Below, in pieces: positions 1-64,000 of a stretch of DNA of 64,000 nucleotides. The DNA is from Acetobacteraceae bacterium (GTDB lineage: Bacteria > Pseudomonadota > Alphaproteobacteria > Acetobacterales > Acetobacteraceae). Where the stretch lies: positions 1-64,000 of the forward strand of contig PLXO01000214.1 in assembly GCA_003151425.1 (NCBI GenBank), in the 5' to 3' direction. Each line of letters opens with the position of its first letter. The first letter of the stretch is position 1. The position numbers and the translations under genes were made by a program. Under the pieces are notes generated by a model. The model searched no databases. It worked only from the letters and a program-made list of their open reading frames with translations, and was not told the DNA's origin.

Positions 1-358
1 CCAGGCTGGCGGTCAGCGCGGTCGCTTCGGTGACCTTCAGACTGCCCTCGCCGGTCCAGTCGGTAGTGTGCAGCACGAAGCCGCGCGCGTTGTCGACCGG
101 TCCACCCTGGCAGAGCTGGATCTCGCGGGCCGGCGGCATCGGCGCGACCTCGAGCTGACGCAGCAGGTCGGCAAAGCTCGGCTTCTGCAACGGGCGGTTC
201 ACAACGATGCCCATGGCGCCTTCCGAGGTGTGCGCGCACAGGTAGATCACGCTCTGGGCAAAGCGCTCATCCCCCATCGCCGGCATGGCGATGAGCAGGT
301 GGCCCGTCAGGGATGTGTCCGCCGACGCCTCGTCCGGCTGCTTTGTCAGTCTGGCCAT
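1..358 (-). CDS. YqgE/AlgH family protein (UPF0301), C-terminus cut by window edge
   Basis: The frame read leftwards from the ATG at 356-358 gives at least 119 residues and runs off the window. The N-terminal half has the family pattern: a GHLLIAMPAM segment, then a serine-containing VIYLCAHTSEGAMGIVVNRP block, then a GGPVDNARGFVLH segment. Family members are about 180-200 residues, so roughly 40 percent is missing. The molecular role of YqgE/AlgH is not settled; the link to alginate regulation comes from Pseudomonas only. It lies divergent to the peroxiredoxin gene with about 120 bp between them. Confidence 0.88.
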   Translation of the reverse strand, partial: MARLTKQPDEASADTSLTGHLLIAMPAMGDERFAQSVIYLCAHTSEGAMGIVVNRPLQKPSFADLLRQLEVAPMPPAREIQLCQGGPVDNARGFVLHTTDWTGEGSLKVTEATALTASL

Positions 359-478
359 GGCGTCAATCTGGGACGCCCCGGCCCGCCACGCAAGCTCCGT
401 CGTGTGAGGGCGACGTGACTCTGGCGCCGGGGAAGGCTAGGAGTCGCGTATCGATCAGCCAACGGGAGAGGGTGTTCC

Positions 479-961
479 ATGTCAGTGAAGGTCGGCGATT
501 CCATTCCGTCCATGAAGCTCATGATGGGGACGGCGGAAGGCCCCAAGGAGGTCTCCACGGACGACCTCTTCAAGGGCAAGAAGGTGGTGATGTTCGCGGT
601 GCCGGGGGCGTTCACGCCGACGTGCAGCGCCAAGCACCTGCCGGGATTCGTGCAGAATGCAGATGCCATCAAAGCTAAAGGCGTGGACAGCGTGGTTTGT
701 GTCGCGGTGAACGACGTGTTCGTGATGGGCGCCTGGGGCAAGGACCAGGGCGTGGGCGACAAGATAGTGATGCTCTCGGATGGCTCGGCGGCGCTGACCA
801 AGGCGCTGGGGCTGGAGCTGGACCTGACCGCGCGTGGCCTCGGCGTCCGCAGCCAGCGCTATGCGCTGGTGGCCGAGAACGGCAAGGTGACGCATCTGGC
901 GGTCGAGGCGCCTGGCGGCTTCGAGGTCAGCAAGGCGGAGTCGATTCTCGCCGCCATTTGA
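479..961 (+). CDS. Peroxiredoxin, Prx5-like (AhpC/TSA superfamily)
   Basis: The 160-residue protein is a cytosolic thiol peroxidase that reduces H2O2 and organic or lipid hydroperoxides. The peroxidatic cysteine is about residue 49 in the motif PGAFTPTCS; a second cysteine at about residue 74 sits where many Prx5 proteins have one. The length matches the Prx5 group. The ATG is preceded by a purine-rich GGGAGAGG ribosome-binding site. The reductant (glutaredoxin or thioredoxin) is not encoded nearby, so the electron donor is unknown. Confidence 0.95.
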   Translation: MSVKVGDSIPSMKLMMGTAEGPKEVSTDDLFKGKKVVMFAVPGAFTPTCSAKHLPGFVQNADAIKAKGVDSVVCVAVNDVFVMGAWGKDQGVGDKIVMLSDGSAALTKALGLELDLTARGLGVRSQRYALVAENGKVTHLAVEAPGGFEVSKAESILAAI

Positions 962-1001
962 TTGGCGCGCTTGGGGTGTGAGGTGACGTTGGGGGCGGCG
1001 C

Positions 1002-1134
1002 ATTCTCCCCCTCCCCTTGAGGGAGGGGGTTGGGGGGAGGGGGCCGCGCGGGAGATTTCGGTGCGACCCTGGCGCCAACCCCTCCCAGCCTTGGTCCGCT
1101 TTGCGGCCCAAGCCCTCAAGGGGAGGGGGAGAAT
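1002..1134. repeat. GC-rich palindromic intergenic repeat, family A, copy 1
   Basis: The element starts with a C-rich run and CCTTGAGGGAGGGGG, and ends with the mirror image CCCTCAAGGGGAGGGGGAG. The right half holds TTGGTCCGCT followed by TTGCGGCCCAAG. It can fold into a large hairpin between the peroxiredoxin gene and the convergent amidohydrolase gene, where it could end transcription. Related copies lie at 31704, 40949, 45604, 54845 and 58464. Confidence 0.85.
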
Positions 1135-1146
1135 TCTGTGTTCATT

Positions 1147-2319
1147 CTACCCGCGCGGCAGTGACCGCTCGACCAGCCGGGCGAATACCGCGGAGCCATA
1201 CGGAATTGCGGCATCGTTGAAATTGTAGTGCGAATTGTGCACCGGGGCGCTGTCCTCGCCGTTGCCGATGTTGATGTAGGCGCCGGGCACCTTTTCCAGC
1301 ATGAAGGCGAAATCCTCGGACGCCATCGCCGGCGGCTTGGCGCGGTCGACATGGGCCTCGCCTACCAGCTCGGCGGCGGCGTCGGCGATCGCCTCGGTGT
1401 GCCCGGCGTGGTTTACCAGCGGGGCGAAGATCGTGCGGAAATCGAGGCTCGCAGTGGCGCCGAAGGCGGTGGCCGTTCCGGTGGTGACGCGGCGCATCGC
1501 TCCCTCCATCTTGGTCAATGTCTCGCGCCGCATCGCGCGCACGGTGCCGGCGAGTGTCGCGGTTTCCGGAATGACATTGTAGGCGTTGCCCGCCAGCACG
1601 CGCGTGACGCTGAGCACCGCGCTGTCCCAAGCCGAGATGTTGCGCGCGACGATCGATTGCAGCGCGGTGCCGATGTGGCAGGCGACCAGGGTTGAATCGA
1701 CGCTCTCCTCGGGTCGTGCGCCGTGTGCGCCCTTGCCGGTGACGGCGATGTCGAAGAACGCGCCGCCGGCCATCGCCGGACCCGGGCAGATCGCGTATTT
1801 GCCCACCGCCATGCCGGGCCGATTGTGCAGGCCGTAGACGGCATCGCAAGGGAAACGTTCGAACAGGCCATCGTTCAGCATGGCGAGCGCGCCGCCGATG
1901 CCTTCCTCGCCGGGTTGGAAGATGAGGTGGACCGTGCCGTTGAAGTTGCGCGTTTCCGCCAGGTAGCGCGCGGCGCCGAGCAGCATGGTGGTGTGGCCGT
2001 CGTGGCCGCAGGCGTGCATGCGGCCACTGTTGCGGCTGCTGTAGGCCAGGTTGGTTTCCTCCTCGATCGGCAGCGCATCCATGTCGGCCCGCAGGCCGAT
2101 CTTTTGGGTTCCGTCGCCGGCGCGCAACACGCCCACCACACCGGTGCCGCCGACGCCGGCATGCACCTCGATCCCCAGCTCGGTCAGCTTTTTCGCCACC
2201 AGCTCCGCGGTGCGGTGCTCTTCCAGGCCGAGCTCCGGGTGGGCGTGGATGTCGTGCCGGATCGCGGTCAGCTCGGCATGAAAGCCGCGGATATGCTCGA
2301 TCGGATTACTGTCGGCCAT
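1147..2319 (-). CDS. M20-family amidohydrolase (hippurate hydrolase-like)
   Basis: This 390-residue protein is a metal-dependent N-acyl amino acid or amide hydrolase of subfamily M20D. Metal-binding motifs are visible: MHACGHDGHT near residue 100, a QPGEEG segment with the likely catalytic Glu, and HNRPG in the middle. A dimerisation-type insert follows (GKGAHGARPEE). I chose the ATG at 2317-2319 because the upstream 35 codons look non-coding and family members begin just before this point. Hippurate, N-acetyl and indole-acyl amino acids are all possible substrates. No dedicated transporter is next to it. Confidence 0.93.
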   Translation of the reverse strand: MADSNPIEHIRGFHAELTAIRHDIHAHPELGLEEHRTAELVAKKLTELGIEVHAGVGGTGVVGVLRAGDGTQKIGLRADMDALPIEEETNLAYSSRNSGRMHACGHDGHTTMLLGAARYLAETRNFNGTVHLIFQPGEEGIGGALAMLNDGLFERFPCDAVYGLHNRPGMAVGKYAICPGPAMAGGAFFDIAVTGKGAHGARPEESVDSTLVACHIGTALQSIVARNISAWDSAVLSVTRVLAGNAYNVIPETATLAGTVRAMRRETLTKMEGAMRRVTTGTATAFGATASLDFRTIFAPLVNHAGHTEAIADAAAELVGEAHVDRAKPPAMASEDFAFMLEKVPGAYINIGNGEDSAPVHNSHYNFNDAAIPYGSAVFARLVERSLPRG

Positions 2320-2420
2320 GCGGGGGATCCTTCGCGACGGAGGGGGCGAGTGTGCGCAGTCCCCCGGCATGCGTTCAAGCCCCGGATCCGACCCGAATGA
2401 CCTGGGATGGATCGTGGTCC

Positions 2421-2460
2421 GCAAGCAGGATCACCACGAAGACACGAAGACCACGAAGCA
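2421..2460 (+). repeat. Short-period repeat arm (family H), left arm of the 2.4/4.9-kb pair
   Basis: The arm reads GCAAGCAGGATCACCACGAA followed by periodic GACACGAAG and ACCACGAAG units. Its reverse complement recurs almost exactly at 4934-4974. On the inner side (about 2466-2490) lies a GC-rich core, TGGCGCTCCGCGCGCAGCGC, which resembles the loop core of the hairpin elements at 30.2 kb and 61.5 kb. Confidence 0.85.
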
Positions 2461-2629
2461 AGGCAATCGATGGCGCTCCGCGCGCAGCGCATTCACCTCA
2501 CCTCTGGGAGCTGTGAGAGGCCACGGCGACCACCTGGACGGTCATCCTCGGGGGGTCAGCCCACGCGGCATAGGTCCGGCCCTCCGATGCGCGCATAATG
2601 CCAAGGTCACTCTAGGATAGGATCGCGTC

Positions 2630-2863
2630 ATGATACCACTCAACCGCTTCGAGACTCTTTTAGACAAGGACCTTTCGGGCCATCCGAAACGGGCTTTGCG
2701 GGATGTTGCAGACACCGCATACGCGTGCAAGGTCTGGTTCGAGTGCTACCTCGTAACGGATGGCGGCAAGGTTCCGTTCACTGGCGCGGACGTGATCGCT
2801 ATGACCAAGTTGGTTTTGGCGCGCGAAGACGCAATGGTGGCCGCCGAAGAATCCGATGGATGA
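2630..2863 (+). CDS. Small hypothetical protein, first gene of the DUF2971 cassette
   Basis: I do not recognise this 77-residue protein. It starts at an ATG after GGATCGCGTC and has no signal peptide or membrane segment. The composition is that of a soluble globular protein (WFECYLVTDGGKVPF in the middle, acidic C-terminus). Its stop overlaps the start of the next small gene by 8 bases, so the genes from here to the DUF2971 gene form a tight overlapping series and are probably co-translated. GC content is lower than in the flanking metabolic genes, which suggests transfer. Confidence 0.6.
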   Translation: MIPLNRFETLLDKDLSGHPKRALRDVADTAYACKVWFECYLVTDGGKVPFTGADVIAMTKLVLAREDAMVAAEESDG

Positions 2864-2981
2864 CGCAGGTGGACGACGACCCGATATGATCAAGCGCCGC
2901 GACCGTGGCGACCGGATGTTGCGGGAGATCGTCCGCAGTTATAACGTGAACCACTACACGATTTCGAGGCTTGCACCATGA
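2856..2981 (+). CDS. 41-residue helix-turn-helix mini-protein (resolvase-type HTH)
   Basis: The ORF starts at ATG 2856, overlaps the previous gene by 8 bases and overlaps the DUF2971 start in an ATGA. The second half, MLREIVRSYNVNHYTISRL, matches the C-terminal HTH of serine recombinases, in which a helix of the type IARSYNVSHSTISRL binds DNA. The catalytic recombinase domain is absent. It could be a free-standing HTH protein of the kind often predicted in alphaproteobacteria, or a remnant of a resolvase. A shorter start at ATG 2886 is possible. Confidence 0.6.
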   Translation: MDDAGGRRPDMIKRRDRGDRMLREIVRSYNVNHYTISRLAP

Positions 2982-3808
2982 GCGCCACCACCGAGCCGCT
3001 AGAGCCAACAAAGCGACCCGATTTTTTCTATAAATATCGCCCCTTGGGAAGCGATCTTGAGAGACAAAGGCTGCTTCAGATCGTCGAAACCAGCAAAATC
3101 TACTATGCGTCACCAGCAAGTTTTAATGACCCATTCGATTGCAAGGTTCCACCAGTGGGGTCATTCGACCCATACTTTCTCCGATATCTAATTGCAGCAC
3201 AAAACGCTAAGAGCGACGAGGACCATGCGGAAGTCTACTGGAAATTCCTTGCCATAGGATCTAGAACGGAGACCGAACGAAATGCAATGCACGCAGATTT
3301 GAGTGCAGCGGAGTACGTCGAATTCAAAGCCTTTGTCGAGAGAATCCGGCACAAGGTCAACGAGGCAGGCGTGCTCTCTTTTTCTGCCATAAATGACAAC
3401 ACGCTTATGTGGTCACATTATGCAGATCATCACAGAGGCGTATGTCTAGGGTTCTCATTAGAGAAGTGGCCGGAAATGAAATTAGCTCTATATCCCGTAA
3501 CATATTCGGTTCAACGTCTTCCCCTAAAGTTCGACGAACAGAGCTTTAGAGACGGGCGACTTATACAAGCCATAGCTTATACAAAGGATCAGTCGTGGTG
3601 TTATGAACAGGAGTGGCGAGTCTCGGGCAAGGCCCCTGGAGAGTTTTCGTTTCCCTCTGATGCACTAGTCGGGATCGTCTTCGGCTGCATGACCTCCGAT
3701 GCAGACAAGGCCCGTGTAAGGCGCGCTGTAGTAGGTAGAAGTCACGTTGTGCTCTATCAAGCTAGGATGAAGGAGAAGGACTTTGGACTAGACATTCTCC
3801 CCTGCTGA
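2978..3808 (+). CDS. DUF2971 domain-containing protein
   Basis: The 276-residue protein shows the DUF2971 hallmarks: FFYKYRPLGS at the start, a YYASPASFNDPFDCK segment near residue 45, and LMWSHYADHHRGVCLGF near residue 145. A late EQEWRV motif follows. The biochemical function of the family is not established. No signal peptide or membrane helix is seen. The base composition is clearly more AT-rich than the neighbourhood, which marks it as acquired. It is the last gene of a three-gene overlapping series and sits between inverted repeat arms at 2421 and 4934. Confidence 0.9.
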   Translation: MSATTEPLEPTKRPDFFYKYRPLGSDLERQRLLQIVETSKIYYASPASFNDPFDCKVPPVGSFDPYFLRYLIAAQNAKSDEDHAEVYWKFLAIGSRTETERNAMHADLSAAEYVEFKAFVERIRHKVNEAGVLSFSAINDNTLMWSHYADHHRGVCLGFSLEKWPEMKLALYPVTYSVQRLPLKFDEQSFRDGRLIQAIAYTKDQSWCYEQEWRVSGKAPGEFSFPSDALVGIVFGCMTSDADKARVRRAVVGRSHVVLYQARMKEKDFGLDILPC

Positions 3809-4090
3809 ATATTCATAGAGCGGCCTTATGCGACTCCACTGCGACGGCTCCGTCGTGGGCTGGATAGGAAGACCAGTACATTAGGCTTGCCCAGCAGTTC
3901 CTGCGGCAGCGGCAGGTCGGCGCAGTGCGGGTCGAGAACCGTGCGGCGCGCCCACTCCGCGAAAGCGCTAAAGACTGGACGACCCTGCAACGCTTGGCCA
4001 TCGCCCTCGACCACCTCCGCCGATCGTGCTACACTAGATGTGCCGTTACGTGTTGGTCTGAATCAATGCAGCGGACGGGAGCACGTCGCT
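3809..4090. other. Intergenic stretch, possible gene remnant on minus strand
   Basis: No convincing gene is seen. On the minus strand an open frame from a GTG at 4014 down to 3826 encodes 62 residues including WARRTVLDPHCADLPLPQEL. That is protein-like but matches no family I know, so it may be a remnant of a lost gene. A ribosome-binding site for the next gene (ACGGGAG) is at its right end. Confidence 0.35.
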
Positions 4091-4510
4091 ATGTCTGATA
4101 AGGGATTCACTTTCGGAAGGCGGATGACAGTGAGACGCCACGCGGCGTTGGCGGCAGCCGCCATTCTGTGTTTGTCGTCCTTTGCGGAGGCGCAGAAGCC
4201 TGCCGAGAAAGCCTCGCCGCGCAGTAATCCGTTCGAGCGCATCTTCGAATACACCTTATTCAACCAGACGCTGCCAGACGGAAAGCATCCAGTCTGGGTA
4301 TATTACCAGGGTAAGGAGATGCTGGTACGCGTCGTAATGCCCTCGCTTGAGATGTGCGTTGTTACCCCGCGCTCGGAAGCAGATTTGGGCGTGATCAAAT
4401 CAGGGAACTATGATGTGATCCCTAAGGAACAATGGGACATGCCCATGCAAATCTGGCAAGCAGCCTTTCAGCGGGACTTACTCGTCCACGACCGACTCCA
4501 GCTTTGCTAG
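4091..4510 (+). CDS. Small secreted hypothetical protein
   Basis: The 139-residue product has a clear Sec-type signal peptide: a basic start (GRRMTVRRH), a hydrophobic AALAAAAILCLSS stretch and an AEA cleavage site near residue 35. The mature part of about 100 residues, beginning QKPAEKASPR, includes FNQTLPDGKHPVWVYYQGK and belongs to no family I recognise. The start at 4091 is favoured by the GGGAG nine bases upstream; a second ATG lies at 4124. It is in the same low-GC patch as the DUF2971 cassette, but 280 bp separate them, so it is probably a separate transcript. Confidence 0.6.
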   Translation: MSDKGFTFGRRMTVRRHAALAAAAILCLSSFAEAQKPAEKASPRSNPFERIFEYTLFNQTLPDGKHPVWVYYQGKEMLVRVVMPSLEMCVVTPRSEADLGVIKSGNYDVIPKEQWDMPMQIWQAAFQRDLLVHDRLQLC

Positions 4511-4933
4511 TCCTGGCAGGTTCGTCGCGCTACAGGTGATCAATAACTGTTGGGCCGATGGCTTCAACGATTGCCCCCGGCGCGACCATGCCGTGGATGA
4601 CGGGCAGCACGGGCCCACCATCGCCACGACTGACAGGCTACGGCGCACGCTGGAGGGCCTGGAGGCGGCGGGCGCGTCAAACGTGATGCGGCTCGGCGCC
4701 GAGGCGCTGGAGGGCCTTCCTGGAGGCGCTGGAGGTAGGTTCGGCCCGGCAGCGCAAAGCCTACCGGGCCGGCGCCGCGCACGTTCGGCAGAGGGCGCAC
4801 GCGGGATAGGTCCGGCAGCACTCCGCCGAACGTATCGGCAGCCGAGTGCGCCGGCTGGCGCACATGTCACCATGCGGCCATGCAAGCAGGAACGGCAGGC
4901 AATGACTCCTGATCCGACTCCCGTGCACTTCCC
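4511..4933. other. Non-coding stretch with duplicated short motifs
   Basis: I see no gene. The stretch has GC-rich imperfect repeats (GGAGGCG-type and GTTCGGC-type motifs around 4660-4860) and ends at the inverted arm at 4934. Confidence 0.4.
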
Positions 4934-4974
4934 TGCTTCGTGGTCTTCGTGTCTTCGTGGTGAACCCTGCTTGC
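4934..4974 (-). repeat. Short-period repeat arm (family H), right arm of the 2.4/4.9-kb pair
   Basis: The reverse complement of this stretch reads GCAAGCAGGGTTCACCACGA and then the same periodic CGAAG units as 2421-2460, with only one or two differences over 40 bases. The two arms point at each other across the DUF2971 and secreted-protein genes. Confidence 0.85.
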
Positions 4975-4991
4975 GGTGCATCAGCGCCCGG

Positions 4992-6377
4992 TCATCGGAC
5001 CAGTGCACCGCGAGCGCGCAGCCGGAACATCGGCGCGTGGTCGGGCTGCGTGGTGACGACGGCGACCGGCAGCACCGGTGTGGTGTCCACGCGCGCGATG
5101 TGGAAACTGCAGGTCAGCGCGGCCAGCACCAGCGTCGCTTCGGCGAGGGCGAATTGCGCGCCGACGCAGACGCGCGGGCCGGCGCCGAACGGCAGATAGG
5201 CGAAGCGCGGCGGGGGCGGCGCGTCGGGCAGAAATCGCGTGGGGTCGAACGCGTCGGGATCGCGCCACAGGCGGTGGTGCCGGTGCAGCACCCAGGGGGC
5301 GATCATCACCACCGCGCCGCGCGGGATGTCGATCTCGCCGTACCGATCCGCGGCGATCGCCTGGCGCACGATGACGAAGGCTGGCGGATAGAGGCGCAGC
5401 GTTTCGCTGACGACGGCGCGGGTGAAGGGCAGGTGTTCGACCGCCTCGGTGGCATGTTCCGCTGACAGATCGAGCGTTGCGGCCTCGGCGGCGATGCGCG
5501 CCTGCGCGTCGGGCGCGGCGGCGAGCAGGGTCATGGCCCAGAACAGGGCGACCGCGGTCGTTTCGTGCCCGGCAAGGATCATCGTGGCGACCTGGTCGCG
5601 CAGTTCGTCGCGGCTGAACGCGGCGCCGGTGTCCGGATCGCGTGCGGCGCGCAGCAGGTCGAACAGGTCGCGCGGGGTCCCGGTGGCCGGGGCGGCCATG
5701 CGCGCGCGCATGATGCTGTCGATCAGCGCCATCCAGCGGCGCTGGAAGCGGCGGCGGCCGAGGTCGCGGGGCGTAACGATCGAGGCCGGCAGCAGCATGT
5801 CGAGCAGCGTCGGCCTTGCGTAGTGGGCGTACTCGGTCAGCATAGCGCGCATCGCGGCACCGTATTGCCGCGTCTCCAGCGAGAACATCGAGCGTCCGGC
5901 GATGTCCAGAGCTAGGGTCTGCATCGTTGCGAGCAGATCGATCGGCTGGTTGGCGAGCGCAATGAGCGCCGACAGTCGGGCGACGGTTTCCTCGGTCGCC
6001 GTGACGATGTGGCGCGTCAGCAGGGGCAACATGCGCGGCGCCAGCGCGGGAGCGATCGTGCGACGCTGGTGTCGCCATGCCTCGCCGGTGCTGAGCAGCA
6101 GCCCGTCACCGGTGATCGGGCGCAGGATGCGGATCGAGGCATGCGTGCGACGGTAGTTGTCCGCGTTGTCCACCAGGACGTGACGGATCGCGGCGGGCGC
6201 GCTGATCAGCACGTTGGTGCCGCTGAGCAGGGAGCGGCGCACGACGTCCTGCTGGTACGCGGCTTCCGGCCACATGCTCAGTGCATTGGCGCGGATAGCG
6301 CGCAGGAAGCCGAAGAACGACAGCGGTTGCGCGGGCGTCGCCGGTCTCGGTGGTACGAACAGTGCGTGCGCACTCAT
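4992..6377 (-). CDS. Cytochrome P450
   Basis: The 461-residue haem-thiolate monooxygenase has all core motifs. AGHETTA is the I-helix oxygen-activation site (about residue 270), ETLRLYPP is the ExxR helix, and FGAGPRVCVG carries the haem-ligating Cys at about residue 404. There is no signal peptide or N-terminal membrane anchor, so it is a soluble class I-type bacterial enzyme needing a ferredoxin and reductase; none is adjacent. The ATG at 6375-6377 gives the expected length. It is divergent from a thiolase-fold gene 139 bp away, which suggests, but does not prove, a shared catabolic role. Confidence 0.95.
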   Translation of the reverse strand: MSAHALFVPPRPATPAQPLSFFGFLRAIRANALSMWPEAAYQQDVVRRSLLSGTNVLISAPAAIRHVLVDNADNYRRTHASIRILRPITGDGLLLSTGEAWRHQRRTIAPALAPRMLPLLTRHIVTATEETVARLSALIALANQPIDLLATMQTLALDIAGRSMFSLETRQYGAAMRAMLTEYAHYARPTLLDMLLPASIVTPRDLGRRRFQRRWMALIDSIMRARMAAPATGTPRDLFDLLRAARDPDTGAAFSRDELRDQVATMILAGHETTAVALFWAMTLLAAAPDAQARIAAEAATLDLSAEHATEAVEHLPFTRAVVSETLRLYPPAFVIVRQAIAADRYGEIDIPRGAVVMIAPWVLHRHHRLWRDPDAFDPTRFLPDAPPPPRFAYLPFGAGPRVCVGAQFALAEATLVLAALTCSFHIARVDTTPVLPVAVVTTQPDHAPMFRLRARGALVR

Positions 6378-6516
6378 GCGCGGTCGGAACCTCCGTGTGG
6401 GCCGTCTGTCGTTGTAAGCCATCCGTCCCGGTGGGCCGTCTGGCGCGACAGCTACTGATCGGTATACTCGCGCGGCATCGACCGGATGGGAACGAAATTC
6501 GCAAGGGAGTGGACGC

Positions 6517-7686
6517 ATGAGTTTGAAAGGGGCGGCCTACATCGTCGGCGCCTTCGAGCATCCGACGCGCAAGGCGAGCGACAAGTCGGTGGCGCTGCTG
6601 CATGCCGAATGCGCCAAGGGCGCACTGGAGGATGCCGGCCTGAGCAAGGACGACGTCGACGGGTATTACTGCGCCGGCGACGCGCCGGGGCTGGGGCCGT
6701 TGTCGATGGTCGACTACATGAACCTGAAGTGCCGGCATGTGGATTCCACCGATGTCGGCGGCTCGTCCTATCAGGTGGCGGTCGGCCACGCGATGGAAGC
6801 GATCGCCGCGGGACGTTGCAGCATCGCGCTGATCACGCTGTCCGGGCGGCCGCGCAGCGAGGGCATGGCGACCGGCACCGCGCCGCGCGCCGGCAGCCCG
6901 GCGCAGCCCGAGGTGCAGTTCGAATTCCCCTACGGGCCTGCCACGGCGAACATGTACGCCATGTGCGCGACACGGCACATGTACGAATACGGCACCACCA
7001 GCGAGCAGCTCGCCTGGATCAAGGTGGCGGCGTCGCATCATGCGCAGCACAACCCGCACGCGATGCTGCGCAATGTGGTGACGGTCGAGGACGTGGTGGG
7101 CTCGCCGATGGTGGCGACGCCGCTGCATCGGCTGGATTGTTGCGTGATCAGCGACGGCGGCGGCGCGCTGATCGTCACGAGCCCGGAGATCGCCAAAAGC
7201 CTGAAGCGGCCGTTGGTGAAGGTGATCGGCGTCGGTGAATCGCCGAAGCACCAGATGGGCGGCGATATCGACCTGGTGTATTCCGCGGCGCGCTGGTCGG
7301 GGCCGCCGGCGTGGGAGATGGCGGGGATCAAGCCGTCCGACATCAAGTATGCCTCGATCTACGACAGCTTCACCATCACCGTGCTGATGCAGTTGGAGGA
7401 CCTTGGGTTCTGCGAGAAGGGCCAGGGGGGGAAATTCGTTGCGGATGGCAACTTGATCTCGGGCGTCGGCAAGCTGCCGTTCAACACCGACGGCGGCGGG
7501 CTATGCAACAACCACCCGGCCAACCGCGGCGGCATCACCAAGATCATCGAGGCGGTGCGCCAGTTGCGCGGCGAGGCGCATCCGGCGGTGCAGGTGAAGA
7601 ACTGCGACCTGGCGATCGCGCATGGCACGGGCGGCTCGCTCGGCACGCGGCATTGCGGCAGCACCGTCATTCTGGAGCGGGAGTGA
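6517..7686 (+). CDS. Thiolase-fold protein lacking the nucleophilic Cys (SCP-x/Ltp2-like)
   Basis: The 389-residue protein has the thiolase fold. Where true thiolases have the acyl-accepting Cys, this one reads STDVGGSSYQVAVGHA. It keeps NNHPANRGG and a late HGTGGSLGTRHC motif. A YDSFT motif near residue 288 resembles the Ltp2-type retro-aldolases, which use tyrosines and act with a DUF35 partner. Known relatives of that pair cleave side-chain acyl-CoA intermediates. The partner gene starts 5 bases downstream. A normal acetyl-CoA acetyltransferase role is therefore unlikely. An AAGGGAG site precedes the ATG. Confidence 0.88.
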   Translation: MSLKGAAYIVGAFEHPTRKASDKSVALLHAECAKGALEDAGLSKDDVDGYYCAGDAPGLGPLSMVDYMNLKCRHVDSTDVGGSSYQVAVGHAMEAIAAGRCSIALITLSGRPRSEGMATGTAPRAGSPAQPEVQFEFPYGPATANMYAMCATRHMYEYGTTSEQLAWIKVAASHHAQHNPHAMLRNVVTVEDVVGSPMVATPLHRLDCCVISDGGGALIVTSPEIAKSLKRPLVKVIGVGESPKHQMGGDIDLVYSAARWSGPPAWEMAGIKPSDIKYASIYDSFTITVLMQLEDLGFCEKGQGGKFVADGNLISGVGKLPFNTDGGGLCNNHPANRGGITKIIEAVRQLRGEAHPAVQVKNCDLAIAHGTGGSLGTRHCGSTVILERE

Positions 7687-7691
7687 TTGAG

Positions 7692-8093
7692 ATGGCTTAC
7701 GTACAGCGCAAAGTTCCGTTCATCGGATCGATTGAGACCAACCCGGAGACGAAACCGTTCTGGGAGGGCTGCGCCGCGGGCAAGCTGCTGGTGCCAAAAT
7801 GCACCGCGTGCGGCAAGAGCCACTGGTACCCGCGGGGGCTTTGCCCGCATTGCTTCAGCGACAAGTTGGAGTGGGTCGCGGCCTCGGGGAAGGGGAAGAT
7901 CTATACGCTCAGCGTGATGGAGCGGGCGGAGGTGCCGTATGCGATCGCTTACGTGACGCTGACGGAAGGACCTTCGATGATGACCAATATCGTCGATTGC
8001 GATCTGGGGGCGTTGAAGATCGGCCAGGAGGTCAAGTTGAAGTTTGTGCCGAGCGAGGGCGGGCCGCCGATGCCGATGTTTACACCGGGTTGA
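7692..8093 (+). CDS. DUF35 OB-fold, zinc-ribbon protein (partner of thiolase-fold protein)
   Basis: The 133-residue protein has an N-terminal helix region (NPETKPFWEGCAAGKLL), a rubredoxin-like zinc ribbon with CTAC and CPHC pairs at about residues 37-55, and an OB-fold C-terminal half (KIYTLSVMER onward). Such proteins bind acyl-CoA and form obligate complexes with thiolase-fold partners. The gene begins 5 bases after the thiolase-fold gene, so the two are co-transcribed and probably translationally coupled. Confidence 0.92.
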   Translation: MAYVQRKVPFIGSIETNPETKPFWEGCAAGKLLVPKCTACGKSHWYPRGLCPHCFSDKLEWVAASGKGKIYTLSVMERAEVPYAIAYVTLTEGPSMMTNIVDCDLGALKIGQEVKLKFVPSEGGPPMPMFTPG

Positions 8094-8220
8094 GTGGAGT
8101 CCGTCCCTTTTCGTCATGGTCGGGCTTGTCCCGGCCATCTATCGCGGCAGAGTGCCGCTACGGATGCCCGGGTCAAGCCCGGCCATGACGAGGAGAGACG
8201 CAGACGAAGCAAAAAGGAAC
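8094..8220. repeat. REP-type palindrome (family B), copy 1, with upstream region of the binding-protein gene
   Basis: From 8112 to 8190 the sequence carries GTCATGGTCGGGCTTGTCCC and, after a short spacer, the inverted partner GGGTCAAGCCCGGCCATGAC. This is the GTCATGGCCGGGCTTGACCC type of repeat seen again at 24991, 49216 and 61377. It lies between the DUF35 gene and the binding-protein gene. Confidence 0.85.
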
Positions 8221-9456
8221 ATGTCCATGCACTTGACTCGCCGCTCTTTGATCAGCGCCGCGTCGGCCGTCGTTGCGATGCCGTCACTGCCTGCCCGGGC
8301 GCAGACGCCCTCGATCCGCATCGGGGTGCTGAACGACCAGTCCGGCCCGTACCGCGACGATGGCGGCCCGACGGGCGTGGTCTGCACCAAACAGGCGCTG
8401 GTGGATTTCGGCATCTCCGGCAAGGGCTGGAATGTCGAGGTCATTTCGGCTGATCATCAGAACAAGCCGGATGTCGGCGCCTCCATCGCGCGGCAGTGGT
8501 TCGATGAGGGCGGCGTCGATGCGATCGTCGACGTGCCGACCTCCTCGGTGGGGCTGGCGGTGAACACGGTGTGCCGCGAGAAGAACAAGGTGATGCTGAA
8601 TTCCGGCACCGGCACCTCCGACCTGACCGGCAAGGCCTGCAGCCCGAACACGATCCACTGGACCTACGACACCTACATGCTGGCCAAGTCCACCGGCGGC
8701 GCGATCGCCCGGCAGGGCGGCGATAGCTGGTTCTTCATCACCGCCGACTACGTGTTCGGCCACGTGCTGGAGGAGGACACGACGAAGATCATCACCGCCG
8801 CCGGCGCCAAGGTGTTGGGCAGCGTGCGGTATCCGTTCCCGGAGACGAGCGATTTTTCCTCCATGCTGGTCCGCGCGCAGGCCTCGGGCGCCAAGGTGCT
8901 GGGGCTGGCGAATGCCGGTGGCGACACGCAGAATTGCATCAAGCAGGCGCAGGAATTCGGCCTCATGGGCAAGATGAAGGTGGCGGCACTGCTGATCCAG
9001 AGCGGCGACATCCGCGCGCTGGGGCTGCCGACGGCGCAGGGGCTGCTGTACAGCGAGTCCTACTACTGGGACCTGAACGACCGCACGCGCGCCTTCAACG
9101 ACCGGATCAAGGGCAAGACGCCGAACGGCATCTGGCCGAACATGACCCAGGCCGGGGACTACGCGGTGACGCTGCACTACCTGAAGGCGGTCAACGACAT
9201 GGGCGTAGCGGCGGCAAAGGCCGACGGGCGTGCGGTGGTGGCGCGGATGAAGGCGATGCCGACCGACGATGACTGTTTCGGCCCCGGCCGCATCCGTGAG
9301 GACGGCCGCGCGCTGCATCCGGTCTATCTGTTCCAGGCGAAGACGCCGGCGGAGAGCAAGCAGGACTGGGACGTGTCCAAGGTGGTCGCGACCACGCCGA
9401 TGGAGGAGGCGTTCCGGCCACTGAATGAAGGCGGGTGCCCGCTGGTGAAGGCGTGA
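8221..9456 (+). CDS. Branched-chain amino acid-type ABC transporter substrate-binding protein
   Basis: The 411-residue periplasmic protein belongs to the Leu/Ile/Val-binding family. It begins with a twin-arginine-like signal, LTRRSLISAASAVVAMPSLPARAQ, cleaved near residue 30. The ligand-binding start IRIGVLNDQSGPYRD is typical. No LivHMGF permease or ATPase gene is nearby, so it either works with a distant transporter or serves as a sensor ligand-binder. Its position after the thiolase/DUF35 pair suggests a catabolic substrate shared with that operon. Confidence 0.9.
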   Translation: MSMHLTRRSLISAASAVVAMPSLPARAQTPSIRIGVLNDQSGPYRDDGGPTGVVCTKQALVDFGISGKGWNVEVISADHQNKPDVGASIARQWFDEGGVDAIVDVPTSSVGLAVNTVCREKNKVMLNSGTGTSDLTGKACSPNTIHWTYDTYMLAKSTGGAIARQGGDSWFFITADYVFGHVLEEDTTKIITAAGAKVLGSVRYPFPETSDFSSMLVRAQASGAKVLGLANAGGDTQNCIKQAQEFGLMGKMKVAALLIQSGDIRALGLPTAQGLLYSESYYWDLNDRTRAFNDRIKGKTPNGIWPNMTQAGDYAVTLHYLKAVNDMGVAAAKADGRAVVARMKAMPTDDDCFGPGRIREDGRALHPVYLFQAKTPAESKQDWDVSKVVATTPMEEAFRPLNEGGCPLVKA

Positions 9457-9516
9457 CGCCAGGGTGGGCGTGCCGCCAGGGTCGGCGTGACAATGGGCTT
9501 CGGAGCGTAACGGCAT

Positions 9517-10803
9517 GTGGTGGGCGTGACCACGGACGTTGATGTGGTGGTGATCGGCGCCGGCCTGGCCGGGCTCGGCGCGGCGGCGGCGCTGCGGCGG
9601 ATGGGGCGCGGCGCCGTGGTGCTGGAGGCGGCGGGGCGTATCGGCGGGCGCGCCTGGACGGCGTATCCCGAGGCGCTCGGCGGCGTCTGGTTCGACATGG
9701 GCGCGATCTGGCTGCATGACGGAGAGAACAATCCGCTGACGCCGATGGCGCGCGCGGCCGGCGACACGTTGCTGCGTGCCGACGCGCTGCGCACCGAGCG
9801 CACCTTCGTCGGCACGCGTCTGGCGACCGAGGCCGAGCTGGCGGATTACGACGACGCGTGGCCGCGTTTCGAAGCGGCAGCGGAACGGCTGATGCAGCCC
9901 GGGATGCCGGACGTGGCGTTGAGCGAAGTGGCTCGGCTGCTGCCGGACGACCCCTGGGCCGCGAGCGTGGAAAGCTGGGAAGGCTCGGTGATCTGTGCGG
10001 TCGACGCCGGCGAGTATAGTTTACTGGACTGGAAGCGGAACGTCCTCGGCGGCAGCAACCTGGTGCCGCAGGGCGGCATCGGCGCCTTCGTGCAACGCCG
10101 GCTGGGCGAGGGGCTGGATGTTCGCCTGAACACGCTCGTGGCGCGCGTGCGCTGGGGCGGCGCGGGCGGGCAGGTCTCGGTTGAGACCGACCGCGGCACG
10201 CTGACGGCTCGGTGCTGCATCGTTACGGTGTCGACTGGCGTGCTGCGCGCCGGTGCGATCGCGTTCGACCCGGTGCTGCCGCCGCTTGTGCAGGACTGCC
10301 TGCACGCGCTGCCGATGGGTTTGGCGACCAAGGTGGCGTTGCGCGCCACCGGGGCGGATCGGCTGGACCTGCCGCCCTATTGCGCGGTGGACCGGCAGGT
10401 CGGGCGCAACGGCGATCTGCAGGTGCCAATTCAGTGCTGGCCGCATGGCCGCGACTACGTGCAGGGTTGGATCGGTGGCGGCACGGCCTGGGCGCTGCTG
10501 CGCGAGGGCGACGCGGCCGCGGTGGATTTCGCGCGCGGTGTGCTGCGCCGGCTGTTCGGGGGGCGCGCTGATGCGCTGTTTGCCGATGCGCCGACGCTGG
10601 TGACGGGATGGGGCGCCGATCCATTGACGCTGGGGGCGTATGCCTATGCCACGCCCGGCAACGCCGATGCACGCTCGCGCCTGGCGGAGCCGGTGGGCGA
10701 TGGGCACCTGCTGTTCGCGGGCGAGGCGTGCCATGTCGGCTACGCAGGCACGCTGGCCGGAGCGTGGCTCAGCGGCGAGGCGGCGGCGAGGGCGGTGGCG
10801 TAA
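9517..10803 (+). CDS. FAD-dependent amine oxidase (flavin monoamine oxidase family)
   Basis: The 428-residue protein has an N-terminal Rossmann site VVIGAGLAGLGAAAALRR, followed by VLEAAGRIGGRAW and GVWFDMGAIWLH, the arrangement of monoamine oxidases and related flavoproteins. The C-terminal FAD motif GHLLFAGEACHVGYAGTLAGAW is intact. It has no signal peptide. The start is a GTG at 9517; a second GTG at 9526 is possible. Substrates cannot be told from sequence. Confidence 0.9.
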   Translation: MVGVTTDVDVVVIGAGLAGLGAAAALRRMGRGAVVLEAAGRIGGRAWTAYPEALGGVWFDMGAIWLHDGENNPLTPMARAAGDTLLRADALRTERTFVGTRLATEAELADYDDAWPRFEAAAERLMQPGMPDVALSEVARLLPDDPWAASVESWEGSVICAVDAGEYSLLDWKRNVLGGSNLVPQGGIGAFVQRRLGEGLDVRLNTLVARVRWGGAGGQVSVETDRGTLTARCCIVTVSTGVLRAGAIAFDPVLPPLVQDCLHALPMGLATKVALRATGADRLDLPPYCAVDRQVGRNGDLQVPIQCWPHGRDYVQGWIGGGTAWALLREGDAAAVDFARGVLRRLFGGRADALFADAPTLVTGWGADPLTLGAYAYATPGNADARSRLAEPVGDGHLLFAGEACHVGYAGTLAGAWLSGEAAARAVA

Positions 10804-10959
10804 CGATAATCTTGACGCCTTCGATCGGCCCTCGCTTGACCTTGCGGGTTTCTGTCTTGGCGCATCCGGCGAAAAGCTGACGGTCTGCCAGCGCAGCAAC
10901 GGTTCCAAAACGCAGCTCCTTACGATATCAAACCGTGCGCCGTGACGGAAGGTGCCGTG

Positions 10960-11649
10960 TCAGCCCCGGCGGACGAACGTCCAGTAGAGTGGTGCGCGTC
11001 CTGCCCGGAGTGCCTTGGTTTCGTAGCGGGTGGGCGGCCAGCACGACGGACGCATGGCGGCGGGTGGCGGGGCCTCGAACAGGGATTGCCGGCCCATCAC
11101 CTCGGTCACCCACGCCTGATAGATCGGATCGTCGGTGGCGACGCGCCACGCCGCGCCCGGCACCAGCACGCGGGCCAGCTCGGGCAGCAGCGCGGGATGC
11201 ACGAACCGGCGCTTGGCATGGCGGGATTTCGGCCAGGGATCGGGAAACAGCAGGAACAGACGGTCGAGGCTGGAATCCGGCAGCCGGCGCAGCAGGGTGC
11301 GGGCGTCATCGGGCCAGAGGCGCAGGTTGCCGGGCAGCTTCGCGGTGGCCTCATGGTCCTGCGGCACCAGGTGCGACAGCAGCGAGCAGATGCCGTTGTC
11401 GAACACCTCGCAGGCGATCAGGGCGGTGTCGGGATGCGCCGCGATCTGCGCCAGCGCGTGCTCGCCGCCGCCGAAGCCCACCTCCAGCCAGAGCCGGTGC
11501 ATCCCCGGCGCGAACGCGGCCAACGGGTCAGCGGCTTGCTCGACGGGGAACGTCATGCGGGGCAGGGTGACGGCGAGCAGCGTTTCCTGGCGCGCCCGCA
11601 GCTTGTGGCCGCGGCCGCGGCCATACAGCCGGTCGGGCGGCGGCTTCAG
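10960..11649 (-). CDS. trmB: tRNA (guanine-N7-)-methyltransferase, start codon unclear
   Basis: TrmB makes m7G46 in tRNA using S-adenosylmethionine. Motif EVGFGGGEH binds SAM and FPDPWPKSRHAKRRF is the family signature. The conserved N-terminus (DRLYGRGRGHKLRARQE) is present, but the frame has no ATG, GTG or TTG between the in-frame stop at 11659-11661 and this block. The first candidate is CTG at 11649, given here. The first in-frame ATG is at 11556, which would remove the conserved block. An out-of-frame ATG at 11657 would fit if one base had been lost. The gene may use a rare start or be frameshifted. Confidence 0.85.
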   Translation of the reverse strand: MKPPPDRLYGRGRGHKLRARQETLLAVTLPRMTFPVEQAADPLAAFAPGMHRLWLEVGFGGGEHALAQIAAHPDTALIACEVFDNGICSLLSHLVPQDHEATAKLPGNLRLWPDDARTLLRRLPDSSLDRLFLLFPDPWPKSRHAKRRFVHPALLPELARVLVPGAAWRVATDDPIYQAWVTEVMGRQSLFEAPPPAAMRPSCWPPTRYETKALRAGRAPLYWTFVRRG

Positions 11650-11665
11650 CGTGCCATCTCAGTGT

Positions 11666-11767
11666 GTTTGAGCGTGCGATTCACGCGCTCCGACGTCGCC
11701 GCCTCGCGCGATCGCACGTTCTGTTTGAGCGCGCGATTCACGTGCTCCGACGTTGCCGCCTCGCGCG
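11666..11767. repeat. Two-copy direct repeat, 57-bp period, between trmB and metK
   Basis: The unit GTTTGAGCG(T/C)GCGATTCACG occurs at 11666 and again at 11723. The matching stretch is 45 bases long with three mismatches, followed by a 12-base spacer. The second copy touches the metK stop codon and the first lies just upstream of the trmB coding block. It looks like a local tandem duplication. Confidence 0.9.
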
Positions 11768-12955
11768 CTAGCGCCCGAAGGCTGCCTGCAGCGCCGGGAC
11801 CAGGTCGGTCCTCTCCCAGGTGAAGGTGCCCTTGTCCTCATCCGGCAGGCGGCCGAAATGCCCGTAGGCAGAGGCGGGGGCGTAGATCGGCCGGTTGAGG
11901 TGCAGGTGCTCGCGGATACCGCGCGGCGACAGGTTCATCAGCTCGCGCAGGGTCTTCTCGAGCTGCGCCTCGTCGACGTCATAGCCGGTGCCCTGGAGGT
12001 CCACATAGACCGAGAGCGGGCGGGCGATGCCGATGGCGTAGCTGATCTGCAGAGTGCATTTGTCGGCGAGGCCCGCGGCGACGACGTTCTTCGCCAGGTA
12101 GCGGCAGGCATAGGCGGCGGAGCGATCCACCTTGGTCGGGTCCTTGCCGCTGAACGCGCCGCCGCCGTGTGGCGCGGCACCGCCATAGGTGTCGACGATG
12201 ATCTTGCGCCCGGTCAGGCCGCAATCGCCGTCCGGGCCGCCGATCACGAACTTGCCGGTCGGGTTCACATGGAACTCGGCTTCGGGGCACATCCAGCCCT
12301 CGGGCAGGATCTCTTCCACGATCGGCCACAGCATGCGCTTGATCTCGGCCTGCTCCAGCTCCTCGACATGCTGGGTGGAGACCACGATCGAGGTGGCGCC
12401 GACCGGCTCGCCGTCGATGTAGCGCAGGGTGACCTGGCTCTTGGCGTCGGGCAGCAAGCCGGCGACCGAGATGTCGCTGATGCGGCGGCGGTCGCGGATG
12501 TGGCGCAGGATCTCGTGGGCGTAGTAGATCGGCGCCGGCATCAGCGTTTCGGTTTCGCGGCAGGCATAGCCGAACATGATGCCCTGGTCGCCGGCGCCCT
12601 CGTCCTTGTTGCCGACGGCGTCCACGCCCTGCGCGATGTCGGCGGACTGCGAGTGCAGATGGCACTGGATGTCGGCGGTCCTCCAGGAGAAGCCGGCCTG
12701 GTCGTAGCCGATGTCGTGGATGGCCATGCGGGTCAGATGGGTGAGCAGCTCGTGCGTCACCGTCTCCGGCCCGCGCGTCTCGCCGGCCAGCACCACGCGG
12801 TTGGTGGTGACCAGCGTTTCGCACGCGACGCGGGCGTAGGGATCGGCGGTGAGGAACGCGTCCAGCACGGTGTCGCTGATCCGATCGGCGACCTTGTCGG
12901 GGTGGCCTTCCGAGACGGACTCGGACGTGAACAGGAATTCGCCAGTGTCGCGCAT
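11768..12955 (-). CDS. metK: S-adenosylmethionine synthetase
   Basis: MetK joins methionine and ATP to make SAM, the cofactor used by TrmB next door. The 395-residue protein has the N-terminal [16 protein letters not shown] block, [14 protein letters not shown] near residue 120, and the phosphate-binding [19 protein letters not shown] near residue 265. The ATG at 12953-12955 is chosen because family members begin a few residues before FTSESV. I looked for a SAM riboswitch in 12956-13117 and could not recognise one. Confidence 0.97.
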
Positions 12956-13117
12956 CGCCTCTGTCTCATGCAATGGGTGGGGATGGATTTGTGCCCGGTG
13001 TGTGGCCGAAAGGGCCGGGGGGGTCAAGGGGATCGCGCGCCCAGGGGGGATCGCGGCGGAAAGGGTTGTCGCTCGATTTGCCGCTGCTATGTTCCGCCCG
13101 TCCGGGTCAACATCCGC

Positions 13118-13207
13118 GGAGGGATGGCCGAGCGGCTTAAGGCGCACGCTTGGAAAGCGTGTGTGCGTGAAAGCGTACCGTGGGTTCGAATCCCACTCCC
13201 TCCGCCA
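13118..13207 (+). tRNA. tRNA-Ser(GGA)
   Basis: The 90-base gene has acceptor arm GGAGGGA pairing with TCCCTCC, discriminator G and encoded CCA. The anticodon stem-loop ACGCTTGGAAAGCGT shows anticodon GGA. There is a long variable arm (GTGCGTGAAAGCGTAC region), as expected for a type II serine tRNA, and a TΨC arm GTGGGTTCGAATCCCAC. I found no second copy of its 3' end downstream, so integration at this tRNA is not shown. Confidence 0.97.
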
Positions 13208-13361
13208 TATCTACGCCACTGCGCTCCATAGCCTTCCACTGCGGCAGCCTTCCACAGCGGCCGGCTTTGCGATCAGCCTCGCTGCTGTGGTCGAGCCGTC
13301 GCGATCGATCTGACCGCAGGTGCTGAGCGGCCGGTTCTTGCAAATCGGCGCCGTCTCCTTG

Positions 13362-13377
13362 CTCTTACGTGTAAGAG
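13362..13377. promoter_or_regulatory. Palindromic operator before the antitoxin gene
   Basis: CTCTTAC-GT-GTAAGAG is a perfect palindrome ending 13 bases before the antitoxin start. AbrB-fold antitoxins usually bind such a site to repress their own operon, so this is the likely autoregulatory operator. Confidence 0.6.
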
Positions 13378-13390
13378 TAAGGAAACGGCG

Positions 13391-13624
13391 GTGCGCATCA
13401 CATCCAAAGGTCAGGTGACCATTCCGGCTGAAATCCGCGAGCGGGCGGGTCTGCTGCCGCAGACGGAAGTGGAATTCGAGTTCGACGGCAAGGTTGTGCG
13501 CATCGTTCGCGCCAAAGCCCGTAAGAGCGATGGTCGCGGCGCGCGACTTGTCGCCCATTTGCGAGGACGCGGCGATGTCGCGATGAGCACGGAGGCGATC
13601 ATGGCGCTGACCCGCGATGACTGA
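13391..13624 (+). CDS. AbrB/MazE-fold antitoxin (VapB type)
   Basis: The 77-residue protein starts MRITSKGQVTIPAEIRERAG, the swapped-hairpin AbrB/SpoVT DNA-binding fold. The C-terminal tail MSTEAIMALTRDD resembles the toxin-binding tail of VapB-like antitoxins. The start is GTG with AAGGA upstream. The partner gene follows with no gap but is truncated. The palindrome at 13362 is the probable operator. Confidence 0.88.
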   Translation: MRITSKGQVTIPAEIRERAGLLPQTEVEFEFDGKVVRIVRAKARKSDGRGARLVAHLRGRGDVAMSTEAIMALTRDD

Positions 13625-13747
13625 ATGACGGCGGTCCTGATCGACGCCAACGTCCTTCTCGACGTCATGACGGAAGACGCGCGTTGGCTCGCGTGGTCGG
13701 CGGGAGCCATCGAGCGTGCCGCCGACAACCAAAAAGGGAGACGCCCC
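13625..13747 (+). pseudogene. Truncated VapC-like PIN-domain toxin
   Basis: Only about 33 residues of a PIN toxin remain: MTAVLIDANVLLDVMTED carries the first catalytic Asp, and homology ends near AIERAAD. The rest of the nuclease, including the remaining acidic residues, is missing. The frame runs on without a stop into an unrelated membrane protein gene that starts at 13748. The toxin should be inactive, leaving the antitoxin without a partner. Confidence 0.75.
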
Positions 13748-14050
13748 ATGCAAATCCCGTGGTGGATAAGTGAGTGCCAAACACAAGGAAAGACGACCCC
13801 GCTGTGGTCCGCAATGCAACGGCGAGGAGCGCTCCGGGCATGGCTGCTAGCCATACTGTTTCTAGCCCTGATTATGCCGCCCGTTGATATCCTGCTCTAC
13901 GACCTAGGGACCGGCGACATCATCGGAGGAGGAGTAAGCGCTGCATTCGCGCTCCTGGTAGGGATGTTCCTGTCCAACTTGATTTGTCGGCGGTTGTGGC
14001 CGGCCTTGATGGCGCCGGACGAAGCGGCAACTAGGCCGCCAGTCCTATAA
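13748..14050 (+). CDS. Small membrane protein at the truncated-toxin junction
   Basis: Starting at ATG 13748 after a good AAAAAGGGAGA ribosome-binding site, this gives 100 residues with two hydrophobic spans: WLLAILFLALIMPPVDILLY and SAAFALLVGMFLSNLIC. I do not recognise a family. It is in the same frame as the toxin remnant, so a 141-residue fusion starting at 13625 is formally possible, but the strong internal RBS argues for a separate gene. Confidence 0.6.
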   Translation: MQIPWWISECQTQGKTTPLWSAMQRRGALRAWLLAILFLALIMPPVDILLYDLGTGDIIGGGVSAAFALLVGMFLSNLICRRLWPALMAPDEAATRPPVL

Positions 14051-14099
14051 ATCTGCCGTATTTGCAAAGTGCATAATCGCCTCTCCTACTGTCCCACCA

Positions 14100-14432
14100 A
14101 TGCCCGACGCGCCCAATCTCCGCCCCGCCATCCGGGACGAACTCACGCAGTCCCGCTCTTTCGCGCTCCGCTTCAACGGCCGGAAGCGCGTGCACGACGC
14201 GGACGAGACGATGGCGCGGGTCACCGCCGAGCGGTTGGTCGAGCACTTGGAGCAGTCGGGCTATGTGGTCATGCACAAGCCACCGTTGGGCCAGCATGGG
14301 ACACCGAGGAACCTCGCCGACTGGATTGAGAAGGCCGTGAAGTCGAACGCCTGCCAAACACCGACAGAGCGGGCGTCCGGACGGCATGCGTCCAGCAAGA
14401 CGGCAACCAATTCTGGCACGCTCTGCTGCTGA
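14100..14432 (+). CDS. Hypothetical protein
   Basis: The 110-residue product has a coherent soluble segment, SFALRFNGRKRVHDADETMA followed by RLVEHLEQSGYVVMHKPPLG, of a type I associate with small conserved proteins of unknown role in alphaproteobacteria. The last 40 residues look degraded or low-quality, so the C-terminus may be altered. There is no clear ribosome-binding site. Confidence 0.5.
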   Translation: MPDAPNLRPAIRDELTQSRSFALRFNGRKRVHDADETMARVTAERLVEHLEQSGYVVMHKPPLGQHGTPRNLADWIEKAVKSNACQTPTERASGRHASSKTATNSGTLCC

Positions 14433-14510
14433 ATGCTGTGGCTGCGCCCGACCATTTGGTCGACACCACTGTCATTTCGATCCATTTTCACCTATCCACA
14501 GGAGCCTGCT

Positions 14511-15512
14511 ATGGCATCGCACACCTATTTCTGCGTGGACGCCCATACGTGCGGGAACCCGGTCCGGGTGGTCGTGGGTGGAGCGCCGATGCTGTCGCAC
14601 GTCCCTATGGCCGAGCGTCGCCTCGAATTCGTCCGCAACCACGACCACGTCCGTCGGGCGCTCATGTTCGAGCCCCGCGGCCATGATGCGATGTCGGGGA
14701 GCATACTCTATCCGGCGAGCAGTCCCGAGTACGATGTCGGTGTCCTGTTCATTGAAGTGAGCGGCTGCCTGCCGATGTGCGGACATGGGACGATCGGCAC
14801 GGTGACCGTGGCGATTGAAGAAGGACTGGTGACGCCGCGCGAGGCAGGGCGGCTGGCCCTTGAGACCCCGGCGGGCCGGGTGGATGTGGTCTACACGATG
14901 GATGGCCGCTTCGTGGACGAGGTCCGGCTGTTCAACATACCCAGCTATCTGCACGCGATGGATGCGCGGATCGTCGTCGCCGGCGTGGGGGAGATCGTTC
15001 TCGATCTGGCCTATGGCGGAAACTTCTACGCAATCATCGAGCCGCAGCCCAACTGGCCAGGTTTGGATGGCATGACGGTGGCGGACATCCAGCGCCTCAG
15101 TCCCCTGGTGCGGCAAGCGGCGCAGTCGGCGCTGGAGCCGGTCCACCCGGAAGACCCGCGCATCCTGGGGGTCAGCCACGTCATGTGGTGCGATCGCCCG
15201 CGCAATCCCCGAGCGCACGCGCGGAACGTGGTGTTCTATGGCGACAAAGGCGTTGACCGCTCGCCGTGCGGCACCGGCTCGTCGGCCCGCATGGCGCAGC
15301 TCACCGCCCGTGGCCGGCTCAAGGTCGGTGACGACTTCGTGCATGAAAGCATCATCGGCACGATGTTCGATTGCCGTGTCGAAGGCGTCGCGAGCGTCGG
15401 CAACCACAATGCGATCCGTCCCAGCATCGGAGGGTGGGCGCGTATTATCGGCCACAACACGATCATCGTGGATGACCGCGATCCCCTGGCAGGCGGCTTC
15501 CAGCTCACCTGA
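14511..15512 (+). CDS. Proline racemase / 4-hydroxyproline epimerase family enzyme
   Basis: The 333-residue protein is a cofactor-free two-base racemase or epimerase. Both catalytic cysteines are present: Cys90 in MCGHGTIG and Cys253 in DRSPCGTGSSA. This excludes the trans-3-hydroxyproline dehydratase branch, which replaces one Cys with Thr. It may convert trans-4-hydroxy-L-proline to the cis-D form, or racemise proline; sequence alone does not decide. No hydroxyproline catabolic genes are adjacent. The ATG at 14511 follows a CAGGAGCC site. Confidence 0.92.
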   Translation: MASHTYFCVDAHTCGNPVRVVVGGAPMLSHVPMAERRLEFVRNHDHVRRALMFEPRGHDAMSGSILYPASSPEYDVGVLFIEVSGCLPMCGHGTIGTVTVAIEEGLVTPREAGRLALETPAGRVDVVYTMDGRFVDEVRLFNIPSYLHAMDARIVVAGVGEIVLDLAYGGNFYAIIEPQPNWPGLDGMTVADIQRLSPLVRQAAQSALEPVHPEDPRILGVSHVMWCDRPRNPRAHARNVVFYGDKGVDRSPCGTGSSARMAQLTARGRLKVGDDFVHESIIGTMFDCRVEGVASVGNHNAIRPSIGGWARIIGHNTIIVDDRDPLAGGFQLT

Positions 15513-16128
15513 CGTCAGTGCCGCTCGGAAGCGTCCGATGCAGGTGGGCGCAAGGTCGATGCCGAGATCGCGTCCTCCGGCCAGGCTGCGACGATGCGCC
15601 CCGTCGTAGCGGCCAAAGTCAAGCCAGCATGACCGTGGGCGAACGCATGGATTACGTCGGAACGCCGGGGTGAGCGGCCGCAATCGGATGGACATCTGAC
15701 CGATACGGAAACGGCGCCAACCCCCGCCGCCCGCGCGTGTCGCTCCGATCATGATTGATACCGACCGTCATAAAGAATGACCGTTGGTATACCAGAGCCC
15801 CGTAAAAATCTGTGGCGTTGATAACTGAAAAGAACAAAGACTCACCACAAAGGCACAAAGGCACAAAGGCGTCCTCGCTGATCTGCATGCGTAGCAACGT
15901 CGGCCCCATCCCTCGCCAAGCCACGCCGCTCACCTGATGGTGTTTCTTTTTCCGGCAGAACGGAGCCGTTTCTTGGTCCCGGCCTGACGACCCCGCAGGT
16001 GCCGCGTAGAGACCGCTACTGACATTGGGGGACTGAGTGGTTACAACGTCTGCTGTGCGTCGATCGCTTCAACGAACCCGCCTAACGAAAGCGGAGCCAC
16101 AGATGAATTACACACAGGAGAGAATGTC
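15513..16128. other. Intergenic region with a repeat arm and one copy of a direct repeat
   Basis: No gene is supported in this 616-bp stretch. A family H arm with CACAAAGG units lies at about 15839-15870. The first copy of a 30-base direct repeat (GCCGTTTCTTGGTCCCGGCC and CTGACGACCCC) lies at 15965-15994. Its second copy is at 16689-16718, on the other side of the DUF2934 gene. Confidence 0.6.
15965..15994 (+). repeat. Direct repeat flanking the DUF2934 gene, copy 1
   Basis: The 30 bases beginning GCCGTTTCTTGGTCCCGGCC recur at 16689-16718 with one change. Weaker similarity extends upstream into TTTCTTTTTCCGGCAGAACG versus TTTCTTGGTTCGGCTGAAGG. Confidence 0.8.
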
Positions 16129-16584
16129 GTGGCCGAACGTCTGGTTGATGTGCTGAACCAAAATGAGACTGTCCTTCACACGTTTCCGGTCTCGGTCGGA
16201 GCCTCGGAGCCGGACCCGTCCGACACCAAGTTCGAAGACAAGGCGCTGTCCGCTTCCGCGCACGCACAGCTAGTGCCGACCGAGGAGCTCGAAAAGCTGT
16301 CTACGAGGATGCATGTCAGCCGGCCCGGACCCGTCACGCCGTATGGGGATAGCCATGACATTCTCATGGAGACGAAAGCCGACCTCGATCGGATCGTGCG
16401 CGAGCGCGCCTATCTGCTTTGGGAGCAAGAAGGGCGCCCAGACGGGCGCGCCGACGAGTACTGGCGCCGAGCTCATGACCAGCGCCTGCGCGAGCGCGCC
16501 TATCGCATTTGGGAGCAGGAAGGGAGTCCGGAGGGGCAGGCCGACCGGCATTGGAATTGGACCTGCGGGTTTGAGGAGGCCTAA
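16129..16584 (+). CDS. DUF2934 domain protein with two repeats
   Basis: The 151-residue protein starts at a GTG after CACAGGAGAG. The C-terminal half holds two copies of the DUF2934 unit: VRERAYLLWEQEGRPDGRA then LRERAYRIWEQEGSPEGQA, each ending in a WxW-type or YW motif. The function of DUF2934 is unknown; it is common in soil and plant-associated alphaproteobacteria. The N-terminal 80 residues are unrecognised. A strong terminator hairpin overlaps the stop codon. Direct repeats lie on both sides, which points to movement or duplication. Confidence 0.8.
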   Translation: MAERLVDVLNQNETVLHTFPVSVGASEPDPSDTKFEDKALSASAHAQLVPTEELEKLSTRMHVSRPGPVTPYGDSHDILMETKADLDRIVRERAYLLWEQEGRPDGRADEYWRRAHDQRLRERAYRIWEQEGSPEGQADRHWNWTCGFEEA

Positions 16585-16610
16585 AGAGGCCTCCTCGCCG
16601 TTTTGTATGG
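16573..16610 (+). terminator. Rho-independent terminator overlapping the DUF2934 stop codon
   Basis: GAGGAGGCCT-AAAG-AGGCCTCCTC is a perfect 10-bp stem followed by GCCGTTTTGT. The TAA stop is at the stem-loop boundary (16582-16584). Confidence 0.85.
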
Positions 16611-16688
16611 GTGGTAACGACACCCCCCCCTTGCATGACTGACCGGCGCGCCCGACTTTCTGACGTTTCTTGGTTCGGCTGAAGGGGG

Positions 16689-16718
16689 GCCGTTTCTTCG
16701 TCCCGGCCTGACGACCCC
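16689..16718 (+). repeat. Direct repeat flanking the DUF2934 gene, copy 2
   Basis: This is the second copy of the repeat at 15965-15994, about 20 bp before the transposase remnant. Confidence 0.8.
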
Positions 16719-16750
16719 CCAAGCGTCGCGCGCAGCCGCCATCGGTGCAG

Positions 16751-17017
16751 GACGCGGCTGGCTTCCTCAGGAAATGGTACTTCTGGGCCACTCACAGCCG
16801 GCTCGAGCCGATGATCGATGCCGCGCGCACCGTCAAGCGCCACTAGGACGGCATCCTCCGCTGGTTCGACAGCAAGATCACCAACGGATTGATTGAGGGT
16901 ATCAACAGCCTGGTGCAGGCCGCCAAGGCCAAGGCTCGGGGATACCGATCAACCCGCAACCTCAAGGCCATGGCCTATCTGCTCGCCGGCAAGCTCGATA
17001 TGCAACTGCCAGCGTGA
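16751..17017 (+). pseudogene. ISL3-family transposase, C-terminal remnant with an internal stop
   Basis: The frame encodes FLRKWYFWATHSRLEPMID, then KRH-stop-DGILRWFDSKITNG, then GINSLVQAAKAKARGYRST and GKLDMQLPA at the end. This is the C-terminal end of an ISL3 DDE transposase. The stop TAG at about 16844 stands where the family has Trp (TGG), so it is a point nonsense change. The N-terminal two thirds are absent. I could not find its terminal inverted repeats. Confidence 0.9.
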
Positions 17018-17453
17018 GATCGTTACTGCCCATGAGAGACAGCGAGGAACCGCACAAAGGCACAAAGGCACAAAGGCACAGAGGAGAATATCAGGCTGAT
17101 CACTTGGTCTTCTGCTCTGTGCCTCTGTGCCTCTGTGTCTCTGTGGTGAGTCTTGCTTCCTGTCATGCGGCAGCAGCACAGATTCCTTCGAACATTGAGT
17201 ATATGAGTCTTTGTTTGGGCGGTATCATTGTGGTCCGCGACACGTTGCACGGACTGGCGAAGGCACGGCGGTCGCCAGCCCCGCCGAAAACTCTCCGCCT
17301 TTTTTCGTCGGAAATGTGGGCCACATCACTGCCAAAAGTGGCGGGCTGCCTTTCCTATGGTCCGGTGAGCCGCGAGGCCTCTACCGTCGGGTTCGTAACG
17401 TGACGCGAGCTTGGCGGGACAGCAAAGCGAGCCTGGAGAAACGGAGAGCAGCC
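17018..17453. repeat. Hairpin element (family H) and upstream region of the mlaC-like gene
   Basis: At about 17053-17088 there are CACAAAGG units ending GCACAGAGGA. At about 17112-17160 the inverted partner reads CTCTGTGCCTCTGTGCCTCT and ends GTGGTGAGTCTTGCT. The arms pair imperfectly here because the left arm has mostly AAAGG units and the right arm CAGAGG units. The remaining 290 bp hold no gene that I can support. Confidence 0.7.
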
Positions 17454-18122
17454 ATGTCGACGAGCACCCGGACCACGACCGCCGCCATCGCCGCCCCGAC
17501 CCTGCGCCGGCGATCCTTGTTCGCCATGCTGGCCCTCGCCGCGATGCCGCTGAGCGCACGTGCGCGCGCCGATACGGCGCCGGCGATCGCGACGGTCCAG
17601 CAGTTCAACGCCGCACTGCTCGCGACGATGAAAAGCGGCCGGCAGACCGGGTTCGCCCAGCGCTTCGAGGCGCTCACGCCCGCGATCGACCAGGCCTTCG
17701 ACCTGCGCGCCGTGCTGGCGGTGTCGGTCGGCCCGAGCTGGGCGGGCCTGCCGCAGGATCAGCAGACCCGGCTGCTGGACGCATTCCGCCGCTACACGGT
17801 GGCGAGCTACGTGGCGAATTTCGACAATTACGCCGGCCAGAGCTTCACCGTCTCGCCCGCGACGCGCGCCCTGGGGACGGACCGGCTGGTCGTACAGAGC
17901 GAGATCGTACCCGCCGACGGCGAGGCGACGAGGCTCGACTATGTGATGCAGCAGACGGCGGCGGGCTGGAAAGTCGTCGATGTGCTCGCCGCAGGCTCGA
18001 TCAGCCGCGTGGCGATGCAGCGCTCGGACTTCCGGCGCATCCTGAGTAGCGGCGGCGGCGAGGCGCTGCTGGCGAGCTTGCAACACAAGACCGCCGACCT
18101 GTCGGGCGGCGCGCTGGCGTAG
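17454..18122 (+). CDS. MlaC/Ttg2D-family phospholipid-binding protein
   Basis: The 222-residue protein has an N-terminal signal (RRRSLFAMLALAAMPLSARARA, cleaved near residue 40) and the MlaC fold: QQFNAALLATMKSG, an FDLRAVLAVSVGPSWAGLP segment, FRRYTVASYVANFDNY and a late WKVVDVLA. MlaC proteins carry phospholipids across the periplasm between outer and inner membrane complexes. The MlaFEDB genes are not nearby, which is common for paralogues; hopanoid-type or stand-alone roles are possible. The ATG at 17454 follows ACGGAGAG. Confidence 0.85.
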   Translation: MSTSTRTTTAAIAAPTLRRRSLFAMLALAAMPLSARARADTAPAIATVQQFNAALLATMKSGRQTGFAQRFEALTPAIDQAFDLRAVLAVSVGPSWAGLPQDQQTRLLDAFRRYTVASYVANFDNYAGQSFTVSPATRALGTDRLVVQSEIVPADGEATRLDYVMQQTAAGWKVVDVLAAGSISRVAMQRSDFRRILSSGGGEALLASLQHKTADLSGGALA

Positions 18123-18134
18123 GGAGTCTGGCGG

Positions 18135-18290
18135 ATGGACCCGAACCTTCGGCCGCCCCACCGCCATTCCCGGAGCTTGGCGAGGCCCCCCGAGGCGAAG
18201 AAAGAGATGTGGCGCGCGTATCTCATCGCGACCGGGATGGCACTGGGGTTGATCGCCGCATGGGCGGTGCTGGTGTCGTTCGCGGCTTGA
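18135..18290 (+). CDS. Small single-span membrane protein
   Basis: This 51-residue ORF starts 12 bases after the mlaC-like gene stop. It has a basic N-terminal half (RPPHRHSRSLARPPEAKK) and one hydrophobic span (YLIATGMALGLIAAWAVLVSF). It is likely co-transcribed with the mlaC-like gene. Its function is unknown. Confidence 0.55.
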   Translation: MDPNLRPPHRHSRSLARPPEAKKEMWRAYLIATGMALGLIAAWAVLVSFAA

Positions 18291-18632
18291 ACCGATGCAG
18301 CGGCGGCTGCGGTGGAGTTTGTCGACGACGCATAGGATGACGCCTGCCGTTTGACGGCCGCCCGGGCAGCCGAGGAGGACCCTGGGCTATGGCATGACCT
18401 GGCGCGGCGCTGGATTGGCGCGCGTCGGCCTGAGCACCATGCCGCGTGGGACGAAGATTGCATCAGCGGCAGGCGTCCATAGACGGGTGTGCATTTCATG
18501 TAGCCGTAAAGCCACGAATTCCGCGGCTGCCGACATGCCGCTGGACGAGTGCCGATTGTCTATTGGCGGACACTCCCTTCGGCACGGGTGCGACGCGTTG
18601 GCCTACTGATGCCAGGCGTGATCGCGATCTGG
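18291..18632. other. Intergenic region, nothing recognised
   Basis: The 342 bp downstream of the small membrane gene and the convergent soxG end contain no supported gene. A 71-codon open frame at 18394-18609 has an unconvincing composition. Confidence 0.4.
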
Positions 18633-19163
18633 TCAGCTCCCGACGACCGGCGCACCGGCGAGTTCCAGCGCGCGGAACAGGCTGCCGGCGTAGCTGATGG
18701 GGCCGGCAAGGTCGTAGCTGGGCAGCGCATCGATCTGCCAGATCTGCACGCCGATATGCGCCGCGATGGTCGATGCGACGTGGCCCGGACGCATGGTGCG
18801 CGGATGCAGGTCGAGCGGCACGCAGCGCGCCAGGACCTCGCGCACCGAGCGGCCCGACAGTCGGACCACCACGCGCGCACCGGTCAGGTCGATCAGCCGC
18901 GCCTGCGCCCGCAGCGAGTCCGCGAGGCGCTGCGTCGCGCCCGCGTCGCCAACTGCCAGGAACTGGCCCGGCGCGGACCAGAGAAGCGCCAACGCGTCGT
19001 CGCCGACCCAGCAGCCGGGATCCGGCAGCGCGAGACCGGCATGGTCGTGCAGCGCCTCCGCCAGCACCGCCGCACCGCCGCCCGGGACGGCGCCCGGGAC
19101 GGCGACGGAGACCATGCCAAGCCCGACCCGAAGGTGAGCGCTTATCCCGATCGTGTCAGACAC
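18633..19163 (-). CDS. soxG: Sarcosine oxidase, gamma subunit
   Basis: The 176-residue protein matches the gamma subunit of heterotetrameric sarcosine oxidase: SGRSVREVLARCVPLDLHPR and IWQIDALPSYDLAGP are typical. The gamma subunit caps the alpha/beta core. The GTG at 19161-19163 is chosen because it overlaps the soxA stop by 8 bases, the usual coupled arrangement; an upstream ATG at 19202 would overlap by 47. It is the last gene of soxBDAG. Confidence 0.9.
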   Translation of the reverse strand: MSDTIGISAHLRVGLGMVSVAVPGAVPGGGAAVLAEALHDHAGLALPDPGCWVGDDALALLWSAPGQFLAVGDAGATQRLADSLRAQARLIDLTGARVVVRLSGRSVREVLARCVPLDLHPRTMRPGHVASTIAAHIGVQIWQIDALPSYDLAGPISYAGSLFRALELAGAPVVGS

Positions 19164-22100
19164 GCAGCCGCGCTCCTTCCGGGTCGATGTGGCACGGGGC
19201 AACCACCGTCAGCTCGACCGTCTCGGCGCGCAGCGGATCGCAGGCGCGGATCGGCTCGCCCAGTCGCGCCATGCCGCCGGCGAGGAAGCCAAGCCCGATC
19301 CAATGGCCGAGCGTCGGCGAGTAGGTGACCGAGCTCATCCAGCCCTGGTCGTTCGCGATCGTTGCCGCAGCACCTGGTGCAATGAAATGCGCCCCGGACC
19401 GCAGCCGGCTCGTGCGGTCCACCGGACGCAGCCCGACCAGCGATGGCCGGTCCGGCGCGAGCAGCGCGGGGCGCTGTGTCAGCGCGCGACCAATAAAATC
19501 CTTCCGCTTCGACATCATACGCGCCAGGCCGAGGTCGCCCGCCGTGGTCTGGCCATTCAGCTCGCCGCCGGCCGGATGGCCTTTTTCGATGCGCAGGCAC
19601 CCCAGCGCCTCGGTGCCATAGGGCAGGATGCCGAATTTTTCGCCCGCCTGGATCAGCGCGCGGATCGCCGCCTCGCCGCTGGCCGCCGGCACCGCGATTT
19701 CGTACGCCAGCTCGCCGGAAAACGAGATCCGGAACAGCCGCACGCCGACCCCGCCGAGCATGCTGGCGGTACCGGCTTCCATATAGGGAAACGCCTCATT
19801 GGACAGATCGCAGCCGGGATCGAGCGCCGCCGCCAGCACGTCGCGCGCGCGCGGACCGGCGAGCGAGAACTGCGCCCAGCGATCGGTGACGGAGACGAAA
19901 TGGACATCGAGCTCCGGCCACAGCACCTGGTGGCAGAATTCCATGTGCGCCAGCACCGGGCCGGCATTCGCGGTCGTCGTTGTGATGATGAACCGGTCCG
20001 GTTCCAGCCGCGCGACCGTGCCGTCGTCCAGCACCAGCCCGTCCTCGCGCAGCATCAGGCCGTAGCGCGCGCGCCCGACCGGTAGCGAGGAAAACGTGTT
20101 GATGTAGAGACGGTCGAGCAGGCGGCCGCAATCCGGCCCGACCATCTCGATCTTGCCCAGCGTCGAGACATCGCAGACGCCGACGGCGTTGCGCACCGCG
20201 AGCGCCTCGCGGCTCGCTGCCTGCTGCCAGTCGGCATCGCCCGCCCGCGCGAAGTGCGAGGCGCGCAGCCAGGCGCCCGCCTCGGTGAACACGGCGCCCT
20301 GCGCGGCGGCCCAGCCATGCGCCGGCGTCAGCCTTGTCGGGCGGAAGTCGTGACCGCGATCGTGGCCGGCGAGCGCACCGATCGCCACCGGCGTGTAGGG
20401 CGGGCGCAGCCGCGTCGTGCCGGTCTGCTCGATGTTTTGGCCCGTCAGCGCCGCCATGAGCGCCAGTCCGGTCACGTTGGCGGTGCGGCCCTGGTCGGTC
20501 GCCATGCCGAGCGTGGTGTAGCGCTTCAGGTGCTCGACGGAGCGGAAGCCTTCGCGATGCGCGATTGTTACGTCGTCGACGGTGACGTCGTGCTGGAAAT
20601 CGACGAACGCCTTGCCGGAGACGGCGTACTGAGAATCGACGAGCCCATTGCCTTGCTCGTCGTGATCGAAGTCGTCGGACCGCTTGCCGGCGACGCGCGG
20701 CAGCCAGAGCGCGGAGGCCGCCCTCTCGTCCGGGTCCGCGCGCGGGGGGACCGGCGCCGGGCCGTCGAAGCCGCAGGATGCGGCCGCGTTGGCGCCCGCC
20801 TGTGCCCCGTCAGCCAGCGCGTCCGCCAGGCCGAACCGCGCCCGTGCCGCGCCAGCGACCAGCATGCCTTGCGGCAGTTCGCCCGGGACGAAGGCGGACG
20901 CCGTGTCGTCCCAGACCGGTTTGCCGCCGAGATGCGTGGACAGCGCCAGCGCCGGATTCCAGCCGCCGGCCATGGCGAGCAGATCGGCGCCGACCCGGTG
21001 CGTGCCGCCGGACGCGTCGATCACGTCCACCGCGTGCAATCCGTGCGCCCCGCGTGCCGAGGTCACGCGGCCGCCGGCGAACAACCGCGCGCCCGCCTGC
21101 GCCGCCAGTGCTTGCAGGGGGGCCGGCACGTCGGTGCGCCGGTCTACCACGGCGGCCACGCGCAGGCCGTGGTGCAGGCAGTCGGCCAGCGTGCGCCAAC
21201 CCTCATCACCGGACGTGGCGATGACCACCTCACGCCCGGGCGCCACGGCAAAGCGGTTGAGGTAGGCGCGCACGGCGCCAGCCAGCATCACGCCCGGGCG
21301 GTCGTTGCCGGCAAACAGCAGCGGCCGTTCCGTGGCGCCGGCGGCAAGGACGGCGCGGCGCGCGATGATCCGCCAGCAGCGCTGCCGCGGCTCTTGCGGG
21401 CCAGAGTGCGGAGGTCCGGACTGCGAACGCCCGGGCGGCGGATCTCCGGGCTGCGGATCTCCGGGGTGTGGACGACCAGGCGGAGGCAACCCGGGCTGAG
21501 GATGAGGAAGCCCAGGCCGGGCAAGATGGTCGGCCACGCGTTCCAGGGCGCCATAGGTGCCGTGGTCGTAGGCGCCGAACACCGTCGTCCGACGCAGGAT
21601 GCGAACCTCGGTCAGCGCGGCCAGCTCCGCCTCGGCGGCTGCGGCCCACGCGACGCCCGGCTGGTGGTCGACCACCGCGCGCTCGGCCAGCAGCCGGCCG
21701 CCGGGCCGAAAATCCTCATCGCACAGCACAACGCGTGCGCCACGCCGCCCGGCTGCCAGCGCGGCGGCGAGCCCCGCCGGGCCGGCGCCGATCACCAGCA
21801 CGTCGCAGAACAGCGTCGCGCGTTCATAGAGGTCCGGGTCCGCCACGCCCGACGCGCGTCCAAGCCCGGCGGCCCGGCGGATCAACGGCTCGTAGAACCG
21901 CTCCCAGAACGAAGCCGGCCACATGAAGGTCTTGTAGTAGAAGCCGGCCTTGAGCAGCGGCGCGAACAGGCCGTTCATCGCCATCAGGTCAAAGCGCAGC
22001 GAGGGAAAGCGGTTTTGGCTCGTCGCCCGCAGCCCGGCGAACAGTTCGATCATCGTTGCCGGTGTGTTCGGCTCGCGCCACGCGCCGTCGCGCAGCTCCA

Positions 22101-22347
22101 CCAGCGCGTTCGGCTCCTCCGACCCCGCGGACTGAATGCCGCGCGGGCGGTGGTACTTGAACGACCGTCCGACCAGGCGGACGCCGTTGGCGAGCAGCGC
22201 CGAGGCGAGCGTGTCGCCGTGCAGTCCGGCGAGATCGTGCTCGTCGAAGCGGAACGGCAGCGTCGTTCCGCGATCGATCAGGCCGCCGGAGGCGAGCCGC
22301 TGCGTCTGGCCGGATGGGCCCGTAACGACATTGCCGGCGTGGCTCAT
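19156..22347 (-). CDS. soxA: Sarcosine oxidase, alpha subunit
   Basis: The 1063-residue protein binds NAD and, in its C-terminal GcvT-like half, tetrahydrofolate, which accepts the methyl carbon. The order is an N-terminal 2Fe-2S-like fold (FRFDEHDLAGLHGDTLASAL), a Rossmann domain with VIGAGPAGLAAALAAGRRGA near residue 185, and the folate-binding domain from about residue 690 (GLMLREDGLVLDDGTVARLE). An unusual proline-glycine repeat of about 45 residues (PGLPPPGRPHPGDPQPGDPP and more) interrupts the Rossmann region at about residues 274-318. Start ATG overlaps the soxD stop in ATGA. Confidence 0.95.
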   Translation of the reverse strand: MSHAGNVVTGPSGQTQRLASGGLIDRGTTLPFRFDEHDLAGLHGDTLASALLANGVRLVGRSFKYHRPRGIQSAGSEEPNALVELRDGAWREPNTPATMIELFAGLRATSQNRFPSLRFDLMAMNGLFAPLLKAGFYYKTFMWPASFWERFYEPLIRRAAGLGRASGVADPDLYERATLFCDVLVIGAGPAGLAAALAAGRRGARVVLCDEDFRPGGRLLAERAVVDHQPGVAWAAAAEAELAALTEVRILRRTTVFGAYDHGTYGALERVADHLARPGLPHPQPGLPPPGRPHPGDPQPGDPPPGRSQSGPPHSGPQEPRQRCWRIIARRAVLAAGATERPLLFAGNDRPGVMLAGAVRAYLNRFAVAPGREVVIATSGDEGWRTLADCLHHGLRVAAVVDRRTDVPAPLQALAAQAGARLFAGGRVTSARGAHGLHAVDVIDASGGTHRVGADLLAMAGGWNPALALSTHLGGKPVWDDTASAFVPGELPQGMLVAGAARARFGLADALADGAQAGANAAASCGFDGPAPVPPRADPDERAASALWLPRVAGKRSDDFDHDEQGNGLVDSQYAVSGKAFVDFQHDVTVDDVTIAHREGFRSVEHLKRYTTLGMATDQGRTANVTGLALMAALTGQNIEQTGTTRLRPPYTPVAIGALAGHDRGHDFRPTRLTPAHGWAAAQGAVFTEAGAWLRASHFARAGDADWQQAASREALAVRNAVGVCDVSTLGKIEMVGPDCGRLLDRLYINTFSSLPVGRARYGLMLREDGLVLDDGTVARLEPDRFIITTTTANAGPVLAHMEFCHQVLWPELDVHFVSVTDRWAQFSLAGPRARDVLAAALDPGCDLSNEAFPYMEAGTASMLGGVGVRLFRISFSGELAYEIAVPAASGEAAIRALIQAGEKFGILPYGTEALGCLRIEKGHPAGGELNGQTTAGDLGLARMMSKRKDFIGRALTQRPALLAPDRPSLVGLRPVDRTSRLRSGAHFIAPGAAATIANDQGWMSSVTYSPTLGHWIGLGFLAGGMARLGEPIRACDPLRAETVELTVVAPCHIDPEGARLRV
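21395..21525 (-). repeat. In-frame 15-bp repeat expansion inside soxA
   Basis: The coding strand has successive 15-bp units that encode PG-x-P-x pentapeptides (PGLPP, PGRPH, PGDPQ, PGDPP, PGRSQ). The stretch replaces what should be a short surface loop, and it keeps the frame. Confidence 0.8.
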
Positions 22348-22619
22348 GCCGCCGCATCCCCAAGGCGCAGTCGCATCGCGTCCTGCGCGCCGGCGATTGC
22401 GTGGGAGCGCGTATCGCGCGTCACCACCAGCCAGCGTCGGCAGCCATAGACATGCTGCCACAGCTCGCGATGCACCCCAACCGGATTGTCGCGGAGATAG
22501 ACGTAGTCGTGCCACGCTTCGATCGGCGCATCTGCCGCCGGGCGCTGGGGATCGGCCGCGCCGAGGTAGGAAAACTCCTCGCTGCCGCGCTCGCCGCAAT
22601 GCGGACAGGGAATGCGCAT
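22344..22619 (-). CDS. soxD: Sarcosine oxidase, delta subunit
   Basis: The 91-residue protein begins MRIPCPHCGERGSEEFSYLG, the zinc-binding CxxC start of SoxD, and continues with WHDYVYLRDNPVGVHRELW. The delta subunit binds zinc and stabilises the complex. It lies 24 bases after soxB and overlaps soxA by 4 bases. Confidence 0.95.
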   Translation of the reverse strand: MRIPCPHCGERGSEEFSYLGAADPQRPAADAPIEAWHDYVYLRDNPVGVHRELWQHVYGCRRWLVVTRDTRSHAIAGAQDAMRLRLGDAAA

Positions 22620-22643
22620 CGGTTCCTCGGTGCCTGTTGGGTC

Positions 22644-23894
22644 TCAGTGCTTGTTCGGCGTGGGCCCGGCGCCCCGTTCGTCGATCAGCGCGCCGGTAGC
22701 GAAACGATCCAGCCGCATCGCGGCATTCAGCCGGTGCGGCGCATCCTTGGCAATCGTGTGAGCGAAGCACCAGCCGGAGGCCGGCGTCGCCTTGAAGCCG
22801 CCGTAGCACCAGCCGGTGTTGAGATAGAGCCCGTCGATCGGCGCGCGGTCGATGATCGGCGAGCCATCCATCGACATGTCCATGATGCCGCCCCACGACC
22901 GCACCACGCGCAGGCGGCCGAGCATCGGCAGCATGGCCATGCAGGCCTCCATCACGGCCTCGACCACCGGCAGGTTGCCGCGCTGGGCGTAGGAGTTGTA
23001 GCCGTCGATGTCACCACCGAACACCAGGCCGCCCTTGTCGGACTGGCTGATGTAGAGATGCTCGGCGCCGAAGGTGACCACGCCGTCGATCAGCGGCTTG
23101 ATTGCCTCCGAAACGAAAGCCTGCAGCACGTGGCTTTCGATCGGCAGGCGCAGCCCGGCCATTGCCGCGAGGCGCGAGGAATGCCCGGCCACCACCAGCC
23201 CGACCTTGTTGGCACCGATGGGGCCGCGCGTTGTGTCCACGCCCGTTACGCGACCGTTGCTGATGGTGATGCCGGTGACCTCGCAGTTCTGCAGGATGTC
23301 GACGCCGCGGCGGTCGGCGGCGCGCGCGAAGCCCCACACGACGGCGTCGTGCCGCGCGGTGCCGCCGCGCCGCTGCAGCAGGCCGCCCTTGATCGGGAAG
23401 CGCGCGTTGTCGAAGTCGAGGTAGGGGTGCATGGCGCGCACCTGGGCGGCGTCGAGCAGCTCGGCATCGACGCCGTGCAGCCGCATCCCGTTGCCGCGCC
23501 GCGCCGCCGCGTCGCGCGCGGCATCGGTCGAGAACAGGTTGAGCACGCCGCGCTGGCTGACCATCGCGTTGTAGTTCAGGTCCTGCTCCAGCCCTTCCCA
23601 GAGCTGCATCGAGTGCTCGTAGAATGCCTCGTTGCCCGGCAGCAGGTAGTTGGAGCGGATGATCGTGGTGTTGCGCCCGGCATTGCCCGAGCCGATCCAG
23701 CCCTTCTCCAGCACGGCGACGTTGCTGATGCCGTGCTCGCGCGCGAGGTAGTAGGCGGTGGCCAGGCCATGCCCGCCGCCGCCGACCACCAGCACGTCGT
23801 ACTGGCGCTTCGGCTCGGGGTCGCGCCAGGCCGGCGTCCACCCCGCATTGCCGCGCAGCGCCTCGGCTGCGAGGCGGAGAAAGGAGTAGGTCAT
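22644..23894 (-). CDS. soxB: Sarcosine oxidase, beta subunit
   Basis: The 416-residue catalytic subunit oxidises sarcosine to glycine, with formaldehyde passed to tetrahydrofolate in alpha. It has the FAD-binding motif VLVVGGGGHGLATAYYLAR near residue 33 and ends with the typical DAPHRLNAAMRLDRFATGAL. Beta binds FAD and covalent FMN in characterised enzymes; the FMN-linking His region (ESHVLQAF) is present. The ATG at 23892-23894 gives normal length. It is the first gene of soxBDAG and is divergent from an amino acid ABC transporter. Confidence 0.96.
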   Translation of the reverse strand: MTYSFLRLAAEALRGNAGWTPAWRDPEPKRQYDVLVVGGGGHGLATAYYLAREHGISNVAVLEKGWIGSGNAGRNTTIIRSNYLLPGNEAFYEHSMQLWEGLEQDLNYNAMVSQRGVLNLFSTDAARDAAARRGNGMRLHGVDAELLDAAQVRAMHPYLDFDNARFPIKGGLLQRRGGTARHDAVVWGFARAADRRGVDILQNCEVTGITISNGRVTGVDTTRGPIGANKVGLVVAGHSSRLAAMAGLRLPIESHVLQAFVSEAIKPLIDGVVTFGAEHLYISQSDKGGLVFGGDIDGYNSYAQRGNLPVVEAVMEACMAMLPMLGRLRVVRSWGGIMDMSMDGSPIIDRAPIDGLYLNTGWCYGGFKATPASGWCFAHTIAKDAPHRLNAAMRLDRFATGALIDERGAGPTPNKH

Positions 23895-24151
23895 TCTGAT
23901 TTCCGGTTTGGCACCGGCGAACCGATCGGACAAGCCCCGCGCGACGTGACCGGGACGACGCGAGGTTGCCTGATACCGATGACACGGCGGCACTGCTTCG
24001 GTCGGCGATCTCGGCGGAGGCGGGGCGATGCCGCGCCGGTCGCTTTGCTTCATGGCATTGTCGATGATACGGAAGCTGCGGCCCGCGGCTTGCGCGGACG
24101 CCGGCGGACCCGTTGCACGCGCGCCCGGGCCACCCATTTCGGAGTCACGCC

Positions 24152-24973
24152 ATGCAACGACTGATTGCGTTTCTATTGCTATTGTTCGCCTGCTGCCTCG
24201 CGGCCGCGCCGGTCCGCGCCGACGACACACTCGCCGGGGTGAAACAGAAGGGCACGCTGGTGGTCGGCGTGAAGAACGACTACCGGCCGTGGGGTTTCAT
24301 CGACCCATCCGGGAAGATCGTCGGGCTGGAGATCGATCTCGCGCAGGAAGTGGCGGACAAGATCGGCGTGAAGCTGGAGCCGGTGCCGGTGACGGCGGTG
24401 AACCGGATGGAGTTCCTGCGCCAGGGCCGGATCGATCTGGTCATTGCAACGCTGGGCGATACGCCGGAGCGGCGCAAGATCATCGGCATGGTGGAGCCGA
24501 ACTATTTCGCCGGCGCGACGAACGTGCTGGCGCCGAAATCGGCGGGATTGAAGAGCTGGTCCGACCTGAAGGGGAAAAAGGTCTGCGCGGTGCAGGGCGC
24601 CTATTACAACCGGCGCGTGGCACAGCTTTACCAGCCTGACATGGTGGTGTTCCCCGCCGTGCCGGACGGGATGAACGCGCTGGCGGCGGGGAACTGCGTC
24701 GCGTTCCTGTTCGACGACACGCTGATCGAGTCAACGCTGTCCAGCGGCGATCCGAAATGGGCGAGCTACGAGATGCCGTTGCCGTCCGAGGATCCACAGC
24801 TCTGGGCGATGGCCGTGCGGCTGGAGGACCTGGATAGCCCGTTCGGCAAGCTGCTCAGCCAGATGAGCACGGCGTGGCTGAAAAGCGGGCATATCATCGC
24901 GCTGGAAGCGAAATGGGGCATCAAGCCCAGCCCGTATCTGCAGGAGATGAAGCAGAAGCTGGCGGGGAACTGA
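24152..24973 (+). CDS. Polar amino acid ABC transporter substrate-binding protein (family 3)
   Basis: The 273-residue periplasmic protein has a Sec signal (LIAFLLLLFACCLAAAPVRA) and family 3 features: GTLVVGVKNDYRPWGFIDPS, GLEIDLAQEVADKIGVKLE, and NRMEFLRQGRIDLVIATLGDT. It lies divergent to soxBDAG, 257 bp away, and begins a four-gene transport operon. Sarcosine, dimethylglycine, glycine or a related substrate is plausible from context, but specificity cannot be read from the sequence. Confidence 0.93.
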   Translation: MQRLIAFLLLLFACCLAAAPVRADDTLAGVKQKGTLVVGVKNDYRPWGFIDPSGKIVGLEIDLAQEVADKIGVKLEPVPVTAVNRMEFLRQGRIDLVIATLGDTPERRKIIGMVEPNYFAGATNVLAPKSAGLKSWSDLKGKKVCAVQGAYYNRRVAQLYQPDMVVFPAVPDGMNALAAGNCVAFLFDDTLIESTLSSGDPKWASYEMPLPSEDPQLWAMAVRLEDLDSPFGKLLSQMSTAWLKSGHIIALEAKWGIKPSPYLQEMKQKLAGN

Positions 24974-24990
24974 GGAGAAGCCGAGTGTTT

Positions 24991-25025
24991 CCCGTCATGG
25001 CCGGCCCCCGGGTCATGACGGGGGT
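24991..25025. repeat. REP-type palindrome (family B), short copy
   Basis: CCCGTCATGGCCGG and CCGGGTCATGACGGG lie between the binding-protein gene and the first permease gene. The hairpin could adjust expression of the binding protein relative to the permeases. Confidence 0.7.
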
Positions 25026-25047
25026 GGCCGCCGCCTGAGCGGACCTG

Positions 25048-25794
25048 ATGCACGGTCACCTCGCCGATATGTTCCGTTTTATCAACGATGGCTACGGGCT
25101 GAACTTCTCGCCCTTCACCGACGCGTTCGATGGGCAGCGGTTTCTGCTCGGGTTACGCACGACGATCGAGCTGTCGCTGACCTGCATCCTGTTCTCGGTT
25201 CTGCTCGGGGCGTTTGGCGCCTGGCTGCTGTCGACCCGATCCCGACTCGCACACGGCGCGGTGCGCTGCTACGTGCAGGCGTTCCGCAACACGCCGCCGC
25301 TGGTGCAGCTTACGTTCTTCTATTTCGCGGTCGGCAGCCTGTTTCATTCCGCGGCCGGAGCACAGGCAGGCGCGCCGCTGATCGACGGCTACGGGTGGGC
25401 GGTGATCTCGTTCAGCCTGCTGGCCGGGGCCTTCAACGTGGAAATCTTCCGCTCCGGCATCGAGGCGGTGCCGCCGACCATGGTCGAGGCCGCTGAGGGG
25501 CTCGGCTTCAGCCGGTTGCAAACCTATCGCTACGTGCTGGCGCCGCTCGGGCTGCGGATCTGCTTGCCCGCGCTGACCAACAACCTGGTCAACCTGGTGA
25601 AGACGACCACCCTGGCTTATGCGATCGGCGTGCCGGAACTGCTGTATGCCGCGTCGCAGATCTGGTCCGAGGTGATGAACGTGCGCGAAATGATGTATCT
25701 GCTGCTTGCGGTCTACATCGCGCTGATCGCAGTCCTGGTCTGGATGATGGAGCGCTGGGAGCGGGCGCTGCGGATGCCCGGCTACGCGCCGTGA
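25048..25794 (+). CDS. Amino acid ABC transporter permease (HisMQ type), subunit 1
   Basis: The 248-residue inner-membrane protein has about five hydrophobic spans, the FRNTPPLVQLTFFYF motif and the EAA loop (EAAEGLGFSRLQTYRYVLAPLG), which touches the ATPase. It forms the channel with the next gene product. The stop overlaps the next GTG start by 4 bases. Confidence 0.94.
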   Translation: MHGHLADMFRFINDGYGLNFSPFTDAFDGQRFLLGLRTTIELSLTCILFSVLLGAFGAWLLSTRSRLAHGAVRCYVQAFRNTPPLVQLTFFYFAVGSLFHSAAGAQAGAPLIDGYGWAVISFSLLAGAFNVEIFRSGIEAVPPTMVEAAEGLGFSRLQTYRYVLAPLGLRICLPALTNNLVNLVKTTTLAYAIGVPELLYAASQIWSEVMNVREMMYLLLAVYIALIAVLVWMMERWERALRMPGYAP

Positions 25795-26651
25795 CCGACC
25801 CGCGGGTGCGGCAAGACCGATCGGTGCGGCGAGACCTGCCAGTGCTGCTTCCGGTCCGCCCACTGGCAGGGCTGCGTGCGCCGCTGGCATGGCCCGTTCT
25901 GCCGTTCGCCACGGCGCTGTTCTTCGTCGCCACGCTCGCCTGGGCCCAGGCAGACGCGCGGCCCGCAACGGAAAGTGCGGTGGCCGCCGTGCTGCGCTGG
26001 GCGCCGCTCATCTTCGGCGGCTTCCTGTTCAACGTGCTAGTCAGCGTGCTGTCCATGGCGCTCGGCACCGCGCTCGGCTTCCCGCTCGGCCTGTTGCTGA
26101 TCGCGCATCGGCGGCCCTCGCGCGCGGTCGGCTGGGCGCTGACGCAGTTCTTCCGCAACGCGCCTTGGCTCGTGCTGCTGTTCTACGTGATGTTCCTGCT
26201 GCCGTTCGAGCTGCACATCGGCGGCGTCACGATCCCGCTGCCGAGCTGGGCGAAGGCGGTGCTGGGCCTGTCGCTGCCGGTCGCCGCCAACGTTGCGGAA
26301 CTGCTGCGCGGCGCGCTGCACTCAATTCCGGAGCCGCAATGGAGCGCCGCGCACGGCCTCGCCTTCAGCAAGTTGCAGACTATCCGACTGGTGATCCTGC
26401 CGCAGGCCATCAGGCGCATGCTGCCGCCGTGGATGAACCTTTATGCGATCCTCACCATGGCGACGACACTGATCTCGATCGTCGGCATCCAGGACGGGCT
26501 GACGATCACCCGCGCGGCGATCGCGTCGGACGCGCGGCCGGAGCTGATGCTGCCGCTCTATTTGTTCCTGCTGCTGCTGTTCTTCGCCTATTGCTATCCG
26601 ATCGCGCGCGCGACGTTGATGCTGGAGCGGCGGCTGCAGGTGCGCGGCTGA
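25791..26651 (+). CDS. Amino acid ABC transporter permease (HisMQ type), subunit 2
   Basis: This 286-residue permease has a GTG start overlapping the previous stop (GTGA). It carries FFRNAPWLVLLFYVMF and the coupling loop AAHGLAFSKLQTIRLVILPQ. The N-terminus is longer than usual by about 35 residues (rich in Arg and Pro), so translation could also begin further in. It is immediately followed by the ATPase gene (TGAATG). Confidence 0.93.
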   Translation: MTDPRVRQDRSVRRDLPVLLPVRPLAGLRAPLAWPVLPFATALFFVATLAWAQADARPATESAVAAVLRWAPLIFGGFLFNVLVSVLSMALGTALGFPLGLLLIAHRRPSRAVGWALTQFFRNAPWLVLLFYVMFLLPFELHIGGVTIPLPSWAKAVLGLSLPVAANVAELLRGALHSIPEPQWSAAHGLAFSKLQTIRLVILPQAIRRMLPPWMNLYAILTMATTLISIVGIQDGLTITRAAIASDARPELMLPLYLFLLLLFFAYCYPIARATLMLERRLQVRG

Positions 26652-27398
26652 ATGGCGCACGAACTTGGCCCACCGGTTGTCGTGCTGCGCGGCGTGGAGA
26701 AACGTTTCGGCGTGTTGACGGTGCTGTCCGGCATCTCGCTGACCGTACGGCGCGGCGAGACGGTCTGCATCATCGGCCCGTCCGGTTCGGGAAAATCCAC
26801 ACTGCTGCGCTGCATCAACGGCCTGGTGCCGGTCAGCGCCGGCTCGATCACCGTCGCGGGACGGGAGGTGAACGATCCGCGGCTGGATCACCGCGCGCTG
26901 CGACGCGATGTCGGCATCGTGTTCCAGCAGTACAACCTGTTTCCGCACCGAACGGCGCTGGACAACATCATGATGGCGCCGGTGCATGTGTTGCGCCAGG
27001 ACAAGGCGCAGGTCGCTGTGCGGGCGCGCGAGCTGCTGGCGAAAGTGCGGCTGACAGAGAAGGCGGACGCCTATCCGGGCGAGCTGTCCGGCGGGCAGCA
27101 GCAGCGTGTGGCGATCGCCCGGGCGCTGGCGATGAACCCGAAGGTCATGCTGTTCGACGAGGTGACCGCGGCGCTCGATCCGGAGACGAAGAAAGAAGTG
27201 CTGGTGACCGTGCAGGAACTGGCGGCCGAGGGCATGACCTGCATCCTCGTCACGCACGAGATGGGGTTCGCGCGCCGCGTCGCGGACCACATCTATTTCA
27301 CCGACGGCGGCATCATCGTCGAGGACGGTCCGCCGGCGCAGTTGCTGGAAGCACCGCGCGAGGTGCGGACGCGAGATTTCCTGGACAAGGTGCTGTGA
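26652..27398 (+). CDS. Amino acid ABC transporter ATP-binding protein (GlnQ/HisP type)
   Basis: The 248-residue ATPase has Walker A GPSGSGKST near residue 42, Q-loop VFQQYNLFPH, signature LSGGQQQRVAIARAL, Walker B VMLFDEVTAALD and H-loop VTHEM. It starts directly after the permease stop. With the binding protein and both permeases it makes a complete importer. Confidence 0.96.
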   Translation: MAHELGPPVVVLRGVEKRFGVLTVLSGISLTVRRGETVCIIGPSGSGKSTLLRCINGLVPVSAGSITVAGREVNDPRLDHRALRRDVGIVFQQYNLFPHRTALDNIMMAPVHVLRQDKAQVAVRARELLAKVRLTEKADAYPGELSGGQQQRVAIARALAMNPKVMLFDEVTAALDPETKKEVLVTVQELAAEGMTCILVTHEMGFARRVADHIYFTDGGIIVEDGPPAQLLEAPREVRTRDFLDKVL

Positions 27399-27459
27399 GA
27401 CACAAGAGACTCACCGCCTCCCGTTGCGGCGAACGCCACTTGACAAAAGTGCTCCGGCG

Positions 27460-28572
<1,113 letters not shown>

Positions 28573-28626
28573 TGCGGACCTCCTCGGCTATCATTGTGGC
28601 GCATTGTTCCGTTGAAGGCACGCGCC

Positions 28627-30126
28627 GTGACCGTGATCCGCAAGCCGGCTGTCTCGGGAAGCTTCTATCCCGCCCAGCGCGACGCGCTGGAGCGGCAGCT
28701 TGCGCTATTCCTGTCGGAGGCCGGCAACGCGTCGCACACCAACGAGGCGGTGCCGAAGGCGATCATCGGTCCGCACGCGGGATATGTGTATTCCGGCGCG
28801 GTCGCGGCAAGGGCTTACGTGAAGCTGGCCGCGGCACGCGGAAAAATCAGCCGCGTGGTGCTGATCGGCCCGTCGCACCACGTGGCGTTCCGCGGCTTGG
28901 CGGTGGACGCCTCGGACGCCTGGGAAACGCCCTGCGGCACCGTGGCGCTGGACACCGAGGCGATCGCGCGGCTGCGCCAGCTTCCGATGGTCGGCCAGCT
29001 CGACGCGGCGCACCAGCGCGAGCATGCGCTGGAGGTGCACGTGCCGTTCCTGCAGCACGTGCTTGGCGATTTCCGCCTGGTGCCGATCGTCGCCGGCGAT
29101 GCCCCGCCCGAGGCCGTCGCCGCGCTGTTCGATGCGGTGTGGGGCGGGCCGGAGACGCTGATCGTGGTGTCCACCGATCTGTCGCACTACCTGAACTACG
29201 CCGCGTGCCAGAGCCTCGATGCGCGCACCGCGGAGGCGATCGAACGTTTCGACGACACGGTGATCGGCAGCGCCGAGGCGTGCGGCCAGGTGCCGACGCG
29301 CGGTCTGCTGCGCGTGGCGCTGCGGCGCGGGATGGCGATCGAGCGGCTGGACCTGCGCAACTCCGGCGACACGGCCGGGCCGCGCGATCGGGTTGTGGGT
29401 TATGGTGCCTGGGCGTTGTATGAGGCGGCATCTTCCGAGGCGGCATCGGCAGAAGATTCGGAACGGGCGACGATCGAGGCGCTGGGGCCGACGCTGATCG
29501 AACTGGTGCGCGGCGGCATCGCGATAGGATTCAACACCGGCCAGCCGGGTCAGGTGGTCGCGAACGCGGCGTTGCCGCCGCTGCTGACGGCGCCGGGTGC
29601 CGCGTTTGTCACGCTGCGGCGGGGTGGCCAGTTGCGCGGGTGCATCGGCTCACCGGTGGCGCGCCGGCCGCTGGGCGTCGATGTGGTGGAGCATGCATTC
29701 AACGCGGCGTTCCGCGATCCGCGTTTTCCGAGGTTGCATGTGCTGGAGCTGGCCGGGCTGGATCTGTCGGTGTCGGTGCTGACGCCGCCCGAGGCGATGC
29801 GTTTCGAGGACGAGGCCGACCTGTTGGCGCAGCTTCGCCCGGGCGTGGACGGGCTGATCATCGAGGATGCCGGCCGGCGCTCGCTGTTCCTGCCGTCGGT
29901 ATGGGAAGAGCTTCGCGAGAAGCGGCAGTTTTTGGGAACATTGAAGGTGAAGGCAGGGTTTAGGATAGATCACTTTTCTCGCACCTTTACGGCGCAACGA
30001 TTCCGGTCCATCGAAGTCAAGGGCGCGATGGGCCCGAGCACGATGCGTTTGTTGGACGATCGGGCGTTGGACGAAGGAGCATTGAGGTGGACTGCCTACG
30101 TCGGGCCGGCAGGACGATCGAGCTGA
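28627..30126 (+). CDS. MEMO1-AMMECR1 fusion protein (AmmeMemoRadiSam system)
   Basis: The 499-residue protein combines two families. The first half (about residues 1-265) is MEMO1-like: VSGSFYPAQRDALERQL, IIGPHAGYVYSGAVAARAY, LIGPSHHVAFRGLAV, and STDLSHYLNY, with metal-site histidines conserved. The second half (from about residue 285) is AMMECR1: RRGGQLRGCIGSPVARRPLG carries the LRGCIG signature. The GTG at 28627 is chosen because MEMO proteins start at this point (VIRKPAVSGSFYP). Separate proteins are the common form; fusion supports joint action. Together with AmrS it makes a complete set. Confidence 0.94.
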   Translation: MTVIRKPAVSGSFYPAQRDALERQLALFLSEAGNASHTNEAVPKAIIGPHAGYVYSGAVAARAYVKLAAARGKISRVVLIGPSHHVAFRGLAVDASDAWETPCGTVALDTEAIARLRQLPMVGQLDAAHQREHALEVHVPFLQHVLGDFRLVPIVAGDAPPEAVAALFDAVWGGPETLIVVSTDLSHYLNYAACQSLDARTAEAIERFDDTVIGSAEACGQVPTRGLLRVALRRGMAIERLDLRNSGDTAGPRDRVVGYGAWALYEAASSEAASAEDSERATIEALGPTLIELVRGGIAIGFNTGQPGQVVANAALPPLLTAPGAAFVTLRRGGQLRGCIGSPVARRPLGVDVVEHAFNAAFRDPRFPRLHVLELAGLDLSVSVLTPPEAMRFEDEADLLAQLRPGVDGLIIEDAGRRSLFLPSVWEELREKRQFLGTLKVKAGFRIDHFSRTFTAQRFRSIEVKGAMGPSTMRLLDDRALDEGALRWTAYVGPAGRSS

Positions 30127-30198
30127 CCGCGGTCGCAGCCGGGCCTGGGTCATCTTGTGGTGCGTGGGATCCTGACAGGGGTGTGTCCGCGGTGGTTG

Positions 30199-30306
30199 AT
30201 TAACACAGAGACGCAGAGGCCGCAGAGAAGCAACGAATTTGGCGCTTCGCGCGGAGCGCATTTGATCTTCTCTACGATCCCGACGGCCTCTGCGCCTCGG
30301 TGTTAA
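30199..30306. repeat. Hairpin element (family H), copy with GCAGAGGC arms
   Basis: The left arm TTAACACAGAGACGCAGAGG continues CCGCAGAGAAG. The right arm CGGCCTCTGCGCCTCGGTGT ends in TAA and pairs with it, with a short insertion near the loop. The loop core TTTGGCGCTTCGCGCGGAGC continues GCATTT and recurs in other copies. Confidence 0.85.
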
Positions 30307-30370
30307 TGCTGTCCCACCAACGTACACAGGCAGCGGACAAAGTGGTACGCATCAAGACGAAAGGCAAAAG

Positions 30371-31702
30371 ATGGCCGACGCACGACAATTGCATCTGGGT
30401 GCCTTCATGCGCCCGGTCAGCATCCACACCGCCGCCTGGCGCTATCCGGGCGGATTGCCAGATGCCAACTTCAACTTCCAGCACCTGAAGCGCTTCGCGC
30501 AGACGCTGGAGCGCGGCAAGTTCGACGCGTTCTTCATGGCGGACCATCTGGCACTGCTGAACATGCCGATGAGCGCGCTGATGCGCAGTGCCACGGTGAC
30601 CAGCTTCGACCCGCCCACCCTGCTGCCCGCGCTCGCGGTGGTGACCGAGCGCCTCGGGCTGATCGCCACCGCGTCGACCACCTTCGATCAGCCGTATCAT
30701 ATCGCTCGCCGGTTTGCCTCGCTCGATCACCTCAGTGGTGGGCGTGCGGGGTGGAACGTCGTCACCACCTGCAACCCCGACGCCGCGCTGAACTTCGGTC
30801 TCGACGAACCGATGGACCATGGCGAGCGCTATCGCCGCGCGCGTGAGTTCATCGACGTGGTCACCGGGTTGTGGGACAGTTGGGCGGACGATGCGTTCAT
30901 CCGCGACGTGGAGACGGGGATCTTTTTCGATCCTGACCGGCTGCACACGCTGAATCACAAGGGCGAATTCCTGTCGGTGCGCGGACCGCTGAATGTTGCG
31001 CGGCCGATCCAGGGCTGGCCGGTGATCGTGCAGGCCGGCGCGTCGGACTCGGGCCGTCAGCTCGCTGCCGAAACGGCGGAGATGATCTTCGCCGCGGGCG
31101 GGCCGCTGGCCGATGCCAAGCGTTTCTATGCCGATGTGAAATCGCGCATGGACCGGCTTGGTCGCCCGCGCGAGCACCTGAAGATCCTGCCCGGCGCGTT
31201 GGTCGTGGTCGGCGATACGCTGGAGGAGGCGCGGCGCAAGCGTGCGCTGCTGGACAGCCTGGTGCACTACGACAGTGCGATCGCCTCGTTGTCGATCGCG
31301 CTCGGCACCGATGCGTCGCGATTTGATCCGGACGGTCCGCTGCCGGAGATCCCCGAAACGAATCAGAGCAAGAGCGGGCGCGAGCGGGCGGTCCTGCTGG
31401 CCCAGCGGGAGAACCTGACGGTGCGCCAGCTCGCGCAACGGCTCGGCGGTTATGGCGGCATGGCAATTGTCGGCACTCCGGCAATGATCGCCGATACGAT
31501 GGAGCAGTGGCTGGTCGAGGAAGCCAGCGATGGGTTCAATGTGATGTTTCCGTACCTGCCGGCGGGGCTTGACGATTTCGTCGATCGCGTGGTGCCGGAA
31601 CTGCAGCGGCGGAGGATCTTCCGGCGCGAGTACGAGGGCAGAACGTTGCGGGAGAATTTGGGGCTGCCACGCCCGGCGAATCAGTTCTTCCCGGATATGT
31701 AA
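30371..31702 (+). CDS. LLM-class flavin-dependent monooxygenase (NtaA/SnaA/DszA type)
   Basis: The 443-residue TIM-barrel protein belongs to the FMNH2-dependent luciferase-like group that oxidises N-, S- or C-substrates such as nitrilotriacetate or dibenzothiophene sulfone. Visible motifs are KFDAFFMADHLALL, STTFDQPYHIARRFASLDHL and SGGRAGWNVVTTCNPDAALNFG. It needs a separate flavin reductase, which is not in the window. The substrate is unknown. A family H hairpin lies in its upstream region. Confidence 0.93.
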   Translation: MADARQLHLGAFMRPVSIHTAAWRYPGGLPDANFNFQHLKRFAQTLERGKFDAFFMADHLALLNMPMSALMRSATVTSFDPPTLLPALAVVTERLGLIATASTTFDQPYHIARRFASLDHLSGGRAGWNVVTTCNPDAALNFGLDEPMDHGERYRRAREFIDVVTGLWDSWADDAFIRDVETGIFFDPDRLHTLNHKGEFLSVRGPLNVARPIQGWPVIVQAGASDSGRQLAAETAEMIFAAGGPLADAKRFYADVKSRMDRLGRPREHLKILPGALVVVGDTLEEARRKRALLDSLVHYDSAIASLSIALGTDASRFDPDGPLPEIPETNQSKSGRERAVLLAQRENLTVRQLAQRLGGYGGMAIVGTPAMIADTMEQWLVEEASDGFNVMFPYLPAGLDDFVDRVVPELQRRRIFRREYEGRTLRENLGLPRPANQFFPDM

Positions 31703-31703
31703 G

Positions 31704-31826
31704 GACCCTCCCCCTCCCCTTGAGGGAGGGGGTCGGGGGGAGGGGTCGGCGCGCAACAGGTTTTGGTGCAGTACTGGTAGCAACCCCTCACCCCAACCCT
31801 CTCCCTCAAGGGGAGAGGGAGAGTCT
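31704..31826. repeat. GC-rich palindromic repeat, family A, copy 2
   Basis: The element begins CCCCTCCCCTTGAGGGAGGG and ends CCTCAAGGGGAGAGGGAGAG. It separates the two LLM oxidoreductase genes and may attenuate read-through. Confidence 0.85.
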
Positions 31827-31849
31827 TTGTTGCAACACAGGAGACAACC

Positions 31850-32704
31850 ATGAAATTCGGCGGATCGATGTTCTTCACCGACTACTCGATGACCCCCGCC
31901 GCGCTGGCGCGCGCGCTGGAGGAACGTGGCTTCGACATCGTCTGGGCACCGGAGCACTCGCACATCCCGCTGTCGCGCAAGACGCCGTTCGTCATGGGCG
32001 GCGACCTGCCAAAACGTTACTACGACGTGATGGATCCGTTCGTGACGCTGACCGCGGCGGCGATGGCGACGAAGACGCTGAAGATCGGCACCGGCGTTTG
32101 CCTGATTGCGCAGCGCGATCCGATCCAAACGGCGAAGCTGGTGGCCTCGATCGATCAGGTGTCGGGCGGCCGCTTCGTGTTCGGCGTCGGCAACGGCTGG
32201 AACCAGGACGAGATGGAGAACCACGGCACCGCGTTCGCCACGCGTCACAAGCTGGCGCGCGAGCGGATCGAGGCGATGAAGGCGATCTGGACCCAGTCGA
32301 AGCCGGAATACCATGGGGAGTTCATCGATTTCGGCCCGATGATGGCCTGGCCGAAGCCGGTGCAGAAGCCGCATCCGCCGATCGTCGTCGGTGGCGCGTT
32401 CCCCTACAGCGCGCGCCGCGCCATCCGTTACGGCGACGGCTGGATGCCGCAGGTGACGCCGTCCGCCACGACGCCGCTGATGGATCTGATCCCGCGCTTT
32501 CGCCAGATGGCGGCGGAGGCCGGGCGCGATCCGGCCAGTCTCGGGATCTCGATCGGCGGACAGGGGCCCGATATCGATCTGATCAAGCGGTATGCGGATC
32601 AGGGTGTCGAGCGCGTGTCGGTCAGCCTGCTGTCCGAGAAGGAGGCCACCATCCTGCCGATTCTGGATCAGTGGGTGGAGGTCATTCGCGCGGTGAACGG
32701 GTGA
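31850..32704 (+). CDS. LLM-class oxidoreductase, F420-dependent-type subfamily
   Basis: The 284-residue protein fits the LLM subfamily often labelled F420-dependent (TIGR03619-like): GFDIVWAPEHSHIP, TGVCLIAQRDPIQTAKLVAS and SGGRFVFGVGNGWNQDEMEN. Whether this organism uses F420 or FMN cannot be told. It probably acts near the previous monooxygenase. The ATG follows CAGGAGACAACC. Confidence 0.92.
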   Translation: MKFGGSMFFTDYSMTPAALARALEERGFDIVWAPEHSHIPLSRKTPFVMGGDLPKRYYDVMDPFVTLTAAAMATKTLKIGTGVCLIAQRDPIQTAKLVASIDQVSGGRFVFGVGNGWNQDEMENHGTAFATRHKLARERIEAMKAIWTQSKPEYHGEFIDFGPMMAWPKPVQKPHPPIVVGGAFPYSARRAIRYGDGWMPQVTPSATTPLMDLIPRFRQMAAEAGRDPASLGISIGGQGPDIDLIKRYADQGVERVSVSLLSEKEATILPILDQWVEVIRAVNG

Positions 32705-32707
32705 GCC

Positions 32708-32866
32708 CGTATACCTCTCCCGCTCGTCGCGGGAGGTCGGCGAGCGGAGCGGTTGGGCCGCGAAGAGCGGACCAACGGTGAGGGCGGTGCACGCGGCACG
32801 ACCCTCACCCGCGTCGCCGGCGCTCCGCGACCTCCCACGAGCAGCGGGAGAGGTGTACTCAGGCAC
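32708..32866. repeat. Large inverted repeat between convergent genes
   Basis: TACCTCTCCCGCTCGTCGCG followed by GGAGGTCG pairs with CGACCTCCCACGAGCAGCGG followed by GAGAGGT. Inside is TTGGGCCGCGAAGAGCGGAC, which resembles the GGTCCGCTTCGCGGCCCAAG part of family A. It lies between the convergent LLM and GNAT genes and is a candidate bidirectional terminator. Confidence 0.8.
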
Positions 32867-33302
32867 CTTCCCCACCCTCCAGCGTCTTCGACATGAACAC
32901 GCGAAACGTGCCCGGCGGGTCGCACGGCACACGGCCGAATTCGCGCCAGCCCCGCCGCTCGTAGAATCCCGGCGCCTGGAAGCTGATGGTGATCAGGGCA
33001 CCCGAGCGGCATCCCCGCCGCGCCGCTTCCTGCTCGACCATGCCCATCATGCGGCTGCCGATGTTCTGGCCGCGCAGCGCCGTGGGCAGGTAGACGAGGT
33101 CCACGAACAGCAGGCCGAGCGTGGTGCGGCCCAGAATGCCGCCGATGGTCTGCCCGGTTGCGGGATCGCGTGCCAAGACCGCCAGCGCGCGCCAGTCACG
33201 GTAACCGGCCTGTTCGGCATTGAAGTCGGCCAGGCCGCCGTCGATAACCGCCTCATCGGCGTCGGTCGGGGCGTCGGTCAGCACAATGTCAAAGTCGGGC
33301 AT
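32859..33302 (-). CDS. GNAT-family N-acetyltransferase
   Basis: The 147-residue protein has the GNAT core: LFVDLVYLPTALRGQNIGSR is the acetyl-CoA pyrophosphate-binding strand-loop-helix, and APGFYERRGWREFGRVPC is motif B. The substrate is unknown. Confidence 0.92.
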   Translation of the reverse strand: MPDFDIVLTDAPTDADEAVIDGGLADFNAEQAGYRDWRALAVLARDPATGQTIGGILGRTTLGLLFVDLVYLPTALRGQNIGSRMMGMVEQEAARRGCRSGALITISFQAPGFYERRGWREFGRVPCDPPGTFRVFMSKTLEGGEGA

Positions 33303-33345
33303 CGGTCTTGTCCTCCGGGTGGTCGTGACTGTCTACAAGATACCT

Positions 33346-33365
33346 CCTGACAGCGTGTTGTCAGG
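33346..33365. promoter_or_regulatory. Palindrome CCTGACA-N6-TGTCAGG upstream of the flavoprotein operon
   Basis: A perfect 7-bp inverted repeat with a 6-bp spacer lies 125 bp upstream of the 62-residue gene. It resembles an operator for a dimeric repressor. A second palindrome, CACTG-ACA-CAGTG, is at 33405-33417. Confidence 0.5.
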
Positions 33366-33489
33366 ACGGAGGAGTCCCTCCCGGCGACGCGCGGTGACCC
33401 TGGTCACTGACACAGTGCGATACGCCGGAGACAACATTCCGACATACTCCTGCGCTTCACTCGCACCATCAGCTTTGCGGAGGACAGCC

Positions 33490-33678
33490 ATGATGCAGAA
33501 CGGATTTCGCCGCATCGCCCTGGCCCAGGGCCTGCTGCCCGAGCGGCTGCCGAATCGCGAAACCCCGACGAGCGTCGAGACCTCCGACGCGCCCCGGCTG
33601 AATGACACGGATGCCACCGGCACCCAGTCCGACGCGTGGGACGGCGGCATCGAGATGCCGGTTGGAAACTCCGCATAA
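33490..33678 (+). CDS. Small protein upstream of the composite flavoprotein
   Basis: The 62-residue product (MMQNGFRRIALAQGLLPERL at the start, acidic and Thr-rich at the end) follows a GGAGGACA ribosome-binding site. No family is recognised. It is 173 bp before the flavoprotein start and on the same strand. The length and the good RBS suggest a real gene. Confidence 0.5.
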   Translation: MMQNGFRRIALAQGLLPERLPNRETPTSVETSDAPRLNDTDATGTQSDAWDGGIEMPVGNSA

Positions 33679-33851
33679 TCTCCGCACAATCTCCGCATGC
33701 GCTCCGCGACACCGCTTGGTTCCCTGCGCTTCGTTTCCAACACAAGGCCCAGGCGCGAAGTCGTCTGGCCTGCCTTCGCCAAGCGGTCCTTGACGCGGCC
33801 GCGCGGCTGGCGCAACGCCTCGCACCTGCACAACACGGTCTGACCGCAACG

Positions 33852-36800
33852 ATGGATGCCGACCCGGCCGCCGAGGCGCAGCACCTCCGGTTCGGCCTTA
33901 GCTTCGATGATCTCGCCGACCGCCCCGGGCTGGTCCGGCTGGACCGGGCGTTTCTTGCGCATCTCGCGGCCGAGGACACCGGTTTGCATGCGCGTCTGTT
34001 GGCGGCGCGCGCCGATCCGGCGGCGCTGGAGGAAAAGGCGGCCAGCGACCTGATCGTGGCACTCGGCCCGCACGTCGATGCCTACGTCGCGGCGCTGTTC
34101 GGCATCGAGGACGCGGTGTTGGCCCTGGCACGGCGGACCCATGCGCTGGACCCGGTCCATGCCTGCAAGCGGCTGTTCGTGCAGCGCCAGGCGGTGAAGA
34201 AGCATCCCGACCCGGCCGGGTTCGACGGACCGGCGCTGCGCGTGGCGCTGGAAGCCCGGATGGGTGCCCCGCTGACCGACCTGGGCTTTGCCACCAATGT
34301 CACGGCGTGGGAGGCGGCGGCCGACGTGGCGGCGATCGACCTCGCGCTGCGCTACGCGGCCTGGGCGGCACTGACGCCGGCGGGGCAGGCGGCGCACAAG
34401 GGCACCACGCTGTTCCAGGTGCCGCATCGGATCGACCCGATGCACCTGGTCCCGGTGGAGACGATCGAGCGCGATGGCGTCACCATGCTGCGCCTGCCGG
34501 AGCACGACTGGCGCGCGCGCGACGGGTTTGCGCTGACCGATGCCGGAATGACCGACGCGCAGGCGCTGGACCAGATGAACTACTGCATCTGGTGCCATGA
34601 GCAGGGGAAGGATTCCTGCTCCAAGGGGTTGCGCGACCGCAAGACGGGCGCATTCCAGAAATCGCCGTTCGGCGTGACGCTCGCCGGCTGCCCGCTGGAT
34701 GAAAAGATCAGCGAGATGCACATGCTGCGCGCGCAGGGCAGTGTGCTGGGTGCGTTTGCCACGATCGCGATCGACAATCCGATGATGGCGGCGACCGGGC
34801 ATCGCATCTGCAACGACTGCATGAAGTCCTGCATCTTCCAGCGGCAGGAACCGGTGGACATTCCGCAGGCCGAGACCTCGGTGCTGAAGGACGTGCTGGG
34901 GCTGCCCTGGGGGATCGAGATCTACGCGCTGCTGACGCGCTGGAACCCGTTGGATTTTGCCCGTCCGCTGCCTCGCCCGGACAGTGGGCGCAAGGTGCTG
35001 ATCGTCGGGCTGGGCCCGGCCGGGTTCACGCTGGCGCATCACCTGATGAATGACGGGCACACGGTGGTGGCGATCGACGGGTTGAAGATCGAGCCGCTGG
35101 GGTTTGATGCGCGCGCGCCGGTGCGCGACGCGGAGACACTCTACGAGAACCTGGATGACCGGGTGATGGCCGGGTTCGGCGGCGTCGCCGAGTACGGCAT
35201 CACGGTGCGCTGGAACAAGAACTACCTGAAGCTGGTGCGCCTGCTGCTGGAGCGGCGCTCGGCGTTCGCGCATTTCGGCGGCGTCCGTTTCGGCGGCGGT
35301 GCGACGCTGGGGATGGACGATGCCTGGGCGATGCGGTTCGACCACATCGCGCTGTGCATGGGCGCCGGCAAGCCGACGGTGCTGGATATCCCGAACGGGT
35401 TGGCGCGCGGCGTGCGGGCCGCCTCGGATTTCCTGATGGCGCTGCAATTGACCGGCGCGGCGAAGCTTTCGTCCATCGCCAATCTTCAGGTGCGGCTGCC
35501 GGTGGTCGTGATCGGCGGCGGGCTGACCGCGATCGATACGGCAACGGAAAGCCTCGCCTACTACGTGCGCCAGGTGGAGAAATTTTCGGCTCGCTACGGT
35601 GTGCTTGTGGCGGAGAGCGGCGAGGCGGCGGTGCGCGCCGCGTGGAACCCCGAGGAAGCCGCGATCGCCGACGAATTCCTGACGCACGCAGCGGCGCTGG
35701 CGGCGGAACGTTCTGCAGCTTCGCGCGAAGGTCGGGCGCCGGCACTCGCAAAACTGCTGGATGGCTGGGGCGGCGCCACGATCGCGTATCGCCGCCGGCT
35801 GATCGACAGCCCGTCCTACACGCTGAACCACGAGGAGGTAGCCAAGGCGCTGGAGGAGGGCGTGCGTTTTGCCGAGGGTCTGACCCCGCGCGCCGTCGAG
35901 GTCGATGCGTTCGGCCACGCCGCTGCGCTGCGCGTGGCGCGGGCCGACGGGACCGAAATGGTGCTGCCGGCGCGTGCGATCCTGGTCGCGGCGGGCACGC
36001 AGCCCAACACCGTGCTGGCGCGCGAGGACGGGCGGTTCAAGCTCGACGGCAGGTATTTCCAGGCGATTGACGAGGCCGGTATGCCGGTCAGCCCGGCCCG
36101 TGGCCTGGCCAAGCCGGACGCTACGCATGTGCTGATGCACCGCGTCGGGAATGCGGTGCCAGATGGCACGACAGATGGCGCGGCAGATGGAACGACAAAG
36201 GGCGCAGCAGATGGCGTGATCGATGGAACGACCGAGGGCACGACGGATGGCGCCACAGATGGAACGACCGAGGGCACGACGGACGCGGCCGCAATCGGGG
36301 TCGCGGGCGAGCGGTTCGTCAGCTTCTTTGGCGACCTGCACCCGAGCTTCTTCGGCAATGTGGTGAAGGCGATGGGCGGGGCGAAACGCGGTTACCCGAT
36401 CGTCTCGCAGGTGCTGGCGCGGCGCCCGGCAAGTAATGTTTCGGGGGCGACGCTGATAGCGCGCTGCCGGGTGGAATTGTCACCGCGGGTCCATGCGGTG
36501 AATCGGCTGACGCCGACGATCGTGGAAGTTGTCATCCACGCCCCGGCAGCGGCGCGGGCGTTCCGGCCGGGGCAGTTCTACCGGCTGCAGAACTTCGAGA
36601 TGCTGGCCCCGCGCGTGCGTGATGCAACCGGTGAGACGGTACTCGGGATGGAAGGCCTGGCGATGACCGGCGCCTGGACCGATCCCGCGCGCGGCCTGGT
36701 CTCGGTGATCGTGTTGGAGATGGGCGGCAGCTCCGATGTGTGCGCGCTGTTGCAGCCCGGCGAGCCTGTCGTGCTGATGGGCCCGACGGGAACGCCGACC

Positions 36801-37484
36801 GAGATCCACGCCAACACGACGGTGGCGCTGGTCGGCGGCGGGCTGGGCAACGCGGTGCTGTTCTCGATCGGCGCGGCGCTGCGCGCGGCGGGATCACGCG
36901 TGATCTACTTCGCCGGCTACAAGCAGGTGCGCGATCGTTACAAGGTCGAGGAAATCGAGCGCGCCGCCGACGTGATCGTGTGGTGCTGCGACGAGGCGCC
37001 GGGGTTCGCGCCAAACCCGGACCGCTCGCAGGACCGGACGATGGTCGGGAACATCGTGCAGGCGATGGCGGCCTATGGGTCCGGCCAGCTCGGCGAACAG
37101 GCAGTGAAGTTGAACGAGGCGGCGCATCTGATCGCCATCGGATCGGACCGGATGATGCAGGCGGTCGGTGCGGCGCGGCATGGCGTGCTGAAACCGTATC
37201 TGTTGGCGGAGCACACGGCGATCGGTTCGATCAATTCGCCGATGCAATGCATGATGAAGGAGGTCTGCGCGCAGTGCCTGCAGCCGCAGGTTGATCCGGA
37301 AACCGGCGCGCGCAGCGTGGTGTTTTCCTGCTTCAACCAGGATCAGGCGCTGGACCGGGTCGATTTCCCGGCGTTGCACGAGCGGCTGTTGCAGAACGGC
37401 GCGCAGGAGAAGCTGACCGCGCAGTGGGTCGATCGAGCGTTGCGGCGGTTGAAGGCGGCGCACCTCGCCGGGGCACTCACGTGA
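33852..37484 (+). CDS. Large composite FAD/NAD(P) and Fe-S oxidoreductase
   Basis: The 1210-residue cytosolic protein has an unrecognised N-terminal domain of about 240 residues, then a GltD-like Cys-rich segment (NYCIWCHEQGKDSCS, then CNDCMKSCIFQRQEP, residues 244-340). A pyridine-nucleotide oxidoreductase domain follows (VLIVGLGPAGFTLAHHL at about 382, VVVIGGGLTAIDTATE at about 550). Next comes a 44-residue tetrapeptide-repeat linker (about 770-814), a ferredoxin reductase-like domain (FRPGQFYRLQNFE), and a C-terminal Cys cluster (CMMKEVCAQC) like PyrK. It probably moves electrons between NAD(P)H and an iron-sulphur partner. No function is assigned. The ATG at 33852 is chosen from where conserved-looking sequence begins. 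Confidence 0.85.
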   Translation: MDADPAAEAQHLRFGLSFDDLADRPGLVRLDRAFLAHLAAEDTGLHARLLAARADPAALEEKAASDLIVALGPHVDAYVAALFGIEDAVLALARRTHALDPVHACKRLFVQRQAVKKHPDPAGFDGPALRVALEARMGAPLTDLGFATNVTAWEAAADVAAIDLALRYAAWAALTPAGQAAHKGTTLFQVPHRIDPMHLVPVETIERDGVTMLRLPEHDWRARDGFALTDAGMTDAQALDQMNYCIWCHEQGKDSCSKGLRDRKTGAFQKSPFGVTLAGCPLDEKISEMHMLRAQGSVLGAFATIAIDNPMMAATGHRICNDCMKSCIFQRQEPVDIPQAETSVLKDVLGLPWGIEIYALLTRWNPLDFARPLPRPDSGRKVLIVGLGPAGFTLAHHLMNDGHTVVAIDGLKIEPLGFDARAPVRDAETLYENLDDRVMAGFGGVAEYGITVRWNKNYLKLVRLLLERRSAFAHFGGVRFGGGATLGMDDAWAMRFDHIALCMGAGKPTVLDIPNGLARGVRAASDFLMALQLTGAAKLSSIANLQVRLPVVVIGGGLTAIDTATESLAYYVRQVEKFSARYGVLVAESGEAAVRAAWNPEEAAIADEFLTHAAALAAERSAASREGRAPALAKLLDGWGGATIAYRRRLIDSPSYTLNHEEVAKALEEGVRFAEGLTPRAVEVDAFGHAAALRVARADGTEMVLPARAILVAAGTQPNTVLAREDGRFKLDGRYFQAIDEAGMPVSPARGLAKPDATHVLMHRVGNAVPDGTTDGAADGTTKGAADGVIDGTTEGTTDGATDGTTEGTTDAAAIGVAGERFVSFFGDLHPSFFGNVVKAMGGAKRGYPIVSQVLARRPASNVSGATLIARCRVELSPRVHAVNRLTPTIVEVVIHAPAAARAFRPGQFYRLQNFEMLAPRVRDATGETVLGMEGLAMTGAWTDPARGLVSVIVLEMGGSSDVCALLQPGEPVVLMGPTGTPTEIHANTTVALVGGGLGNAVLFSIGAALRAAGSRVIYFAGYKQVRDRYKVEEIERAADVIVWCCDEAPGFAPNPDRSQDRTMVGNIVQAMAAYGSGQLGEQAVKLNEAAHLIAIGSDRMMQAVGAARHGVLKPYLLAEHTAIGSINSPMQCMMKEVCAQCLQPQVDPETGARSVVFSCFNQDQALDRVDFPALHERLLQNGAQEKLTAQWVDRALRRLKAAHLAGALT
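36163..36294 (+). repeat. In-frame 12-bp repeat expansion in the flavoprotein gene
   Basis: Eleven 12-bp units encode DGTT, DGAA, DGTT, KGAA, DGVI, DGTT, EGTT, DGAT, DGTT, EGTT and DAAA. The stretch lies between the disulfide-oxidoreductase domain and the ferredoxin reductase-like domain. Confidence 0.9.
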
Positions 37485-37509
37485 TGCACCCGGGCGCTCG
37501 ATCTACCGC

Positions 37510-37713
37510 AAGCAAGGTTCACCACAGAGGCACCGAGACACCGAGACACCGAGACACCGAGACACCGAGAAGGCAGGATATGCGCAGCGCGCGAAGCCAG
37601 CAAATCTCGTTATGGCACGGCGACGTTGCCTCATCGTCATGGCCAAAATGAGAATTCTGGCGCGAAGCGCTATCGATTCCCTTCTCTCTGCCTCTGTGGT
37701 GAACCTTGCTGTC
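37510..37713. repeat. Hairpin element (family H), copy with ACACCGAG units
   Basis: The left arm is AGCAAGGTTCACCACAGAGG and then five ACACCGAG-type units. The right arm TCTGCCTCTGTGGTGAACCT ends in TGCT and pairs with the outer part of the left arm. The loop contains ATATGCGCAGCGCGCGAAG on the left and GGCGCGAAGCGCTATCGA on the right. The extra units in the left arm have no counterpart on the right, so this copy has expanded on one side. Confidence 0.85.
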
Positions 37714-37791
37714 TTGCGGACCATCCGAGATTTCGGACGGTCAGTCTCCTAAGCCCAGCCCCACGCCGACCAATCGATCGACATCCAGCCA

Positions 37792-38526
37792 TCAGGCGGC
37801 GGGTGGAACCGCCATCAGCCGGTCGATGGCCGCCGCCTTGTCCATCCTGAACACGGCGGCGAACTCCGTGGCGAGGCGATCGATGGCGGATTCGAACAGG
37901 CTGCGCCGACTGAAGCTGGACTCGCTGCCATCCAGCGACGGCCGCAGATCGCGGACGACTTCCGCCAGCGACTTGACGCTCCCCGAGTTGATTTTCCCTT
38001 GGTATTCCAGGGCGCGCTTCGTCCACACGAGCCGGCTGGTGTGAGGCCGCCCCCGGATGATGGTCAGCACCTCGACGAACGCCTGCCGGGTGACGGGCCG
38101 GCGCAGGCCGATGTCCTTTGCCTTGCGGACGGGGATGCGCAGGGACATCCGGTTTTCGGCGAACGAGATCTTGATCCAGTTCAGCTTCTGGCCGCCGATC
38201 TCCTCGACGCGGACCTGATCGATCATGCCGATGCCGTGCGCCGGGTAGACCACCAGATCGCCCTTGCGAAACGGCCGGACATCCTGCGACGTGACGGCCG
38301 GCACGATGGTGGCGTCCGCGGACACCCTGGCGATGGCAGGGGCGATGGCAATCGCGGCGGCAATGGCAGGCGCGGCAGTGGCCGGCGCGGTGGAGACGGC
38401 GGTCGCGGCAGTCATTCGTTCAAGCACCTCATTCGTGGCCAGCAGGTTCATCGCGCGGCCGTTCGGGCCATGCTGCGCCAAGCGGCCATGGCCGACGTCC
38501 TCTTGGGGGGAGACAAGCGGGACCAT
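37792..38526 (-). CDS. CarD-family transcriptional regulator
   Basis: The C-terminal 170 residues are CarD-like: FRKGDLVVYPAHGIGMIDQV is the RNA polymerase-interacting Tudor-like domain, followed by the helical DNA-binding part. CarD proteins stabilise open promoter complexes. The N-terminus is about 75 residues longer than usual and Ala-Ile rich. The ATG at 38524-38526 overlaps the stop of the upstream gene (TAATG), which suggests coupling; later starts at 38451 or 38415 are possible. Confidence 0.9.
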   Translation of the reverse strand: MVPLVSPQEDVGHGRLAQHGPNGRAMNLLATNEVLERMTAATAVSTAPATAAPAIAAAIAIAPAIARVSADATIVPAVTSQDVRPFRKGDLVVYPAHGIGMIDQVRVEEIGGQKLNWIKISFAENRMSLRIPVRKAKDIGLRRPVTRQAFVEVLTIIRGRPHTSRLVWTKRALEYQGKINSGSVKSLAEVVRDLRPSLDGSESSFSRRSLFESAIDRLATEFAAVFRMDKAAAIDRLMAVPPAA

Positions 38527-38735
38527 TACGACGCCACGTTCTCGTGGGCCGACAACTGGCCCTCCAGCACGACGCGCTCGTGGCCGTCGCGCGCGTTTTT
38601 CACCCGGTAGCGGATGTCCAGACCCTCGATCGGCAGTAGGCGCAGGACCGTGTAGGCGCCGCTGGGCAGGTGCCTGTCCAGGCGATTGGGGATCAGGTTG
38701 ACCGTCTGCCCGACCTTGAACTTGTGATACGTCAT
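38526..38735 (-). CDS. Small conserved hypothetical protein
   Basis: The 69-residue protein begins MTYHKFKVGQTVNLIPNRLD and continues with YTVLRLLPIEGLDIRYRVKN and ERVVLEGQL. It looks like a small beta-barrel protein of a type frequent in alphaproteobacteria, with no defined role. It overlaps the carD gene start. Confidence 0.75.
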   Translation of the reverse strand: MTYHKFKVGQTVNLIPNRLDRHLPSGAYTVLRLLPIEGLDIRYRVKNARDGHERVVLEGQLSAHENVAS

Positions 38736-38787
38736 GGTCGGCCTCGCTAGGACCGGCGCCATGCGTGCACGGCGCCGGGCGCTAGGG

Positions 38788-38994
38788 TCAGACAGATTGC
38801 AGGTTCTCCGCCGATAGCTTGCCCTGCTGGCCTTTCTGGACCTCGTAGCTGATCTTCTGGCCCTCGTTCAGGTTGCCGATCCCCGACCGCTCGACGGCCG
38901 AGATGTGCACGAAGACGTCCTTGGAGCCGTCATCCGGCTGGATGAATCCATAGCCCTTTTTGGCGTTGAACCATTTGACCGTGCCTGTCGACAT
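38788..38994 (-). CDS. Cold-shock protein (CspA family)
   Basis: The 68-residue RNA/DNA-binding protein has both RNP motifs, KGYGFIQ and DVFVHIS, and the usual start [20 protein letters not shown] long upstream leader (38995-39270) with GC-rich repeats may act as a structured 5' leader, as in other csp genes. Confidence 0.96.
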
Positions 38995-39273
38995 CGTATC
39001 ACTCCGAGATATCGGCGGCCCGCACGCTGCGAGCCGGATTACTCTTCTGGGGGAGAGCTTCGAGATGCGACAACGCCGCACACACTCACGAGCGGCCCGG
39101 ATCGAAAAGTGCCGATACGGGCGTATATAGGCGATCCGCGCCCGGATTGCCAGGGCAGATCGCCCCGCGGCAGATCGCCCGAGTGCGGGGAGCCCGAGTG
39201 CGGGTCGCCAGAGGGCCAGCGGACCGGGAGGTCCGCATTGTAGTCCCCGGCCGGGCGGCTCTAGCGATCTCAT

Positions 39274-39786
39274 CGGGCTTGACCTAGGTCACCGCGCGGC
39301 GATGGCCGAAGTCGCGCGGTGGCAGAGGCACCGATGGGGTGGCGCACCGATGGGTTGGTGTACCGGTCAGGGTTGTGCACCGGCGGACAATTCTATGTCG
39401 GACTTTATGTCGAGTGGTAATATCGGTCTCTAATTCCATAATCGGAATGGCATGTCCCGCCAAGGCAAAGACCTGGATCGCGCACAACCGGTAGTTGACG
39501 GCTGCGGCCGATCCCTTCAGGTTGCCTTCCGGCTGAAAATGGTAGCGGACATTGCTTCCAACCGAGACCGATCGACCGGGATGATCGTACCGCTAGGGAA
39601 TTGGTTTATGCGTGAGTGGGTCCGTGCCGATCAATATGATCAAACACAGGACAAGATGCCGCGCTTTGGCTGACAACGCTGTCGGCGCGTGCATGACGTC
39701 GCCGCGTCGTCTTCTCGCGCACTGCGTATTGGTCTGGTGCTGCGAAGCGGCCGGGATAGCGGCCTTGCAGCGAGAGGGACAGTCGG
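39274..39786. other. Intergenic region with a doubtful 73-codon frame
   Basis: Most of this 513-bp stretch is more AT-rich than its surroundings. One frame, 39452-39673 on the plus strand, would encode 73 residues (MSRQGKDLDRAQPVVDGCGR at the start). It has no family match and no clear ribosome-binding site, so I do not call it a gene. Confidence 0.4.
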
Positions 39787-40818
39787 ATGGATCGATCGAT
39801 CAGCGCGGGCAATCCACGTTTTTTTGCCTGCACCGGCCCGCATCCCCTTGCAACGGTGGCCGCGGCGGCTGGTTGCAGCTTCCCGCAGAGTGACCTTCTG
39901 CTGACCGGACTTGCAGCACTCGAGACCGCCGGGCCGAGCGAAATCAGCTTCGTCGGCCACCGTCGCCACGCCGCGGCGCTGGCCAAGACGCACGCCGGCG
40001 CGGTGCTCGTCCGCCCGGACATGCAGGCGAACGTCCCTGCCGGCTCGGTGGCGCTGATCACGGCCGATCCCCCGGGCGGCTGGGCGCAGGTCGCGAAGCT
40101 GTTCCATCCAATGCAAGCTGTCAGGCCCGGCATCGACCGCTCCGCGGTGGTGGCGGACAGCGCTGTCGTCGACGCCTCGGTCGAGGTCCGTGCGCACGCC
40201 GTGATCGACGCGCACGCCGAAATCGGCCCGCGCTGCAGGATCGGCCCGGGTGCCGTGATCGGCGAGGGCGTCGTGCTTGGTCCGGATTGCCGGATCGGCG
40301 CGCATGTCAGCATCAGCCACGCGATCCTTGGCGCCAGGGTCACCATCTTTCCGGGCGCCAGGATCGGCCAGGAAGGCTTCGGCTTCACCATCTCGCCACT
40401 TGGGTTTCAGACCGTTCCGCAGCTTGGCCTGGTCATCCTGGAGGACGATGTCGAAGTGGGCGCCAACACCACGATCGATCGCGGCTCCTTGCGCGACACG
40501 GTCATCGGCACCGGCACGCGATTGGATAACCTGGTCCAGATCGCCCACAACGTGCGGATCGGGCGGTATTGCGCGGTGGCCGCGCTGGTCGGCATCTCGG
40601 GCTCGGCGGAGATCGGCGATTTCGTCGTGCTCGGCGGCCAGGCCGGGCTGGCGGACCATGTGCGAGTCGGGACCCGGGCGCAGGTCGGCGCGCAGGCGGG
40701 CGTCATGTCGGACATCGATACCGGGGCGGTGGTGGTTGGCAGCCCGGCCCGGCCGGCCCGCGAGGTGTTCCGCGAGATCGCGACGCTGAAGCGGCTGGCC
40801 CGCCCCAACCAAGCTTGA
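39787..40818 (+). CDS. lpxD: UDP-3-O-acylglucosamine N-acyltransferase
   Basis: LpxD adds the second acyl chain in lipid A synthesis. The 343-residue protein has the N-terminal uridine-binding domain ([20 protein letters not shown]) and a left-handed beta-helix of hexapeptide repeats ([20 protein letters not shown]). The catalytic His is in [13 protein letters not shown]. No other lpx, bamA or fabZ gene is adjacent, so the usual lpx cluster is not kept here. Confidence 0.95.
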
Positions 40819-41033
40819 CGGCTCGGGGCATGACGGTGCGGGCATGAGGGCGCGGGCGTGACGACGCCGGGCGTGACGGTGCGGGACGTGATGGGCGTGA
40901 GGGCGACCCGGGCTCGAGGTCGTCAGCATCCGGCAATACGTACCGCAGGACCCCTCCGCCCGTCCTTGGTCCGCTTCGCGGCCCAAGCCCTCAAGGGGAG
41001 GGGGAGAAGCGATCGGGCAGTCACGCCGCTGCG
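40819..41033. repeat. Short-period repeat downstream of lpxD and half copy of family A
   Basis: From 40818 to about 40920 there are imperfect 14- or 15-base units of the type TGACGGTGCGGGCA. At 40949-41008 a right half of family A follows (CTTGGTCCGCTTCGCGGCCC then CTCAAGGGGAGGGGGAG). Confidence 0.75.
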
Positions 41034-41987
41034 TCAGCGAGCATGGCTCCAGCTTGCGTCCCCGGCGCCGCCCGCGGGGTAGGACGAAAAGGGGCCGCGC
41101 AGCTTCGTGGGCAGCAGCGGCAGCGCGTGCGCGCTGGCGAGCAGCAGCAGGCGGCGCGCGCTCGGCAGGGCGCGCACCGAGCGGTGCAGCCAGTCGCGGC
41201 CGGCATGGCACTTGCCGTGGCGGATCAGTTCGCGTCCGATGACCCAATGGCTCTCGGCCTCGGCGCGCAGCCGCAGCGAGGCCAAGCGAGTCGGACCCAG
41301 TCGGCTCAGCAGGGCCGGATTGGCAAAGATGGTGTCCAGGCAGGCCGCGAAGGCGGCGGGGTCGGTGGCGAGGCGGTAACACGCGCCGCCGGGGCGAACG
41401 CGGACATGCAGCACCGGTGCTTTGCCATGCGCGACGGCGAAGGGACCGAGCAGGGCGAGGCGGATCAGGTAGTCCCAGTCCTCGCCATAGGCGAGTCCCG
41501 GACAGAACGGACCGGCTTCGATCGCGGCGGCGCGGCGGATCAGCAAATGCCCGGCATTGGCGAAGCGGTTGCGGCGCAGCAGGGCATCCAGCAGATCGCC
41601 ACCGGACGGGCGCAGAACGCGCCCTGCGAGCGCACAAGGGCCGGCGGCGGCCACCGCCCGCGGGGCGGCGCATAGCGCGGCGACCAGGCGGGTCAGCGCG
41701 TCCGGCGCCAGCCAGTCGTCGGCGTCGAGGAACAGCACCGCCTCGGCGCTGGGATCGAGCGCTGCGAGACCGCGGTTGCGCGCGGAGGATACGCCTGCAT
41801 TGGCCTGGCGCAGCAGCGTCACCCGGTCGTCGGGGAAGCCGCCGGCCAAGCTGGCGGTGGCGTCGGTCGAGCCATCGTCGACCACCACCATCCGCCAGTT
41901 TGCATGGGTTTGCGCGATGACCGAGCGGATGGTCTCGGCGATCCAGGGGGCCACATTCCAGGCCGGGGTCACGATGCCGACACGCAT
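41034..41987 (-). CDS. Family 2 glycosyltransferase
   Basis: The 317-residue protein has GT-A fold motifs: VGIVTPAWNVAPWIAETIRS, VVVDDGSTDAT, NRGLAAL and FLDADDW (the DxD-type metal and nucleotide site). A GEDWDYLIRLALLG segment supplies the acceptor side. There are no membrane spans. It could act on cell-surface polysaccharide; the acceptor is unknown. Confidence 0.93.
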   Translation of the reverse strand: MRVGIVTPAWNVAPWIAETIRSVIAQTHANWRMVVVDDGSTDATASLAGGFPDDRVTLLRQANAGVSSARNRGLAALDPSAEAVLFLDADDWLAPDALTRLVAALCAAPRAVAAAGPCALAGRVLRPSGGDLLDALLRRNRFANAGHLLIRRAAAIEAGPFCPGLAYGEDWDYLIRLALLGPFAVAHGKAPVLHVRVRPGGACYRLATDPAAFAACLDTIFANPALLSRLGPTRLASLRLRAEAESHWVIGRELIRHGKCHAGRDWLHRSVRALPSARRLLLLASAHALPLLPTKLRGPFSSYPAGGAGDASWSHAR

Positions 41988-42083
41988 GCCGCCCGCTCCA
42001 CGAGGGATCGCGCAACCGTAACGGGAAAGCGGTGAAGATCCGGTTAACCGGCGGGCACGCTATCCGTCCGCTGGCGCGGCGAG

Positions 42084-42890
42084 CTACCCCGCCAGCTCGC
42101 GTGATCGCCTCGTCGCCGCGTCGATTGCCTGTCGCATCGCCAGCGGCCAGGCGTCGGCTGCCATCAGCACCTGCAATGCGCGCTCGGTGGTGCCGGCCGG
42201 GCTGGTGACCGCCTTGCGCAGCGCCGCCGCGTCCTCCGTGCTCGCCGCCAGCAGCGCGCCGGACCCGGACACCGTCCGGCGTGCCAGCAGCCGGGCGAGA
42301 TCGGCGGGGATGCCCTGCTCGATCGCCGCCTGCTCCATCAGTTCGGCCAGCAGGAAGACATACGCTGGCCCGCTGCCGGAGACGGCGGTGACCGGGTCGA
42401 GCAGGGCCTCGTCGTCCACCCACGCCACCGCGCCGATCGCCTCCAGCAGCGTGTGGCACAGCGCGCGTTGAGGCTCGGTGACGCCACCTCCAGGGCAGGC
42501 AACCGTCACGCCCTGGCGCACCGCGGCCGGCGTGTTCGGCATGGCGCGGACGATCGATGCGGTGTTGCCGAGCAGGGCACGGATGCCGCCGATGGTGCGG
42601 CCGGCCATGATCGACAGGAACACCGCCCCGCCGGCGAAGCGCGCATGCGGCGGCAGCGCCTCGGCCGCGCTCTGCGGCTTCACGGCCAGGACGACGGCGG
42701 CGGGGGTGAACCCGGCGGGGATCGCGGCGGCGTCGGCGACCACGGTCAGATCGGGTCCCGCCAGCGCGGCGGCCGACGGCGCGGGGTCGACCGCCACCGA
42801 CGGCGCCAAACCGCGCTCGCGCCAGCCGGACAGCATCGCGCTGCCCATGCGGCCACAACCGACCAGCAGGATCGGCGGAATTGTGCTCAT
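42084..42890 (-). CDS. proC: Pyrroline-5-carboxylate reductase
   Basis: ProC makes proline from pyrroline-5-carboxylate with NAD(P)H. The 268-residue protein has GCGRMGSAMLSGW (Rossmann), VLAVKPQ, IVRAMPNTPAAVRQGVTVAC and the active-site segments VSGSGPAYVFLLAELM and VTSPAGTTERAL. Confidence 0.95.
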   Translation of the reverse strand: MSTIPPILLVGCGRMGSAMLSGWRERGLAPSVAVDPAPSAAALAGPDLTVVADAAAIPAGFTPAAVVLAVKPQSAAEALPPHARFAGGAVFLSIMAGRTIGGIRALLGNTASIVRAMPNTPAAVRQGVTVACPGGGVTEPQRALCHTLLEAIGAVAWVDDEALLDPVTAVSGSGPAYVFLLAELMEQAAIEQGIPADLARLLARRTVSGSGALLAASTEDAAALRKAVTSPAGTTERALQVLMAADAWPLAMRQAIDAATRRSRELAG

Positions 42891-43144
42891 GTCCTCCCTC
42901 GCGTCCGGTTCATGTGTTGGGCGGACAGTGGCACGTTCAGGGCTTGTGGGGCAGACCCCTCTCGCAACCCGGGTCCGGGTCGTGACTGTGGTTCGCCGGG
43001 AAAGTCCGCCGCGGAGCGCGAGACCACGCGGAGGAATAACTGAAACCGGCGGCGGTTCACCTGAGATTGCAGGTCAACCGCCGCCGGTATCACATCACGC
43101 GTAAGATCATCCTCCGCCCCGCCGGGGCGGATGTGGCTTGTCTA

Positions 43145-44401
43145 CTACGGCCAAACCTTCTTCGGGTTCTTGCCAATCGAGAACGTCTTCGGATCGGCCG
43201 AGATGAACTCGTAGACAGCGGGCTTGAACTTCGCGCATTGGCCGTGCGTGTCGCAGCCGATCGGTCCGCTCAGTCCATCGAACTTCACTGCGAACACGGC
43301 GTCGTGGAACGCCTTCTTGCCGATGTAGAGATTACCGTCCTTGTCGGTCTTCGCTACCTTCTTGATCGCCGTGACGGCCATCTCCGCGGCGTCATAGGCG
43401 TTGGCGTGGTAGCCGGAGATCGGCGCCTCGCTATAGACCTTCTTGTACTCCGCAACGAATGCCGGATAGCCCTTGCCCATCGTGTCGACCGATACGTCCG
43501 GATAGGCGATATGGAAGCCCGCCACCGCCGGCCCGGAAGCCTCGATGAATTCCGCCGCCATCAGCGAGCCGCCGCCGAGTATCCCGGTGTGCTCCAGTCC
43601 GGAAACTTCCTTCGACTGGCGCAGCATTTGCGCCGCCGCGGCAACGAAAATCGGCATGTAGATCACATCCGGCTTCTCGGCGGCGATCTTGGTCAGCACC
43701 GGATGCATGTCCACGTCGGTTGGCGCGACCGCCTCCGTCGACAGGACCTTACCGCCCATCGCGGTGAAGTTCTTGGCGGCGACGACAGCAAGCTGCTGGG
43801 CGTAGGCGCTGCCATCATGGACCGCCACGATCGTCTTCGCCTTCATCACCTCGGACATGTATTTCGCGTCCGACGCGCCCTGATCGATGTCGCTCGCGAT
43901 CGTGCGGCCGAAGCCGTCATATTGCGCCCCGCGGTCCGGCGCGGTCAGCGACGGTGCCGAGCAGGCGTTGCAGATGTTGGTGATGCCCTGCTGCCAAAGG
44001 ATCGGGGCGGCCGGGGTGGCGGCGCTGGAGCAGGCGCCCCCCAGCACGATGAAGATCTGCGGGTTCGATGCCAGCTTGGTCGCCGCCGTCTGGCCGCCCT
44101 CGGCGCTGCACAGATCGTCCTCGACGGTGAGCTTGATCGGGTGGCCAAGCAGCTTGTCGCCGATATTCTTGAAGGCGAGCTCGGCACCGCGCTTGGAATC
44201 GATGCCCATCGCGGTGTCGGCGCCGGATATCACCCAGTATGCGCCGATGATGATCGGCGCGCCCTTCGGTATCTTGACGACGCCGAGATCGTCGGTCACC
44301 GGACCGAGCGTCTGGGCCGCGAACACCGGATGAGCCAACAACAAAGCCAGCCCGACGACGGTGGCGCGGGCCAGGCAACGGCGGACAATGGCGAAAATCA
44401 T
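43145..44401 (-). CDS. Branched-chain amino acid-type ABC transporter substrate-binding protein
   Basis: The 418-residue protein has a Sec signal (ARATVVGLALLLAHPVFA) and a Leu-binding-protein fold: IIIGAYWVISGADTAMGIDS, LTVEDDLCSAEGGQTAATKL, and VLGGACSSAATPAA. Cleavage is near residue 28. It has no permease genes beside it. The ATG follows GGGGAGC. A racemase-family gene lies 262 bp upstream on the same strand. Confidence 0.92.
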   Translation of the reverse strand: MIFAIVRRCLARATVVGLALLLAHPVFAAQTLGPVTDDLGVVKIPKGAPIIIGAYWVISGADTAMGIDSKRGAELAFKNIGDKLLGHPIKLTVEDDLCSAEGGQTAATKLASNPQIFIVLGGACSSAATPAAPILWQQGITNICNACSAPSLTAPDRGAQYDGFGRTIASDIDQGASDAKYMSEVMKAKTIVAVHDGSAYAQQLAVVAAKNFTAMGGKVLSTEAVAPTDVDMHPVLTKIAAEKPDVIYMPIFVAAAAQMLRQSKEVSGLEHTGILGGGSLMAAEFIEASGPAVAGFHIAYPDVSVDTMGKGYPAFVAEYKKVYSEAPISGYHANAYDAAEMAVTAIKKVAKTDKDGNLYIGKKAFHDAVFAVKFDGLSGPIGCDTHGQCAKFKPAVYEFISADPKTFSIGKNPKKVWP

Positions 44402-44662
44402 TCGCAAGCTCCCCACTTCAGGCAAAGGTTTCAAGAGACGACGGCCCCCCAGCGGCTTCGCGGTACGGAGGTCAACACGCCCGCACCCGCCGCATGGCAA
44501 GCATGCCGCAACCGTATAACGAAAGTCAACGATCGGTAACGATACGAGGCATAGGCTGATATTCCTAGTCTTGCGTCCATCGCCTGCTGGCGGATCGCGG
44601 CGTATCGCTGTCGAGGCGGCGCCCGCTACAGCCTGCACGATACAAAGCCGCTGATGCGTCTG

Positions 44663-45499
44663 TCACGACTTCGACGCCCCCTCCGGCGCCCGCACCGTCG
44701 GGTAGATCCCCGCCCCGTAATGCGCGCGCAGCTCCTCGATCTGATCCGGCGGCGGCGGCGCATAGCACAGCCGCTTGCTGGTGAACCCGCCGCCCATCAG
44801 CCGGTTCAGCCGCACCGCCATCTCACCAAGTTTCACCAGGTTGGTGATGCCGTTCAGGATCGGCACGCCGGTCTCCGTCGCGTGGATGCCGTTGTCCGCC
44901 AGCAGCGCCATCACCACGCCGCCGGCGGCGATCACCACCTCGGCCCCCGCGTCGGTGTTGGCCCGTGCCGCCTGGTTGAACTGCGCAACGATCCGCTCGC
45001 GCGCCACCGGATCGTCGAACCCCTCCTTCAGATCGAGGATCCGGTCGATCGACATCCGGTTGACCGCCGCCAGCCGATCCTTCAGTCCATAGCGCACCAC
45101 GTTCTCCACGATACGCGGCGTGAATTTCTCGTTGATCGTCACCAGCGAGAAGTTCGCCCCCATCATGCACGCAACGTGCAGCGCGGATTCGCACAGCCCC
45201 AGCACCGGAATATTCGCAATCTCGCGCGCGGCATGCAGGCCCGGATCGGCGATGTTGCCAATCAGGAACGCATCGCAGCCCTCGCGCACCGCACGGCCGA
45301 CATTCTCCAACACCTCGGCGGTCTCGATGAATTCCAGATAGCGGTAGTGATCGCCCGCGCCACCGACGCCGGTGATGCCGTGCGCGTCGATCACCGTGTC
45401 CGGGTCCTTCACCGCCTGCAGGATGCGGCCCAGCGTGCGAGGGTAGCCGCCCCAGGAGGTCTGGCGCGACATGCTTTGATACCAGAGTTTCATTGCCAT
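44663..45499 (-). CDS. Asp/Glu/hydantoin racemase family protein
   Basis: The 278-residue protein has two Cys-containing motifs typical of cofactor-free racemases. LGLCESALHVACMMGANF holds the first; where the second Cys is expected there is VVIAAGGVVMALLADNG, so the second catalytic Cys may be absent. Also visible are WYQSMSRQTSWGGYPRTL and NIADPGLHAAREIANIPV. Loss of one Cys would argue for a non-racemase role, such as maleate isomerase-like or decarboxylase chemistry. It lies upstream of the binding-protein gene. Confidence 0.82.
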   Translation of the reverse strand: MAMKLWYQSMSRQTSWGGYPRTLGRILQAVKDPDTVIDAHGITGVGGAGDHYRYLEFIETAEVLENVGRAVREGCDAFLIGNIADPGLHAAREIANIPVLGLCESALHVACMMGANFSLVTINEKFTPRIVENVVRYGLKDRLAAVNRMSIDRILDLKEGFDDPVARERIVAQFNQAARANTDAGAEVVIAAGGVVMALLADNGIHATETGVPILNGITNLVKLGEMAVRLNRLMGGGFTSKRLCYAPPPPDQIEELRAHYGAGIYPTVRAPEGASKS

Positions 45500-45603
45500 T
45501 TCTGTCCATTCCCTGTCGCGGCGCTGGTGGCTGATCCTGGTGCCGGCGTACTATTCGGGACCGACTGATTTCGATTGGAAGTTGGTAAATCCCGGGGCGT
45601 ACC

Positions 45604-45741
45604 ATTCTCCCCCTCCCCTTGAGGGAGGGGGATGGGGGGAGGGGTTGGTGCCGGGGTCGCACCGAACATTCTCACCGCGTCGACCCCTCCCCCCGCCCTT
45701 GGTCCGCTTCGCGGCCCAAGCCCTCAAGGGGAGGGGGAGAA
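45604..45741. repeat. GC-rich palindromic repeat, family A, copy with full arms
   Basis: CCCCTCCCCTTGAGGGAGGG at the left and CTTGGTCCGCTTCGCGGCCC then CTCAAGGGGAGGGGGAG at the right. It fills the gap between the racemase-family gene and the aldolase gene. Confidence 0.85.
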
Positions 45742-45743
45742 CA

Positions 45744-46517
45744 TCAACTCGCGTAGTCGGCTTCCTCGCGGTCCAGGATGCGCCGCCATGCATCGAGGTG
45801 CATCCGCGCATCGACCTTCTGCCCCCATGGGCCGGTCCAACCGCGGCGTGAGCTCTCAGGCAGTTGCCGCAGCTTCTGCCCGGTCGCCATCGCTGTCATC
45901 TGATACATGCAGGTGCGCTCGGCCATGTAGCACTCGTCGAACGCCTCATGCACCGTCGCGCCGGCCACGGTCACCCCGTGCGCACCCATCACCATGATCG
46001 TCTTGTCGCCCATCAGCTCAGCGATGCGGTCGCCTTCCGCGTTGTCGTCCACCGGCGCAGTGGCGTCTGTGTCGTAAACCGTGCGATCGTTCAGCAGCAG
46101 GTTGTTATGGTGCGACAGTGCGAAGCTCGGGTCCTCCAGCAGCGCCAGCGCGGTCAGGTATTGCGGATGCACATGCACGATGCAGGTCGCATTCGGCTTC
46201 TTCAAGTGGAGGCGCGCGTGGATGTGGAACGCCACCTTGCGCAGCTCGCCCTTGCCGCGCAGCACGCGCCCGTCCAGGTCGCACACGATCAGCGAGCTCG
46301 CTGTCAGCTCCCGGAACAAATAGCCGCGTGGGTTGATCAGGAACAGTGGCGGATCGTTCGCCGACCGTTGCGGCAGCATCACCGAGTTGTGGTTGCCGAT
46401 ATGCTCGTTCCACCCCAGCCGCGCGGAGACGCGGAACACTGCCGCCATGTCGCAGCGCAGCCGCCACTCCTCGGCTTCGGCGTCGGTTAAGGTCAGGCTG
46501 TGCAGCACGGCAACCAT
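45744..46517 (-). CDS. Class II aldolase/adducin family protein
   Basis: The 257-residue protein has zinc-binding histidines in CIVHVHPQYLTALALL and in a later MVMGAHGVTVAG block. GNHNSVMLP supplies the phosphate or carboxylate site. Such enzymes cleave or decarboxylate sugar-acid derivatives. The ATG at 46515-46517 gives normal length. It is divergent from a peptide-type binding-protein gene and in line with the racemase-family gene, so the three may serve one pathway. Confidence 0.9.
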   Translation of the reverse strand: MVAVLHSLTLTDAEAEEWRLRCDMAAVFRVSARLGWNEHIGNHNSVMLPQRSANDPPLFLINPRGYLFRELTASSLIVCDLDGRVLRGKGELRKVAFHIHARLHLKKPNATCIVHVHPQYLTALALLEDPSFALSHHNNLLLNDRTVYDTDATAPVDDNAEGDRIAELMGDKTIMVMGAHGVTVAGATVHEAFDECYMAERTCMYQMTAMATGQKLRQLPESSRRGWTGPWGQKVDARMHLDAWRRILDREEADYAS

Positions 46518-46642
46518 GCGTCTTTCTCCTCGCGGGACCGGTAGAATCCTGCGCCGGCCGACCCCGCTTGCCAAGAGCCTTGATCGCGCCACAGCATCGA
46601 CTTGGACCACGCCTGACCGGGCCACGCCTGAGGAGACATGCC

Positions 46643-48208
46643 ATGATCCGCCGCCGAGGCTTCAACGCCGGCCTGCTCGCCGCCAGCCTGCCGCTGCCGG
46701 CCATCGCCCAGAGCGCGGGGGGCACCGGCGAGGGCCGCCGTGGCGGCGACGTCGTGGTGGCGCAGCAGCAGCAGCCGCCGTCGCTGGACTCGCAGACCAC
46801 CACCGCGCAGGCGGCGCGCAACATCAGCCTGCACGTCTACGAATCGTTGTTCACCCGCGACGAGATCAGCAACCCCAAGCCGGAGCTGGCCGAGGGCTAC
46901 GACATGGCCGCCGACGGCATGACCTACCGCATGCCGATCCGCACCGGCGTGAAATTCCACAACGGCAAAGTAATGACCTCGGCCGACGTGAAAGCCAGCA
47001 TGGAGCGCTACGCTAAGGTCGGCGGCTCCGGCGACATCCTGAAATCGGTCGCCGCGATCGAGGCGCCGGATGCAAAAACCGTCGTGTTCAAGATGGCGCA
47101 CGTGTTTCCAGGCTTCATCGAAGGCATCAGCAGCCCGCGCGCGCCCTTCGTGATCATGCCGGAGGAGGAGTGCGGCAAGCCGGCCGGCCAGACCGTGCCG
47201 CCGATGATCGGCACCGGCCCGTTCCGCTTCCTCGAATACCGCCCGGACAGCCACGTGAAGCTGGCGCGCTTCGACGACTATGTGGCCAACACCGCCTACG
47301 ACAAGCGCGACGGCTTCACCGGCCGCAAGATCGCCTATTTCGACACGGTGACGTTCCGTTTCATGCCGGAGGGTGGCGCCCGCACCGCAGGACTGCAGAC
47401 CGGTGAACTGCAGGTGCTGGAATCGCTCGATGTCGCCGCCGCCAAGCGGCTGAAGGATGACAAGAGCATCAGCATCTATCCGGTCATGCCATGGGGGTTC
47501 CTGACCCTGATGATGAATACCAACTGGGGGCTGACGGCGAACCTGGACATCCGCCGCGCCATCCAATCGGCGCTCGATCTGGAGGAGATCGTGGCGATCG
47601 CCTCGGACGGCAACTACCGCCTCGATCCGGCCTGGCAATATGCCGGCACCAATTACTATCCTGGCATCGACGGTCTCGACCGCTTCGCCAGGCCCGATCT
47701 GGCGAAGGCGAAACAACTGCTGCAAGCGGGCGACTACAAGGGCGAGGAATTGCAGCTCGTCGCCGACACCCAGGCGAAGGTGCACCTGGACGCCGGCACG
47801 GTCGCCGCCGAGCAGTTGCGCGCGATCGGCATGAAGGTGAATTTCCGCACGATGGATTGGCCGACGGTGATCGCCACCCGCACCAAGCCGGACGGCTGGA
47901 ACCTGTGGCCGTTGGTGATGGGCATCGAACCCTATGAAGGCCCGTACAACGTCGTCGGCTTTTTCGCCGGACGGCAGACCGTGCAGATCAAGCAGGATCC
48001 GGTGATCGAGGACGCCAACAACAAGCTCGCCACCGTGCTGGACCTCGATGGCCGCCGCGCTGCGGTGAAGGCGTTCCAGGCCCGGCTGTATGACCAGGCG
48101 ATCGCCATCAAGGTCGGCGACGTCGGCAACATCCAGGCGACGCGGTCCAACGTGCGGGGCTACGCGCCGTATCGCATTCCGCGCATGTGGAACTGCTGGT
48201 TCGCCTGA
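46643..48208 (+). CDS. Peptide/opine-type ABC transporter substrate-binding protein (family 5)
   Basis: The 521-residue protein has a twin-arginine-like or Sec signal (RRRGFNAGLLAASLPLPAIA) and a family 5 core: SLHVYESLFTRDEISNPKPE, MTYRMPIRTGVKFHNGKVM, TGPFRFLEYRPDSHVKL and DLDGRRAAVKAFQARLYDQA. Substrates of this family include peptides, opines and glutathione. Two permease genes follow directly. No ATPase gene is found within the window. Confidence 0.94.
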   Translation: MIRRRGFNAGLLAASLPLPAIAQSAGGTGEGRRGGDVVVAQQQQPPSLDSQTTTAQAARNISLHVYESLFTRDEISNPKPELAEGYDMAADGMTYRMPIRTGVKFHNGKVMTSADVKASMERYAKVGGSGDILKSVAAIEAPDAKTVVFKMAHVFPGFIEGISSPRAPFVIMPEEECGKPAGQTVPPMIGTGPFRFLEYRPDSHVKLARFDDYVANTAYDKRDGFTGRKIAYFDTVTFRFMPEGGARTAGLQTGELQVLESLDVAAAKRLKDDKSISIYPVMPWGFLTLMMNTNWGLTANLDIRRAIQSALDLEEIVAIASDGNYRLDPAWQYAGTNYYPGIDGLDRFARPDLAKAKQLLQAGDYKGEELQLVADTQAKVHLDAGTVAAEQLRAIGMKVNFRTMDWPTVIATRTKPDGWNLWPLVMGIEPYEGPYNVVGFFAGRQTVQIKQDPVIEDANNKLATVLDLDGRRAAVKAFQARLYDQAIAIKVGDVGNIQATRSNVRGYAPYRIPRMWNCWFA

Positions 48209-48214
48209 GCCGTC

Positions 48215-49159
48215 TTGCTGCGCCTGCTCTTCCCCCGACTGGTCGCGGCGCTGCCGGTCCTGCTGGTCGTTTCGCTGGTGGCGTTCGGGCTGACGCTGCT
48301 GGTCCCGGGCGACATGGCCGCGGAGATGCTGGGCCCGTCAGCGACCGCGCCCGACCTGGCGCGGCTGCGGCATGAACTGGGTTTGGATGTGCCGCCGCTG
48401 CTGCGCATGGCGCACTGGTATGGCGCGCTGCTGCGCGGCGATCTCGGCCGATCGGTGCTGCTGAACCAGAGCGTCGCCCACGCCATCCTGGAGCGTCTGC
48501 CGGTGACGCTGTCGCTCGCCGGGATTGGCGTGGCGCTGGCGTGCCTTGTGGGCATTCCGCTGGCTCTGCTGGCCGCGGCGAACGCGGGCCGGGCGGCGGA
48601 TCAGGCGGCGATGGGTGCGGCGCTGGCGGGCCTCTCGCTGCCGGATTTCTGGCTCGGTCTCGTATTGATCTGGACCATCGGTGTGAAGCTGGAATGGCTG
48701 CCGACCGGCGGCTGGGTCTCGCCGGTCGATGATCCGTTGGGCTGGCTGCGCGCCATGGCGATGCCGGCCGGCGTGCTCGGCCTGACGCAGCTTGGTCCGA
48801 TCGCGCGCATGACCCGCTCCGCCGCGCTGGAGGTCGCCGGCAGCGACTTCGTGCGCACCGCGCGCGCCAAGGGCCTCGCCGAGCCGCGCGTATTCGCCCG
48901 CCATGTGCTGGGTGCCGCACTGGTGCCGATCCTGACGGTCGCCGGCATCGGCTTCGGCGGGGCGCTGGGCGGGGCGCTGGTGATCGAGCAGGTGTTCAGC
49001 CTGCCCGGTGTCGGCCGGCTGGTGATCGGCGCGGTGCTCCGGCGCGATTGGCCGGTGATCCAGGGCGGCCTGCTGCTGACCGCGACGGTGTTCGTGGCGG
49101 TGAACCTGCTGGTGGACCTGCTGTATCTGTGGGCCGACCCGCGGCTGCGCGAGCGATGA
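48215..49159 (+). CDS. ABC transporter permease (DppB type)
   Basis: The 314-residue inner-membrane protein has about six spans, LLFPRLVAALPVLLVVSLVA at the start, and the coupling EAA-like region ARAKGLAEPRVFARHVLGAA. It starts at a TTG 6 bases after the binding-protein stop. It pairs with the next permease. Confidence 0.93.
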   Translation: MLRLLFPRLVAALPVLLVVSLVAFGLTLLVPGDMAAEMLGPSATAPDLARLRHELGLDVPPLLRMAHWYGALLRGDLGRSVLLNQSVAHAILERLPVTLSLAGIGVALACLVGIPLALLAAANAGRAADQAAMGAALAGLSLPDFWLGLVLIWTIGVKLEWLPTGGWVSPVDDPLGWLRAMAMPAGVLGLTQLGPIARMTRSAALEVAGSDFVRTARAKGLAEPRVFARHVLGAALVPILTVAGIGFGGALGGALVIEQVFSLPGVGRLVIGAVLRRDWPVIQGGLLLTATVFVAVNLLVDLLYLWADPRLRER

Positions 49160-49215
49160 GGCGAAGGGTGGTCCCACCTCCAAGGCTCGTTTCGGCCGGG
49201 CTGTCTCGCCCCTTG

Positions 49216-49323
49216 TCGTCATGGCCGGGCTTGACCCGGCCATCCCCGCCAGCACCGTGCTGCGACGGATGGCCGGGTCACGCTGTGCCCTCGGGCACTT
49301 GACCCCGCGCGCCGACCATGACG
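49216..49323. repeat. REP-type palindrome (family B), full copy between the two permease genes
   Basis: GTCATGGCCGGGCTTGACCC and its partner GGATGGCCGGGTCACG plus a distal GCGCGCCGACCATGACG form a large palindrome. The first ATG of the downstream permease frame (49318) lies in the right end of the repeat. Confidence 0.85.
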
Positions 49324-50208
49324 ATAACGCAATGTCGCCGCGCCGTACTGCGAATTGCCGTCTCTGCACGACGCCGACTGGCGTTGCCGCGCATCATGCT
49401 GCCCCGCGGCATACTGCTCGGCGCTGTGCTGGTCGGCGTGATTCTGCTCGCCGCGCTGCTGGCCGGCTGGCTGGCCCCGTTCGACCCGGTGAAGAACAAC
49501 TACCGCAACCGACTGAGCGCGCCGGATGCGGTCTATTGGCTCGGCACCGATCGTTTCGGCCGCGACGTGCTCAGCCGCATCCTGTTCGGCGCCCGCGTGT
49601 CGTTGCGCATCGGCTTGGCGGTGGCGGCGGGCTCGGGTCTGGCCGGCGGCGCGGTGGGGCTGGTCGCGGGCTGGTGGCGCCGGCTCGATCCGTGGCTGAT
49701 GCGTACGATGGATGGGCTGATGGCATTCCCCGGCATCCTGCTGGCGATTTCACTCGCCGCCACCCTGGGTCCCAGCGAGGCCAACGCGGTGATCGCGCTG
49801 ACCATCGCCACCGCGCCGCGCACTGCGCGGGTGATGCGCGGCGCCGTGCTGGTGGCACGCGCGCAGGACTATGTGGAGGCGGCGCGGGCGGTGGGTGCCG
49901 GCACGCCGCGGCTGCTGGCCCGCCACATCCTGCCGGCGTGCGCCGCGCCATTGGTGGTGCAGCAGACCTACATCTTCGCCGTCGCGGTGCTGGCCGAGGC
50001 GGTGCTGAGTTTTATCGGTGTCGGCCCGCCACCGCCGACGGCGACGCTGGGCGCCATCATCGCCGACGGGCGGGACGTCATCGTCGAGGCGCCGTGGGTG
50101 ACCCTCTTCCCGGGCCTGGTCATTTCGGCCCTGGTGCTGGGGCTGAACCTGCTGGGCGACGGATTGCGCGATGCGCTGGATCCCAGGATGCGACAGATGA
50201 TGCGGTGA
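49318..50208 (+). CDS. ABC transporter permease (DppC type)
   Basis: The 296-residue protein has the N-terminal span ILLGAVLVGVILLAALLAGW, the DppC signature LAPFDPVKNNYRNRLSAPDA, GTDRFGRDVLSRILFGARVS and the EAA loop AARAVGAGTPRLLARHILPA. The start at 49318 lies in a REP palindrome; translation from ATG 49396 (MLPRGILLGA) is the alternative. With the previous two genes it forms an importer that lacks its own ATPase here. Confidence 0.92.
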   Translation: MTITQCRRAVLRIAVSARRRLALPRIMLPRGILLGAVLVGVILLAALLAGWLAPFDPVKNNYRNRLSAPDAVYWLGTDRFGRDVLSRILFGARVSLRIGLAVAAGSGLAGGAVGLVAGWWRRLDPWLMRTMDGLMAFPGILLAISLAATLGPSEANAVIALTIATAPRTARVMRGAVLVARAQDYVEAARAVGAGTPRLLARHILPACAAPLVVQQTYIFAVAVLAEAVLSFIGVGPPPPTATLGAIIADGRDVIVEAPWVTLFPGLVISALVLGLNLLGDGLRDALDPRMRQMMR

Positions 50209-50408
50209 CTGCCGGGGCACGAGTCACCGTCGCGATAACGGTGCGCCTCGATAAGGGGACATAGGCACGAGAATGCCCTTCGCCATCATTCCGCAACAGT
50301 CGGAGAAATGCCGGCTTGCCGGACTGCCGCCGGGGGGCTGATTGAAACTCCGCCGGCGCTCCGGCATGCTGCGGACCTGATGAAATGCCAATCGCATGGA
50401 GGTCGGCG

Positions 50409-50879
50409 ATGCCTGAAAAGTCGGGTTTCGACCCGTTGACACTGCCTGAGAGCAACGCGACGAGCTACCCGGAGGCTTACTGCGCCGCGAACCAGCAGCG
50501 CTGGAACCGTCGCCTCGGCAATCACGCGAACCTTACCAATTTCGGCGTCAATCTCACGCGCATCGTGCCGGGCGGCCAGTCCTCATGCCGCCACGCGCAC
50601 ACGCGGCAGGACGAGTTCATCTATGTCCTGCAGGGCGACGTCGAGCTGGAGACCGATGCCGGCGTGGAACGTCTGTCCGCCGGCATGTGCGCCGGTTTCG
50701 CCGCCGGGACCGGCAACGCGCATCGATTCGTCAACCGCTCCGCCGCGGACGTCCTTCTGCTCGTGGTCGGCGACCGAACCGCCGGCGATGCAGTGAGTTA
50801 TCCGGATGTCGACATGCACGGCCACATGGAACCCGACGGCAAGTTCGTGTTCTCGCACAAGGACGGAACCCCGTACTGA
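50409..50879 (+). CDS. Cupin-domain protein
   Basis: The 156-residue beta-barrel protein has the metal-binding cupin motifs: RHAHTRQDEFIYVLQGDVEL (motif 1, His and Glu ligands) and AGTGNAHRFVNRSAADVLLL (motif 2, His ligand). It starts YPEAYCAANQQRWNRRLGNH. The likely role is an oxygenase or epimerase; the substrate is unknown. The ATG follows CATGGAGGTCGG. Confidence 0.88.
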   Translation: MPEKSGFDPLTLPESNATSYPEAYCAANQQRWNRRLGNHANLTNFGVNLTRIVPGGQSSCRHAHTRQDEFIYVLQGDVELETDAGVERLSAGMCAGFAAGTGNAHRFVNRSAADVLLLVVGDRTAGDAVSYPDVDMHGHMEPDGKFVFSHKDGTPY

Positions 50880-51246
50880 ACGCCCGTTTTCATTCGAGCG
50901 CGTGAAGCGCCGCAACCGGTAGCGGGACTGCGCATCCCAGGACAAAAGGGGCGTAATGCCGGGATGAACCGTGGCGTACTCGCGCACTATGCGGCATATT
51001 CAACTATCGCAGCCTGTTCGTTCTGGATGGCGCCATCGTGCCGGACGCGGTAAGTGTCATGCCAGCCGCCCGAAGGTTTTGCCCATCGCTGGGTCGTTGG
51101 GCGGCTGGTATGAGTCTGGCTTGGCGCGCGGCCCCACGCTGGCTCCTTTGGGCAACCCCGCGCGCGATACGATTGCGGCATTGGCCGAGCGCGCGCGTGC
51201 GCCGCTCGTCGCGGAAGGACGCTGATACAAACGGGGAGGCACTGTG
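50880..51246. other. Intergenic region, nothing recognised
   Basis: In these 367 bp several overlapping open frames exist on both strands but none has a recognisable protein. A GGGGAGGC site before 51247 serves the next gene. Confidence 0.4.
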
Positions 51247-52611
51247 ATGGCAATCGAGCCACTGACGTTTCGCGACCATTTCCTATCGATCTATCAGTCG
51301 GCGATCGGTGACGTCGTACGATCCGGCCTGGACGCGGGAGCGCCGGCACCGGGGCTGGCGAGCGGTATGGTCCGCGCCGCGACGCAGATCGCGACGCTGA
51401 CCGATCAGGGCCATGTGATTCCGTCCGCCGCGCCGCCGAACTTCAGCCAGGACTCGTGGACGGTCGCCCGACTGGCGCTGGAACTGATGCGGGCGAGGGC
51501 CGCCGGGGACGTGACCAAGGCACAGCAGATCGAGGACGAACTGAAGACCGGCGGCTACGACCCGGGGTGGGCGGAAACCGTCGCCGACTACGTCAACTAC
51601 TTTGGTCTGGACGGCAGCCGCGCGCGGATCCCTTACATCCCGCCGAACGCAGCCATGCAGCCGTTGCCGATGCCATCGACGGCCACCGTTGCATTGATCG
51701 CCGACTGGGGAACCGGCACCGCCGCGGCAATAAACCTGCTGAAGGGCGTCGCGCTGCAGAAGCCCGACATCCTCATTCATCTTGGCGACATCTACTATTC
51801 GGGCACACCGGCCGAATGCGACGCCAACTTCAAGCGCATCATCGATCAGGTGTTCGGCCGCACCGGCGCGGCGACCGATATCCCGGTGTTCACCATGCCG
51901 GGGAATCACGACATGTACTCCGGCGGAAAGGGCTACTACGGCCTGTTGCAGACCCTCAATGCGCCGCCGATGCAGCAGCCAGCGAGCTTCTTCTGCCTGC
52001 GCGACACGACGGCGCAACGTTGGCAGTTCATTGCGATGGACACCGGGCTGCACGACTATGACCCGTTCAAGGTCACCAAGGTGGTTACGTTCCTGGAAAA
52101 GCCTGAGGAAGACTGGCTCACCGCGCGCATCGCCGAATTCCCCGGCAAGACAATCCTGTTGTCGCATCATCAGTTTTTCTCAGCCTTCGCGCAGATCGGT
52201 GCGCCGCTGGAGGATGGAGCGTTGACCCCGTACAATCCGTCGCTGGACTTGAGTTTCAAGCGATTCCAGGCGGCCGCACCCGGGCGGATTGCCGCATGGT
52301 TCTGGGGTCATGAGCACACATTGACCGTGTACGGCTCGTATCGCGGATTGGACAAGGGCAGATGCATCGGTCATGGCGGCGTTCCGGTACTGACCGGCAC
52401 CGGCAGTACCGAGCTGACGAATCTCAAGGATCCGCCGACGTTCCTGAAAGTGGACCTGGGCGTTGACGACCACATCTACGCGCACGGCTTCGCCATCGTG
52501 CGGTTGCAGGCGGATGGCACGGCCACCGCGTCCTACTTCCAGGACATCGACTTCAGCAAGCCGATGTTCACCGAACCGCTTCAATCAGAAGCCTCCACCG
52601 CCGCCGTGTAG
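51247..52611 (+). CDS. Calcineurin-like metallophosphoesterase
   Basis: The 454-residue protein carries the two-metal phosphoesterase motifs in order: LIADWGTG (D), LIHLGDIYYSG (GD), MPGNHDMY (GNHD), LLSHHQFF (H) and FWGHEHTL (GHxH). The N-terminal 140 residues are helical and unassigned. There is no signal peptide, so it is probably cytosolic. A GTG at 51244 precedes the chosen ATG. The function could be phosphomonoesterase, phosphodiesterase or nucleotide hydrolysis. Confidence 0.92.
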   Translation: MAIEPLTFRDHFLSIYQSAIGDVVRSGLDAGAPAPGLASGMVRAATQIATLTDQGHVIPSAAPPNFSQDSWTVARLALELMRARAAGDVTKAQQIEDELKTGGYDPGWAETVADYVNYFGLDGSRARIPYIPPNAAMQPLPMPSTATVALIADWGTGTAAAINLLKGVALQKPDILIHLGDIYYSGTPAECDANFKRIIDQVFGRTGAATDIPVFTMPGNHDMYSGGKGYYGLLQTLNAPPMQQPASFFCLRDTTAQRWQFIAMDTGLHDYDPFKVTKVVTFLEKPEEDWLTARIAEFPGKTILLSHHQFFSAFAQIGAPLEDGALTPYNPSLDLSFKRFQAAAPGRIAAWFWGHEHTLTVYGSYRGLDKGRCIGHGGVPVLTGTGSTELTNLKDPPTFLKVDLGVDDHIYAHGFAIVRLQADGTATASYFQDIDFSKPMFTEPLQSEASTAAV

Positions 52612-52698
52612 GGGGCTGCGATCCAGGCCGGCCGTTTGGACCAAAGAAGATCGGGATCGCGGCTGGCGCCAGCCGGGGCACGATGCCATGTAGCGCGC

Positions 52699-53331
52699 AT
52701 GCACCGTCGCGCCCTGCTTGCCCTGCCCCTGCTGCTCGCCACGCCTCGCCCGGCCCAGGCCCAGCGCGCGGCCGGTTTTCAGCCCACCGCGCAGGATCGC
52801 GCCGACCTTGCCCGCATCGAGGCGAACCTGAACAGCCTGCGCACGCTGAAGGCGCATTTCCTGCAGGTCGCGCCGGACGGCGGCATCAGCGAGGGCACCG
52901 CCTGGCTGGAGCGGCCGGGTCGCATGCGCTTCCAGTATAACCCGCCGGCGCCGTTCCTGCTGGTCGCCGCGAGCGGGCTGCTGGTGTTCCACGACAGCCA
53001 GCTCAATCAGACCAGCAATGTCTTCCTGTCGCAGACGCCGCTTGGCATCCTGCTGGCCGACAAGGTCATGCTGTCGGGCGATGTGACGGTGACCGGCATG
53101 GAGCGCCAGCCAGGTCAGATCCAGGTCAGCCTGGTCCGCACCGCCAGCCCCTCGGACGGCACGCTGACGCTGATCTTCGCGGACAATCCGCTGACCCTGC
53201 GGCAATGGACCGTGCTGGACGCGCAGCGCAAGGAGACCCGGGTGACGCTGTACAACGTCGAGCTCGGCGGCAGCTTCGACCCGGCGCTGTTCAACGTCGC
53301 CACGCCGCTGCCGAACCAGGGCAATGGTTGA
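52699..53331 (+). CDS. lolA: Outer-membrane lipoprotein carrier protein LolA family
   Basis: The 210-residue periplasmic chaperone moves lipoproteins from LolCDE to the outer membrane. It has a short signal (RRALLALPLLLATPRPAQA), LKAHFLQVAPDGGISEGTAW, GRMRFQYNPPAPFLLVAASG and LTLRQWTVLDAQRKETRVTL, which match LolA. The ATG at 52699 follows a start-site region with no strong RBS. It overlaps the SDR gene by 8 bases. Confidence 0.93.
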   Translation: MHRRALLALPLLLATPRPAQAQRAAGFQPTAQDRADLARIEANLNSLRTLKAHFLQVAPDGGISEGTAWLERPGRMRFQYNPPAPFLLVAASGLLVFHDSQLNQTSNVFLSQTPLGILLADKVMLSGDVTVTGMERQPGQIQVSLVRTASPSDGTLTLIFADNPLTLRQWTVLDAQRKETRVTLYNVELGGSFDPALFNVATPLPNQGNG

Positions 53332-54178
53332 TCCGGTGCACGCCGGCGTCCAGCCCGGGATCAGTTTGGGCGTCCCATCGAACGTCCCACTGGGCGTCCC
53401 ACTGGGCGTCCCACCGGGGATCCCGCGCGCCGCGCTCGTGACGGGTGCCGCGCGGCGGCTTGGCCGGGCCATCGCGCTCGGTCTGGCCGAGGCAGGCTTC
53501 GCGGTCGCCGTGCACAGCCACACCAGCTCGGCGGACGCCGAAGCCACCTGCGCGATGATCCGCCGGCAGGGACGCGACGCCGTTCCGCTGCGCGCGGACC
53601 TGACGCGCGAGGCCGAGGTGACCGGTCTGCTGCCGGCAGCCGAAGCGGCGCTGGGACCGCTCGGCGTGCTGGTCAACAACGCCAGCGTCTTCGAGCGCGA
53701 CGAGTGGCACGACGCCACCCGCACCTCCTGGGACCGCCACATCGAGGTCAATCTGCGCGCGCCCTTCGTGCTGATGCAGGATTTCGCCCGCCGCCTGCCG
53801 CCCCAGGCCGAGGGCGCGGTGGTCAACCTGCTCGACCAGCGCGTTTGGTCGCTGACCCAGCATTTCGTGTCGTACACGGTCTCCAAGGCCGCGCTGTGGG
53901 CGCTGACCCAGACCATGGCGCTGGCGCTGGCGCCGCGCATCCGGGTGAACGCCGTCGGCCCCGGCCCGGCGCTGCCCAACGCACGCCAGACCGAGGCGCA
54001 ATACGCCAGCCAGTCCGCCTCGGTGCCGCTCGGCCACGGCACAAACCCCGCGGAGGTCGCGCGCGCGGTGATCGCCATCCTGGGCTTGCCGGCGATGACC
54101 GGGCAGATGATCGCGCTCGACGGCGGTCAGCACCTGCAATGGGGCGCCGCGCGCCCCGCCCCGCCGGCCGACGATTAG
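53324..54178 (+). CDS. SDR-family oxidoreductase, pteridine reductase-like
   Basis: The 284-residue protein has ALVTGAARRLGRAIALGLAE (nucleotide site), VNNASVFERDEWHD, and YTVSKAALWALT (catalytic YxxxK). Pairing with folB downstream suggests a dihydromonapterin or dihydrofolate reductase (FolM-like) role, not fatty-acid synthesis. The first 35 residues are an unusual repeat, GVPS NVPL GVPL GVPP GIPR, encoded by 12-bp units. Translation might begin later, at the Rossmann start. Confidence 0.85.
   Translation: MVDPVHAGVQPGISLGVPSNVPLGVPLGVPPGIPRAALVTGAARRLGRAIALGLAEAGFAVAVHSHTSSADAEATCAMIRRQGRDAVPLRADLTREAEVTGLLPAAEAALGPLGVLVNNASVFERDEWHDATRTSWDRHIEVNLRAPFVLMQDFARRLPPQAEGAVVNLLDQRVWSLTQHFVSYTVSKAALWALTQTMALALAPRIRVNAVGPGPALPNARQTEAQYASQSASVPLGHGTNPAEVARAVIAILGLPAMTGQMIALDGGQHLQWGAARPAPPADD
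53364..53425 (+). repeat. 12-bp repeat expansion at the start of the SDR gene
   Basis: Units GGCGTCCCATCG, AACGTCCCACTG, GGCGTCCCACTG, GGCGTCCCACCG and GGGATCCCGCGC follow one another and encode xVPx tetrapeptides ahead of the Rossmann fold. Confidence 0.9.
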
Positions 54179-54187
54179 GAGGCTTCC

Positions 54188-54628
54188 ATGGAGACCCCCC
54201 GCATCGCCGACGCCGCACGGGGCCTACGCCACGTTTTCCTGCGCGATCTGGTGCTGCCGGCCAGCATCGGCGTGCATCCGCATGAACACGCCGCCGTCCA
54301 GCGGGTGCGGATCAACGTCGACCTTGGCGTGGAGGACGACAGCGCCCGCGCCCTGTCGCGCGCGAGTGTCGGCCGCCCCGGGGTCGGCCGCGATGACCTG
54401 CGCCGGGTGGTGGACTACGAGGGCGTGGCCGACGCCGTGCGCGCCATCGTCGCCGCCGGGCACGTGATGCTGGTCGAGACCCTGGCCGAGCGGATCGCCG
54501 AATCCTGCCTGGCGGATCCTCGGGTGCACCTGGCGCGGGTGCGGGTGGAGAAGCTGGATGTGTTCGCGGACGCGGCCTCCGCCGGCGTGGAGATCGAGCG
54601 CCGTCGGGCGGATTTGTCCACCCGCTGA
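54188..54628 (+). CDS. folB: Dihydroneopterin aldolase
   Basis: The 146-residue enzyme of folate synthesis has VFLRDLVLPASIGVHPHEHA, VVDYEGVADAVRAIVAAGHV and LVETLAERIAESCL, with the catalytic Glu and Lys regions (VRVEKLDVFADA) present. Its gene starts 9 bases after the SDR gene. Confidence 0.94.
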   Translation: METPRIADAARGLRHVFLRDLVLPASIGVHPHEHAAVQRVRINVDLGVEDDSARALSRASVGRPGVGRDDLRRVVDYEGVADAVRAIVAAGHVMLVETLAERIAESCLADPRVHLARVRVEKLDVFADAASAGVEIERRRADLSTR

Positions 54629-55009
54629 CGCCGCACCATCACATTACAGCGAGATGGCGGAATGTGTTAATCGGATGACACTGTCCCCTACGCGATAATC
54701 AACAAAATCAATGAGTTGAGTTTTGCGTGAAAAGTTAGTCAATGTTGTGGGAGGCCAGAGAACAAGCGGCTTTCGACACCATCGCCCAGCATTTGCCCAC
54801 AAACTTATCCACAGACTTTTGGGGATATCGAGCGGCCCCGAACTTTTCTCCCCCTCCCCTTGAGGGCTTGGGCCGCGAAGCGGACCAAGGTTGGGGGAGG
54901 GGTCACGCGGTGTGAGCTTCGGCACGACCCTGGCACCAACCCCTCCCCCCTAACCTTGGTCCGCTTCGCGGCCCAAGCCCTCAAGGGGAGGGGGAGAGAG
55001 CGTTGGCTT
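54629..55009. repeat. AT-rich stretch with one DnaA-box-like site and family A repeat copy
   Basis: From 54650 to 54840 the DNA is unusually AT-rich for this genome and contains one TTATCCACA at 54805-54813, the DnaA-box consensus. A single box is not an origin. From 54845 to 55000 the largest family A repeat copy follows, with the CTTGGGCCGCGAAGCGGACC pattern on both arms. Confidence 0.65.
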
Positions 55010-55939
55010 TCAGGCCGGGAGCCTATCCAGATACTGCTGCACAAAATCGCAGCCGACCTCGGCGACATACGCGTCGATCAGCCGCTGGGTCACCGGGCCG
55101 GCCCCCATCCAGGCCGAGGCGCCGACGTCCTGCCCGTTGAACCGGCTGACCGGCAGGATGCAGAGGCTGGTCGCGGTCAGGAACATCTCATCCGCGTTGG
55201 CCGCGTCGTACAGGTCGATGTCGGCCTCCTCGCACTTGATGCCGAGCCTGGCGGCCAGGTCCATGGTCATCTGCCGGCTGACGCCCGGCAGCACGTAGCG
55301 GGCGCGCGGTGTGCGCAGCCCGCCGTCCTGGACGATGAAGATGTTGCTGCCCGCCCCCTCGGCCAGATTGCCGTTCTCATCGAGCAGCATCGGCCAGGCA
55401 TCGGGCCGCGCCGTCTTGATCGGCTGCCCGGCGACGATCATGTTCAGGTAGTTGTTCATCTTCGCGCGCGGGCTGAGCATGCTGGGCGCGGTCCGGCGCA
55501 TCGTGGTGGTCATGACCTCCGCGCCGTCGCGATACATCGCGGCGCGCGACGCCAGCGGCAGCGGCGTCACGTCCACCACCAGGTTCGGACCGGTGTGCTC
55601 CCAGCCCTCGTCGCCCACCGCATCGACCCCGCGGCTGACGCGCTGACACACCCACCAGTCCCCATGCGGCGAGCGCAGGTGTTCGTTGCGGGCGACGACG
55701 TCCTCGGTCACCGCCACCATCTCCTTGGGCGAGATGCCGGGATCGATGCGCACGTAGCGCAGCGATTTGTAGAACCGCTCGATGTGCTCCTGCAGGCGGA
55801 ACGGCACGCCGTTGAAGGTGCGGGTCATGTCGAAGGCACCGTCGCCGGATTTCCAGCTCTTGTCCCGGTAGGGGATGAGAACCTGCCCCTCCGGCATGAT
55901 CGTTCCGTTGAACCAGGCAACGCGCGTATTCGCCAGCAT
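55010..55939 (-). CDS. Class IV aminotransferase (branched-chain or D-amino-acid type)
   Basis: The 309-residue PLP enzyme has WFNGTIMPEGQVLIPYRDKS, DGAFDMTRTFNGVPFRLQEH, and LAEGAGSNIFIVQDGGLRTP. The lysine that forms the PLP aldimine is in RAKMNNYLNMIVAG. Fold type IV members include branched-chain transaminase, D-alanine transaminase and aminodeoxychorismate lyase. Its place beside folB would fit the last, but length and motifs favour a branched-chain transaminase-like group. The ATG at 55937-55939 is preceded directly by an in-frame GTG. Confidence 0.9.
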   Translation of the reverse strand: MLANTRVAWFNGTIMPEGQVLIPYRDKSWKSGDGAFDMTRTFNGVPFRLQEHIERFYKSLRYVRIDPGISPKEMVAVTEDVVARNEHLRSPHGDWWVCQRVSRGVDAVGDEGWEHTGPNLVVDVTPLPLASRAAMYRDGAEVMTTTMRRTAPSMLSPRAKMNNYLNMIVAGQPIKTARPDAWPMLLDENGNLAEGAGSNIFIVQDGGLRTPRARYVLPGVSRQMTMDLAARLGIKCEEADIDLYDAANADEMFLTATSLCILPVSRFNGQDVGASAWMGAGPVTQRLIDAYVAEVGCDFVQQYLDRLPA

Positions 55940-56076
55940 CACGACCTCACTGTCCGGACCTAGCCGCAGCTTACGGCCTGGTATTTCGCGGCGAAAGTGC
56001 TTTGCTGCGGATGGCCCAACTTACCTAGAGGCAGCGCATCACGCGGCGACCATTGCGCTTGCCGTGACAGTGCTCA

Positions 56077-56400
56077 TCACGCCGCCACCACGGTGTGGGC
56101 CTCAATATCCGCGCCCAGCCGCTTGCGAGCCACGCCGAGAATGGCCGCCAGATTGTCCATGGTCGGGTTGCCGTCCTTCGAGAGCATGCGATGCAGGCTC
56201 TTGGCCGGCTTCGCGGTCTCGACGGCGAGCGCCTCGAAGCCAAGTGTCGCGTTGACGAGGTCGCGCAGAATGAGGCGCGCCGTATCCGGCTCGCCATTGA
56301 GGAACAGCGTCGCCGCCTCGTCGAGCAGTGCCCTGGCGAAGTTTGGGTCACGCTTCACGCGCTCGACGATCGTCTGGTTGAAATCCCGGGTCAGTGCCAT
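56077..56400 (-). CDS. HTH antitoxin-like protein without an adjacent toxin
   Basis: The 107-residue protein has an N-terminal FNQTIVERVKRDPNFARALL helix pair and a C-terminal HTH, GFEALAVETAKPAKSLHRML. This resembles HigA-like or addiction-module antidote proteins. Its ATG lies 9 bases after AGGAG. Neither side has a toxin gene: uvrC starts 122 bp upstream on the other strand and the transaminase gene lies downstream. It may be a solitary regulator. Confidence 0.75.
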   Translation of the reverse strand: MALTRDFNQTIVERVKRDPNFARALLDEAATLFLNGEPDTARLILRDLVNATLGFEALAVETAKPAKSLHRMLSKDGNPTMDNLAAILGVARKRLGADIEAHTVVAA

Positions 56401-56522
56401 GTTCGTCATCTCCTGCCATGCTGCCGTGCGGTCCCGTCTTGCACTAGCCCGACATCGCGCCCTCCTATGGCGGCCGGTGCCCCGGTACGGCATCCTCCGC
56501 CGACGCCAGTCAGTCTGATACC

Positions 56523-58463
56523 ATGAGCGAAACGGACCAACCGCCAAGCGCCGCACCATCGGCCACGCCGCCCCCCGCGCCGCCCCCCGCCGCCCCCCCC
56601 CCCGCACCACCTCCTGGGGGCGCCGCCGCGATCGAGGCGGCGATGGAAACCATGCCCACCAGCCCCGGCGTCTACCGCATGCTCGATGCCAAGGGCGAGG
56701 CGCTCTATGTCGGCAAGGCGCGCAGCCTGAAAAAGCGTGTCGCCGCCTACACCCAGCCCGCCCGCCTGCCGGAACGCCTGCGCCGCATGGTGTCGCTGAC
56801 CGCGTCCATGGAGGTCATCACCACCCACACCGAGGCCGAGGCGCTGCTGCTCGAGGCCAACCTGATCAAGCGCCTCAAGCCGCACTACAACATCGTTCTG
56901 CGCGACGACAAATCCTACCCCTGGCTGATGCTGGCCGAGGACCACCCGTACCCGCAGATCGCCAAGCATCGCGGTGCGCAGCTTCGAAAGGGCAGCTACT
57001 GGGGGCCGTTCGCCTCGGCCTGGGCGGTGAACCAGACGGTCACCGCGATGCAGCGCGTGTTCCTGCTGCGCTCCTGCGCCGACACGGTGTTCGCCGTCCG
57101 CACCCGCCCCTGCCTGCTATTCCAGATCCGCCGCTGCTCCGCCCCCTGCGTCGGGCGCATCGACCAGGCGGAGTACGGCAAGCTGGTCGCCCAGGCCAAA
57201 GCCTTCCTCGCGGGAAAATCCGCCACGGTGCAGCAGGAGCTGGCGACCGAGATGGAAGCCGCCGCCGCCACCCTGGCATTCGAGCGCGCCGCCGCCATCC
57301 GCGACCGCATCCGCGGCCTGACGTTCGTGCAGGGCAACGACGTGGTCAACCCGGCCAGCCTACGCGACGCCGACGTGATCGCCGCCTGGAGCGCCGCCGG
57401 CCAGACCTGCGTCCAGGTGTTCTTCGTGCGCGGCGGGCGCAACAACGGCAACCGCGCCTTCTTCCCCGCCAACGCCCGCAACGAGGAAACCCCGGAGGTG
57501 CTCGCCGCCTTCATCGCCCAGTTCTACGACGACAAGCCGCCGCCGCCGCAGGTGCTGGTCAGCCACCCCCTGCTCGAGCAGGCGCTGATCGCCGAGGCCC
57601 TCAGCCTCAAGGCCGGCCGCAAGGTGGAGATCCTGGTGCCGCAGCGCGGCGAGAAGCACGAGGTGGTGCAGCACGCCGCGCTGAACGCGCGCGAGGCGCT
57701 GGAGCGCAAGCTGGCGGAATCCGCCGGCCAGGCCAAGCTGCTGGAGGGTGCCGCCGCGCTGTTCCACCTGCCCGCCCCGCCCAACCGCATCGAGGTCTAC
57801 GACAACAGCCACATCATGGGCACCAACGCCTATGGCGTAATGATCGTCGCCGGCCCGGAAGGCTTCACCAAGGCGGCGTATCGGAAATTCTCCATCCGCG
57901 GCCCGCTCACGCCCGGCGACGACTTCGCCATGATGCGCGAGGTGCTGCAGCGCCGCTTCGGCCGCGCGCTGCGCGAGGAGGCGGACGGTCACGGCCCCGA
58001 CTGGCCCGACCTGGTGCTGATCGACGGCGGCGCGGGGCAGCTCTCGGCGGCGCGCGGCGTGCTGGACGACCTTGGGGTGAACGACGTGCCGCTGGTGGCG
58101 ATCGCCAAGGGTGTGGACCGCGACGCCGGCCGCGAGTGGTTCCATACCGCCGACGCGCCGGCGTTCCAACTGCCGCCGCGCGATCCGGTGCTGTATTTCC
58201 TGCAACGGCTGCGCGATGAGGCGCACCGCTTCGCCATCACCACCCACCGCGCCGGGCGGTCCAAATCGCTGATCCACAGCGAGCTGGACGAGATCGCCGG
58301 CATCGGCGCCGCGCGCAAGCGGTCGCTGCTGAATCATTTCGGCTCGGCGCGCGGGGTGAAGATGGCGGGCCTGACCGACCTGGAGGCCGCCCCGGGGATC
58401 AGCCACGAGACCGCCCGCCGCGTCTATGCGCACTTCCACCCCGGCGTCCGCATGGAGGGATGA
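56523..58463 (+). CDS. uvrC: Excinuclease ABC subunit C
   Basis: UvrC makes both incisions in nucleotide excision repair. The 646-residue protein has GIY-YIG ([20 protein letters not shown]) at about residues 46-65, a UVR motif ([18 protein letters not shown]), the RNase H-like domain (VYDNSHIMG and [11 protein letters not shown]), and HhH repeats at the end ([20 protein letters not shown]). The N-terminus is extended by about 40 residues of Pro-Ala repeats (from [16 protein letters not shown]), unusual for UvrC. Confidence 0.96.
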
Positions 58464-58659
58464 ACCACTCCCCTTCTCCTTGAGGGCCTGGGCCGCGAAG
58501 GGGACCAAGGGCCGGGGGAGAGGGTAAGAGGTTGTGAGTAAGGGGGCGTGCGTAGGGGGGGGCGCCGCGCCCGGCGCCGTCCATTCGATCATCCCCCCAC
58601 TCTCCCACTTGCGGGAGACGTCTGTGAAGTGCGGGAGAGCAAGGTGTACGCGGGGCCGG
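58464..58659. repeat. Family A repeat (short copy) after uvrC
   Basis: CTCCTTGAGGGCCTGGGCCG followed by CGAAGGGGACCAAGGGCC runs from 58464 to about 58527. The rest of the interval, to the MFS stop codon, holds no gene. Confidence 0.7.
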
Positions 58660-60063
58660 TCAGGCGTTGGAAATCCGCTCCAGCGCCAACCCGAGTGTCC
58701 GCGGGCCGAACCCGCCGATCGAGATCACCACCATCAGCATCGCGAACGCAATGAACTCGAACACCGCGGTCGCCCCCCCGAGGTTGATCAGGAACGCCAC
58801 CGCCAGCCCCGACAGCGCCGCCGACAGCCGGCTCCAGGAATACACGAAGCCGATGGCGCGGGAGCGGATGCGGGTCGGGAACAGCTCCGACTGATAGCTG
58901 TGGAAGCTGTACGACATCAGGTTGTTGCACAGCGTCACCGCGACCCCGAGCACGATCACCAGGGTCGGATCGCCGGCACTGGCGAACAGCATGCCGAACC
59001 CGCCGATGCCGATGGCCCCCAGGCAGACCTGCCATTTCCGCTCGATCTTGTCGGCGATCAGGGTGCCGAGCAGCGGCCCCACCGGATTGGCGATGGCGAT
59101 GATGAACGAATATTCCAGGCTGGCGGTGATGCTGATGCCCTTGGCGATCAGCAGCGTCGGCACCCAGGCGGCGAAGCCGTAATAGCCGAAGGTCTGGAAG
59201 AAGTTGAATACCGACAGCACGATGGCCCGCTTGTCATAGGGCGGCTGCCAGATCTCGGCGAACGTGCCCTCGCCGGCCTCGCCCGGCTCCGGCGCGCCGA
59301 CCGGCGGCAGCGGCGCGCCCGACTCCGCGGCGACGCGCGTCTCGATGCCGGCGATGATCCGCTCGGCCTCGCGGATCCGCCCGTGCCGCGCCAGCCAGCG
59401 TGGCGATTCCGGCAGCGCCAGGCGGATGAACCAGACGAAGATCGCGCCGGCCGAGCCGATCAGCACCACCCAGCGCCAGCCCTCGAAGCCGAACGGCGCC
59501 GTCGGCACCAGCAGCCAGGCGATGCACGCCATTATCGGTACAATCAGGAACTGGAAGCCCTGGTTGTAGGCATAGGCGCGGCCGCGATGGGTCCGCGGCA
59601 CCAGCTCGGAGACGTAGGTGTCGATGGTGACCAGCTCGATGCCGATGCCGATGCCGGCGATGAAGCGCCACAGATCGACCGCGAAGCCGGAGGACTGGAA
59701 CGCCATGACCGCGGTGGTGATCGAATACCAGATCAGCGAGAAGGTGAAGACCGTGCGGCGGCCGTAACGGTCGGCGAAATGGCCGAGGAAGATGGCACCG
59801 ACGAACAGGCCGGCGAACAGCGCGAACACGAAGGTGCCGACGCCGGCGACGCCATAGGGGCCGAGGACGTTGAAGACGCCGAGCGATTCCGGCTTGAAGT
59901 AGCCCGCGCGGACCAGGCCCGGCGCGACATAAGCGGTGAGGAACAGGTCATACAGCTCGAACCAGCCGCCCATCGAGATCAGCGTGACCAGCATCCAGAT
60001 GTGCCGGGTCATCGGCAGCCGGTCGAGGCGCGCGGCCAGCTCCGGCGCGGTGGTCGGGGCCAT
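58660..60063 (-). CDS. MFS transporter (metabolite:H+ symporter type)
   Basis: The 467-residue protein has about twelve hydrophobic spans, the loop 2-3 motif GHFADRYGRRTVF, and IDTYVSELVPRTHRGRAYAY near residue 150. The layout resembles the sugar/metabolite:H+ symporter branch. The substrate is unknown. The ATG at 60061-60063 gives a normal cytoplasmic N-terminus. Confidence 0.9.
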   Translation of the reverse strand: MAPTTAPELAARLDRLPMTRHIWMLVTLISMGGWFELYDLFLTAYVAPGLVRAGYFKPESLGVFNVLGPYGVAGVGTFVFALFAGLFVGAIFLGHFADRYGRRTVFTFSLIWYSITTAVMAFQSSGFAVDLWRFIAGIGIGIELVTIDTYVSELVPRTHRGRAYAYNQGFQFLIVPIMACIAWLLVPTAPFGFEGWRWVVLIGSAGAIFVWFIRLALPESPRWLARHGRIREAERIIAGIETRVAAESGAPLPPVGAPEPGEAGEGTFAEIWQPPYDKRAIVLSVFNFFQTFGYYGFAAWVPTLLIAKGISITASLEYSFIIAIANPVGPLLGTLIADKIERKWQVCLGAIGIGGFGMLFASAGDPTLVIVLGVAVTLCNNLMSYSFHSYQSELFPTRIRSRAIGFVYSWSRLSAALSGLAVAFLINLGGATAVFEFIAFAMLMVVISIGGFGPRTLGLALERISNA

Positions 60064-60202
60064 GGATGGTCTCCTCAGTCTTGTTCTTGGCCCGAGACGA
60101 CTCCGGCCCTGCGCTTGTATCGGGGGCGAACTTGGGCCGTGCGTCAAGGCTGGGGCTGACCGCGCTGCAGGCGGAACGGTTCCGGATACGGGATTATTGG
60201 CG

Positions 60203-60622
60203 TCAAAGGCGGGGATACGGTCGCCTGCGCCTTGGTGGCTTTGGAAAGCGGATGGTCGCGTAACTATCCGGAGTTGCGGTTTCGATGACTGCCAGCACGT
60301 CGGCGATGTTGTCGCGGATGGTTGCCCATTGATTCGTCGTAAGCTCGATCAGTGCGAGCTGCCGACCGGCCAGGTTCTGCTGATACCGGGTGTTCCGGTC
60401 ACAGGTAATCAGAACGGCGAACCCGGCCTCTTCGGCGGCCCGGATAAGGTCGCCGTTTTGGATGGTGGACCATCCCAGACGGCCGGCCGTGACAACGTCA
60501 TGGGCGGCGAGAAGGTGGCGCAGCCCGAGCGGCGCGTTCTGATCAAGCAGGATGCGGATGCGTGGCGTGCCGCCTGGCGTAGTCGATGATCCGCCGCGCG
60601 CGATCTGCCCCAAGGCCCTCAT
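60203..60622 (-). CDS. DUF5615 PIN-like toxin
   Basis: The product (139 residues from ATG 60622) is a PIN-like nuclease of the DUF5615 type: RIRILLDQNAPLGLRHLLAA gives the first acidic residues, and AVLITCDRNTRYQQNLAGR is the signature. It is the probable toxin of the pair. In most relatives the start is MRILLDQN; here that position has ATC, not ATG, so translation starts further upstream within the antitoxin gene, or at a rare start. The two genes overlap by 80 bases. Confidence 0.82.
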   Translation of the reverse strand: MRALGQIARGGSSTTPGGTPRIRILLDQNAPLGLRHLLAAHDVVTAGRLGWSTIQNGDLIRAAEEAGFAVLITCDRNTRYQQNLAGRQLALIELTTNQWATIRDNIADVLAVIETATPDSYATIRFPKPPRRRRPYPRL

Positions 60623-60770
60623 AGATTTCGGTGGCGATCTCCTCCGGCGTGAAATCCTCGGCGTTGTCGATCACGCCCTGGGCCAGGATGCGCGTGTCCT
60701 TGACCACCCATTGCCCGGAAACACGGCCTGGCACGCGCTCTACGTCAGGGCATTGGCTCCAATCGATCAT
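60543..60770 (-). CDS. DUF433 antitoxin
   Basis: The 75-residue protein begins MIDWSQCPDVERVPGRVSGQ and has the DUF433 core: VVKDTRILAQGVIDNAEDF and TPEEIATEIYEGLGADRARR. These small HTH-like proteins accompany DUF5615 toxins. The ATG at 60768-60770 is preferred to an earlier one. It overlaps the toxin gene downstream. Confidence 0.87.
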   Translation of the reverse strand: MIDWSQCPDVERVPGRVSGQWVVKDTRILAQGVIDNAEDFTPEEIATEIYEGLGADRARRIIDYARRHATHPHPA

Positions 60771-61083
60771 TGCGGCCACTATCGGCGGCGGCATAGCACG
60801 GAAGGGGAGCGGGCGCTAAGCCGCCAGCACTCTGCGTTTGCCGGCGGTGTCCGCTGTCCAGGGATCGGCAACCGTCGCGCCGTGTGCCAATCGCGGAAAG
60901 CACGTTCGGCAAGCGGGACCGACTCGCGCACCTGTAGCAGCCATCCTCAGTTCAGAAGTCAAGAAGTTAGTTTGGGATACCATTATAAACCATCTATATC
61001 GTAACGACCATGCGCTGGATTGTCGCCAGAGTGGAGTTGCCGAAGGGCGGCACGTCGGGTTGAACCCAGTGGAACCGAGAAGG
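60771..61083. other. Intergenic region, nothing recognised
   Basis: In these 313 bp I see no supported gene. The frame 60838-61323 is open, but its first 82 codons have non-coding character; the real gene probably starts at 61084. Confidence 0.4.
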
Positions 61084-61323
61084 ATGACGACTGTGACCAA
61101 CTTCCTGCATCTGGACCCGTATCCTTTTCCCGGGGCGCGAACGGAACCATATCTCCTTTCGCCCGCCGATCGGATTGAATTTGTCGTCATGCCCGACGGT
61201 GACTTGAGTGTTGTGAAAGTGGAAGGCCGGGGAGATCCCTGGTCCGTAACCGCGCAGTCCGCCCAAGCTGTTGGCCTACACCTCTGGCCGGAATGGCGGC
61301 ACCCTGGCCTCCAAGCCGGTTGA
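61084..61323 (+). CDS. Small hypothetical protein
   Basis: From ATG 61084 the product is 79 residues: MTTVTNFLHLDPYPFPGART at the start, then RIEFVVMPDGDLSVVKVEGR. It looks like a soluble beta-rich protein and is not from a family I recognise. GAGAAGG precedes the start. Confidence 0.5.
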   Translation: MTTVTNFLHLDPYPFPGARTEPYLLSPADRIEFVVMPDGDLSVVKVEGRGDPWSVTAQSAQAVGLHLWPEWRHPGLQAG

Positions 61324-61376
61324 ACATCCCAGGCGCTTCTGTGCTCGGATACACAATTCCATAGCCCGTGCCATCG

Positions 61377-61404
61377 GAGATGGCCGGGTCAAAGCCCGGC
61401 CAGT
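61377..61404 (+). repeat. REP-type palindrome (family B), partial copy
   Basis: GAGATGGCCGGGTCAAAGCC and CGGCCAG form one half of the family B repeat. This lies just before the MITE-like element. Confidence 0.65.
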
Positions 61405-61441
61405 CTTGCCTCATGCCCCCCGTTAGGCACCTCTGCACTAA

Positions 61442-61856
61442 GGCGACGCCCAACAACGAACGAATCGACTGCGGTTTGTGGGTAGCGGTGAATCTCGTCC
61501 GTATCGCGGCCCTGCTTCGGACAAAGCAAGCAAGTAATCCATTAAAACACGGAGTTTCACAGAGTATCCACAGAGTTTCACAGAGAGTAAGCATATGCGC
61601 TGCGCGCAAGGCGTTTTGACCGGTACACCTGTCGTCAGCGCGAAGCGCCAAAAGAATCTACTCTGTGAAACTCTGTGGACACTCTGTGAAACTCCGTGTT
61701 TTAATGGATTACTTGCTTGCTGTCCGCTTGATTGCTTTGCCGCGGTCCGCACAGGCCCCGGACATGCTCACCTCACCGGCATCAGATCGTGACCTCCGGA
61801 CTGGAATTGTCTGCGGCGAGGTCGTCACTTCGAAGCGGCAATTGTTGGGCGTCGCC
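61442..61856. mobile_element. MITE-like element with 15-bp terminal inverted repeats
   Basis: GGCGACGCCCAACAA at 61442-61456 is the exact inverted repeat of TTGTTGGGCGTCGCC at 61842-61856. Both ends are followed outward by TAA (61439-61441 and 61857-61859), which fits a 3-base target duplication of the TNA kind seen with some IS5-family elements. The 415 bp between have no transposase and hold the long hairpin at 61525-61721. Confidence 0.75.
61525..61721. repeat. Hairpin element (family H), best copy, inside the MITE-like element
   Basis: Two 61-base arms (61525-61585 and 61661-61721) match as inverted repeats with a single mismatch. They contain TTTCACAGAG and CCACAGAG units and an outer AGCAAGCAAGTAATCC. 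The 75-base loop contains ATGCGCTGCGCGCAAGGCG and CAGCGCGAAGCGCCAAAAG, matching the core of the copy at 30.2 kb. Confidence 0.9.
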
Positions 61857-61859
61857 TAA

Positions 61860-62150
61860 GGTTTTGACGGGTTGTCCAAACGGTCATCCTGGCCACCCAA
61901 CATGTGACCATGTGGTTTCGGGAGGATTATGCTCCCTCGGATTGACCGCTTCGGGTGGAAAGCGGTCCTTCCGCAGCGCCCCAAACGGTTGGGCCGCCTT
62001 TCCACATTGGGTGCCCTTCGACCAGCAAAAAGCGCGAACGAACATCTTCGCCAATCGTAGGACGGAGGACGCCTGCAGCGAATATTGCGTCAGTAAGGGG
62101 CCCGCGGGCCACCTCTGTGAGCGTGTCCGCGCCTGTCACTGGAAAACGGT
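61860..62150. other. Intergenic region, nothing recognised
   Basis: These 291 bp follow the MITE-like element and hold no supported gene. GC content is moderate. Confidence 0.4.
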
Positions 62151-62186
62151 GAAAACGAGGAGAGGGCATCGCCGCCCTCTCCTCCT
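62151..62186 (-). terminator. Rho-independent terminator of the histidine-rich gene
   Basis: On the minus strand GAGGAGAGGGC and GCCCTCTCCTC form an 11-bp stem, followed by GTTTTCACCGTTTTCC. It lies 4 bases after the histidine-rich gene stop. Confidence 0.85.
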
Positions 62187-62190
62187 GGCG

Positions 62191-62400
62191 TTATTTGTGA
62201 GAATGACCGTGTGCGGTCGTGGTGAGTTTGTGTGCAGCCTCGCTATGTTCTAGAGCCGCGCTCGCGTGCTGCTTGGCTTCTTCGTGTTCGCCAACAGCGT
62301 GGTGATGCGCGGCCTGATGATGATGATGCGCAGCCGCGTGGTGGTGAGCCGCCGCCAGGTGATGATGCTCGGCAGCCGGATGCTTAGGTGACTGTGCCAT
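62191..62400 (-). CDS. Small histidine-rich protein
   Basis: The 69-residue protein has about one third His. AEHHHLAAAHHHAAAHHHHQ is followed by AAHHHAVGEHEEAKQHASAA and ends LEHSEAAHKLTTTAHGHSHK. It has no signal or membrane segment and is probably helical. The His arrays could bind Ni, Cu or Zn, but no metal uptake gene is close. The start follows GGAAATGGCAC-type purines. A terminator follows at once. Confidence 0.75.
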   Translation of the reverse strand: MAQSPKHPAAEHHHLAAAHHHAAAHHHHQAAHHHAVGEHEEAKQHASAALEHSEAAHKLTTTAHGHSHK

Positions 62401-62810
62401 TTCCGGTGTCCTTCCTGGACGATGAGTTGTCGCGTAGCCAGTAGCGAGTTGTCGCGTAGCCGACGGGGAACATGGGGAGTAGGCTCGGAATCTACTCAGA
62501 TCACCCCGGGGCGATATCGGAGTTCGCGGTCGCACTGCTTATTCACAGTGCCCTACCCATAGCCGACATCCGCCTGCGCAATTCAAAATGTCGGTCCACG
62601 GAACGGTCTCGGGCCAATCAATCGGCGAGCCGGCGCAGAGTGCAGAGATCGGGTGCATGGGCCTGTCCCGGTCGTCGCGGTGCCGAACCCTCCGGTCGGC
62701 CAAGGGTCGGCTTTGGGTCGAAAGCGGCTGGGGAGCTCCGGGCCTCGTTCACGGTGAAAGACGGAAGGCGGGCCCGCTCGACGACCCGTCAAAGCCTCTG
62801 TCCAGGGGTA
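62401..62810. other. Intergenic region, nothing recognised
   Basis: Several overlapping open frames exist on both strands in these 410 bp, but none looks like a protein of known family. The fragment of an aminotransferase begins at 62811. Confidence 0.4.
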
Positions 62811-63170
62811 CTAGTCCAGCGAGGCGACCGCGAGTGCGAAGTGCGCCACCTCTTCTTCGGTGTTGTAGTCGTGCACGGACGCGCGCCCGACATCGGGCAA
62901 CCGGCGCGCCCGGGCATCGAGCGGCGTGGAACCCGGTCCTGACCAATGGCAATTCATGTGTCGCTGAGGCAGCGCGGCGACGAGATCCCGCGCCGGTTTG
63001 GCCTCGACCGTGAACGTGACGATGCCGCAGCGCCGGCGCCGGCGGTCGCAGACGGTGACACCCGGGATTTCCGCGAGCTGTCGTCGCAGCTCGGCGGCCA
63101 ACCTCTCGGTGCGCCCTCCTGTTGGCAATGCGGCGAAGCTGAGGTGCCGGCGGTCCTCGCATGCATTCAC
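62811..63170 (-). pseudogene. Class V aminotransferase (cysteine desulfurase-like), C-terminal fragment
   Basis: The 119-residue frame resembles only the C-terminal domain of fold type I class V aminotransferases: LAAELRRQLAEIPGVTVCDR, RCGIVTFTVEAKPARDLVAA and ASVHDYNTEEEVAHFALAVA. The catalytic PLP-Lys half is not found upstream in any frame I could read. It is probably a decayed gene. Confidence 0.75.
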
Positions 63171-63378
63171 GGTGGCACGCGGCAGTCCGCCCGTTCAAAC
63201 GTCGCGCCTGATGGCGGTCCTTGCGCCGGGACCTTCTTGGCCCCAGCCGCACGGTTCAGGGCCCTGGGGGGCGGCCCGCCGGTTGCCGGTGGGCGCGTGG
63301 TTTTCCTCGGGATTTAGCTGGCGCTGAGGGTGGTTTTGGTGTAATTATAACTGACTAACATTTAGTTCAGGATCGCAG
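63171..63378. other. Intergenic region with an AT-rich promoter-like stretch
   Basis: At 63335-63370 GGTGTAATTATAACTGACTA and AACATTTAG is unusually AT-rich and could be the promoter of the 103-residue gene. No gene is supported in the rest. Confidence 0.4.
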
Positions 63379-63690
63379 ATGCGCCCAATCGCAGCCCCCG
63401 CCACCCTACGCTTCCCCGATGCGGTTGTCGCAGCCCCGGGGCAAGGCCCCATGCAACACCTGCTACCGGGCTGCGACCTGACGGTGGTACCGGACGCTCC
63501 GGGGAGGTTCACGGCGCGGCCGAGGCGGCCGCTGCGGGGGCATGCGGCGGAGCGGGAGGGCGCGCGGGCGGAGCGGGAGGCACTGGCGCCGTTGAAGGTG
63601 GGGATTGCCGGCGCGTGGCTGATCAAGCAGGTGGTGATGGTGGGCATCGGGTGGCACAAGTCGCGAATCGTGGACAAGCCCCCATGCTGA
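63379..63690 (+). CDS. Hypothetical protein, first of an edge pair
   Basis: The 103-residue frame starts MRPIAAPATLRFPDAVVAAP, has a basic middle (RPRRPLRGHAAEREGARAER) and ends KVGIAGAWLIKQVVMVGIGW. I do not recognise a family. It follows an AT-rich promoter-like stretch. Its stop overlaps the ATG at 63684 of the next frame, so the two could be coupled. Minus-strand frames through the same DNA are open as well, so strand is uncertain. Confidence 0.35.
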   Translation: MRPIAAPATLRFPDAVVAAPGQGPMQHLLPGCDLTVVPDAPGRFTARPRRPLRGHAAEREGARAEREALAPLKVGIAGAWLIKQVVMVGIGWHKSRIVDKPPC

Positions 63691-64000
63691 GCCTGCCACC
63701 GGGCACTCGTCCTGGTGGTTGCCAGGTAGGGTTGGTGGCGGGACAGCAAGCCGGAGATGCCGGCCAGGGACCTATCCCCGGGCGGGTGGCGCAATTCGCG
63801 AATTTCGACAAAGACCCTATGGAACCCGGCACGGTGGGCTTGGTGGCAGGCCAGAACGCCGGGGGTGCCGACCAGGGATTTGCACCCGGGCGGGTAGCGC
63901 AATTCGCGAATCTCGACAAAGACCCTATGGAACGCCGCGCGGTGGGCTTGGCGGCAGCACGGGAGGCCGGAGTGCCAGCCAGGGACCTGCCCCCGGGGCG
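63684..64000 (+). CDS. Open frame with 36-residue tandem repeats, cut by the window edge
   Basis: The frame from ATG 63684 is open to the window end. It has repeats of 36 residues: GRVAQFANFDKDPMEPGTVG followed by LVAGQNAGGADQGFAP, then GRVAQFANLDKDPMERRAVG followed by LAAAREAGVPARDLPP. No known family is recalled. As the period (108 bp) is a multiple of three, minus-strand frames are also repeated and open, so coding on this strand is only likely. Confidence 0.4.
   Translation, partial: MLSLPPGTRPGGCQVGLVAGQQAGDAGQGPIPGRVAQFANFDKDPMEPGTVGLVAGQNAGGADQGFAPGRVAQFANLDKDPMERRAVGLAAAREAGVPARDLPPG
63722..64000. repeat. 108-bp tandem repeat at the window end
   Basis: GCGCAATTCGCGAAT(T/C)TCGA occurs at 63789 and 63897, giving a period of 108 bp. 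A third, partial unit runs off the window. Confidence 0.9.

Follow-up and report, generated by a model that had tools for sequence, protein, structure and literature searches.

Intergenic hairpins of an Acetobacteraceae genome as probable gene-less members of a fold-back element encoding a GxxExxY protein

The long hairpins of a 64,000-nucleotide stretch of an Acetobacteraceae genome (contig PLXO01000214.1 of assembly GCA_003151425.1, hereafter the window) are probably non-autonomous copies of a fold-back mobile element; the coding form would be a GxxExxY gene lying between inverted arms of C-R-C-R-R-A-G/T units. From the sequence comparisons described below we put the probability of this reading at about 0.72. 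An earlier note on this DNA had grouped the hairpins into one family with a similar loop core and copy-specific complementary arms, and had named RNA structure, a transposable unit and a recombination signal as possible functions. They do form one family, and the second of these functions gains support from the nuclease gene that the same arms flank elsewhere in the genome.

Hairpins of the window and of its genome

The hairpin at 61525-61721 has a left arm (61525-61585, + strand) with the units CACGGAG and CACAGAG (x3) and an outer AGCAAGCAAGTAATCCATTAAAA, which is 98% complementary to the right arm (61661-61721, - strand); as the earlier note had described, the two pair over 61 bases with one mismatch, at 61566. 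Between them lies a loop (61586-61660) with a GC-rich core (GCGCTGCGCGC; GGCGCTTCGCGC on the - strand at 61638-61649). This hairpin sits inside a larger element bounded by a terminal repeat, GGCGACGCCCAACAA, at 61442-61456 (+ strand) and 61842-61856 (- strand), with TAA just outside on both sides (61439-61441 and 61857-61859), and the homology between the window and a second locus, L058, ends at the left repeat. Larger terminal-repeat elements of this kind carried some hairpins of this genome along, the focal copy included, and some hairpin subfamilies here were probably copied together with the elements that enclose them. Three such elements have multiplied with their hairpins, at 61442-61856 of the window (GGCGACGCCCAACAA), at L086:2795-3137 (CAGGGCAATCGCAYTTGGC) and at L083:13803-14089 (CAGCRATTCKCATT), and the type with terminal repeat CAGGGCAATCGCAYTTGGC is present in several copies in the genome. 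The near-identical pair formed by the focal hairpin and L058 was dropped as a test of coupled arm change because the larger enclosing element is common to both.

The window holds 5 inverted repeats, each 24 nt or longer and at 85% identity or more, while 20 second-order Markov shuffles produced none. A 957-kb sample of this genome yielded 40 inverted repeats with such units, a few of which are overlapping calls of one hairpin; hairpins like those of the window number about 35 in this sample. Across the genome GGCGCTTCGCGC, the core, was counted 67 times and its reversed control 20 times. A recurring core, as the earlier note had proposed, is found in exact form in the copies at 30199 and 61525 and as variants in those at 2421 and 37511, but it is absent from the one at 17053. 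Complementarity of the arms within a copy is similarly uneven, holding for 61525 and nearly throughout for 2421/4934, but only over the outer 28 nt at 37511 and imperfectly at 17053.

The copy at 37511-37710 pairs through 37511-37538 and 37683-37710, with a five-fold ACACCGAG array confined to its left arm; a similar one-sided array elsewhere in the genome (L029:10700) is confined to the right arm. The copy at 30199-30307 has arms at 30199-30222 and 30284-30307 and an exact core, GGCGCTTCGCGC, and the copy at 17026-17173 has imperfect arms (17026-17088 and 17110-17173) that differ from each other (CACAAAGG against CACAGAGG). What had been listed as copies at 2421 and 4934 belong together as the two complementary arms of a single element whose interior measures 2.5 kb, a left arm of CACGAAG units (2419-2463, + strand) and a right arm (4931-4976, - strand) that match except at a few positions. 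An open reading frame between them (2978-3808, + strand) encodes a DUF2971 protein that matches the candidate defence family PDC-S31 (E 2.9e-50) and is possible cargo. An Rfam search at the window hairpins gave no match. Two further repeat families share the window: an unrelated hairpin family with arms of type CTCCCCCTCCCCTTGAGGG (1002-1134, 31704-31825, 45605-45741 and 54847-54997), and palindromes at 8102-8200 and 49229-49283 with arms resembling GGCCATGACG / GGCCGGGTCA.

GxxExxY genes between hairpin-type arms

We suspected that repeats of this kind border GxxExxY genes in general, and tested this. The TIGR04256 profile has 14 matches in this genome, seven of them full-length or nearly so, and the full-length genes are bracketed by inverted hairpin-type arms, which are clear in some cases and in others partial or cut by a contig end. 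Gene-bearing and gene-less copies share arm subfamilies: CCGCGGAGCACGCGGAG joins gene-bearing L009 with gene-less L062 and L029, ACACAGAGACGCAGAGATCTCAGGGATCTCAGAG joins gene-bearing L015 and L016 with L084 and the window copy at 30199, AACGCAGATGCAGG joins gene-bearing L013 and L014 with L027 and L064, and CACCACAGAGGCACAGAG joins gene-bearing L012 with several copies, among them the window copy at 37511.

The association extends far beyond this genome. We took 80 named GxxExxY loci from genome contigs of Pseudomonadota, Bacteroidota, Planctomycetota, Chloroflexota, Acidobacteriota, Verrucomicrobiota, other phyla and methanogenic archaea, and scored the 76 with enough flank. Matched inverted flanks, defined as exceeding the 99th percentile of Markov shuffles, were present at 56 of the 76, as against 1.9% of 1044 control windows from the same loci, and the arms consist of about three tandem C-R-C-R-R-A-G units; at 20 loci no arms were detectable. 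If the hairpins were chance low-complexity sequence, their repetitive arms would be accounted for, but the absence of comparable inverted repeats from the 20 shuffles of the window, together with the matched arms at these gene loci, refutes this explanation and leaves it a negligible probability.

Hairpin arrays outside Mariprofundaceae also follow the gene, occurring in 7 of 18 genomes with it and 19 of 306 without (p 1.7e-4, for genomes that are not independent of one another). The expectation that all genomes with hairpins also have the gene was discarded in view of hairpin-rich genomes such as G194 and G075, with 88 and 21 CACRRAG arrays, respectively, and no GxxExxY gene at E 1e-3. Such genomes could reflect gene loss, incomplete assemblies or another partner.

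The earlier note had also described the arms as specific to each copy and matched to each other. Among hairpins of this genome, a left arm finds its best match in its own right arm in 33 of 39 cases, and identity between copies is 41%; the 95% identity of the arms within copies is partly built in, since the hairpins were found as inverted repeats, but their copy-specificity is not. At the 76 gene-anchored loci, which were picked without regard to having arms, a left flank is best matched by the right flank of its own locus 24 times, where about 1 is expected. The description is thus partly borne out.

On a tree of 131 GxxExxY proteins, 88 of which have a clear arm unit type, the full unit requires 37 changes (shuffled mean 58.5, minimum 53), and the last base of the unit, G or T, requires a single change (shuffled mean 12.3, minimum 10). 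The tree is built on few columns and many of its forks are weak, but the fork between AG and AT units has 99% support. Proteins of both clades coexist in three genomes (G000, G436 and G438), each with its own arm class, and therefore the host does not explain the class. On this tree, arm units thus co-segregate with the GxxExxY protein.

The protein, of about 115 residues, belongs to the GxxExxY family (TIGR04256 / PF13366; 146.6 bits against a cut-off of 35, and 145 against 22), and dN/dS between pairs of its genes is 0.04-0.28. A search of the PDB by sequence gave nothing useful. The structure model (pLDDT 95.7) has as its best PDB match the Cas4 protein SSO0001 (Foldseek E 0.025, probability 0.93; Z 9.2, rmsd 3.3 over 95 residues), and many PD-(D/E)XK nucleases rank below it; XisH-like and Holliday-resolvase-like matches, at Z 6-7, are among many middling ones. 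D62, E72-x-K74 and Q86-xxx-Y90 are invariant in 45 GxxExxY proteins, and the last of these recalls the QxxxY motif, a feature of Cas4 and RecB nucleases. By its modelled fold and its D...ExK residues, GxxExxY is predicted to be a PD-(D/E)XK nuclease. It shares the fold and the D, ExK and QxxxY residues with Cas4 and RecB-like nucleases, but we describe it as Cas4-like rather than Cas4, because the 45 proteins have no invariant cysteines for an iron-sulphur cluster (C28 is nearly invariant) and the Pfam Cas4 score, 14.3 bits, is below the cut-off of 22.7; PADLOC Cas4 matches weakly (E 0.004), and the protein is small.

Matched arms and the occupation of junctions

The trpD-trpC junction of Mariprofundaceae has arms that vary between species and match within a copy. 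At this junction 16 of 28 arm pairs have changed on both sides and 91.6% of cells are paired, a level that 0 of 500 shuffles reach. This covariation could come from correction in place, or different elements could have arrived. Judged by their nearest relatives, the resident GxxExxY proteins are out of step with trpC, and three genomes that are close by trpC, in a short comparison (G244, G274 and G086), carry different GxxExxY lineages, which favours arrival over correction.

Orthologous hairpins in Flavobacterium can be followed as residents. Between two close species (G503 and G446), whose flanks at the compared sites are mostly 92-100% identical, 11 orthologous hairpins with 258 arm pairs have 11 changes in a single arm and 0 coupled changes, and at five other sites the junction is shared but its hairpins differ or are strongly altered. 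In eight orthologous elements an arm matches its own partner no better than that of another species (0.63 against 0.62), and their left arms resemble each other at 0.84. The earlier suggestion that changes are copied from arm to arm is not supported, for resident copies, by either comparison, and correction in place was rejected on the 258 orthologous pairs; covariation of paired arm positions, proposed as a check, is present at trpD-trpC but absent from these orthologous hairpins. Since orthologous arms drift singly and lose their match, we assign arm matching to new or incoming copies, in which it later decays.

Quasi-palindrome correction by template switching at the replication fork is a known process in bacteria that would yield matched arms from elements with no enzyme of their own. 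The lack of coupled change among the orthologous pairs, the persistence of the one-sided array in the 37511 copy and the association with a gene, which it does not explain, make it a very improbable source of the matching. A function as RNA deserves somewhat more weight, though we consider it improbable as well. The hairpins would act within intergenic transcripts and be cut by RNase III, selection on the RNA stem would keep the arms matched, and the nuclease gene would be a passenger. The focal hairpin has a very strong predicted fold as RNA (-141 kcal/mol, z -18), many hairpins lie between the stop codon of one operon gene and the start codon of the next, A/G differences make up much of the variation and would be tolerated by G-U wobble, and intervening sequences of the same build are excised by RNase III (PMC4990558). 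If selection on a stem maintained the match, however, resident arms should not drift singly (0 of 11 changes coupled) and old orthologous copies should not lose it; some of the coupled changes at trpD-trpC turn G-C into U-A, for which there is no wobble intermediate, and the arm units track the protein tree.

Single junctions are occupied repeatedly. The trpD-trpC junction is, depending on the genome, empty with overlapping genes, filled by a hairpin of 80-110 bp or filled by a gene-bearing element, and two Flavobacterium junctions have the same three states in related species. A Flavobacterium junction downstream of map (L319-L335) is an insertion hot spot across species, where members of two GxxExxY subfamilies, unrelated short hairpins and inserts of other kinds are found. 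The four bases ATGA, in which trpD and trpC overlap, are present on both sides of the element in Mariprofundus, a doubling that would be forced in any case if both genes are to stay intact. Direct repeats outside the arms show no excess that would indicate target-site duplication (86 loci with fuzzy ends; 4.37 nt for own flanks against 4.28 nt for crossed ones), and the comparisons revealed no transposition event. Wherever a G503 hairpin site could be set against G446, the latter was occupied too, and hairpin activity is therefore low or old. Clean empty sites were found neither in this genome, where the paralogous copies compared held the hairpin, nor in Flavobacterium, where G446 was occupied wherever comparable and distant empty relatives were too diverged to define the ends. 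Plasmid records contain few copies (8 of 72,556) and viral contigs 5 loci, and neither set revealed a vehicle for the element.

This pattern bears on whether the element reaches new sites or mainly exchanges occupants between old ones. If the nuclease cuts a resident hairpin at its arm units and repair copies in another, occupants would be exchanged and new sites would be rare. Such homing between hairpins would account for different arms, different element lineages and both gene-bearing and gene-less forms at one junction in related hosts, for hairpins nested inside the loops of other hairpins, and for the lack of a detectable target duplication. It leaves the first arrival at an empty junction unexplained, however, and empty and occupied sites exist side by side within one genus. 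We regard homing as a plausible though not the leading account, and as a variant of the fold-back mobile element proposed here rather than its opposite.

For the fold-back element itself, we suggest that the GxxExxY nuclease would recognize the arm units and cut there, acting on the hairpin or on a single-stranded form. A new copy might then be made from a folded-back strand, with both arms drawn from one template, and either be delivered to a junction between genes or be exchanged there, after which the arms would mutate independently. The copying and delivery steps are the most tentative part of this account, although a fold-back intermediate would be the simplest way to obtain both arms from one template.

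Known systems and a possible wider class

A literature search found no name for the element, in line with the earlier note. GxxExxY is nearly absent from the literature searched, which did not extend to subscription papers: two of 5.39 million papers name it, neither in this context, and searches on the unit sequences, PF13366, fold-back elements and S23 with hairpins returned nothing on GxxExxY or S23 arm elements.

GxxExxY elements are closest in build to 23S rRNA intervening sequences and in ecology to REPINs and RAYTs, and they lack those defining features of both that were tested here. Intervening sequences are short hairpins with one small open reading frame that have been called selfish and are excised by RNase III (PMC4990558). 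The elements described here resemble them in being short hairpins with complementary ends and one small reading frame in the loop, but whereas intervening sequences lie in 23S rRNA and carry an S23 gene, GxxExxY elements are intergenic, with a nuclease gene and arms of tandem units. The window hairpins have no Rfam match, protein genes border the copies at trpD-trpC and in Flavobacterium, and no S23 gene was found in this genome, which has GxxExxY instead. REP sequences and REPINs combine many gene-less hairpins with few copies of an associated RAYT gene (PMC3116915, PMC2817692), as the present family does with its accompanying gene, but RAYT is a tyrosine transposase, whereas here a predicted PD-(D/E)XK nuclease gene lies between the arms and the units vary from copy to copy. 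The GTAG or CGTC tag that defines REP repeats (PMC3733652) is replaced by C-R-C-R-R-A-G/T units. Like MITEs, the hairpins are short, intergenic and gene-less with terminal inverted repeats; unlike them, they have tandem-repeat arms, no detected target duplication and a coding partner that is no known transposase. Free-standing homing endonuclease genes are likewise lone small nuclease genes that recur at the same sites in related species, but they differ from GxxExxY elements, which have inverted arms of their own and many gene-less copies.

Inverted arms of tandem units also border genes of the S23 family (TIGR02436; S23/four-helix-bundle) in Flavobacterium, Mariprofundus and elsewhere; these arms, with the units GTAGGGCA, GGCAATA, GTGAGAT and AAAGTCG, are copy-specific and of a class different from GxxExxY arms. 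These loci (L389-L418, for example L403, L396, L404 and L415) were put through a simple shuffle test only, and we offer as a lead that the S23 family may have the same architecture as GxxExxY elements. It is conceivable, although we hold it with some doubt, that both belong to a general prokaryotic class of fold-back elements, in which two or more unrelated small proteins, including a solo Cas4-like nuclease and an S23/four-helix-bundle protein, would be served by fresh, matched, protein-recognized arms in each copy and would re-occupy the same operon junctions repeatedly.

If the fold-back reading is true, GxxExxY, a family of many phyla, would gain a function, and a common type of repeat between genes would have a source. 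A nuclease of 115 residues, Cas4-like and acting alone, that mobilizes the hairpin around its gene would make a minimal mobile element and could serve as a tractable model of DNA recognition by such nucleases, in which the AG/AT arm code would make recognition directly testable. The parallel S23 elements may, in turn, bear on how rRNA intervening sequences spread.
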